From: a virus
Strand: one strand, 5' to 3'
Length of the DNA stretch: 29,694 nt
Virus record (IMG/VR): IMGVR_UViG_3300042541_003101
Location: 1-29,694 of that record
Shown here: positions 1 through 29,694 of the stretch, piece by piece
Position numbering within the stretch: position 1 is the stretch's first letter
Layout of the letters: each line of letters opens with the position of its first letter
Notes under the pieces: generated by a model
Database searches by the model: none
Seen by the model: only the letters and a program-made list of their open reading frames with translations
Told to the model about the DNA's origin: nothing
Program-made: the position numbers and the translations under genes

Positions 1-25
1 CAATGGTAATAGGCGTAGTGTACTG

Positions 26-249
26 ATGAACACCAACGAGCAGTTCGAGCAGTTCTAACTCTGCTGAGCCGCTACGAGCAGGAGCCCAAAGCGTTCATTC
101 CCAAGCGGCTCTCTACATTCTTCTCATCATTACTGTTACGTTCCTTCCTGAATAGTTATTGCGAGAGCTTTGTAGCCGCTGAAGAAGTGCGTAGTGACCA
201 AAAAGAACATAAAAATAACAATTTGCCATTTATAGAAGAGAAAGAATAA
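26..249 (+). pseudogene. possible frameshifted small ORF at the left end
   Basis: An ATG at 26 opens MNTNEQFEQF and stops at 56-58. The -1 frame then continues without a stop to 249, as LTLLSRYEQEPKAF and onward, ending in an acidic IEEKE tail. Read through one missing base, it gives a natural-looking protein of about 74 residues. No ATG or GTG start lies in the downstream frame. It could be a decayed gene, a sequencing error or a programmed slip. I do not recognise the family. Confidence 0.3.
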
Positions 250-266
250 GAAAAGATTGTAATGAA

Positions 267-286
267 TGACGCTCTGGGGAGCTACC
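267..286 (+). repeat. 20-bp dispersed repeat, copy 1
   Basis: TGACGCTCTGGGGAGCTACC occurs here and again, identical, at 13070-13089. Outside the 20 bases the two places share little apart from TTGT a few bases upstream. Both copies lie in non-coding DNA at edges of gene blocks. Role unknown; a protein-binding, packaging or recombination site is possible. Confidence 0.7.
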
Positions 287-463
287 TTTTTGTGACGAAC
301 GAAAGAAGAGCTATTGTTGTAAATAGTTGGAAAACGATTAAGCGTTATTTATTAGGAATTAGAGTATTTTGTTCGTGCCATCGTAGTGACCTCTCTTCTT
401 GCTTGTAAGCTTTCGATCGTTCGGTCAGTGCGCACTGGGGATGACGGGAAAACGAAAACTCGA

Positions 464-503
464 TAAAAAAATTGGCCCGTCTTGGGACAGGGGTATCAGG
501 GCC
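464..503 (-). terminator. possible hairpin terminator (minus strand)
   Basis: Read on the minus strand, GGGCC at 499-503 pairs with GGCCC at 474-478 around a long, partly self-complementary loop. An AA and a run of seven T (464-471 complement) follow. No gene is evident directly upstream of it on that strand, so its use is uncertain. Confidence 0.3.
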
Positions 504-559
504 CAACAGCACAAAACTCCCCGGTTACTGCTCCACAGCTTCACCTAATCCTACGCTTT

Positions 560-840
560 AACTATATACAACAGATCCCCTGGCATAACTATATATAGAT
601 AGCCCTTGAGATTAACTATATCCAACAGATCCCCTGGTATAGCTATCTACAGTAATCCTTGAATACAACTATATATAGTAATCCTCTGGTGCAACTATAT
701 ATAGACAATTCTACGATGCAACTATATATAGACAACTCTTGAGGTCAACTATATATAGTAGTTTCCTGATACAGTGATATATAGACAATCTTACAATAAA
801 ACTATATACAGGCAATCTTAAAAAAGATTTATATACAATC
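560..840. repeat. eleven tandem repeats of about 26.6 bp (iteron-like)
   Basis: The core AACTATATATAGA, or a close variant, begins at about 560, 587, 614, 641, 667, 693, 720, 747, 773, 800 and 826. Steps are 26-27 bp, roughly 2.5 helical turns. The core contains the palindrome CTATATATAG, and the spacers are variations on 'cAATCcTtgg'. No convincing gene covers the array. Such arrays typically act as replication iterons or as centromere-like partition sites, but no initiator or partition gene is in the window. Confidence 0.85.
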
Positions 841-867
841 TCCTGGTATTGCAATACAACGTTATCG

Positions 868-987
868 TAATATTGGCATAACGGTAGCGTTGTATCGTGA
901 TATTGCGATAACGGTACAACAGTAGCGTGATACTGCGATACTGGCACAACGGTAGTATTGTATTGCTATGATGGTACAACGATAGCG
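868..987. repeat. four tandem 30-bp repeats
   Basis: Units begin at 868, 898, 928 and 958 and resemble TGATATTGCGATAACGGTAC followed by AACAGTAGCG. Degenerate partial units flank them at 841-867 and after 988. The sequence differs from the 26.6-bp family next door. Both belong to the 1.2-kb non-coding left end, where I see no credible gene beyond the broken ORF at 26-249. Confidence 0.75.
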
Positions 988-1145
988 TTATGTAGTCATA
1001 AAAGCATAATTTCGTGGTTAATTTCCCCTCTATCTCACCGCCCCCAGCTATGCAGGCATCGCTCAAGAATTCGCCTCTCAGCCTGACGTCCCCATAGGAG
1101 CCTAGGAGTCCTGTCAACGGCGCCAAGCTACGATCCCCCAAGCAC

Positions 1146-1180
1146 CATAAAGAACCCCCCTAGGAGCGATCCTAGGAGGG
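1146..1180 (-). terminator. intrinsic terminator after the gene at 1205-1396
   Basis: On the minus strand CCCTCCTAGGA (1180-1170) pairs with TCCTAGGGGGG (1165-1155) across a GCGA/TCGC loop, with one mismatch. TTCTTTAT follows. It sits 25 bp past the stop of the small membrane-protein gene. Confidence 0.7.
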
Positions 1181-1204
1181 ACTGAGAGGCTAGTTGCGGA
1201 TGGA

Positions 1205-1396
1205 TTATCGGCCGTTGATTTTCAACAGGCAGGCGTCCAAGCCATGTCCGTCAAGGCGGCAACTCACGTAGTGGCGTTGATCTTCAGATACAAGACTAAC
1301 GGCAAACATTGTCAACAAGGGAGCGACAAACATGATCAGCAAGGGAGCGACAATAGAAGCGGCTGAACGGAGCGTAGAAAGGGCGGTGGTATTCAT
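1205..1396 (-). CDS. small membrane protein
   Basis: The 63-residue protein has one strongly hydrophobic stretch (about residues 13-37, SIVAPLLIMFVAPLLTMFAV). A short polar tail with two cysteines follows (YVSCRL ... LDACLL). The ATG at 1396 is preferred over upstream codons because a complete HLR1/-10 module ends about 40 nt upstream. Family not recognised. The layout (one membrane helix, then a short two-cysteine tail) resembles the protein at 6382-6561, which has the same type of promoter. It is probably an early host-interaction protein, by position only. Confidence 0.6.
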   Translation of the reverse strand: MNTTALSTLRSAASIVAPLLIMFVAPLLTMFAVSLVSEDQRHYVSCRLDGHGLDACLLKINGR

Positions 1397-1439
1397 GGTT
1401 TTTTGGAAGTGAGCGATCAAGGGCGTCGCTCTTGAAACA

Positions 1440-1491
1440 ACAATAAAGACGCACGGCCCCATCCGGGCCAATTATCACAAAACTTCACAAA
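1440..1491 (-). promoter_or_regulatory. HLR1-like box and -10 (module A)
   Basis: Read on the plus strand, ATCACA-AA-AC-TTCACA-AA at 1474-1491 resembles the HLR1 direct repeat bound by cyanobacterial RpaB. On the minus strand a TATTGT -10 (1445-1440) follows after a 28-nt gap, with the hairpin GGCCC/GGGCC (1455-1469) between. The gene start is about 37 nt beyond the predicted transcription start. This is one of six such modules. Confidence 0.55.
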
Positions 1492-1493
1492 GG

Positions 1494-1524
1494 GAGAAAC
1501 CGCCCCTAGAAATGGGAGGGGCGG
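1494..1524 (-). terminator. intrinsic terminator after the 1545-2798 operon
   Basis: Minus strand: CCGCCCCT (1524-1517) pairs perfectly with AGGGGCGG (1507-1500). TTTCTC follows. It lies about 20 bp beyond the stop at 1545 and directly upstream of the HLR1-like box of the next gene. Confidence 0.75.
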
Positions 1525-1544
1525 TAAAGGCTCCTAGGAGCGGC

Positions 1545-1742
1545 TCAGAACACTGGGAGCCCCAGTCTCTCGGCATGGTCGGCCGTACGCCGGATGCGGA
1601 CCATTAGCAGCCGTCCTAGGTGGACTCTGGCAACGTGGCAGTCCACCGCCCAGTACGAACCAAACTTACGCTTTGGCAATCGGACCCAAAGCATAGAAAT
1701 TACGGCGCTATTCTGCCAGGGCAAACGTATAATTGTTTTCAT
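1545..1742 (-). CDS. small basic hypothetical protein
   Basis: A 65-residue basic protein (MKTIIRLPWQ start; RIRRTADHAERLGLPVF end). The ATG at 1742 lies just past the stop of the preceding gene. A TTG at 1748 overlaps that stop and is the alternative start. Last gene of the minus-strand operon 2798-1545, followed by a perfect hairpin terminator. No family recognised. Confidence 0.5.
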   Translation of the reverse strand: MKTIIRLPWQNSAVISMLWVRLPKRKFGSYWAVDCHVARVHLGRLLMVRIRRTADHAERLGLPVF

Positions 1743-1744
1743 TG

Positions 1745-2359
1745 TCAAGCCGCCAGAGTAGGGTACTCGTTCAAGGTCTCAATTAGCCTCTCGCGCAGAC
1801 GGTCAAAGCCTTCATCCCATGGTGTCGAGTCTCGCCTCGCTGCGAAAATACAAAGCCCTGCATCCTGCAGCATAGTGACCCGCTCCGACACGCTTTCCTC
1901 CCATAGTTTCTCCACTCCCTTGCTCTCAAGCTCTGAAAGTTCGTCGTCGCTAATCAGCGGATAACACTCTAGACTTTCAATAATTTCTATGATGTCATCA
2001 CTGACAAAGCGAACGTCCAGCACCACTCCCCGACCGTTCCAGCCGCAGCCAATCTCCAGAACCCCACCGTAGGGGTCTGGCGTTGACTGGGGGTCCGTTA
2101 GCACTTGATAGTTCGCCAGGCCTGCCAGGCCGTTCCTGCTGTAGTCTGAGAATCCGCAGTATCCGGGAACGAACCCCAGCGACACGTCGTGCCAGCGCTC
2201 ACTTAGACATGTTGCTAGGTGTTCGTCCGGGCTTTGGTGCCAGTAGTGGCTGCAGTCTCTCTGAGGTTCACCGTCCCTGATCAATAGCCAGTGACCGTCG
2301 CATGATGCGAGGCGATCGATCCTAGTCTGAAGCGTAGGGGAAGCTTTGGCGGTTGTCAT
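1745..2359 (-). CDS. hypothetical protein, 204 residues
   Basis: Mostly soluble, rich in W, C and acidic residues. Segments such as VLEIGCGWNGRGVVLDVRFV and a C-terminal helical part (WDEGFDRLRERLIETLNEYP) look like a folded globular protein. The GCGWNGRG glycines resemble a nucleotide-binding loop, but I see no methyltransferase or kinase motif set. Its ATG overlaps the preceding stop (ATGA), so it is translationally coupled in the operon. Function unknown. Confidence 0.7.
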   Translation of the reverse strand: MTTAKASPTLQTRIDRLASCDGHWLLIRDGEPQRDCSHYWHQSPDEHLATCLSERWHDVSLGFVPGYCGFSDYSRNGLAGLANYQVLTDPQSTPDPYGGVLEIGCGWNGRGVVLDVRFVSDDIIEIIESLECYPLISDDELSELESKGVEKLWEESVSERVTMLQDAGLCIFAARRDSTPWDEGFDRLRERLIETLNEYPTLAA

Positions 2360-2535
2360 GGTTGAATTTCGGTGACGGTTTGAATGGTCCAGCCGGTCAA
2401 TACTCCTGCGTCTTGCAGCTCAGCAAGCGTTAACTGAGCCACTCTCTGGGCTTCCACGATGCCAGAGGCGACCACTTGCGACGGACCCATGGAAGGGCGG
2501 CCATGTTGCGTCAGAAACCAAACGTTGTACTTCAT
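2356..2535 (-). CDS. hypothetical small protein
   Basis: A 59-residue protein (MKYNVWFLTQHG start, GWTIQTVTEIQP end). The ATG at 2535 overlaps the upstream stop as TAATG, and its own stop overlaps the next ATG. Longer readings of this frame lie over the preceding gene and are less likely. Not recognised; operon member only. Confidence 0.6.
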   Translation of the reverse strand: MKYNVWFLTQHGRPSMGPSQVVASGIVEAQRVAQLTLAELQDAGVLTGWTIQTVTEIQP

Positions 2536-2798
2536 TAGAAACCGATGCAGTAAGTGTCGGCATCGATGCTGTGACAGGTGATCGCCTCCCATGGGATGCC
2601 GGCCTTCCCAGAGGCCTTGAGAGCAGCCGTGATGGGGCCGTCCAAGAAGGGGACAGAGGCCCGCCATACTGTGTCAGAGTCGCGGCGAATGGTAGCGATC
2701 CAGCGGCTACACTTTGAGTTGGTGGGCCCGTGATACTTGACGACAGCGCAAGGGCGGCTGCCGCTCATGTGGCCGCCGGTCCAGTGGACAGAATTCAT
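2535..2798 (-). CDS. hypothetical protein, up to 87 residues
   Basis: The protein contains AVVKYHGPTNSK, RWIATIRRDSDTVWRASV and a C-terminal CHSIDADTYCIGF, a compact beta-rich pattern of a kind I associate with small cyanophage proteins. The start may be 2798 (M N S V H) or the internal ATG at 2768 (MSGSRPC). It is the first gene of the operon running to 1545, directly after a hairpin terminator at 2834-2855. Function unknown. Confidence 0.65.
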   Translation of the reverse strand: MNSVHWTGGHMSGSRPCAVVKYHGPTNSKCSRWIATIRRDSDTVWRASVPFLDGPITAALKASGKAGIPWEAITCHSIDADTYCIGF

Positions 2799-2833
2799 TT
2801 CTTTTTGTGGGTAAGGTTAATTTAAGGAAAGAA

Positions 2834-2855
2834 GGGAGCATTAAAGAATGCTCCC
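2834..2855 (-). terminator. intrinsic terminator after the membrane HTH gene
   Basis: Perfect 9-bp stem GGGAGCATT/AATGCTCCC with a 4-nt loop. On the minus strand it is followed by TTCTTTCC. It begins 8 bp past the stop of the gene at 2863-3051. Confidence 0.8.
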
Positions 2856-2862
2856 TAAATTG

Positions 2863-3051
2863 TCAGGCCAGCGCCATCCTCACTCTGTAACGGGTGATGT
2901 TTAATTTTTCAGCGATTGCAGTCTGAGATTTGCCGGAACGCTTCATTCTTCTGATGCGTTGTTCCTGACTCTGCGTCAGCACGTCGATCAAAGCGAAAAC
3001 AAACAGCAAGGGAATAAAAAGCTTCCAAACGAGAATGAGAACCGTTGTCAT
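2863..3051 (-). CDS. membrane-anchored helix-turn-helix protein
   Basis: 62 residues. Residues 2-24 (TVLILVWKLFIPLLFVFALI) form one membrane helix, followed by EQRIRRMKRSGKSQTAIAEK and LNITRYRVRMALA. The latter is a clear helix-turn-helix of the resolvase/Hin type (SGKSQTAIAEKLNITRYRVR). Similar membrane-tethered HTH proteins are, to my recollection, found in marine Synechococcus and its phages. The ATG at 3051 fits the promoter module that ends about 38 nt upstream. It stands alone between a terminator and the richest regulatory region of the window, so a regulatory role is a fair inference. The target is unknown. Confidence 0.75.
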   Translation of the reverse strand: MTTVLILVWKLFIPLLFVFALIDVLTQSQEQRIRRMKRSGKSQTAIAEKLNITRYRVRMALA

Positions 3052-3095
3052 GGTGGGAAAATCAGAGGAACACAGGCATCTCTGTCTGCCCACCA

Positions 3096-3158
3096 ACAAT
3101 AGGCGCCATGAGCCCCCCGGTCGGGTCAAACCGCCGAATGTTCACATTTCGTTACAAA
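3096..3158 (-). promoter_or_regulatory. HLR1-like box and -10 (module F)
   Basis: TTCACATTTCGTTACAAA at 3141-3158 (plus strand) matches the HLR1 pattern closely: T(T/C)ACA, two W, two N, GTTACA, AA. A minus-strand TATTGT lies at 3101-3096, leaving 39 nt between, about one helical turn more than in the other modules. The membrane HTH gene starts about 38 nt further on. Confidence 0.6.
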
Positions 3159-3168
3159 GCGCCCGCAT

Positions 3169-3272
3169 GGCGGGGAAGAATGAGAATGAGAATCATTCTC
3201 GCTTTGGGGCGGGGAAGAATGAGAATGAGAATCATTCTCGGACTAGGATAGGTGAGAATGAGAATTATTCTC
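3169..3272. promoter_or_regulatory. three Fur-box-like operators
   Basis: GAGAATGAGAATCATTCTC occurs at 3182-3200 and 3221-3239, and GAGAATGAGAATTATTCTC at 3254-3272. The layout is the classical 6-6-1-6 Fur box (GATAAT GATAAT C ATTATC), with a purine change in each hexamer. The first two sit in an identical 33-bp direct repeat (3169-3201 and 3208-3240). A weaker copy is at 3297-3315. They lie upstream of the HLR1-like promoter of the membrane HTH gene. Confidence 0.65.
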
Positions 3273-3391
3273 GGCCGCCCAAGGGAAGCAAGAAACAAAA
3301 ATAAGAACCATTCTCAGCCTCCTACACTTACAACAAAAACAAAAAAATAATTACATTAAAAAGATAAAATCTCCCAAAAACGAGACTATAT

Positions 3392-3560
3392 ACCGCAAAC
3401 TGTCCAGTTCAAAATTTTTACCGCTTTCCGGCAAGCCCCTTTACCGCTTTCTGGCAAGTCCCCTTATACCGCGTTTTAGTAAGTTCTTTCTTTTTCCTTA
3501 ACTGAATCTCTTTTACTATTTTCAGCCAGCATTTTATACCGTATTTTGGCAAGTTCTTAA
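3392..3560. repeat. five degenerate direct repeats, TTATACCGCTTTTTGGCAAG-like
   Basis: The ACCG cores begin at 3392, 3420, 3443, 3468 and 3538. Four copies carry T(T/A)ACCGCTTTCYGGCAAG or ATACCGYRTTTTRGYAAG. The region 3300-3600 is AT-rich, holds no credible gene, and continues the Fur-like region. Iteron or operator cluster; function unknown. Confidence 0.6.
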
Positions 3561-3581
3561 GGGAAAGTTTTTAACATCATA

Positions 3582-3701
3582 ATGAAAATACAAGAAGAAA
3601 GAAAACAAGAAGCCAAGATAATGGTACGGCAAACGCTTCTTTCCCATCGGTCGTATAACCTCGAAATTTATATGCAGACAACAATGTCCATAACTCTTTG
3701 A
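3582..3701 (+). CDS. possible 39-residue plus-strand peptide
   Basis: ATG at 3582 gives MKIQEERKQEAKIMVRQTLL and ends in TTMSITL at the TGA 3699-3701. The start is highly charged and helical. It would be the only plus-strand gene in this arm and would lie downstream of the direct repeats. There is no clear ribosome-binding site. Low confidence. Confidence 0.25.
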   Translation: MKIQEERKQEAKIMVRQTLLSHRSYNLEIYMQTTMSITL

Positions 3702-3713
3702 CAAAGTTAGACA

Positions 3714-3962
3714 TCACCAGCCTCCATCATTGATAAGGGTCCATTCAGGCTCATAATCGTCTAGCCAGTTCATTTGATCAACCTCTCGCTTTGGCCACTC
3801 GGAGCGTGCCATTTCGATGATGGCTTCACACAAGCCAGGCCGATAGGCTTCTGGCTCGTTGCGAGTGGCATCATCCACGATGGCATCTTCAACAATTGCA
3901 TGTACTTTGATGCTTTCCAGCTCTTCATCGTACATCCACCATTCAATAGAAAGAACTGTCAC
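3714..3962 (-). CDS. hypothetical acidic protein
   Basis: 82 residues, acidic (VEDAIVDDATRNEPEAYRPG; C-terminal WLDDYEPEWTLINDGGW). A GTG start at 3962 overlaps the TGA of the upstream gene (GTGA). This is preferred over the longer reading from 4043, which would overlap the neighbour by 85 nt. Last gene of the minus-strand operon 4673-3714. Not recognised. Confidence 0.65.
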   Translation of the reverse strand: MTVLSIEWWMYDEELESIKVHAIVEDAIVDDATRNEPEAYRPGLCEAIIEMARSEWPKREVDQMNWLDDYEPEWTLINDGGW

Positions 3963-4261
3963 TTGAGAAGCTCCAGGATAGTTGCGAAATGCTTTGGTGA
4001 CCGTCCAGGCTCGCGCTTGAGAACGTAGCAGGCACTGGGCCATTCCCAGCCTCCTTCACCATCAGGCTCGGGCTCTGTGTCATTCTCCCAAATGCCTTTG
4101 CAAACATCACCATGAAACACACCAATTAGATCTTCCCCATCGTCCATTGCAAGGCGACAATGGAAAAGAATGTCCTTGGTTGAAGCTGCCTGATATTTCA
4201 TCACAGTTGGAGGAAAGTACGGGCCGTTAGCTTTGTAAGTACGAACAGTGGTGAGAGTCAT
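3959..4261 (-). CDS. hypothetical protein, 100 residues
   Basis: Begins MTLTTVRTYKANGPYFPPTV and contains ILFHCRLAMDDGEDLIGVFH, then an acidic glycine-rich stretch (EPEPDGEGGWEWP). The ATG overlaps the stop of the MT-A70 remnant (ATGA) and its stop overlaps the next GTG. A translationally coupled operon member of unknown function. Confidence 0.7.
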   Translation of the reverse strand: MTLTTVRTYKANGPYFPPTVMKYQAASTKDILFHCRLAMDDGEDLIGVFHGDVCKGIWENDTEPEPDGEGGWEWPSACYVLKREPGRSPKHFATILELLK

Positions 4262-4431
4262 GATTTAGGAAATTTGTCAAGTTGATTGCCGAAGCATTGC
4301 CAGCCACTACGCTGACGGCGTGCGAAGAATTCTGCCTTAGTTGCCTCAGGATACATCAGTTCAATTCTGTCCTGCACTTCTTCAGGCTTTTGGCTATGTT
4401 CCCCTTTAGGAGCAAATACAACTTGCCGCAT
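4258..4431 (-). CDS. stand-alone C-terminal remnant of an MT-A70 adenine methyltransferase
   Basis: 57 residues. The stretch HSQKPEEVQDRIELMYPEAT, then KAEFFARRQRSGWQCFGNQ, matches the C-terminal end of MT-A70-type N6-adenine methyltransferases (HSRKPxE ... LELFARRxRxGWxxWGNE). The upstream catalytic core with the DPPW motif is absent. The preceding frame encodes an unrelated alanine-rich protein. The ATG overlaps the upstream stop as TGATG and the stop overlaps the next ATG, so it still looks translated. It may be a decayed gene end or a repurposed module, and it cannot be an active methylase on its own. Confidence 0.7.
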   Translation of the reverse strand: MRQVVFAPKGEHSQKPEEVQDRIELMYPEATKAEFFARRQRSGWQCFGNQLDKFPKS

Positions 4432-4673
4432 CAGTCGCGGTGGCCTCCCATAAAGTTGCGGGCCTCCACCTCGGGAACAAGGAACTTTGGCCCCCCAGCC
4501 GCAACTCTGGCTTGCTGCTCAGCAAGCAGCTCTGCTTCCCTGGCTGCTCCAGCCGCTTGTTGCCCAGGGCTGAATTGATTAGGATCACGCGCTTCCTGCG
4601 CAGCCCAGAACTTAGCGGCTGCTGCATCTTGGCCGGCCTTGCGTTCGGCCCATGTGAGTCGTTTTTTTGCCAT
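4431..4673 (-). CDS. alanine-rich hypothetical protein
   Basis: 80 residues, strongly helical and rich in A, Q and E (AERKAGQDAAAAKFWAAQEA; AGAAREAELLAEQQARVAAG), with a basic N-terminus MAKKRLTW. It is the first gene of the operon 4673-3714 and starts about 38 nt past an HLR1-like module. Coiled-coil or DNA-binding roles are possible; nothing specific is visible. Confidence 0.6.
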   Translation of the reverse strand: MAKKRLTWAERKAGQDAAAAKFWAAQEARDPNQFSPGQQAAGAAREAELLAEQQARVAAGGPKFLVPEVEARNFMGGHRD

Positions 4674-4717
4674 GGTGTTGTCTCAGAGTGGTGGGAGCTC
4701 TCGCTCCCGGTGAATGA

Positions 4718-4770
4718 ACGATAAAAGCAGGAGGGGCCTTGGCAGGCCCCTTGTCACAAAACTCAACTCC
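4718..4770 (-). promoter_or_regulatory. HLR1-like box and -10 (module B, degenerate)
   Basis: GTCACA-AA-AC-TCAACT at 4753-4768 has a good first half and a weak second half. Minus-strand TATCGT at 4723-4718 is the likely -10, 29 nt away. The GGGGCC hairpin lies between, and the gene start is 38 nt past the predicted transcript start. The box overlaps the stop of the upstream gene at 4763. Confidence 0.4.
4733..4750 (-). terminator. hairpin terminator inside module B
   Basis: GGGGCC/GGCCCC stem with a 6-nt loop. On the minus strand TCCTGCTTTTATC follows. It would stop transcripts of the gene at 4763-4978 just before the next promoter's -10. Confidence 0.6.
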
Positions 4771-4978
4771 TGATGAAGCTTGTGCCGTCTTCAGCCACCC
4801 AATCAAGGGCGCTGCTGGAATCAGTCAACGCCCAGTAGCGACGGATGGCCGTGTGATGCGGCTTATCGCGATCGGTCAATGCCGACGCCAGCGGGCAGGC
4901 CCGAGCGTTGGAGAATGCGCCGCTGTAGAACCCTTCGCCTCTGTGGCGGGTTCCGATTGCCATGCCCATGCAGATCAT
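4763..4978 (-). CDS. hypothetical protein, 71 residues
   Basis: Begins MICMGMAIGTRHRGEGFYSG and ends YWALTDSSSALDWVAEDGTS-FIRS. The ATG at 4978 is chosen because it lies 35 nt beyond the predicted start point of HLR1 module C, as in the sister genes. The frame opens further to 5023. Aromatic, soluble, not recognised. Flanked by hairpin terminators on both sides, so it is probably monocistronic. Confidence 0.55.
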   Translation of the reverse strand: MICMGMAIGTRHRGEGFYSGAFSNARACPLASALTDRDKPHHTAIRRYWALTDSSSALDWVAEDGTSFIRS

Positions 4979-5019
4979 GATTTTGAAGGGGGTTGTGGAC
5001 CTCTCGGCCCGTTGAAAGA

Positions 5020-5073
5020 ACAATAGTCTCAGCAGGGACCGTTGCCGGCCCCTCTGTTACAAAGCTTCACAAT
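5020..5073 (-). promoter_or_regulatory. HLR1-like box and -10 (module C)
   Basis: GTTACAAAGCTTCACAAT at 5056-5073 fits the HLR1 direct repeat in 15 of its defined positions or better. Minus-strand TATTGT at 5025-5020 lies 30 nt away, with a hairpin between. The ATG at 4978 follows after about 35 nt. Confidence 0.55.
5035..5052 (-). terminator. hairpin terminator inside module C
   Basis: Minus strand GGGGCCG pairs with CGGTCCC across GCAA (one G-T pair), followed by TGCTGAG. The U-tract is poor, so its termination may be weak. Confidence 0.4.
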
Positions 5074-5126
5074 TGCAAAAAGGCCAGGAGACAGGCTCCC
5101 AGCCATTCGCCATTCGCGAACCGCGA

Positions 5127-5300
5127 TCAAGCGCGTGGGGCCCTGTTTCCCTGTATCACCTTAAACCTTTGCCGACTGAACATTGATAGTCCTTTCATGC
5201 GCACAAGAAGAGCGTGCTCATTGTCATCAACTGCTAGGAGGGACCAGCCATTCTCTCCATGCACCCATAGGCTCCATTTAGGACATTCTAAAACAGCCAT
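5127..5300 (-). CDS. hypothetical protein, 57 residues
   Basis: MAVLECPKWSLWVHGENGWS is followed by LLAVDDNEHALLVRMKGLSM. It is compact, with no membrane segment. A good ribosome-binding site (GAGGAGGG) lies 8 nt before the ATG at 5300, within the end of the clamp-like gene, whose stop is only 2 nt upstream. Last gene of the operon 6332-5127. Function unknown. Confidence 0.6.
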   Translation of the reverse strand: MAVLECPKWSLWVHGENGWSLLAVDDNEHALLVRMKGLSMFSRQRFKVIQGNRAPRA

Positions 5301-5302
5301 AG

Positions 5303-5896
5303 TTAGCCCTCCTCGCTGTCTTGCCTGACCATTACAGGCAATAGCAAGAATTCCATCTTTAGGCCATCATCCATTTCCGAAGTAATTGTTACTGCTGCAT
5401 TGCAGGAATCACCAAAGTTCATCTTCATTCTTCCATGCTCTGAATACTTCGCAATTACATCACTAACCGTTCTCATGTATTCGCTATTAAATACAGTTGC
5501 TCGCCGGGGATTGTTCTCCCATTCTGTAGGGAACAAACTATCAAACTGCCTAGGAAAAGTAAGACTACTTACTGAACATGGCCGGGCTTCAATAAGTTCC
5601 ATTTGGTCTTTCTTCCCCCCATAGAATCTCGCTTCATTGTCATTGTGGACAATTTTCTTGCTATAGGCAGCTTTCTTTTTGAAAGCCGTGGAAGGCAGCA
5701 ATAGTTCGTCTTCTTCCATGAAGGAAGATTCTGATGTTGGTACTATGCAACGAAAGGCATAGTGTCCATTGGTGCTTCCCACTCGAATGGAGCCAGGTCT
5801 TTTGGCGAAATGGACGAAGGTTAGTTCGCCCTTGAATACGTCTGTGTGGCAGAACTGTGCAGCCACTAAGGCTACGTTGGACGGAATACTAAGCAT
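5303..5896 (-). CDS. possible sliding-clamp-like (DnaN-related) protein
   Basis: 197 residues. The order of motifs resembles small beta-clamp-like proteins of cyanophages. VGSTNGHYAFRCIVP corresponds to the ATDGHRL region, FPRQFDSLFPTEWENNP precedes the middle strand, and VFNSEYMRTVSDVIAKYSE is followed by a C-terminal MEFLLLPVMVR (family: xxLMPVR). Bacterial clamps are about 370 residues, so this would be roughly half. A processivity or decoy role is an inference. The ATG at 5896 overlaps the stop of the upstream gene. Confidence 0.4.
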   Translation of the reverse strand: MLSIPSNVALVAAQFCHTDVFKGELTFVHFAKRPGSIRVGSTNGHYAFRCIVPTSESSFMEEDELLLPSTAFKKKAAYSKKIVHNDNEARFYGGKKDQMELIEARPCSVSSLTFPRQFDSLFPTEWENNPRRATVFNSEYMRTVSDVIAKYSEHGRMKMNFGDSCNAAVTITSEMDDGLKMEFLLLPVMVRQDSEEG

Positions 5897-6332
5897 GATA
5901 ATTAAAGTCCTCTAGTTTGGTGGCGATGGCGCAAGGTTTTCGTTGTACAAAAGCATAAAGATCGTTACCTGGCCAGAATCTTTTACAATTATTTAATTCA
6001 GTTTCTCGTTCTTCATAACGAGCATGTAACCAATGATCATTGCGAGAATCGTTATGAAAACCCTTATATCCTCCACGATTCTCTCTGTAGTAGAGAGTTA
6101 TTTTTGAGGCGTGCCATTCGTCAAATTCCCAAACTTCTCGGGCCGACATAGTGAACTTACACTCAGGGATGTTGTTTGTTTTTACTCCCCAAACTCCGGT
6201 GTGTGCTTCAGTCCTATTGTGCCATACGTCTCTGGCACTTAACCATTCTCCTGAAATAACGCACCAACTTTCAATGGGGTGAAGACTGCCTGTGACTGAT
6301 CGGTAGTGAATGCACGATGAACAAGGTGACAT
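5889..6332 (-). CDS. hypothetical protein with N-terminal cysteines
   Basis: 147 residues. It begins MSPCSSCIHYRSV, with further cysteines in SWCVISGEW and PECKF, which may bind a metal. The rest is aromatic and histidine-rich (WLHARYEERETELNNCKRFW). First gene of the operon 6332-5127; its 3' end overlaps the clamp-like gene by 8 nt. Family not recognised. Confidence 0.65.
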   Translation of the reverse strand: MSPCSSCIHYRSVTGSLHPIESWCVISGEWLSARDVWHNRTEAHTGVWGVKTNNIPECKFTMSAREVWEFDEWHASKITLYYRENRGGYKGFHNDSRNDHWLHARYEERETELNNCKRFWPGNDLYAFVQRKPCAIATKLEDFNYHA

Positions 6333-6381
6333 TGGTTTCAGCGTTTGTTGAAAGAGCAGTAGACAATGAAACTGGCTTCTG

Positions 6382-6561
6382 TCAGTTCCTCGAACTTGGG
6401 AAGTAAGTCAGCCGGCAGTAGCGGTCGGGATGCGTTTGGACGCAGCTCTCTAGAGCCTGAACGTTGTCCTTTTCAGGACTATGGATGAAAGCAGCCAGCA
6501 GGAGGAACGCTGCCCCTGCGGTTACGTTCAAGGCTGCATCACGACGGTTGGTTTTGATCAT
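6382..6561 (-). CDS. small membrane protein
   Basis: 59 residues: a basic start (MIKTNRRDAA), one membrane helix (LNVTAGAAFLLLAAFI), then a polar tail with two cysteines (ESCVQTHPDRYCRLTYFP). The ATG at 6561 lies 31 nt past the predicted start of HLR1 module D. The architecture parallels the protein at 1205-1396. The tail would sit on the far side of the membrane, where the cysteines could form a disulfide. Function unknown. Confidence 0.65.
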   Translation of the reverse strand: MIKTNRRDAALNVTAGAAFLLLAAFIHSPEKDNVQALESCVQTHPDRYCRLTYFPSSRN

Positions 6562-6598
6562 GGCGAAAACGGAAGGAGGGCTCGCTGCCCATGAGAAG

Positions 6599-6650
6599 AC
6601 AATACAGAAAAAAGGGGCTCGAAGCCCCGTTTGTAACAATACTTTACAGA
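6599..6650 (-). promoter_or_regulatory. HLR1-like box and -10 (module D)
   Basis: GTAACAATACTTTACAGA at 6633-6650. Minus-strand TATTGT at 6604-6599 is 28 nt away, with a strong terminator between. The box contains the TAA stop of the upstream HNH gene (6644-6646). Confidence 0.55.
6608..6628 (-). terminator. strong intrinsic terminator after the HNH gene
   Basis: GGGGCT/AGCCCC stem with a 3-nt loop, followed on the minus strand by six T. It lies between the HLR1-like box and the -10 of the next gene. Confidence 0.85.
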
Positions 6651-7144
6651 ACATTATTGAAGCGAATTCGATCACTTTTTCCTCCGTTGCATTCGCGGCA
6701 TAATACTTGCAAATTGCTTGAATGATTTGTCCCGCCCCTTGAAACTGGATGAATATGGTCAATTTCAAGAATAGCATTATCTTTTGGCCCGATGCCACAC
6801 ATTTGACACGTGTAATTGTCTCTTGCTAGTATATCTACGCGCAATTTTTGACCGACTCTCACTCTGTTAATAGATACAGCGGTATTAAGATCGTTGACCG
6901 ATCTTCCTTCTTTATATTTTTTAACTAATTCTTCCATTGTATTAAACTCATCAACAGTCAAACAAGATACTGGCTTGTTGATACCAGCGACTCGGCGCTT
7001 ACCTGGTCTAATTCCTGCAACACGCAACAACGCAAATGCCGTTGTGCGGCTAATTTGATGGTAGTTATACCAATCAGTGATCCGCACTGTTGGTCCGACG
7101 TTGTCTCTGTTTGCAAAAAGCAGTTTCGTGGATAAATTTGTCAT
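6644..7144 (-). CDS. HNH endonuclease
   Basis: 166 residues. The C-terminal half is a classical HNH domain: LARDNYTCQMCGIGPKDNAI, LEIDHIHPVSRGGTNHSSNL and QVLCRECNGGKSD. The CxxC pairs (structural zinc) and the DH of the catalytic motif are visible. The N-terminal half (TDWYNYHQISRTTAFALLRV) looks like a winged or helix-turn-helix DNA-binding part. Probably a free-standing homing-type nuclease. The ATG at 7144 is used; an upstream in-frame start at 7156 is possible. It is preceded by HLR1 module E and followed at once by a terminator. Confidence 0.85.
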   Translation of the reverse strand: MTNLSTKLLFANRDNVGPTVRITDWYNYHQISRTTAFALLRVAGIRPGKRRVAGINKPVSCLTVDEFNTMEELVKKYKEGRSVNDLNTAVSINRVRVGQKLRVDILARDNYTCQMCGIGPKDNAILEIDHIHPVSRGGTNHSSNLQVLCRECNGGKSDRIRFNNVL

Positions 7145-7174
7145 GGCTTTACGCAAAAGGTTTGCTTGGCCAGT

Positions 7175-7224
7175 GTACTACAAAAAATTTCTAGCGAGGC
7201 TTTTTTGCAATAAAACTTTACAAG
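7175..7224 (-). promoter_or_regulatory. HLR1-like box and -10 (module E)
   Basis: GCAATAAAACTTTACAAG at 7207-7224: the second half (TTTACAA) is perfect and the first half degenerate. A minus-strand TAGTAC at 7180-7175 could be the -10, 26 nt away. The HNH gene begins 24-31 nt further. Confidence 0.4.
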
Positions 7225-7240
7225 GCCAGGTCTCCCTCGA

Positions 7241-7432
7241 TCACAGGCCCAAGAAAAACTGAGCGCACTTGCTCCTGCGCAAGCTTTCAGCGCGAACAAA
7301 CTGCTGCGAGCCAGTTCCTAGGTTCTTGATCTTGATCAATGGCGTTTCCACTTTTTTGGTCATCACGATGTACTTACCGCGCCAACCAAAGTTACCGTCA
7401 TTTAAGTCCACGATGTCGCCAGTAGAAAACAA
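7241..7432 (-). CDS. hypothetical small protein, KOW/SH3-like pattern
   Basis: 63 residues. FSTGDIVDLNDGNFGWRGKY-IVMTKKVETPLIKIKN reads like a small beta-barrel that starts with 'xGDIVxL', as in KOW/SH3-type folds. A TTG start at 7432 is supported by AAGGA 6 nt upstream; GTG 7414 is the alternative. It lies between a terminator and HLR1 module E. No function can be assigned. Confidence 0.6.
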   Translation of the reverse strand: MFSTGDIVDLNDGNFGWRGKYIVMTKKVETPLIKIKNLGTGSQQFVRAESLRRSKCAQFFLGL

Positions 7433-7458
7433 CTAATTTCCTTCCCCATTGTTCCTGG

Positions 7459-7482
7459 AAAAAAGAGGGCCTTGTGGCCCCC
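7459..7482 (-). terminator. intrinsic terminator upstream of the 7241-7432 gene
   Basis: GGGCC/GGCCC stem with a 4-nt ACAA loop and six T on the minus strand. Bases 7483-7619, between it and the stop of the GIY-YIG gene, contain no gene that I can see. Confidence 0.7.
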
Positions 7483-7619
7483 GAACTTCCAGAACCAATC
7501 TAGGGCATGGACTGCCTGCCGTCAAGCTTTCACAGGATAAGCCCTGAAAGCCCCTCCGGGCCTGAGGTGACAAGTCTAACTTTTTTGTTGAGCAATTTCT
7601 GAAAGATGAGTCTGGATTT

Positions 7620-8450
7620 CTAAGTTAAAGCAGCAGTCAGAAGAGATTTTTCGCAAAGATCTTGTTCTGCATCGTTCGGCGAAAGGTAATCCAGGATGAA
7701 TTGATAAGGGCCAAGTCTGTTAATCTCGTCAAAATAAAACTGAATCACTTTAATGGCCTGATTGCTGTCAGTTCTTCTTACTTCCGTATTTCCACTCCAT
7801 CTGGTGTTAGCGAGATCTGATGGGCATGAACTCTCCAACGATACGTCGCGAAGGCTTGCCTGTTCAACAAGGAAAGCATGAAACCTGCTGCGTGTATTCC
7901 AGTGACAAACAAAATCACCGTATTCCTCGTCAGCCCTTGTCTTGATATTAGCAGAAATACCAATTTTTACGTAATTAGGGAAACGAGCAAGTCTAAATAA
8001 GTAAACAATAGAATAGCTATCTAAGCCCCATCTGCTGGGTTCCATTAGCATTGCGTATAAAGATCCACGCCACATTCCCCCGCAACAAGGAGGAATGCGT
8101 CCCTCAAGGGCCCTTCGTGGCTCTTGCAGGAACAATTTGCCATGGCGTAAGCACTTATGCTGAATTGCTATGCGTCTTGTTTGATACGGCTCGACTCTTT
8201 GACATAAAGCAATTTTTGCCAGTCTTTCGTCGTAAAGGCTTGCAGCACTATCCTTCCTGCCACCGTTGCCACAACAATATAGCCCATGCCCATTTAGTAG
8301 ATCGCCAGGCCGAGATTTATGGATTTCTCCATGAATCAAGCAACGATGAAGAGTAGGCTTGGTTTGGCCAACATATGGATCCACTCTTACGGCTTTTCCA
8401 ATCTGAGCTAACCTAGCATCGTAATTTTCTTCCTTCAATTTGCTTGGCAT
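7620..8450 (-). CDS. GIY-YIG-like nuclease with two zinc-finger-type repeats
   Basis: 276 residues. Residues 10-60 (YDARLAQIG ... CLIHGEIHKSRPGDLLNGHG-LYCC) and 73-123 (YDERLAKIA ... CLRHGKLFLQEPRRALEGRI-PPCC) are two copies of one module. Its pattern, C-x2-HG ... L-x-G ... CC, resembles DUF723-type treble-clef domains of homing nucleases. Residues 148-200 look like a divergent GIY-YIG core (IVYLFRL, VKIGIS, R172, and VEQ near 196). DNA binding by the repeats and cleavage by the C-terminal domain is inferred. Monocistronic, with a terminator between it and the upstream gene. Confidence 0.65.
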   Translation of the reverse strand: MPSKLKEENYDARLAQIGKAVRVDPYVGQTKPTLHRCLIHGEIHKSRPGDLLNGHGLYCCGNGGRKDSAASLYDERLAKIALCQRVEPYQTRRIAIQHKCLRHGKLFLQEPRRALEGRIPPCCGGMWRGSLYAMLMEPSRWGLDSYSIVYLFRLARFPNYVKIGISANIKTRADEEYGDFVCHWNTRSRFHAFLVEQASLRDVSLESSCPSDLANTRWSGNTEVRRTDSNQAIKVIQFYFDEINRLGPYQFILDYLSPNDAEQDLCEKSLLTAALT

Positions 8451-8455
8451 GTCAC

Positions 8456-8487
8456 AATAAAAAGCCTCTCTTTATTATAAGAGAGGC
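8456..8487 (-). terminator. intrinsic terminator after the RlpA-like gene
   Basis: GCCTCTCTT/AAGAGAGGC, a perfect 9-bp stem with a 6-nt loop. On the minus strand it is followed by TTTTTATT. It lies immediately upstream of the start of the GIY-YIG gene. Confidence 0.85.
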
Positions 8488-8524
8488 GATCCACATGCGC
8501 GAAAGATGCTTGGGATGATGCTCG

Positions 8525-8878
8525 TTAAAGCCTAGAGATGCACACGCTGGCTACCCCTTGCTCAGTGCTGGCAATGCGAGCGAATGCGGCTTCCGAAAGG
8601 TCGATGATGCGGTTGCCGTAGTAAGGCCCATCATCATTAATTTTGAGCACTACGCTTCTGCCATTGCTTTGATTGGTCACTCTTACTGTGGCACCAAAGG
8701 GAAGGCTCCTATGAGCAGCCGACAGTCCGTAAGCATTAAAGCGTTCGCCATTGGCCGTTGTGCGCCCATGGAAACCTGGTCCGTAGTAGCTTGCGAGTCC
8801 GCATGAAGAAGCCGCCCCTGCTGATCCTGGCAAGAAAGCCAATGCAGCGAGAGCGGAAAGAAAAGTAAGTTTCAGCAT
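8525..8878 (-). CDS. RlpA-like double-psi beta-barrel protein
   Basis: 117 residues. A signal peptide (MLKLTFLSALAALAFLPGSA, cleavage near AGA-AS) is followed by one RlpA-type double-psi beta-barrel. Visible motifs are GLASYYGPGFHGRTTANGE, SAAHRSLPFGATVRVTN, SVVLKINDDGPYYGNRIIDL and SEAAFA. Bacterial RlpA cleaves naked glycan strands and usually also has a SPOR domain, which is missing here. A secreted cell-wall lytic or host-surface role is inferred. It was perhaps captured from the host. Confidence 0.85.
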   Translation of the reverse strand: MLKLTFLSALAALAFLPGSAGAASSCGLASYYGPGFHGRTTANGERFNAYGLSAAHRSLPFGATVRVTNQSNGRSVVLKINDDGPYYGNRIIDLSEAAFARIASTEQGVASVCISRL

Positions 8879-8895
8879 TTGTTAAGAAAAGAAAG

Positions 8896-9096
8896 TTACC
8901 AAGGGCTGCCAGTCTCCTGGGCAGCAACGTGCATCGTAGCAGATCGTGCTGGAGGGGCGAAAGTGTGGTATGCTTCTTGAGCGAGTCGGTCCTGGGGCTT
9001 AACGCCTCCTCCTCTGGAGCCGCAAGGGTGGACGGTGATGAAAGGATGGGCATTGCCGCAAGGCGTGCCGGAGTCGCATGGTGCTCTGCAAGGCAT
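8896..9096 (-). CDS. small cysteine-containing protein
   Basis: 66 residues beginning MPCRAPCDSGTPCGN and continuing ITVHPCGSRGGG. The spacing CxxGxPCG...C recalls the short 'C.kGkPCGnsCI' motif that recurs in bacterial and phage proteins. The rest is proline-rich. Two other frames are open across this segment (for example 8736-9131), so the choice rests on the motif and on the hairpins at 9148-9174 and 9200-9222 upstream. Function unknown. Confidence 0.4.
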   Translation of the reverse strand: MPCRAPCDSGTPCGNAHPFITVHPCGSRGGGVKPQDRLAQEAYHTFAPPARSATMHVAAQETGSPW

Positions 9097-9147
9097 CCTT
9101 TCCCCCGGTATCTTTGGGGAAAAATTGCCATCGGAGACTCGTAAGGG

Positions 9148-9174
9148 AAGGGACCGAAAGGTCCCTTTTCTTTT
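9148..9174. terminator. bidirectional hairpin
   Basis: AAGGGACC/GGTCCCTT stem with a GAAA tetraloop. On the plus strand TTCTTTT follows. On the minus strand the flanking bases are CCC, so termination there is weaker. It sits between the glycine-rich gene and the cysteine-motif gene. Confidence 0.65.
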
Positions 9175-9199
9175 GCCTAAAGAGAGTTATGAGGCGCAT

Positions 9200-9222
9200 A
9201 AAAAAAGGAGCCTTGCGGCTCC
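9200..9222 (-). terminator. strong intrinsic terminator after the glycine-rich gene
   Basis: GGAGCC/GGCTCC stem with a GCAA loop and seven T on the minus strand, 20 bp past the stop at 9242. Confidence 0.9.
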
Positions 9223-9241
9223 CTTCGTTTTGGCCTTTGTC

Positions 9242-9595
9242 TTACCGCTTTCTTGCGAGAGAGCCAACAGTGCCATATCCATATCCATAACCATCGTTGT
9301 TGCCATAGCCATAGCTATAACCATAGCCATAGCCATTGCCATCGCCATAGCCATAGCCATCGCCATAGCCATTGCCAGAGCTATAACCATGGCCATGGCT
9401 ATAACCATTGCCATCGCCATAGCCATCGCCATAGCCATTACCACGGCCGTTGCCATGGCCATTGCCATCGCCATCGCCATAGCCATAGCCATCGCCATAG
9501 CCATCGCCATTGCCATTGCCATGGCCATTGCCATCGCCACAACCATTGCCATGGCCATTGCCAATTGGATACGAAAGAGCCATCACAGCCCCCAA
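9242..9595 (-). CDS. glycine-rich repeat protein encoded by a hexanucleotide array
   Basis: 117 residues. After MGAVMALSYPI, about 95 residues alternate glycine with N, Y, D, H or S (GDGYGDGYGYGDGNG and similar), ending in GTVGSLARKR. The DNA is a GCCATN array from about 9270 to 9570. All six frames are open there, but this one is favoured. Its ATG overlaps the stop of the upstream gene, a strong terminator follows, and both neighbours share the strand. The low-complexity chain may be a flexible linker or adhesive; function unknown. Confidence 0.65.
   Translation of the reverse strand: MGAVMALSYPIGNGHGNGCGDGNGHGNGNGDGYGDGYGYGDGDGNGHGNGRGNGYGDGYGDGNGYSHGHGYSSGNGYGDGYGYGDGNGYGYGYSYGYGNNDGYGYGYGTVGSLARKR
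9270..9570. repeat. hexanucleotide (GCCATN) repeat array
   Basis: About fifty units of GCCAT followed by A, C, T or G run almost without interruption. Breaks include GCCAGAGCTATAACC near 9374. The array is coding on the minus strand (Gly-X dipeptides). Units are diverged enough that it is not a young slippage tract, but length change is likely. Confidence 0.85.
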
Positions 9596-9915
9596 CGGCT
9601 ACTAACAGGCACCTTGAAAACAACTGATTGCTTTGGTATTACTACAGGATTGTCCATTTTACGAATGGTTACTTGGTCCGACTTGGGGTTTTTAATCGCA
9701 CCATCAAAACCGATGGATTCCCACTTAAAAAGCCAAACTGCATTGCTTAAGACAAGCTCTTGAGTTGCATCATTAAATACAACATCTCCAGCAAAAATCC
9801 ATCCACGGTCAACTACAACAATATTACGATTGCCAGAAGGCGATGTATTGGCTGTTGACTGTGGAACGTAAATAATGCCATTGATCTCAATGCTGGAAAG
9901 AGGTTCAATCGTCAT
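9583..9915 (-). CDS. hypothetical protein, 110 residues
   Basis: Begins MTIEPLSSIEINGIIYVPQS. Beta-rich segments follow (NIVVVDRGWIFAGDVVF, ELVLSNAVWLFKWESIGFDG), ending VVFKVPVSSRWGL. Such an all-beta profile fits a small structural or decoration protein, which is an inference. The ATG at 9915 is preferred to the first in-frame codon at 9996. Its 3' end overlaps the glycine-rich gene by 13 nt. Confidence 0.7.
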   Translation of the reverse strand: MTIEPLSSIEINGIIYVPQSTANTSPSGNRNIVVVDRGWIFAGDVVFNDATQELVLSNAVWLFKWESIGFDGAIKNPKSDQVTIRKMDNPVVIPKQSVVFKVPVSSRWGL

Positions 9916-9961
9916 GATTAATTTGCTTGAATGGTTTGCTAAAACGAATTGCTTGGACGAC

Positions 9962-10285
9962 TTACTTGGGCGCCGTGTTAGCAAGGGCAGCGGCATATGC
10001 CGACAAATAAGCTTGGAGATCTTCAGACGTTGGAGCTTCGGTTACCACTTCCAAGTGCTGTTCCTCGTGCTTCTTAAGTACGGCCTTGAAGGCAAAGTAC
10101 ATGCTCTCAAGGTGCCAGCGGTGGGCCTTGCAAGAAGGCATTGCAATGACCTCTTCAAGAGTGGTGGTCCAATCTTCCAGGTCTTTCACCCGAGAAAAAT
10201 GCTCAATCGTGGGGTTGCCGTAGTTCATTGCCAGCCTTTCGCCGGCAAAGGCGGTAACTCCTGAGGTGGTGACGGTGATTGCCAT
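9962..10285 (-). CDS. hypothetical protein, 107 residues
   Basis: Begins MAITVTTSGVTAFAGERLAM, then a helical central part (SRVKDLEDWTTTLEEVIAM; YFAFKAVLKKHEEQH) and an alanine-rich end (SAYAAALANTAPK). The ATG at 10285 gives the most natural start. In-frame ATGs at 10342 and 10357 exist, as does an overlapping 34-codon frame from 10329. Not recognised. Confidence 0.65.
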   Translation of the reverse strand: MAITVTTSGVTAFAGERLAMNYGNPTIEHFSRVKDLEDWTTTLEEVIAMPSCKAHRWHLESMYFAFKAVLKKHEEQHLEVVTEAPTSEDLQAYLSAYAAALANTAPK

Positions 10286-10379
10286 GGGAGGGGAAGTGCG
10301 GCATCGAACCGCTTGGTGAACTCGTTCATTGTGGGCCACCATCCCCAACCCCGTCAACCCTCCTGGCTATCAGCGCTGC

Positions 10380-10724
10380 TTATCGTCGTCCTTTCCAGCG
10401 TACGGCCACGAAATGGCAATGGCCAATGGCCTTCAGCTCTACGTGCCTGGAAGCCCTCCTAACGAGGTTCTGGAATGCCTGCCGTCGTGTCTTGTCCAGC
10501 CGGCCATCAGGCTCCTCCAGCCAGCTTCTAGCCCAGTCTGCCATCTCTTCAATGTCGCCCAGTTCCCTGGTGCGCACCACGAAATGCCTGCCACGCTGTT
10601 CGCACTTCTGCCATACGGGGTGGACTGCTGGCTCTTCCCTGGACAATGCTTGCGCTTCTGCTCTCAAGATTGGTGGAATGCAAATGCTCACCAATGGGGG
10701 AAGAAATTGTTGTTCAACGGTCAT
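10380..10724 (-). CDS. hypothetical protein, 114 residues
   Basis: Starts MTVEQQFLPPLVSICIPPIL at 10724, where ATGA overlaps the upstream stop. The middle is charged and helical (DIEEMADWARSWLEEPDGRL) and the end basic (HVELKAIGHCHFVAVRWKGR). Member of the minus-strand operon that begins at 12993. Function unknown. Confidence 0.7.
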   Translation of the reverse strand: MTVEQQFLPPLVSICIPPILRAEAQALSREEPAVHPVWQKCEQRGRHFVVRTRELGDIEEMADWARSWLEEPDGRLDKTRRQAFQNLVRRASRHVELKAIGHCHFVAVRWKGRR

Positions 10725-10882
10725 TGCCATTCCTCAGTTTTGAAAATGTTGACGATGGGAGTGGATGGGTTTAGTTCTGCCGCCATTAACCTTGCCATTG
10801 TTCTGTTTGTTGCCATTAAAGAGAATCGCTCTCCATTGCCAAACACAACAGTGTAAGTATCGAAAAGATTTCCTCTAATCAT
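10721..10882 (-). CDS. hypothetical protein, 53 residues
   Basis: MIRGNLFDTYTVVFGNGERF, then SLMATNRTMARLMAAELNPS and TPIVNIFKTEEWQ. The ATG lies inside the last codons of the upstream gene (ATGATTAG) and its TGA overlaps the next ATG. Overlap on both sides supports it despite its length. An alpha/beta pattern; no family recognised. Confidence 0.7.
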   Translation of the reverse strand: MIRGNLFDTYTVVFGNGERFSLMATNRTMARLMAAELNPSTPIVNIFKTEEWQ

Positions 10883-11396
10883 TGTGCCATTGTGCGAACA
10901 TGTTTTTGATGCAGCCAGACTCTTCCATTTGCTCCATCACTGCTTGAGTGACAATCTCACGGAGCATTTGCCGCCAATCATCGTCACCACCAAAGCTACC
11001 AATTTGTTCAATCGTCCTGATGGACGTAGAAAGGTTTGATAGGTCTGCCATGGTATGTAAAGCTTCTGGCCAAGAGCCGTTGTTTTGATGCTCTTCTAAG
11101 GTGCCAGCATGTATTTCAAGCCAGCGCATTAAACAAAACAGTCCAATCTGTTTCAATGCTTCGTCACCGTACTTTTCTTCCATTGTTTCAATGGTTTCCA
11201 AAAGCGTTGGTGGCACGCCAATGGTTGACGGACTATCGATGAATGGAGACAAGCCGTCTGCAATGGCAGAACGCTCGTTTCGCTTTACTGAAGCAGCTTG
11301 ATTCAAGAAGTCGTTAACAGAAGAGAATTCCATGGCAAATAGTTGTTCGGCCTTAGCATGGCGAACAACGAGCCTTTTGTCAAGCCCTTCGTACAT
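10875..11396 (-). CDS. hypothetical helical protein, 173 residues
   Basis: Helical and acidic. VNDFLNQAASVKRNERSAIA, a proline break (SPSTIGVPPTLLETIETMEE) and C-terminal WRQMLREIVTQAVMEQMEES are visible. The ATG at 11396 directly follows AAGGA; the ATG at 11333 is an alternative start. It lies downstream of the terminase-like gene, where phages often keep virion-assembly genes. Nothing identifies its role. Confidence 0.7.
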   Translation of the reverse strand: MYEGLDKRLVVRHAKAEQLFAMEFSSVNDFLNQAASVKRNERSAIADGLSPFIDSPSTIGVPPTLLETIETMEEKYGDEALKQIGLFCLMRWLEIHAGTLEEHQNNGSWPEALHTMADLSNLSTSIRTIEQIGSFGGDDDWRQMLREIVTQAVMEQMEESGCIKNMFAQWHND

Positions 11397-11413
11397 TCCT
11401 TAATCTTGCACCG

Positions 11414-12103
11414 TCACACTGACAATCGAGGAAAGCCAGACTTCTCTTCTTTTTCTTCTTCAACTACGAAGTTAATATCAATTGCTTTTGCTTGAGTTTC
11501 TTTTTCCTTCACGTCAGAAATGGTCTTAGCCAGGTCATCCAAGAAGCCTTTGTAGCTCTTTTTCTCTTCTGATGCAGGCTTGATGTCGTACAGACCTAGC
11601 ACTTTTGCTTGCTGCTCTAAGCAGTTCTTTGCGACGGTGAGGAAGCCGCTTTCTCCTGCGCTTTCAGTTACTGATGTTGTTTCTCCACGATCTGACACAG
11701 TAGTCACTCGTTTGATTTTGCTAGACTCAAAGTTTGTCAATGCTTGTTCCTTTAGCTCAATGGCCTCTTGCAAGATACGAGCACGATGCACGTCTTGACT
11801 CTTAAGAATACTTTCACTCCATAGACTTCTATTCTGATGGCGATCTGCATTAACAGTTTCCTTGCTTAGCTTTAGCACCCTTGCAATTTGACTGTTGCTT
11901 AAGTTGGACGACAATAGCTCTTGCACCATGAATCGCCTTAAGCCAATTAGTTCCTTGTTATAAGGAATCTTCCCTTGACCCACTCCTACTTTGTCTCTAA
12001 TTTTCTCCACTTGTTCTGGAGTGAGACCAGCTTCAACTAAGACGCGCAAGCCATGTCGTAGTTCTGCAGTGTGATCAGGGAAGGTGATTTCAGGAGAAGC
12101 CAT
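11414..12103 (-). CDS. terS: terminase small subunit-like protein
   Basis: 229 residues. A helix-turn-helix at about 64-90 (SNLSNSQIARVLKLSKETVN) is followed by a long helical region. Near 150-175 comes the pattern TVAKNCLEQQAKVLGLYDIK, typical of small terminases (LxAxKxxxEQxAKLLGLY). The C-terminus is highly charged (VKEKETQAKAIDINFVVEEE). Small terminases recognise the packaging site and recruit the large subunit, which is not in this window. An HTH regulator is the alternative reading. Confidence 0.6.
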   Translation of the reverse strand: MASPEITFPDHTAELRHGLRVLVEAGLTPEQVEKIRDKVGVGQGKIPYNKELIGLRRFMVQELLSSNLSNSQIARVLKLSKETVNADRHQNRSLWSESILKSQDVHRARILQEAIELKEQALTNFESSKIKRVTTVSDRGETTSVTESAGESGFLTVAKNCLEQQAKVLGLYDIKPASEEKKSYKGFLDDLAKTISDVKEKETQAKAIDINFVVEEEKEEKSGFPRLSV

Positions 12104-12129
12104 TGCAAATAAACAGTTTTCTTTGCAGC

Positions 12130-12303
12130 CTATCCTAGCGGACGATCTCCTTTACCATGAAGACTTTTTGCAAATAGCATTGCAAAACGAGCCTGCTCTT
12201 GAGAGCTGATGCTGGTGATACTGCTTGAAATGATTCTATGCAATCTATCCAGCTCCATTCTTTCAGAAGAAGAAATAGGCGGCAATGGGGAAGAGGAATT
12301 CAT
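12130..12303 (-). CDS. hypothetical protein, 57 residues
   Basis: MNSSSPLPPISSSERMELDR leads into a helical part (LHRIISSSITSISSQEQARF-AMLFAKSLHG). Serine-rich. It lies between the single-helix membrane gene and the terminase-like gene on the same strand. Too small for confident assignment. Confidence 0.5.
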   Translation of the reverse strand: MNSSSPLPPISSSERMELDRLHRIISSSITSISSQEQARFAMLFAKSLHGKGDRPLG

Positions 12304-12321
12304 TGTCGTAAAATTCTTTAA

Positions 12322-12447
12322 CTACTTTAACAGTGAAAGAACTAAGATAAAAACAATGCCCATGATGCTGCTAATCCAGCCGATTCTTCGTTCATGAGCA
12401 ATGATCTTTTCGTTGATTAAATGTTCGATTTCAAAGCGAGTCATCAT
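12322..12447 (-). CDS. single-pass membrane peptide, 41 residues
   Basis: Charged N-terminus (MMTRFEIEHLINEKIIAHER-R) followed by one membrane helix (IGWISSIMGIVFILVLSLL) and a terminal lysine. The layout fits many small phage membrane proteins. It lies in line with the operon. The second ATG at 12444 is equally possible as start. Confidence 0.55.
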   Translation of the reverse strand: MMTRFEIEHLINEKIIAHERRIGWISSIMGIVFILVLSLLK

Positions 12448-12454
12448 GGCTTGA

Positions 12455-12754
12455 TTATGGTTGCGTGAATACAAGGCTGATTCCTTTTTCGAACGATTCG
12501 TAGTCTCCTAAATCGTCCGCCAGTTGCTTCTCTTCTTTTAAGAGAGTTTCCATTTCAACTATACGATCACTGTATTGTTTTTGGTGTCTTTGTTGTAATC
12601 GTACATTGCCACATGCAGTTGTTTGTTTACCAATGCCAAGCTTCTCCATCTCTTTCATAATGGCACCCTTAATTAAAGATTCTTGATTCGCTAGTTCTTT
12701 TTGTTGATCTTTGACAATGCTTAAATTAGAAATCAGCTCTTCAATGGTTGTCAC
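12455..12754 (-). CDS. coiled-coil protein, 99 residues
   Basis: A long N-terminal coiled coil (EELISNLSIVKDQQKELANQ and onward) is followed by MEKLGIGKQTTACGNVRLQQ and a second coiled stretch (RIVEMETLLKEEKQLADDLG). The helix-loop-helix with a central small beta element resembles Gp157-type or nuclease-inhibitor-like phage proteins, only in outline. The GTG start at 12754 overlaps the stop of the first operon gene (GTGA). Confidence 0.7.
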   Translation of the reverse strand: MTTIEELISNLSIVKDQQKELANQESLIKGAIMKEMEKLGIGKQTTACGNVRLQQRHQKQYSDRIVEMETLLKEEKQLADDLGDYESFEKGISLVFTQP

Positions 12755-12993
12755 AGTTCCACTCCAGGACTAGGAGCAACACGAAAGTTGCCATCAATGA
12801 GCTGTTGAATTGCTTTCAAGCTAGAACGCCAGTGACGCTCTTTCTGCTGATCAAAGGCACCATACAAAATACGACTCTTAGGAAGTGGTCCTCGATCTGG
12901 AGTGCTAAATCCATGATGCTGTAGCACTGTAATAGAGGTGCCATTGTGCTCCAATGATGGAAGCACGTCAGGAGGTAACGGTGAAGAAGGCAT
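12751..12993 (-). CDS. hypothetical protein, 80 residues
   Basis: Begins MPSSPLPPDVLPSLEHNGTS and contains LYGAFDQQKERHWRSSLKAI-QQLIDGNFRVAPSPGVEL. First gene of the long minus-strand operon. Upstream, on the minus strand, TATGGT near 13025-13020 could be part of its -10. Not recognised. Confidence 0.65.
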   Translation of the reverse strand: MPSSPLPPDVLPSLEHNGTSITVLQHHGFSTPDRGPLPKSRILYGAFDQQKERHWRSSLKAIQQLIDGNFRVAPSPGVEL

Positions 12994-13054
12994 TGCGTTG
13001 ACTAAAGCTTCGTCACTTTACCATAGAAAGAGAAGAAGAGAGCGAAGGGAGGTT

Positions 13055-13235
13055 AAGGCATTGTTTGATTGACGCTCTGGGGAGCTACCCGCTCGAACAA
13101 TGCCAGCGAAAGTGTCTTAACAGAACCTTTCGCCCCATTGAAGGCTCTGGCAAAAGCGCCGTAGGGCGAAGGTGCTAGAGCTGCTCGTTGACCGTACGGT
13201 TTCCCCAGGCGCGTAGATGCGCAAGGGTAAACCTG
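13055..13235. other. structured divergent intergenic region with repeat copy 2
   Basis: This segment separates the leftward operon (start 12993) from the rightward cassette (first likely start 13343). GGCATTGTT at about 13057 pairs with AACAATGCC near 13096-13104. CTTTCGCCC near 13128 pairs with GGGCGAAGG near 13164. GGTTTCCCC pairs with GGGTAAACC (about 13199-13233) around GCGC/GCGC. The 20-bp repeat TGACGCTCTGGGGAGCTACC lies at 13070-13089. A non-coding RNA, a packaging site or a complex promoter are possible. Confidence 0.45.
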
Positions 13236-13342
13236 GAAATATTGTACAACTTGCCGCAAATGAAAAAGGACGATTTTTTGACTGGCACAATGGCTCAAAA
13301 GGTGGTGGTCGGGGTACGATGGGCAAGTTCCCAGCCAAAACC

Positions 13343-13600
13343 ATGACTGACAAAACACTCTCCCCAGCCGCGCAGGCGGTACTGGATGCCGCTTTTCCTG
13401 TTTATGACGATGAACATTTGTACGTTGCTACCGGTGAACAACATGCAGGCATGATTGCCGCCGCCGCCCTTCGCGCCGCTGCCAACAGGGTTGAAGACTT
13501 GATTCCTGATCTTGGTAGCGCCAGGTTCAGTCAGGGAGTTGAAAGGTCGGCGGCCTTCCTTGAGTCCATCGCCACCGAACTGGAGAATAACAATGCCTGA
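13343..13600 (+). CDS. small cyanophage-type protein (LSPAAQAVLDAA family)
   Basis: 85 residues. It starts MTDKTLSPAAQAVLDAAFPV, has AAAALRAAANRVEDLIPDLG in the middle and ends ESIATELENNNA. The 'SPAAQAVL ... AALRAAA ... IAxELE' pattern recurs in the next gene and, as I recall, in many cyanophages. The ATG at 13343 is chosen by that family start; the frame opens at 13217. First gene of the rightward cassette. Function unknown. Confidence 0.7.
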   Translation: MTDKTLSPAAQAVLDAAFPVYDDEHLYVATGEQHAGMIAAAALRAAANRVEDLIPDLGSARFSQGVERSAAFLESIATELENNNA

Positions 13601-13850
13601 CACCTTGTCCCCCGCAGCGCAGGCGGTGCTGAACGCCTACATCCAAGGTCTTGCTACGAAGCGCCTTAGCCGCCTCGCCGCCGCCCTTCGCGCTGCTGCT
13701 GATCAGTTGAGCTATGGCCACGGTAGCTGGAAAGGGCCAAGCGCAATAATTAACGAGGATGAACTCCTCGCCATCGCCGCCGAGCTGGAGGGGCAGCCAT
13801 TCAATCAAGCTGACTTCAACTATCAATGTTACGTTGAGGATTACAAATGA
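13593..13850 (+). CDS. small cyanophage-type protein, paralogue of the previous gene
   Basis: 85 residues, starting MPDTLSPAAQAVLNAYIQGL, then LAAALRAAADQLSYGHGSWK and LLAIAAELEGQPFNQ. Same family as the gene before it, and a likely tandem duplication. Its ATG lies 8 nt inside that gene's end. Function unknown. Confidence 0.75.
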   Translation: MPDTLSPAAQAVLNAYIQGLATKRLSRLAAALRAAADQLSYGHGSWKGPSAIINEDELLAIAAELEGQPFNQADFNYQCYVEDYK

Positions 13851-14068
13851 CTGACACTTTTCGCAAGTTGTGCGCTGAGCTGGTTGACGACCTAGAACCA
13901 TGGGTTGTGTACGGCGAAATAGAAGCGATTGAAAAGTCGCATGATCTGATTGCCCGCGCCCGCGCCGCGCTGGCCGCCGAGCCGGAGCCGCCAAAACGAA
14001 ACTTTGTTGGTGGCTACCAGCCCCGTCCCAGCATTGGCACTCACAATCCACCGCCGAAAAATCCATGA
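13847..14068 (+). CDS. small hypothetical protein
   Basis: 73 residues: MTDTFRKLCAELVDDLEPWV start, an acidic-helical middle, the phrase ARAALAAEPEPPKRN and a proline-rich end. The ARAALAAEPEP element recurs in the gene at 15163. The ATGA overlaps the preceding stop, and its own stop overlaps the next start. Unknown role. Confidence 0.65.
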   Translation: MTDTFRKLCAELVDDLEPWVVYGEIEAIEKSHDLIARARAALAAEPEPPKRNFVGGYQPRPSIGTHNPPPKNP

Positions 14069-14424
14069 CCAGCCAACCCCCCATCAGCCCATCGTTTGAA
14101 CTGAGGAATCAATGGCATTCAGAACGTCCATTCAAAAATCCGATACCTTCACGGGAGCGTGAAGACTACATGGTTGATCGTGCTGCTCAATGGGGGGCCG
14201 ATCAGGAATTGGAGGCTTGCTGTGAATGGTTTCAAGAGGAGTATAAAACTGAGTCTTGGGTCACACATGACTTAAAACGCCTTCGCACCGCTCGCCGCCC
14301 TAAGTCCCCGAGCTTGAAGGAGCAAGCGCTTGCTGCTCTAAACGTGATTGAGGATAAGATGTTCGGACCAACAACTGAAGAAATACTAATCCGCTCCGCC
14401 CTGGAGGCACTTCCCAATGACTGA
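14065..14424 (+). CDS. small hypothetical protein, 119 residues
   Basis: Contains DRAAQWGADQELEACCEWFQ, a form seen in small cyanophage proteins, and a C-terminal EQALAALNVIEDKMFGPTTE-EILIRSALEALP helical part. Overlaps both neighbours by a few bases (ATGA upstream). Unknown function. Confidence 0.7.
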   Translation: MTSQPPISPSFELRNQWHSERPFKNPIPSREREDYMVDRAAQWGADQELEACCEWFQEEYKTESWVTHDLKRLRTARRPKSPSLKEQALAALNVIEDKMFGPTTEEILIRSALEALPND

Positions 14425-14647
14425 AACACTCCGAGAAAAACTCATCCGTTGTGGTTGGGTAACTCCTTTCAACGCAGACACTCTTGTGAAGCTTATTAAC
14501 AAACACTGCGCCGATGTCATTCGTGATGCTGCTGATCAGGTGGTGCCGATTGACTATGTAGACATTCAAGGTTGTTGGTACGAAAAGAAAAATAGTGTTC
14601 GGGAACAATTTCTCGCTATCGCCGACGAGCTGGAAGCCCAGCCATGA
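14417..14647 (+). CDS. small hypothetical protein (AIADELE family)
   Basis: 76 residues: MTETLREKLIRCGWVTPFNA, a central IRDAADQVVPIDYVD and an end FLAIADELEAQP. It shares the 'AADQV ... IAxELE' frame with the genes at 13343 and 13593. Overlapping start within the previous gene. Function unknown. Confidence 0.7.
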   Translation: MTETLREKLIRCGWVTPFNADTLVKLINKHCADVIRDAADQVVPIDYVDIQGCWYEKKNSVREQFLAIADELEAQP

Positions 14648-14859
14648 GTAACATCCAACGCTACAAACTTGACGCTGCATTTGTAGTCCTGCACGAGTTT
14701 GATCATCTTGCCAAGCCAGATGATTTTATGGAAGTGTCTATATGGCACAATGGCGAGGGGTTTGACGCTCATGTGAGCAGCCATGCCGAACAGACCATCC
14801 GACTGTCGTGGGGAGAGTACAGAGCACTGAAGAAACTTATCAAGGAGCTAGATGGATGA
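14644..14859 (+). CDS. small hypothetical protein, 71 residues
   Basis: Reads MSNIQRYKLDAAFVVLHEFD, VSIWHNGEGFDAHVSSHAEQ and YRALKKLIKELDG, a compact beta-beta-alpha pattern. ATGA overlaps on both sides. Not recognised. Confidence 0.7.
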   Translation: MSNIQRYKLDAAFVVLHEFDHLAKPDDFMEVSIWHNGEGFDAHVSSHAEQTIRLSWGEYRALKKLIKELDG

Positions 14860-15170
14860 CTAACTACCGCTTTGACGCCCAAAATGCCCGCACAGCCGCC
14901 CTCGCCTGCTGGGGCACACCCGCCAACACTATTAACCAGAAGGAAATCATGTCAAGCAAGCTAATTGACACAGTCGCCCAAGCTCTTACTCTTGGCGGAG
15001 CAAAAGCTGATCTCTCTTACTGGCAGGAAGAGTCCAAGGCTGCAGTCATTGCCATTGCGGAGTTCCTGGAAAACCACTATGAAGACGATCCCGACGTGTT
15101 TATTTTTGATGTTTGTGAATGGATGAAAGAAGTCGCCCAGCACCGTAGTGAAGGAGACTTCGATGACTGA
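14856..15170 (+). CDS. small hypothetical protein, up to 104 residues
   Basis: Begins MTNYRFDAQNARTAALACWG. After an internal ATG (14950) comes SSKLIDTVAQALTLGGAKAD with an acidic end (DVCEWMKEVAQHRSEGDFDD). The start overlaps the preceding stop as ATGA. It could be two fused short proteins, since the second ATG begins a self-contained helical unit. Function unknown. Confidence 0.65.
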   Translation: MTNYRFDAQNARTAALACWGTPANTINQKEIMSSKLIDTVAQALTLGGAKADLSYWQEESKAAVIAIAEFLENHYEDDPDVFIFDVCEWMKEVAQHRSEGDFDD

Positions 15171-15345
15171 CACCTATCGCGCCCTGGCCGCTGAGCCGGA
15201 ACCGCCCGCCGATGGGGAGGTGGCGGAGCTGGTGGCCTGCCTGCACAGACTTGCAAGGGCGGACTGGCTTTCTGATGAGACGGCTGACATCCTCACCCGC
15301 GCCGCCGACCTTTTGGAGCAGTTTTCAAAAAGCACATCTATCTAA
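15163..15345 (+). CDS. small cyanophage-type protein (LTRAADLLE family)
   Basis: 60 residues: MTDTYRALAAEPEPPADGEV, AELVACLHRLARADWLSDET and ADILTRAADLLEQFSK. The 'DGEVAELV ... LTRAADLLE' pattern is, to my knowledge, characteristic of small proteins of Synechococcus phages. A good ribosome-binding site (AAGGAG at 15150-15155) precedes the ATG at 15163, unusual in this cassette. Function unknown. Confidence 0.7.
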   Translation: MTDTYRALAAEPEPPADGEVAELVACLHRLARADWLSDETADILTRAADLLEQFSKSTSI

Positions 15346-15357
15346 CATTTTCTTACA

Positions 15358-15858
15358 ATGACCGACCTTCCTTCTGCCGATTTCTTGAAGCAATATATTG
15401 AACTTGATCCAGGCTCCCCTAGTGGCATTCGTTGGCTTGCTAAATCAATCAATAAATCTAACTCTAATCCCGGAAAAGCGGCTGGATGTAAAAACAAACA
15501 AGGATACTTTAGGCTTGAGCTTTTAGGCAAGAGCTATCCCTGCCATCGACTGGTCTTAATTATGAACGGGGTCTTGCCGCAGCCGGGCTGCACTGAAGTT
15601 GATCATATTGACCGAGATCCATCAAATAACAGCCTTTCCAATCTGAGGTGGGTCAGTCGGAGCTTGAATAACAAAAACAAGATAGTATGCGGAGCCGTGC
15701 CATTCGTCTATGTGCATAAACGCCGTCAACGGTTTGTTGCTAGGTACAAGCATCCGACTGCATTAGTTTCCATACAAGTAGGATCTTACGGGGATCCCTA
15801 CAAAGCGCACTGCGCAGCATTGGCTCACCGCCTACAAAATCATTGGATTGCATCATGA
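15358..15858 (+). CDS. HNH homing-type endonuclease
   Basis: 166 residues. The core YPCHRLVLIMNG (about 58-70), EVDHIDRDPSNNSLSNLRWV and SRSLNNKNK is the HNH_3 type. H and D of the VDH motif and the N of NN-x2-L-x-NLR are all present. The C-terminus (FVARYKHP ... GSYGDPYKAHCAALAHR) resembles an AP2-like DNA-binding half. Such genes usually move as free-standing homing elements; this one interrupts a cassette of tiny genes. The ATG at 15358 has no clear ribosome-binding site. Confidence 0.9.
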   Translation: MTDLPSADFLKQYIELDPGSPSGIRWLAKSINKSNSNPGKAAGCKNKQGYFRLELLGKSYPCHRLVLIMNGVLPQPGCTEVDHIDRDPSNNSLSNLRWVSRSLNNKNKIVCGAVPFVYVHKRRQRFVARYKHPTALVSIQVGSYGDPYKAHCAALAHRLQNHWIAS

Positions 15859-16061
15859 GTTACTTAGGCAAAGAAACATCTTCCCTGGAGCGCCTGGCCG
15901 AGTCAGAGCCGGTGGGGCCGAGCTACGAAGATCTGGATGAGTTTGCAATGTTCTGGTGGGGAGCAGATGCTGATGAGCGCACGGTCACTGATGTGATTGA
16001 AGGTGGAAGCATGTCCGCATTCGCCCGCGTTGTCCTCGCTCACTGGGGAAGCCAGTCATGA
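15855..16061 (+). CDS. small cyanophage-type protein, 68 residues
   Basis: MSYLGKETSSLERLAESEPV, then SYEDLDEFAMFWWGADADER and FARVVLAHWGSQS. The 'FAMFWWG ... FARxVLAxWG' pattern resembles small cyanophage proteins. ATGA overlap with the HNH stop. Unknown function. Confidence 0.7.
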   Translation: MSYLGKETSSLERLAESEPVGPSYEDLDEFAMFWWGADADERTVTDVIEGGSMSAFARVVLAHWGSQS

Positions 16062-16225
16062 ACGAACAGCAAGAACCATCGCCACCAAGCAGCCAGCAGT
16101 TCAAAGTTATAAAACTAGCTCCCAACGGCCCCGCTCCTGGGCAGTCTGTCAACGCATGGCTCTATGGTAAAGACCAGCACCATCGACGACAAATTGGAAA
16201 AGCTCAATGGAAAAGGCTCCCTTAA
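16058..16225 (+). CDS. small hypothetical protein, 55 residues
   Basis: MNEQQEPSPPSSQQFKVIKL, APNGPAPGQSVNAWLYGKDQ and HHRRQIGKAQWKRLP: polar, basic at the end. The ATG overlaps the previous stop (ATGA). Last gene of the rightward cassette; its stop lies in a hairpin shared with the converging leftward gene. Confidence 0.6.
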   Translation: MNEQQEPSPPSSQQFKVIKLAPNGPAPGQSVNAWLYGKDQHHRRQIGKAQWKRLP

Positions 16226-16231
16226 GGAGCC
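16211..16231 (-). terminator. hairpin terminator between convergent genes
   Basis: GGCTCC/GGAGCC around CTTAA. On the minus strand TTTTCC follows, so it ends the leftward primase operon. It overlaps the stop codons of both convergent genes (16223-16225 plus, 16222-16224 minus). Confidence 0.7.
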
Positions 16232-16407
16232 TCAATCAATCTACTGGGAATGAAGTCTAGGCTTGGTCTGGCAATTGCCAGAAAGGCTTGGGCTTCTTTT
16301 TTTGTTTCCCATGGAAAGGAAAGAAAAATAATGCTGCCATCCTTTTCCTCCCTTGCGATAGCCCAACCTCCATCGCATGAAGAAATAATAAGATCATTAT
16401 CAACCAT
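16222..16407 (-). CDS. small hypothetical protein, 61 residues
   Basis: MVDNDLIISSCDGGWAIARE, EKDGSIIFLSFPWETKKEAQ and AFLAIARPSL read as an antiparallel sheet followed by a helix. Last gene of the leftward primase operon, ending in the terminator hairpin. Not recognised. Confidence 0.65.
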   Translation of the reverse strand: MVDNDLIISSCDGGWAIAREEKDGSIIFLSFPWETKKEAQAFLAIARPSLDFIPSRLIEAP

Positions 16408-16416
16408 GAAACAAGC

Positions 16417-16557
16417 TTAACGGCCAAAGCCATATGCAGGTTTTGGACTTTCCGCTTGACTGTCATCATTGTCTTCTTCCTTCAAGAGTGGTGGTGATGC
16501 CGCCGGGGCTTCAAGAACAGCAGGAGTCTTAAAACCCTTGTCCCAAATGATTGCCAT
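16417..16557 (-). CDS. small hypothetical protein, 46 residues
   Basis: MAIIWDKGFKTPAVLEAPAA, then an acidic linker (LKEEDNDDSQAESPKPAYGF-GR). Proline- and acid-rich, likely unstructured. It follows the primase-helicase by 23 bp and precedes the 61-residue gene by 9 bp. Confidence 0.55.
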   Translation of the reverse strand: MAIIWDKGFKTPAVLEAPAASPPLLKEEDNDDSQAESPKPAYGFGR

Positions 16558-16580
16558 GGTCTTAGATCATTTCTTCTAGC

Positions 16581-19574
16581 TTAAAAGAATTCATCGTCAC
16601 TATTGGCTTCTGCAATGGGGAAATCTTCAATTTCCCTTGGCACGTACTCCCAAGAATGGTAAAGCCTCACTTTTTCATTGTTAGGGCCATTCTGAAAGCT
16701 GCTAGTGATCAAGCCTTGTCTTCTCGCCACTTCTAGCATCTTGCTCGCTGACGCCACATCCCAGTTACTGGACAGTGCAGCCACCTGCTGCCTACTGAGA
16801 CGTTCAGTTTTGCGCATGTTCACAGTATTCACCACTTGATCAAGCTCTTCAGAACTGCCACCAATGGGGCCAGCATATCTCCAACCATAGTTCAAAGTAT
16901 CACGCTGCAAATTATGCTTACCAGTTAGGCCGCTTCTGCTCTTCAGCCACTCAAAAACAAATTGATTTGGGTCGTGACTGTTCTCTGGGCGAGTGAGCTT
17001 AACCACTTCACTGACGTTATCAACGAAGCTGGTTGAATCTCTCAATCCTCCACTTTTATTTAAGTGGTGCAGAATGGCAATACTTACTTTGTACTTATTA
17101 GCAATGTCTCTTAGCCCATAGATTACATCGCCAGCATTGCTTCGTACCAAGTCCACTTCCATGCCTGCCAAGCAAGCCGTCAACGAGTCAATGGCTACGA
17201 ACACTGGACGATGCTTCCTGACATACTCCTCCAGTTGCTTCATGTGGCCGAACCTCCAGTTCTCCCAGAATGCAATGGTGCCAGGCTCCAGGCCAGCATC
17301 TTGAAAACCAATCACGCCAAGCTTCTCGCTGGTATCCACCAATGGTTCATCACTTTGAATGATGAGGCTTTTGCCTTTCATACAGCGTCTGCCACTCCAT
17401 GATTGACCAAGAGCAATGTTCAGCGCCCAGTTGTAAATCAATGTGCTGTTATGGGTGACGATAAAATCATTCGTGACATACGTGTGAGACGGATGGTCAA
17501 CCATGATGCACTGAGCATCGTCGTCTCCAAGATATTCAACAGAGTCGATCATCCGAGAAGGTTGATATCTAGTGCGGGCGATTTCCTTCTCCGCTTTTGC
17601 GTCCATCCAGAAACTCTTGAAACCATTGGGTATTGAAATAAACACACGATAACTGTCGCGTCCTGTCTTGCGTTCGCCTTTGTATTCAAACCACGGCTTA
17701 CGAACAGACCTGCTGCACTTGCCGCCTAGGGATTGAACAATAAAAACCACTGCGTCTGCTAGGTCTTTCGATGACGAGTCAAACGTAGTTGAATGTCCAT
17801 CCGTGGTTCCATCAGTATCCATGAGGCCATGCAGGAGGTCTAGTCTCTGCTGAACAGATGCAAATAAATACTCCTCTGGCACAAACTTCTCCCATGACCT
17901 GCAGCCCCAAAGGCCCATCCCCCTGAGAATATTGCGCATACCATTGCGTGATCCGTTCTCAGTGATCGAATAAGTTTTGCAGCTAATGCGATCTTCTTTC
18001 ATAGACAGAGAGTGCTTCTCTTTCAAGCGTGCCCAGAACTTGTCGGCAATTTCGTCATCCGAAATAGTGATATCAAAGTTACCAGCAAGACACCCGTCCC
18101 CAAGTAGCACGCCGAGAACGTATGGATCAATTGGCAACTCTTGCTTCTCAAATTGGACAGGTCCAACCATGGGAATGGAATGGTTCCTATCTTTGCGTCC
18201 ATTGCCCTTGTGCAAGTGCAGAGTTTCGCGGATTTCCTTCAGCGAACGCACTGTCCAATCCTTTTTGCGATCACGTTGGTTTTGATTTTTGGTAAGCCAC
18301 AGGTGCTCATCACAGCAATGGGTGGTAGCGCCATCGCTCATTTTCACCTGAAAAATTGGTTTTTTACCTTGGGGAAATACTCCAGTGACTGTGGTCACAG
18401 AACCGTCACCAGCGATTACCTTGTCACCAACGCAAAGCTCGCCCATGAACTTCCAGCCAGTAGGAGTAAGAACTTTCGCCCATAAAGGCTGCGCCTTACC
18501 AGTTCCTCCTGATGCTGCCAATAGCATCACGCTGCCCAGTGGAATGATTCCTGCAATCAGCCATTCCCTGCATTGCTCTGAGTTGGCGATGGTCAAAGCA
18601 TCAATGGTTTCAATTTCTTCTTTACCATAAATGCGATGCTTCGCTTCTTCAACCACCCGGTCAATTGACTGCTGGTTCATCTTCAAGCCATGCTGCTCTA
18701 GCCATGCAGTAGTCTCAAAGGCCACGCGAGAATCATTGGCATACAGACCAACAAAGCCTTCAACTGTGGAGATGATCTCCTCATAGGAGGGCTTACCATC
18801 TCGCCCTTGATGACGATTCTTGCCAATGGAAGCAAGTAAATCGTCTTTAGTGGCGCCTTCTTCAATGTAATCTGCTATGTCATAACCATTGCCAGGAGGA
18901 AGATTGTCCCATTCCCAACTGCGTGGATCAGCATATAGCCATTGTGCGCCTGGATTATCAGAAGCAACTTCTGCCATGAATGCCACGCCATGCTGATCAC
19001 GATCAGGGCAAAGAACAGTTTGAATGTTTCTGAATAAGTTGGAATAGTCTCCATTGGTGCGATACTGCTTGCTTCCCCCAAGGAAAGTAACAGCAGGGAG
19101 ATCAATGGCCCACATCGACTGACAGGTTAGTTCCCCTTCAACAATGAACACTGGCAGGCCAGTTTTTGCGCTTTCAGCAATAGCTTCGTGATACTTGTAA
19201 GGCAGTACGCCTGCTCTAACTTCCTGTAACTGTGCCTTGTGATTGGCATTATCAGCAATGGTGGGAAATTCCTGCCAGATTTTCTTGCTGCCCGAGTGGT
19301 CGTCACGATGCACCCGCACCACTTCGCTGCCAGCGGCGTTCTTGTAGTTGAACTCATACCTTCCAGGCTCCCTGGAGGGCTTCTCCCATCGCATCAATGG
19401 GGCCAAGGCGTCTCTGATTTCGGCTCTGTGATCAGGGCTGGGGTCATGCCAACAGTTGTAGCCACCAGTGTTTTTGTTGATAGTAAAGTCATTACCATCG
19501 CAGGCAGGGCAGATATACTTTCCATCCTTACTGGGCTCTAGAGCCTCCAAATGATCTAAAATCGAAAACGTCAC
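16581..19574 (-). CDS. primase-helicase (zinc finger, TOPRIM, RecA-like) interrupted by an intein
   Basis: 997 residues, about 648 after splicing. A CHC2-like zinc finger (C22, C25, C41, H43) is followed by TOPRIM (E146-G-E; D191-R-D193). The RecA-like AAA_25/RepA-type helicase core has Walker A GGTGK(360) joined to S710-T, Walker B VFVAIDS (D796) and HHLNKSGG. The C-terminus looks like a winged helix (RQQVAALSSNWDVASASKML). It would prime and unwind DNA at the phage fork. The GTG start at 19574 is taken because no ATG is near and no ribosome-binding site is visible. First gene of its operon, diverging from the gene at 19717. Confidence 0.9.
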   Translation of the reverse strand: MTFSILDHLEALEPSKDGKYICPACDGNDFTINKNTGGYNCWHDPSPDHRAEIRDALAPLMRWEKPSREPGRYEFNYKNAAGSEVVRVHRDDHSGSKKIWQEFPTIADNANHKAQLQEVRAGVLPYKYHEAIAESAKTGLPVFIVEGELTCQSMWAIDLPAVTFLGGSKQYRTNGDYSNLFRNIQTVLCPDRDQHGVAFMAEVASDNPGAQWLYADPRSWEWDNLPPGNGYDIADYIEEGATKDDLLASIGKNRHQGRDGKPSYEEIISTVEGFVGLYANDSRVAFETTAWLEQHGLKMNQQSIDRVVEEAKHRIYGKEEIETIDALTIANSEQCREWLIAGIIPLGSVMLLAASGGTGKAQPLWAKVLTPTGWKFMGELCVGDKVIAGDGSVTTVTGVFPQGKKPIFQVKMSDGATTHCCDEHLWLTKNQNQRDRKKDWTVRSLKEIRETLHLHKGNGRKDRNHSIPMVGPVQFEKQELPIDPYVLGVLLGDGCLAGNFDITISDDEIADKFWARLKEKHSLSMKEDRISCKTYSITENGSRNGMRNILRGMGLWGCRSWEKFVPEEYLFASVQQRLDLLHGLMDTDGTTDGHSTTFDSSSKDLADAVVFIVQSLGGKCSRSVRKPWFEYKGERKTGRDSYRVFISIPNGFKSFWMDAKAEKEIARTRYQPSRMIDSVEYLGDDDAQCIMVDHPSHTYVTNDFIVTHNSTLIYNWALNIALGQSWSGRRCMKGKSLIIQSDEPLVDTSEKLGVIGFQDAGLEPGTIAFWENWRFGHMKQLEEYVRKHRPVFVAIDSLTACLAGMEVDLVRSNAGDVIYGLRDIANKYKVSIAILHHLNKSGGLRDSTSFVDNVSEVVKLTRPENSHDPNQFVFEWLKSRSGLTGKHNLQRDTLNYGWRYAGPIGGSSEELDQVVNTVNMRKTERLSRQQVAALSSNWDVASASKMLEVARRQGLITSSFQNGPNNEKVRLYHSWEYVPREIEDFPIAEANSDDEFF
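17448..18494 (-). other. class 3-type intein with LAGLIDADG endonuclease
   Basis: 349 residues (361-709 of the precursor), inserted between K and S of Walker A. It starts with Ala (AQPLWAKVLTPTGW) instead of Cys or Ser. It has Trp426 in block B (CCDEHLW), Cys689 in block F (AQCIMVDHPSHTYV) and Thr707 before the terminal His-Asn (VTHN), with Ser as +1. That W-C-T set with Ala1 is the class 3 signature. The dodecapeptides VLGVLLGDGC (about 487) and LLHGLMDTDG (about 580) mark a LAGLIDADG homing endonuclease. Confidence 0.85.
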
Positions 19575-19716
19575 GGGAAGTCCAAGAAGAGCACAGCCAT
19601 CATGCCAGTTGATGGGGCACGCCGCACTGACAATGAAACATTAGAAATGCTTATGGCCTCAATGGTTGCAAAGGGGGTCTCAGGGGCTATTGTGGCCACG
19701 AACCTTGCAGTTTCAC

Positions 19717-19935
19717 ATGCCCAAAAGCCTTTACGCAGGGGGGAAGTTCCGTCGTCATTTCACCCTCTCGAACCAAGCCTCAAACCATTTGGACTCCATC
19801 GCGCATTCCGCCTTGCTATCGCGTTCTGAAACACTAGAGCGTCTCATTCGTGCCACTTCGTCTTGGGAAGGTGGTGCTATGTTCAACGATCAATCTTGGC
19901 CCTTTGTCACTGACTACACCGATGAAGCTCTCTGA
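19717..19935 (+). CDS. small hypothetical protein, 72 residues
   Basis: MPKSLYAGGKFRRHFTLSNQ, ASNHLDSIAHSALLSRSETL and ERLIRATSSWEGGAMFN end in FVTDYTDEAL. A charged helical protein with no clear match. The overlapping frame from 19602 is thought spurious, since the divergent promoter of the primase must fit upstream (19575-19716). The stop overlaps the next gene by 14 nt. Confidence 0.6.
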   Translation: MPKSLYAGGKFRRHFTLSNQASNHLDSIAHSALLSRSETLERLIRATSSWEGGAMFNDQSWPFVTDYTDEAL

Positions 19936-20179
19936 ACTAATCGCTATTTGCACAGCTTCTCTGACTGAGCACGGCGACATGCCAGTGATCTTGGCTCGTG
20001 AGGGCTCAATCCTTGAGGAAGGTTTTGAAAACAGTTTTATTGACGGCATCACCGACATTCGACTTACGCATGATTGGCCATTGCCCGGTAAAAGCCTAAT
20101 GGTGGCCGAGCCCATAAAGTCGCAACTGTTGATTCTGTATGATTCTCTTTGCACTCTAGACAGCTCAATCCCTGAATGA
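19922..20179 (+). CDS. small hypothetical protein, 85 residues
   Basis: MKLSELIAICTASLTEHGDM, PVILAREGSILEEGFENSFI and KSLMVAEPIKSQLLILYDSL. The 'L.ELI..C...L..HGD.PV' opening is widespread in small phage and bacterial proteins of unknown role. The ATG at 19922 lies inside the previous gene's end. Confidence 0.7.
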   Translation: MKLSELIAICTASLTEHGDMPVILAREGSILEEGFENSFIDGITDIRLTHDWPLPGKSLMVAEPIKSQLLILYDSLCTLDSSIPE

Positions 20180-20214
20180 TTTATTTACGCTATAGCCCTT
20201 CTGATTTTTTAACA

Positions 20215-21087
20215 ATGAACGAACTCACGCAAACGATGATGGCCGAACGCTCCATGGGTCAGTTCCAGCCTTTAGAAGTGGCGGCTGACGCCTTCAAGGC
20301 CGCTTACGAGCTTGCCATTGGCGAGCATGTGGAGAAGAACTATAAGGGGCTCTCCTACCTCTCCTGGCCCTTTGCCTTTCGCTATTTGAAGGAGCACTTC
20401 CCCTCCTTCTACGTGTCGTTTGAGGAGGCGACCATTGGCTGGCCGGTGTTTGGGCAAACTGGCTGCTGGCTGCTGCGCCCTTATTTGACGGACGGCTGCC
20501 GTCGCACTCCAGCACTTGTGTTTCCGCTCATGGACAACAAGCACGGATCCCTGCAAGAGCTGAATGCACGATCAGTCAGTGACAACATTCAACGTGCAAG
20601 CGTTAAGTGCATTGCCACCTTCACTGGCCTTGGCCTAAAACTGTACACTGGAGAAGACATCCCCAAGAGTGACGAGGAAGTCTCAAAGCCTGCCGCAAAA
20701 GCAAGCACGAAAGCAGCGCCTGCAAAGAATGATCCTCCTGTCAAAACAGAGGAACCTGCCGCCAGCAGCGAGTTCGATGGTAAAAGCGCATTGCTTTCCT
20801 TCTGCAAAGCCAATCCACTCGGCTACGCAGACGAACGCACCAGCATGATGGCAGGCAAGGCAGCGTTGCAAAACATTGGCCTTTCCAAAGGCGACGACAT
20901 CAAAGATCGTGCCATGTTCGCCAACGTCGTCACTACTGCTGTCACTTCTTGGACCAAAGAACAAGGAGTGAAGATTAGCAAAGAAACGATGGGGGAAGAA
21001 GTTGACAAGCTTCGTGCCATTTGTGCGGAAGGCACCATCGAACAGGCTATTAAAGGAGTAGAACTGTTTATTGTGGGAAAGCAATAG
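20215..21087 (+). CDS. DUF1071-type single-strand annealing recombinase
   Basis: About 290 residues. The N-terminal domain has YKGLSYLSWPFAFRYLKEHF, an aromatic middle, PALVFPLMDNKHGSLQELNA and RASVKCIATFTGLGLKLYTG-ED, which is the DUF1071/Sak-like pattern ending in GLGLxLYxGED. A low-complexity lysine/alanine linker leads to a C-terminal helical domain. Such proteins anneal single-stranded DNA and work with an exonuclease, here the RecB-like gene at 21661. The ATG at 20215 sits behind an AT-rich leader like that of the HNH gene; ATG 20176, overlapping the upstream stop, is the alternative. A hairpin terminator follows. Confidence 0.75.
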   Translation: MNELTQTMMAERSMGQFQPLEVAADAFKAAYELAIGEHVEKNYKGLSYLSWPFAFRYLKEHFPSFYVSFEEATIGWPVFGQTGCWLLRPYLTDGCRRTPALVFPLMDNKHGSLQELNARSVSDNIQRASVKCIATFTGLGLKLYTGEDIPKSDEEVSKPAAKASTKAAPAKNDPPVKTEEPAASSEFDGKSALLSFCKANPLGYADERTSMMAGKAALQNIGLSKGDDIKDRAMFANVVTTAVTSWTKEQGVKISKETMGEEVDKLRAICAEGTIEQAIKGVELFIVGKQ

Positions 21088-21097
21088 ACATAGCAGC

Positions 21098-21119
21098 GGC
21101 CCGCTTCGCGCGGGCCTTT
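21098..21119 (+). terminator. hairpin terminator after the annealing-protein gene
   Basis: GGCCCGC/GCGGGCC, 7 bp, loop TTCGC, followed by TTTGCT. The U-tract is short, so read-through into the downstream genes is likely. Confidence 0.65.
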
Positions 21120-21167
21120 GCTGGCACAGTCGTCCTTCTTGAAGAAGATTAACCTTTTTATTTTCCC

Positions 21168-21257
21168 ATGGAACTTTTAGTTTTTTCTTGTCTTGCAATC
21201 ATTGCTTGCTTAGCAGCCGCTAAGTTCATCTATTTTTTCGCAGGTATTGACTCATGA
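21168..21257 (+). CDS. single-pass membrane peptide, 29 residues
   Basis: MELLVFSCLAIIACLAAAKF-IYFFAGIDS is almost wholly a membrane helix. The TGA overlaps the next ATG (ATGA), which supports translation. Role unknown. Confidence 0.45.
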   Translation: MELLVFSCLAIIACLAAAKFIYFFAGIDS

Positions 21258-21415
21258 CTGGCTGGCAATTTCCGTCTAAAAAAGAATGGGAAGAAGCTTG
21301 GAATAGCGCCCATGTGGTGTATGCCGAGAGTGCCGACCCTGACCAATCAGGCTTATGCATGGCGCTGCTATGGCACGCTCGTGCGGCATGTCAGAGGAAG
21401 AATGAACAAAGCTGA
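21254..21415 (+). CDS. small hypothetical protein, 53 residues
   Basis: MTGWQFPSKKEWEEAWNSAH, VVYAESADPDQSGLCMALLW and HARAACQRKNEQS. Starts on the ATGA of the membrane peptide, and its end overlaps the zinc-finger gene by 14 nt. Overlaps on both sides are the main support. Confidence 0.55.
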   Translation: MTGWQFPSKKEWEEAWNSAHVVYAESADPDQSGLCMALLWHARAACQRKNEQS

Positions 21416-21641
21416 AATCAGGAAACTGATTAAGAAGCTTGACAACGCCGCTGTTTGTTGCCATGAATGTGGCAGCAAATGGGGCGTTTATAGCGTGGGG
21501 TGTTCCTCCACTTGGAACGGCACTTGCCGTGTGTGCGACCAAGAGACACGCATCACTGAATCAAGAGACTACGGCTATTTCTTTACTGGCATCCGCAAGT
21601 TAAAGCTTCAGCTAAAAGACTCCACTGTCGAACCGTCTTGA
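21402..21641 (+). CDS. zinc-finger protein, 79 residues
   Basis: MNKAEIRKLIKKLDNAAVCC is followed by HECGSKWGVYSVGCSSTWNG and TCRVCDQETRITESRDYGYF. Two knuckles, CCHEC and CRVC, 25-30 residues apart form a likely zinc ribbon. It may bind nucleic acid or a protein partner in the recombination operon. Specific role unknown. Confidence 0.7.
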   Translation: MNKAEIRKLIKKLDNAAVCCHECGSKWGVYSVGCSSTWNGTCRVCDQETRITESRDYGYFFTGIRKLKLQLKDSTVEPS

Positions 21642-21660
21642 TCTTTGCTTGATTTGCATT

Positions 21661-22422
21661 ATGTCTGCTGTCTATTACAAGCCCAACCGAATTAGCCTCA
21701 ATGGCAAAAGGCACTATCAATGTGAAGGCTTTCCTAATGTGCCAGAGGGAATGCTGCTGCCGTCTGTGACCACTGTGTTGTCGTCAATGGCACCAGTAGG
21801 CAAGATCATGGCGCTAATCAATTGGCGTAAACGAGTGGGGGCTGAAGAAGCAAATCGTCGCACCAGGCTCGCAGCGAACCGTGGTACATGGTTGCATGGT
21901 GTGGTAGAGGACTGGTTCAATGGAGAAGACATTGAAAACCATCTAGAAAAAGCTCCAGACTGGAAACCGTATTTCACCATTGCCCAGCCCTTTCTTGACA
22001 CTATTGACGAACCATTGTTAGTTGAAAGTGCCGTTTCATGGTGGAACGAAGAAGACTGGATTGGCTATAGCGGCACCTTGGATATGGTGGCCAAAATGAA
22101 AGACGGCTCTACTGTATTGGTCGATTGGAAAACCAGCTATAAAGAAAAGCCTGATTATCAGCTCGCAGACTACAAGCGTCAATTAGGGGCATATTCAATG
22201 GCAGCAGAACAAATGTATTCCTTCCCCATTGATGAAGCTTGGTGCGTGATCGCCTGCTACGACCCAGAAAACAAGGACGTTGAGCCCTCCCTCCAACTGG
22301 TGCATCTCGATGGCTTTGAACTGGTGAGCCAGCAGCGCATCATGCACGATACTGTTAAGAGATATTTCAAGGAGCATCACCCAGGGGGCAGGGCATTTGC
22401 GCTTACGGCCGACAGGGGGTAA
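21661..22422 (+). CDS. RecB-like PD-(D/E)XK exonuclease
   Basis: 253 residues. All RecB/Cas4-type motifs are visible: GTWLHGVVED (H79), E122 (LLVESAV), GTLDMVA (D141), VLVDWKTS (D155-x-K157) and QLGAYSMAAEQ. It probably resects double-stranded ends for the annealing protein upstream. The ATG at 21661 is chosen over a TTG at 21649. Confidence 0.85.
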   Translation: MSAVYYKPNRISLNGKRHYQCEGFPNVPEGMLLPSVTTVLSSMAPVGKIMALINWRKRVGAEEANRRTRLAANRGTWLHGVVEDWFNGEDIENHLEKAPDWKPYFTIAQPFLDTIDEPLLVESAVSWWNEEDWIGYSGTLDMVAKMKDGSTVLVDWKTSYKEKPDYQLADYKRQLGAYSMAAEQMYSFPIDEAWCVIACYDPENKDVEPSLQLVHLDGFELVSQQRIMHDTVKRYFKEHHPGGRAFALTADRG

Positions 22423-22473
22423 GATAAGCGAGCCCTGAACAGGGGCAAACCATCACTCCTCAGGAGAAACACC

Positions 22474-22725
22474 ATGGCCAACAGGCCCCCACTGACTGCC
22501 GCGATCGACCTCACGCCTGAGCTGCTGAATGCTCTGAAGGCTGCAGGCCCCAACGATCGTGGCAACTACTGCCTGGACCTTGCCGTCTGGGAAAACACCA
22601 AAGGCACCTCTGATCGCGCTCCTCAGTTTACTGGGAGCATCAAAGTGAAAGGCACGAAAGACGGCCCCAAAGGCTTTGCTTCCGTTTGGGACAATCGCGC
22701 CAGCTCTGATTCCGACCTGTTCTGA
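22474..22725 (+). CDS. small acidic-tailed protein, possibly ssDNA-binding
   Basis: 83 residues. The centre (YCLDLAVWENTKGTSDRAPQ; FTGSIKVKGTKDGPKGFASV-WDN) is beta-rich. The end SDSDLF is an acidic tail with a terminal aromatic residue, as in SSB proteins. A ribosome-binding site (AGGAGA) stands 6 nt before the ATG, with a possible new promoter before it (TAAGAT near 22431). Its position between exonuclease and nucleotide-metabolism genes suits a DNA-binding role, but no OB-fold match is provable here. Confidence 0.65.
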   Translation: MANRPPLTAAIDLTPELLNALKAAGPNDRGNYCLDLAVWENTKGTSDRAPQFTGSIKVKGTKDGPKGFASVWDNRASSDSDLF

Positions 22726-22728
22726 GCC

Positions 22729-23319
22729 ATGCTTCTCAACGACCAGCAAATCAGCAAACTCGCCGAGCTTGACATTTTTGTTCCGTACGTTGGCGAAAAG
22801 CGACGCGCTCTAGACGATGGGACCAAGGCCATTTCTTATGGTCTTTCCCAAGCCGGCTATGACATTCGCTTGAGCCCTGAGCAGTTCTTGGTGTTTGATG
22901 GTGAATCAAACAACAACTTTGGTTCCGTACTGGACCCAAAGGATGCAAAGCGATTCGTTCCTTACGAAGCACAACTGTGCGTCAATGAGAATGGTTCATT
23001 CTTTGAACTGCCTCCTTATAGCTTTGGACTTGGGGTGAGCCTAGAGCTGATCTCCATGCCTCCTAGCATCATGGGGCTTTGCTCAGGCAAGAGCACTTAC
23101 GCTCGTTGCGGAGTGATCATCAACGTCACTCCCATTGAACCTGGCTGGGCTGGCCACTTGACCATGCACGTTGCCAATGCAACGGCCTTTACGGCCCGCA
23201 TCTACGCCAATGAGGGCATCGTGCAAGTGATGCTTGTTCAGCTCTTTGGCAACGTAAAGCAGCCCTACTCCGGTCACTACCAATACCAAGGCGCTACAGT
23301 GCAACTAGCTGCAGTCTGA
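22729..23319 (+). CDS. dcd: dCTP deaminase/dUTPase-family protein with altered catalytic site
   Basis: 196 residues. The dCTP deaminase fold is clear: QAGYDIRLSP, SGKSTYARCGVIINVTPIEP, GWAGHLTMHVAN, YANEGIVQVMLVQLFG and a C-terminal HYQYQGATVQ. Ser122 and Arg126 of the active site are kept. The catalytic glutamate (E138 of E. coli Dcd, in VLEFYN) is aligned with His147 (TMHVAN), so normal deamination is doubtful. With ThyX nearby, a role in dUMP/dTTP supply would be expected of the family. Confidence 0.8.
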   Translation: MLLNDQQISKLAELDIFVPYVGEKRRALDDGTKAISYGLSQAGYDIRLSPEQFLVFDGESNNNFGSVLDPKDAKRFVPYEAQLCVNENGSFFELPPYSFGLGVSLELISMPPSIMGLCSGKSTYARCGVIINVTPIEPGWAGHLTMHVANATAFTARIYANEGIVQVMLVQLFGNVKQPYSGHYQYQGATVQLAAV

Positions 23320-23321
23320 CA

Positions 23322-23690
23322 TTGAGCGCTCTTGAAGATCAGTTCCTCGGCATCTGGCAAGCCAACCATCCTCAGTTCATTTTTGAACGAGAATTTTCTG
23401 CCATTGACGCCTGGGAAGCGGACTATCAAGAGCGCTTTTCAAAAAGCAAACGGTCTAAGCGCTATAGGCTAGATTTTGCCCACCCCAACTCTTGCACTGG
23501 TGTTGAGATTCAAGGTGGTGTATACAATCGTGGCCGTCATGTTACTGGCTCAGGTTATGAAAGAGATTGCCGTAAATACAATCTTGCTTATACAAGCAAG
23601 TGGACAATCTTTCTCCTCACTTCTGCCATGGCCAAAGACCTTTTCTGGCATTCGCTGATCGCTGCACATATTCGCACTGTTTCTGCATAG
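23322..23690 (+). CDS. PD-(D/E)XK-type endonuclease
   Basis: 122 residues. SKRYRLDFAHPNSCTGVEIQ-GGVYNRGRHVTGSGYERDC, then RKYNLAYTSKWTIFLLT, follows the compact phage nuclease pattern (RFDFAxP ... AVEIxGGxWxxGRHxRGxGYxxDCEKxN). D and E-x-Q replace the classical E-x-K. It begins with TTG at 23322, 2 nt after the Dcd-like stop, with no ATG available. It may act as a Holliday-junction or branch-cleaving enzyme; specificity is inferred. The 3' end overlaps a converging gene by 74 nt. Confidence 0.7.
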   Translation: MSALEDQFLGIWQANHPQFIFEREFSAIDAWEADYQERFSKSKRSKRYRLDFAHPNSCTGVEIQGGVYNRGRHVTGSGYERDCRKYNLAYTSKWTIFLLTSAMAKDLFWHSLIAAHIRTVSA

Positions 23691-24003
23691 CATCAAGCAT
23701 TAGTGAGGCTTGATTCATGATTTCTTCTGCAGCTTGCAAATCAAGGTCACGCTTGTCTAAAGCTTGCCGCAGTTGGATGTTTTCCAGCATCAAGCTTTGA
23801 AACGCTGTTTGCATTGCACTCCAGCCTTCCAGAAGATTCTTTGCTACAGGCTTTAACTGCGTCAAGCTGCTGCATTCATCAATGGCACGATGATTTACTG
23901 TAAGAGCAAACTCACGCTCTGCTGAATGTTGAAATGGTCCCATAGCGGCAGAATACTTTCGCCCATTGTAATCAAAATTCACTGGCAGACAGTATTGACT
24001 CAT
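23617..24003 (-). CDS. hypothetical coiled-coil protein on the opposite strand
   Basis: 128 residues: MSQYCLPVNFDYNGRKYSAA, then long helical stretches (KNLLEGWSAMQTAFQSLMLE; LDKRDLDLQAAEEIMNQASL) and a basic end (RKGLWPWQK). It is the only minus-strand gene inside the plus-strand operon and converges on the nuclease gene. The frame is open upstream to 24213, with a cysteine-rich stretch. Starts at 24051 or 24162 are possible, the latter overlapping thyX. Function unknown. Confidence 0.6.
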   Translation of the reverse strand: MSQYCLPVNFDYNGRKYSAAMGPFQHSAEREFALTVNHRAIDECSSLTQLKPVAKNLLEGWSAMQTAFQSLMLENIQLRQALDKRDLDLQAAEEIMNQASLMLDAMQKQCEYVQRSANARKGLWPWQK

Positions 24004-24149
24004 AGCAAATAATGGTTTGTCTTTGTCTACGCTATCACTAAAGCTGGCCATGCAAGCCTTTCTATGGCTGGCACCAATGCCGCAAAAGCCGGAACAATAA
24101 CTTCGGTTTCCTGCCGTGCTACGGTAGCAGCGCCGGTTTTCTTCCTTTG

Positions 24150-24860
24150 ATGACCTTCCCATGCCTTGACCCCCTCCAAGACGGCAAAAGCCGAGTGATG
24201 CTTTTGGATTCAATGGGAAACAGTCTTTCCATTGTCAATGATGCTCGTCAAAGCTTTGGCGCACAGTCAGAGCAATGGACAGAAAAAGATGGCAAGCTTC
24301 TTGCTTATTTAGCCAGGGAGCACCATACAAGCCCATTCCGTGGTGTCGTTTTTAAGTGGCAGATTAACGCTCCTCTCTTCATTGCTCGTCAATGGTGGAA
24401 GCATACAGTGGCATCCACTTTTGTTGATGATCAACTGGGTTGGAATGAAAAGAGTTTTCGCTATTGTTCAGCAGAGGACGCTGAGTTCTACACTCCTCGT
24501 AAGTTCGCCAAGCAAAGCACCAGTAACCGTCAAGCCTCCGAGGGGCTCTTAGCAGGCAACGATGAGGCATTGGCTCAACAGCTCTACGCACATGCCTTAC
24601 AGGGCTGTGTGCAAGCGTATGAGGGGCTTCTGCTGGCAGGCGTGAGCAAAGAGCAGGCAAGGGCCATTCTTCCTGCTGCGCTATTCACTTCCTTCACTTG
24701 GACTTGCTCATTGCAAGCTTTGTTCCATTTCATCTCCCTTAGGAGAGGCCATGGAGCACAAGGGGAAATCATAGCATATGCCAATGCTTTGCTTGAACTA
24801 GGCAAAGAAGTGGCCCCAGAAGCCTTTGATGCTTTCGCTCAAAACAACTATCAATTCTGA
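24150..24860 (+). CDS. thyX: flavin-dependent thymidylate synthase
   Basis: 236 residues. ThyX motifs are visible: EHHTSPF (58-64), FIARQWWKHTVAS (78-89, replacing RHRxxS with KHTxxS) and WNEKSFRY (98-105). The C-terminus has SLRRGHGAQGEIIAYANALL, matching the LRxxxxAQxEIRxYA signature. The enzyme methylates dUMP to dTMP with FAD and methylene-tetrahydrofolate. ATG 24150 is the start; a TTG precedes it in frame. Confidence 0.92.
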   Translation: MTFPCLDPLQDGKSRVMLLDSMGNSLSIVNDARQSFGAQSEQWTEKDGKLLAYLAREHHTSPFRGVVFKWQINAPLFIARQWWKHTVASTFVDDQLGWNEKSFRYCSAEDAEFYTPRKFAKQSTSNRQASEGLLAGNDEALAQQLYAHALQGCVQAYEGLLLAGVSKEQARAILPAALFTSFTWTCSLQALFHFISLRRGHGAQGEIIAYANALLELGKEVAPEAFDAFAQNNYQF

Positions 24861-24862
24861 TC

Positions 24863-25225
24863 ATGCACGACCCTGTTAATTCTCCGTTTCACTATGCTTC
24901 TGGCTCTATTGAATGCATTGATGCCATTGAGGCTTCCATGAGCCGTGAAGCCTTCAAAGGCTTCCTAAAAGGTAACATTATAAAGTATATTTGGCGCTAT
25001 GAAGATAAAGGAGGCGTAGAATCTCTCAGGAAAGCAGAATGGTACTCGGCACGTTTAATCACCGTGCGAGAAGAAGAAGAAAAACTGCGCGATAACATTG
25101 CGAAAGCCAGCAAAGAAGTAGCCGACAACATGGTCTCCTACGATCCTGACGCTTACATGGTTAGCGGCTGCGCCAGCACCAGGCAGGGGCCCTCCGAGAG
25201 CTTCTTCAGCTTAGTGCGCCCCTAA
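24863..25225 (+). CDS. DUF3310 (SaV-like) protein
   Basis: 120 residues. The first 70 (SPFHYASGSIECIDAIEASM; GFLKGNIIKYIWRYEDKGGV; LRKAEWYSARL) give the complete DUF3310 pattern. A coiled region and a variable tail (YDPDAYMVSGCASTRQG) follow. Proteins with this domain are common near nucleotide-metabolism genes of phages, but the activity is not established. Starts 2 nt after thyX and overlaps the converging HNH gene by 4 nt. Confidence 0.85.
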   Translation: MHDPVNSPFHYASGSIECIDAIEASMSREAFKGFLKGNIIKYIWRYEDKGGVESLRKAEWYSARLITVREEEEKLRDNIAKASKEVADNMVSYDPDAYMVSGCASTRQGPSESFFSLVRP

Positions 25226-25701
25226 GCAGCGCACCACTCCCCCATCATCTCAACAGGGTCGTTATCGGCCCTTTTTTCATGCACTGGCTTAGTGTAAGTG
25301 GCCTCGCACCATGCTTCCCAATCCGCCAAGTCAGTGTGGGCACTAACAAAACTATGGGAATGAATCCAGCTCATCAGCACGTCTTCACGATGCTGGCTCC
25401 ACGTCTGCTGAGGGCGCCACCATTCAAACAATGGCAGATTGCTCTTGGAAGCATTGCAATCTAGGCATGATGGACCACTGTTCCATTTCGCAAAGTGAGG
25501 GCCGCCTTTGCTCTTGGGAACAATGTGATCAAGCGTTAGCTTTTCGTTCCATTTGCCACAGTACGCGCAGGCACAATGTCCAAATGGTCCACGGAGAGGA
25601 TAGTCTTCAAAAATGCTTTTCCTGAATTGTCTCTTGGCTTCACTTGGTCGAAGCTCAGCCAGTGAATGAAGAAGCTCGTCGGGTCCATTCCTCGCTCCCA
25701 T
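25222..25701 (-). CDS. HNH endonuclease
   Basis: 159 residues. CACAYCGKWNEKLTLDHIVP, KSKGG, then WNSGPSCLDCNASKSN, is a canonical HNH with two CxxC pairs and DH. Flanking regions are basic at the N-terminus (SEAKRQFRKSIF) and acidic at the C-terminus. A free-standing homing-type nuclease at the boundary between metabolism and lysis genes, on the opposite strand. Confidence 0.88.
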   Translation of the reverse strand: MGARNGPDELLHSLAELRPSEAKRQFRKSIFEDYPLRGPFGHCACAYCGKWNEKLTLDHIVPKSKGGPHFAKWNSGPSCLDCNASKSNLPLFEWWRPQQTWSQHREDVLMSWIHSHSFVSAHTDLADWEAWCEATYTKPVHEKRADNDPVEMMGEWCAA

Positions 25702-25788
25702 AGCAGCATCGACTGTCCTGCCTTTAGCTTAAACGCAAAACACGAGGAGGGGAGCAATGTTTAGAATGAATGAAATGATATTTGACTG

Positions 25789-25998
25789 ATGAACGCTTGG
25801 CAGGCAAAGCTCACGGATTTTGCTGTGGTCTTGACTGCAGGGATGCTTCTGGCTACTGGTGGGATGATGATGAGCATTGGCCATCAGCAAGTAAAAATTG
25901 CCACTCAAATTGAAAATATTATCGAGAAGCTTGATTCATTAACAGAGAACATGAAACAGTTAGAAGAACGTGTACGATTCTTGGAGATAAAACGCTAG
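25789..25998 (+). CDS. membrane protein with coiled coil (holin or spanin-like)
   Basis: 69 residues. One membrane helix (FAVVLTAGMLLATGGMMMSI) is followed by a coiled coil (IATQIENIIEKLDSLTENMK; LEERVRFLEIKR). Size and layout match small lysis-region membrane proteins. First gene of the lysis block; the divergent promoter lies in 25702-25788. The exact role (holin, antiholin) cannot be told. Confidence 0.65.
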   Translation: MNAWQAKLTDFAVVLTAGMLLATGGMMMSIGHQQVKIATQIENIIEKLDSLTENMKQLEERVRFLEIKR

Positions 25999-26022
25999 CA
26001 TTTGAGAAACGCTTGTATTGTC

Positions 26023-26163
26023 ATGGGCACTGTTGAATGGTTTGTTATTGGCGGCATTGTCATCGGCGCCATTGATCAAATTCTGGATCATTCCCCCTGG
26101 AAAAGCAACAACGTTCTTCAGCTAGTAGTTGAAGGCTTAAAAACTGTTTTTCGGACCAAGTGA
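26023..26163 (+). CDS. small membrane protein, holin-like
   Basis: 46 residues: MGTVEWFVIGGIVIGAIDQI then LDHSPWKSNNVLQLVVEGLK and TVFRTK. A short N-terminal membrane helix and an amphipathic C-terminal helix with basic end. It overlaps the lysin by GTGA. Such proteins next to the lysin are often holins or holin partners. Confidence 0.6.
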   Translation: MGTVEWFVIGGIVIGAIDQILDHSPWKSNNVLQLVVEGLKTVFRTK

Positions 26164-27104
26164 CTTTAGTGGTCAACAATGATTGGCAAGGCGTGTGCTC
26201 TTATGCTCGTAGCGTAGGGGCACGTTTTCCTGAGCTTGTGGCATCACAATGGGCGCTGGAAAGCAACTTTGGCAAGCACCTATCAGGCAAATGGAATCCA
26301 TTCGGCTTGAAAGGTTCTGGCACTGTGAAATCCACGCAAGAGTTTTACGATGGCCAATGGGTGACGATTAAAGATGGCTTCATTGATTTTCCTAGCCTTG
26401 CTGCAGCCATCGACTATTTAGTCAGCCATTGGTACAAAGATTGGCAAAGGTATAAAGGAGTCAATGGCGCACCGAACCGTTATGCTGCAGCTCGTATGTT
26501 GAAGGATCAAGGCTATGCCACTGATCCCGACTACCCCAACAAGCTTTCACGCTTGATGAAACAATACGCTCCTGAGCCTTCTGCTATGACCCTCATTGGC
26601 CCCAAGAAACGCCCGCAAGACTTTGGCTTCAAGGCAGGCGACAGTCATTTGATTGTGAATGACGCCATGGAAACCATGAAAGCCTTTTCTTTTGAAGGAA
26701 AGCTTCTATGGGAAATCCCTTGCCTTGCTCGTGGTCAATATAGTGATTATGAGTGGAAACTAAACAAGTCTGATACTCCCCCTGGCTTGTACAAACTGGG
26801 CCAATTGTATAACGATTATGCGCTTCATGGTGATAAGGCCCCCTACGATCGCACTTTGATGGCTTACGGCTGGGCTTTTTACGACATGATCGACCTAGAA
26901 GGTCAGGAGACTGGCATAGGACGGGCTGGAGTGGGCCTTCATGGTGGAGGAAGCGCACTGGGCTGGCCTGGAGCATGGGCGCCTAAGCAGGCCCTCGTAG
27001 CCACCTACGGCTGCTGCAGGATTCACAACTCAGCACTCATCGAGAAAGTGCTGCCTCTCTACAGGAAAGGCGCGGTTTTTCTTTCAGTGTTTCAAGAAGG
27101 TTAA
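26160..27104 (+). CDS. cell-wall hydrolase: glucosaminidase plus YkuD (L,D-transpeptidase-like) domain
   Basis: 314 residues. Residues 8-138 form a glucosaminidase (FlgJ/LytG type): VASQWALESNFGKHLSGKWN with E34 as the likely acid, then NPFGLKG and YAAARMLKDQGYATDPDYPN. Residues 161-312 carry a YkuD fold: H261 (VGLHGGG) and ATYGCCRIHN (C285, R287), matching HG ... [ST]xGCxR. The first domain would cut glycan strands. The second would act on peptide cross-links, as a transpeptidase or hydrolase. The GTG start at 26160 overlaps the previous stop. Confidence 0.85.
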   Translation: MTLVVNNDWQGVCSYARSVGARFPELVASQWALESNFGKHLSGKWNPFGLKGSGTVKSTQEFYDGQWVTIKDGFIDFPSLAAAIDYLVSHWYKDWQRYKGVNGAPNRYAAARMLKDQGYATDPDYPNKLSRLMKQYAPEPSAMTLIGPKKRPQDFGFKAGDSHLIVNDAMETMKAFSFEGKLLWEIPCLARGQYSDYEWKLNKSDTPPGLYKLGQLYNDYALHGDKAPYDRTLMAYGWAFYDMIDLEGQETGIGRAGVGLHGGGSALGWPGAWAPKQALVATYGCCRIHNSALIEKVLPLYRKGAVFLSVFQEG

Positions 27105-27118
27105 CAGCGAGCAGTGCC

Positions 27119-27514
27119 ATGAACTGGGAACAATGGTTTATGGCACTTTGTTACGAACTGGCCATATTCCTCATCAGCAAACGACCCAAGCTTGCTTTTG
27201 CCCCATGGATGAAGCTTCTGCTGCTGCATTGCAAGCCATTCTGGGCGGAGTCCAAAACAGAAGCCACCTTGAAAGAAGTGGACAGGCAAGCTGAAAAAAT
27301 AGTAGAACAATGGAAGCAAAATGATAGGGAAGTTGCAGCAAACAATCTTGCTGCAGAAGCTCAGCTTTTATTCCCAAAAGCAACCATCACTCCACTTCCT
27401 AATGCACCAGTGCCTTCTGTTTTGATCGAGCATGAAGCAGACCAGAATGCAAGCGAAAGCGTCAAGGCCCTTGGTGGTGCCATGCAAATATCACGCACAC
27501 TGACTGACTTATGA
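27119..27514 (+). CDS. hypothetical lysis-region protein, 131 residues
   Basis: Begins MNWEQWFMALCYELAIFLIS, a possible membrane segment, then a charged helical part (VDRQAEKIVEQWKQNDREVA) and a proline-rich end. This layout recalls spanin-like Rz proteins, but there is no lipobox partner. It follows the lysin by 14 bp. Confidence 0.6.
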   Translation: MNWEQWFMALCYELAIFLISKRPKLAFAPWMKLLLLHCKPFWAESKTEATLKEVDRQAEKIVEQWKQNDREVAANNLAAEAQLLFPKATITPLPNAPVPSVLIEHEADQNASESVKALGGAMQISRTLTDL

Positions 27515-27536
27515 TAAAGGCAAATACATCACTTCC

Positions 27537-27668
27537 ATGGAACTCATTATTGGCTTTTTAATGTTTTTCGTGGGAGCTGGCATGACTAGCTGGATGTACT
27601 ATCGTTGCGTCCATCCATATCATCCGTCTTGTAGGATTTCTTCTCAGTTTCAAGTCCACAATAAATGA
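27537..27668 (+). CDS. possible membrane peptide, 43 residues
   Basis: MELIIGFLMFFVGAGMTSWM is a clear membrane helix, followed by YYRCVHPYHPSCRIS and a polar end. It would overlap the converging minus-strand gene by 83 nt, so the 3' part may not be coding. A second, Rz1- or holin-like role is possible. Confidence 0.35.
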   Translation: MELIIGFLMFFVGAGMTSWMYYRCVHPYHPSCRISSQFQVHNK

Positions 27669-27924
27669 GATTGTGCAGGCGCATGTAATGAGGCAGGCCG
27701 TCACAATAGTCAATGCCAAACACGTCGTACATTGCCCAGCGATAGGAACCACCATCGCTAATTTCAGAGCGATACATTAGTTTCATTACTTGCCGGAAGC
27801 AGCGAGCCCTTTCTTCTTGGTCCAAGCTATCCCACCATGCCTGGTCTTCTGTTTCAGTGATGTCCATGATCTGCTGGAACGCTTGCCGCAGAGGATTGGC
27901 ACTAAACGCTGCTGCTTGTTCCAT
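27586..27924 (-). CDS. hypothetical protein, 112 residues
   Basis: Helical start (AFSANPLRQAFQQIMDITET; WWDSLDQEERARCFRQVMKL) then SYRWAMYDVFGIDYCDGLPH and a polar end (KTDDMDGRNDSTSS). Last gene of the structural minus-strand block. Not recognised. Confidence 0.7.
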   Translation of the reverse strand: MEQAAAFSANPLRQAFQQIMDITETEDQAWWDSLDQEERARCFRQVMKLMYRSEISDGGSYRWAMYDVFGIDYCDGLPHYMRLHNLIYCGLETEKKSYKTDDMDGRNDSTSS

Positions 27925-27975
27925 TGAGACCTTTCAATGGAAGAATCATAATGGCTGCAAGGGACAAAATGCAGG

Positions 27976-29208
27976 CTAGACCAGTTCGTTCCAGCCGATT
28001 AAGCCAGTTGCGTCTTCAGCGCTGCTACATCGAATGGTAAGGGCCAGTACTTCGCTGTTCCCATTGATGTCTTGACCAAGGGCCAGTGCCAAGCTCCCTT
28101 CAGGAGTGAACTCAATAGAGCCACGAGACGCCACCAGGCCAGCCCCTACGACTGTTCCGCCGCTAAAAGTGCCATAGCTCATGGTTTCAACATTACCCCT
28201 GCCATTGGTCGAGGGGAGCCACGTGCCACTGATCGTAGGATTCAAGCGTAGCTGCCATTGTGCCACCGTATTAGAAGCCGGGTTTCCTCCTACGCTCACA
28301 TCCACTTGAGCAGGAATAATCACATTGTCTGTGCGCCCACTGGCCATACGAATGGCAGAGACCATGGTCTCGCTGGAAATGCTTGTAAAGCCACTAACTC
28401 CTCTTCCTGCCACATAGATGGGACCAGCGGGCTGGTAACCTCCTTCACTGGCAACATTAGTGCAAATCTGCTTAAAGCTAGCAGGGGATGCAATGGTGGA
28501 AGAGTTGGCAATTCTGTACGATACTGGCAAGATTGCTGATGTCATATAGACACTGTCGATATTATTGGCATGATTAAATTCATGGCAATACTTTATTTCT
28601 CCATCAATCACAAACCCCACTCTCACTCGTCCCACTCCCAGCCATTCCAAATCTGTAGCAAAAATGTTTGCCTTGGTAAAGTCAAAGTCAGAAAAAGTGT
28701 CAAGGTTCCATTCGCTTTGAACTGCCACCACTTCCTGCACAGTGCCAGAAACAAAACTACGTACGGCAAACTCAATCACGCTGCCATTAGCCCTTAAGAT
28801 GATGCCATTTTTATCATCAAAATAACCCACCTCCTGGATTAAGCCAGCAATGGGAGTATTGCCAACAAAGCTAGCCAAAATGGACAAGCTTTTTCCTGGC
28901 TGATAAGGAAACCTGCGCCGGCTCCTGCGCAATGCACTGTCGCCTGATGCAGTGGTAGTAGTTAAAGCAAGCGAGCTTTCATTGATTAAATAGCTCGTAC
29001 TGCCACTGCCAACAGTTCTTTCGTCCCATAGGTCTGTGCGCTTGGTGTAGCGCAGCATAGAATCAAAGAGCGTAAATGGCTGACTAACTCGTTGCCGGCC
29101 GAAAGCATCCATGCTTCCGCTGTCTGGTCCTTTCTGGAGGATTTGACCACGATGATCAGCTTGAATGTAGGTTTCAAACTGCTCGTTGCCGGCAATAATT
29201 TGTCCCAT
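27976..29208 (-). CDS. phage structural or tail-associated protein (DAFGRxRVS family)
   Basis: 410 residues. The motif MDAFGRQRVSQPFTLFDSML (about 33-52), then YTKRTDLWDE, is shared by virion proteins of many large phages. A beta-rich middle (WLGVGRVRVGFVIDGEIKYC; EFNHANNIDSVYMTSA) and end (SLALALGQDINGNSEVLALT) follow, with a final SAEDATGLIGWNELV. No receptor-binding or enzyme motif is visible. Minus strand, 2 bp after the upstream gene. A structural assignment is strong, the exact location in the virion is not. Confidence 0.8.
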   Translation of the reverse strand: MGQIIAGNEQFETYIQADHRGQILQKGPDSGSMDAFGRQRVSQPFTLFDSMLRYTKRTDLWDERTVGSGSTSYLINESSLALTTTTASGDSALRRSRRRFPYQPGKSLSILASFVGNTPIAGLIQEVGYFDDKNGIILRANGSVIEFAVRSFVSGTVQEVVAVQSEWNLDTFSDFDFTKANIFATDLEWLGVGRVRVGFVIDGEIKYCHEFNHANNIDSVYMTSAILPVSYRIANSSTIASPASFKQICTNVASEGGYQPAGPIYVAGRGVSGFTSISSETMVSAIRMASGRTDNVIIPAQVDVSVGGNPASNTVAQWQLRLNPTISGTWLPSTNGRGNVETMSYGTFSGGTVVGAGLVASRGSIEFTPEGSLALALGQDINGNSEVLALTIRCSSAEDATGLIGWNELV

Positions 29209-29210
29209 TA

Positions 29211-29459
29211 TCAGTCAATAGTCTTTTCTTGATTATAGCCATATGCGTCCTCGTATTCTTTGGCAAGCATCACAAAAGCATCAATGATGTTTTGCGGCCC
29301 ATACCCACACCCCATTGCAAATTGAAAGAACTGCCTAGTCAGGCCCGTGGCATTTACTTCTTGGCATTGATGAATTATTTCTTGATAGCCAGCCGTATCG
29401 CTAGTTGTATCGCCAGAAAAACGATGGGAAAAAGAATAGGAATCAACAAAGGCGGTCAT
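29211..29459 (-). CDS. hypothetical protein, 82 residues
   Basis: MTAFVDSYSFSHRFSGDTTS, QFFQFAMGCGYGPQNIIDAF and VMLAKEYEDAYGYNQEKTID: mixed helical, with no domain I know. The ATG at 29459 follows closely on the T-tract of the upstream terminator. It is directly upstream of the structural gene. Confidence 0.65.
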   Translation of the reverse strand: MTAFVDSYSFSHRFSGDTTSDTAGYQEIIHQCQEVNATGLTRQFFQFAMGCGYGPQNIIDAFVMLAKEYEDAYGYNQEKTID

Positions 29460-29466
29460 GGTAGAC

Positions 29467-29495
29467 AAAGAAAAAGGCCAGCCCGCAGGCTAGCC
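29467..29495 (-). terminator. intrinsic terminator after the small basic gene
   Basis: GGCTAGCC pairs with GGCTGGCC (one G-T pair), loop TGCG, followed by TTTTTCTTTG on the minus strand. Confidence 0.85.
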
Positions 29496-29517
29496 GAGAA
29501 GGACCATGGCGTCAAGC

Positions 29518-29661
29518 CTAGCTTTTTCCTTGTCCACGCAAAAGTTTGCGCCCATGACTTGGCTTGCTTCTTTTACCTTGCCCTTGCAAGGTCAATTTCG
29601 GGGCGCCAGGCTTGTGCTCTCGCTTAAGGGCAGCGTTTCCACCTTTTGATTTAACGGCCAT
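29518..29661 (-). CDS. small basic protein, 47 residues
   Basis: MAVKSKGGNAALKREHKPGA, PKLTLQGQGKRSKPSHGRKL and LRGQGKS: over a quarter basic. The 'GQGxxSKPSHGRK ... RGQG' wording resembles, as I recall, small basic proteins of cyanophages and other large phages. It is probably nucleic-acid or capsid associated. Upstream of the structural block. Confidence 0.65.
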   Translation of the reverse strand: MAVKSKGGNAALKREHKPGAPKLTLQGQGKRSKPSHGRKLLRGQGKS

Positions 29662-29694
29662 GAAAGAAAATGGGAGATGAGCGGAATCAGTGTA

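Follow-up and report, generated by a model that had tools for sequence, protein, structure and literature searches.

An AT-rich iteron-like array as a candidate replication origin module in an S-CBS4-like cyanosiphovirus

A non-coding array of eleven short repeats (array 1, positions 560–838) is, in our assessment, probably an AT-rich iteron or unwinding module that is specific to its lineage and belongs to the origin from which an S-CBS4-like cyanosiphovirus replicates. The basis of this reading is a constrained repeat core, a spacing of 2.5 helical turns, the lowest duplex stability in the DNA analyzed, arrays of protein-binding sites at the same place in relatives, and minima of GC skew. 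Because array 1 lies where relatives hold other protein-site repeats, including boxes for host DnaA, a swapped-in part of an origin is its most likely identity. Against this stand the lack of any DnaA box near array 1 and of a recognizable initiator gene in the window.

The window, by which we mean the whole stretch of DNA analyzed, is one entire linear IMG/VR record of 29,694 bases; it is a genome fragment from which about half of the genome is absent. Judged from its genes, the phage is an S-CBS4-like Synechococcus siphovirus (cyanosiphovirus). The exonuclease shares 56% identity with its counterpart in Synechococcus phage S-CBS4, and the gene order of the window (annealing protein, exonuclease, dCTP deaminase, ThyX, endolysin) is that of S-CBS4 in reverse. 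No tRNA was found in the window. The primase-helicase gene (16581–19574) carries an internal insert at about residues 353–715 that is intein-like, with a LAGLIDADG-like domain. A hexanucleotide array of GCCATA at 9272–9563, with about 49 copies and 76% matches, is also present in one relative, L104. More than 80 IMG/VR relatives made up the comparison set.

Structure of the array and constraint on its core

Each unit of array 1 consists of a 12-bp core, AACTATATATAG, and a spacer of 14–15 bp, and the period is 26–27 bp. Units start at 560, 587, 614, 641, 667, 693, 720, 747, 773, 800, and 827, giving steps of 27, 27, 27, 26, 26, 27, 27, 26, 27, and 27 bp, with a mean of 26.7 bp. Ten of the eleven match AACTATATATAG at three or fewer mismatches, and the remaining one, ATTTATATACAA, is a weak copy with four. 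Thus, the eleven repeats at about 26–27 bp described in an earlier note on this DNA are real, as ten good units and one weak one. Matches at three or fewer mismatches number 11 in this stretch, whereas 500 dinucleotide shuffles gave 2.0 on average and never more than 8, and only six plus-strand core matches of such quality occur outside array 1 in the 29.7 kb. The best single-lag self-match of the array is 0.47, whereas shuffles reach at most 0.40. The palindrome that had been ascribed to the repeats holds in part: the perfect form, CTATATATAG, is found in only five units (2, 5, 6, 7, and 8), and the left half is kept better than the right.

Conservation within the array is concentrated in the core. 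Mean pairwise identity between units is 83% over the 12-bp core and 43% over the spacer, where 29% is expected from composition, and a contrast of this size was reached by none of 20,000 column permutations. Since the core is far better conserved than the spacer, the core appears to be under constraint. At the same time, the above-chance identity of the spacers, and the fact that units 1 and 3 have most of their spacer in common, indicate that array 1 grew by tandem duplication. Even spacing alone is therefore insufficient proof that the spacing itself is selected, as had been claimed; conservation of the core is the better evidence of constraint.

The geometry that had been pointed out is borne out by the measured period, as 26.7 bp corresponds to 2.5 helical turns and places alternate sites on opposite faces of the helix. 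Array 1 has the tandem direct repeats with a conserved core that typify Rep_3 iteron origins and lacks their whole-turn, one-face spacing. Two other identities for the array were rejected. The open reading frames that overlap it are all spurious, which excludes coding DNA on both strands, and the degenerate repeats and partly homologous spacers exclude a CRISPR.

The variable slot, its flanks, and its contents in relatives

Array 1 occupies part of a non-coding variable slot of 485 bp (534–1018) that lies between a conserved GTTACTGCTC (524–533) and a TTAATTTCCCC block. The rest is filled by array 2 (842–1000), which directly abuts array 1, differs from it in sequence, and has a 30-bp period with the palindrome-like AYAACGNTAGCGTTRT at about 877, 915, 945, and 975. 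In relatives, the slot measures roughly 60–200 bp. Its right end precedes a terminator-like hairpin at 1155–1180, a predicted intrinsic terminator on the minus strand that closes the leftward gene block right of the slot, and on the other side a further minus-strand terminator is predicted at 476–491, between the slot and the next gene. The first convincing gene to the right (1745–2359, minus strand) encodes 204 residues with a weak match to phrog_3906, a family of unknown function. It has a homologue in L115/L151 at 63% DNA identity; searched by pattern, the slot-side gene recovered no relatives. The slot-adjacent gene has been swapped repeatedly among GP88 (PF17338), DUF7227, and DUF7178 in L110, L118, L127, L129, and L112; these are families of unknown function, in place of which the window has its phrog_3906-like gene.

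Left of the slot, part of positions 1–500 can be aligned with the DNA that precedes the ribonucleotide reductase (RNR) gene in relatives. A conserved non-coding element (CNE, 375–441) is present upstream of RNR in 28 relatives besides the window and has inverted repeat arms, TGACC (387–391) and GGTCA (423–427), and a palindrome, AGTGCGCACT. The arms vary and are always matched: among 21 distinct aligned sequences there are five arm pairs (TGACC/GGTCA, TGCGC/GCGCA, TGTCC/GGACA, TGAAC/GTTCA, and CGACC/GGTCG) with no mispair and 100% of cells paired, and the covariation score is 0.51 compared with 0.11 in shuffles. The stability of the predicted hairpin is not unusual, so the evidence for a hairpin lies in covariation and not in folding energy. 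As all arm pairs are Watson–Crick, a DNA hairpin, an RNA hairpin, and coevolving half-sites of a dimer are equally compatible with them, and from these alignments the CNE would be a conserved structured or dimer-bound element. An Rfam search of positions 1–4000 returned one chance snoRNA match only, and the CNE had no Rfam match. A second conserved element, anchor 1 (64–123), contains an 8-bp inverted repeat, GAGCCGCT...AGCGGCTC, and likewise aligns upstream of the relatives' RNR gene. The idea that the left end of the window is protein-coding was dropped because what is conserved in anchor 1 is an inverted repeat and not a reading frame.

The slot is filled differently in different phages. 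L129, the closest relative recovered, matches the window at 92% identity over positions 1–533 but lacks both arrays and carries different DNA in the slot; its homology to the window resumes at 1098–1192, with a similar hairpin at the position equivalent to the 1155–1180 terminator. None of the relatives examined has the array 1 motif in its slot. Conservation thus lends no support to the motif itself. Absence from close relatives had been named in the earlier note as grounds for abandoning its proposal; the array sequence is indeed missing from L129, but the site is conserved and holds other DNA. The unit-specific string CAACAGATCCCCTGGNATA occurs in no other IMG/VR contig, and BLASTN searches of array 1 and its region against phage and plasmid collections found no match. 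Two-copy pattern searches of genomes and viral contigs gave scattered matches only; none formed a similar array in GC-balanced DNA, and the nearest case, L293, is a contig of 31% GC.

What relatives hold instead are other sites. In L107, L127, and L153, the slot contains two to five tandem boxes of the TTTTCCACA type, 11–12 bp apart, at CNE+183 to CNE+304; array 1 starts at CNE+158. Cyanobacterial DnaA boxes have the sequence TTTTCCACA (PMC4674748), and G008, which is the L127 record, contains just three exact copies of it in 68,754 bp, all of them in the slot. These tandem boxes suggest that the three phages may use host DnaA. No such cluster is present in the window, which has no box near the slot and one degenerate match at 15711. 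In many other relatives, palindromes of the form GATNAGNNNTNCTNATC occur at 2.0 per kb in the slot compared with 0.3 elsewhere. Relatives' slots contain one to four palindromic, operator-like sites. L136 and L137 both have the array 2 motif AYAACGNTAGCGTTRT in their slots. In L097 (positions 1–5000, record G005), the contig passes at the slot into DNA of 68–79% GC, probably because the assembly is chimeric or the DNA is of foreign origin.

Candidate origin signals and rival explanations

Easily melted AT-rich DNA is a generic feature of phage origins, and nearest-neighbor stability is lower in array 1 than in any other 100-, 250-, or 300-bp duplex stretch of the 29.7-kb window. Because the window is a fragment, GC skew was read from near-complete relatives. 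Among the six that have the CNE or anchor, four place the minimum of detrended cumulative skew at the homologous locus. In G008 it coincides with the CNE, whereas G015 (where the amplitude is weak, p 0.09), G016, and G017 have it no more than 200 bp from anchor 1. S-CBS4, which has no CNE, has its minimum 441 bp upstream of RNR. The minimum lies 2.5–3.1 kb from RNR in G024 and G025, and G012 and G021 depart from the pattern with a minimum 7–8 kb away. These genomes are related to each other, so the skew evidence is suggestive and does not amount to independent replication.

A second repeat competes with array 1 for the role of initiator site. An iteron-like repeat of 21–23 bp, TTTACCGCTTTCCGGCAAGTCCCC, is found at 3417–3484 of the window, with more copies near 3389 and 3536, and a related core (TAGCCGG or AGCAAGTCC) occurs in L107, L114, L118, L127, L128, L135, L146, L153, and L155. 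In many relatives, it lies 2–3 kb from the CNE, usually with another array, variable and built of 16–50-bp units, 100–400 bp away; in the window, this neighbor is a 39-bp repeat at 3173–3265. Its conservation in more relatives than array 1 counts against array 1 as the origin. On these sequence comparisons, the actual initiator site could be the 21–23-bp repeat, in which case the slot would be accessory or regulatory.

It is useful to contrast array 1 with known systems. Like the Rep_3 iteron origins of R6K, pPS10, and F, it combines conserved-core direct repeats, AT-rich DNA, and a non-coding location; unlike them, it has no Rep_3 gene to go with it, and the repeat itself is the AT-rich DNA. 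Rep_3-type iterons are spaced about 20–22 bp apart, compared with 26.7 bp here. With lambda-type origins, in which O-protein iterons adjoin AT-rich DNA, it shares repeated putative initiator sites and easily melted DNA, and, like lambda-type phages, this group would rely on host polymerase, given that the S-CBS4 annotation has no polymerase gene. However, a lambda-type origin has four initiator sites and array 1 eleven, array 1 lies outside any initiator gene, and no O-like gene was recognized. A short-repeat array also recalls the ParR/parC and TubR/tubC centromeres, but their partner genes were not found, the period differs, and array 1 varies between close relatives, which makes a centromere unlikely. 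The tandem TTTTCCACA boxes in the slots of L107, L127, and L153 resemble a cyanobacterial oriC (PMC4674748), whereas the window has no boxes near the slot and AACTATATATAG bears no relation to such a box.

The chief rival, to which we give a rather low probability, is that array 1 is an operator array through which a phage or host regulator controls a minus-strand promoter for the RNR block and the genes beyond, its sites being just downstream of the 1155–1180 terminator. Leftward genes do lie on both sides of the slot, minus-strand promoter-like sites occur within array 1 (TTGACC-16-TATAGT, 748–721), and the operator-like palindromes in relatives' slots would fit. However, the promoter-like sites number 8 compared with 4.4 (SD 2.6) expected in shuffles, several hundred base pairs and the predicted terminator at 476–491 intervene before the next gene, and the DnaA boxes and skew minima at the locus would be left unexplained. 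A functionless minisatellite, arisen by recent tandem duplication within a hypervariable intergenic slot, is improbable. Neutral decay should strike core and spacer equally, which is not the pattern seen, and relatives hold recognizable sites in the slot; these observations weigh against a history otherwise suited by the spacers common to units 1 and 3, the absence of array 1 from L129, and the abundance of unrelated tandem arrays further along the gene-poor region in relatives.

The earlier note had offered an iteron origin or a centromere. The origin stands as a reading by position, given the DnaA boxes and skew minima of relatives, and by low duplex stability; the centromere finds no support. 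A partition site of the ParR, TubR, or ParB type in a phage living as a plasmid is very improbable, even though evenly spaced non-coding repeats are parC- or tubC-like in outline, since the array is not conserved and no ParA-type ATPase, ParB, or TubZ was found in searches whose positive controls matched. These searches and that for Rep_3, in which the control likewise matched, covered the window, the near-identical contig G001, S-CBS4, and eight near-complete IMG/VR relatives. The remark that the window has no matching protein gene is therefore correct for these four families, and the suggestion of a segregating phage is not supported. For Rep_3 (PF01051), as for the partition families, the lack of a match in window or relatives is to be read with about half of the window phage's genome outside the record. 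A ParM search matched nowhere at all and carries no weight either way.

A possible modular origin

If array 1 is an origin module, an initiator, phage-encoded or host, would bind its cores, which face opposite sides of the helix in turn, and bend or melt the TATATATA tracts. The phage primase-helicase would then be loaded onto the melted DNA, and a host polymerase would extend; a host enzyme is assumed because the S-CBS4 annotation lists no DNA polymerase. The window phage would have replaced a DnaA-box version of the slot with sites of its own.

More broadly, S-CBS4-like cyanophages may possess a modular origin in which a fixed, hairpin-like element is paired with an exchangeable slot for initiator sites, an idea that we put forward only tentatively. 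Among the papers searched, we found none in which a replication origin is mapped for S-CBS4-like cyanosiphoviruses or in which cyanophages are connected with DnaA boxes. Comparing relatives points to one testable locus, which carries boxes for host DnaA in some members and, in another, an iteron array of its own. If the modular origin is true, near-identical phages swap DnaA boxes, palindromes, or AT-rich iterons, and origin specificity changes fast, perhaps as an escape from competition or host control. Phage origins would then join tail fibers and defense genes as quickly evolving modules.
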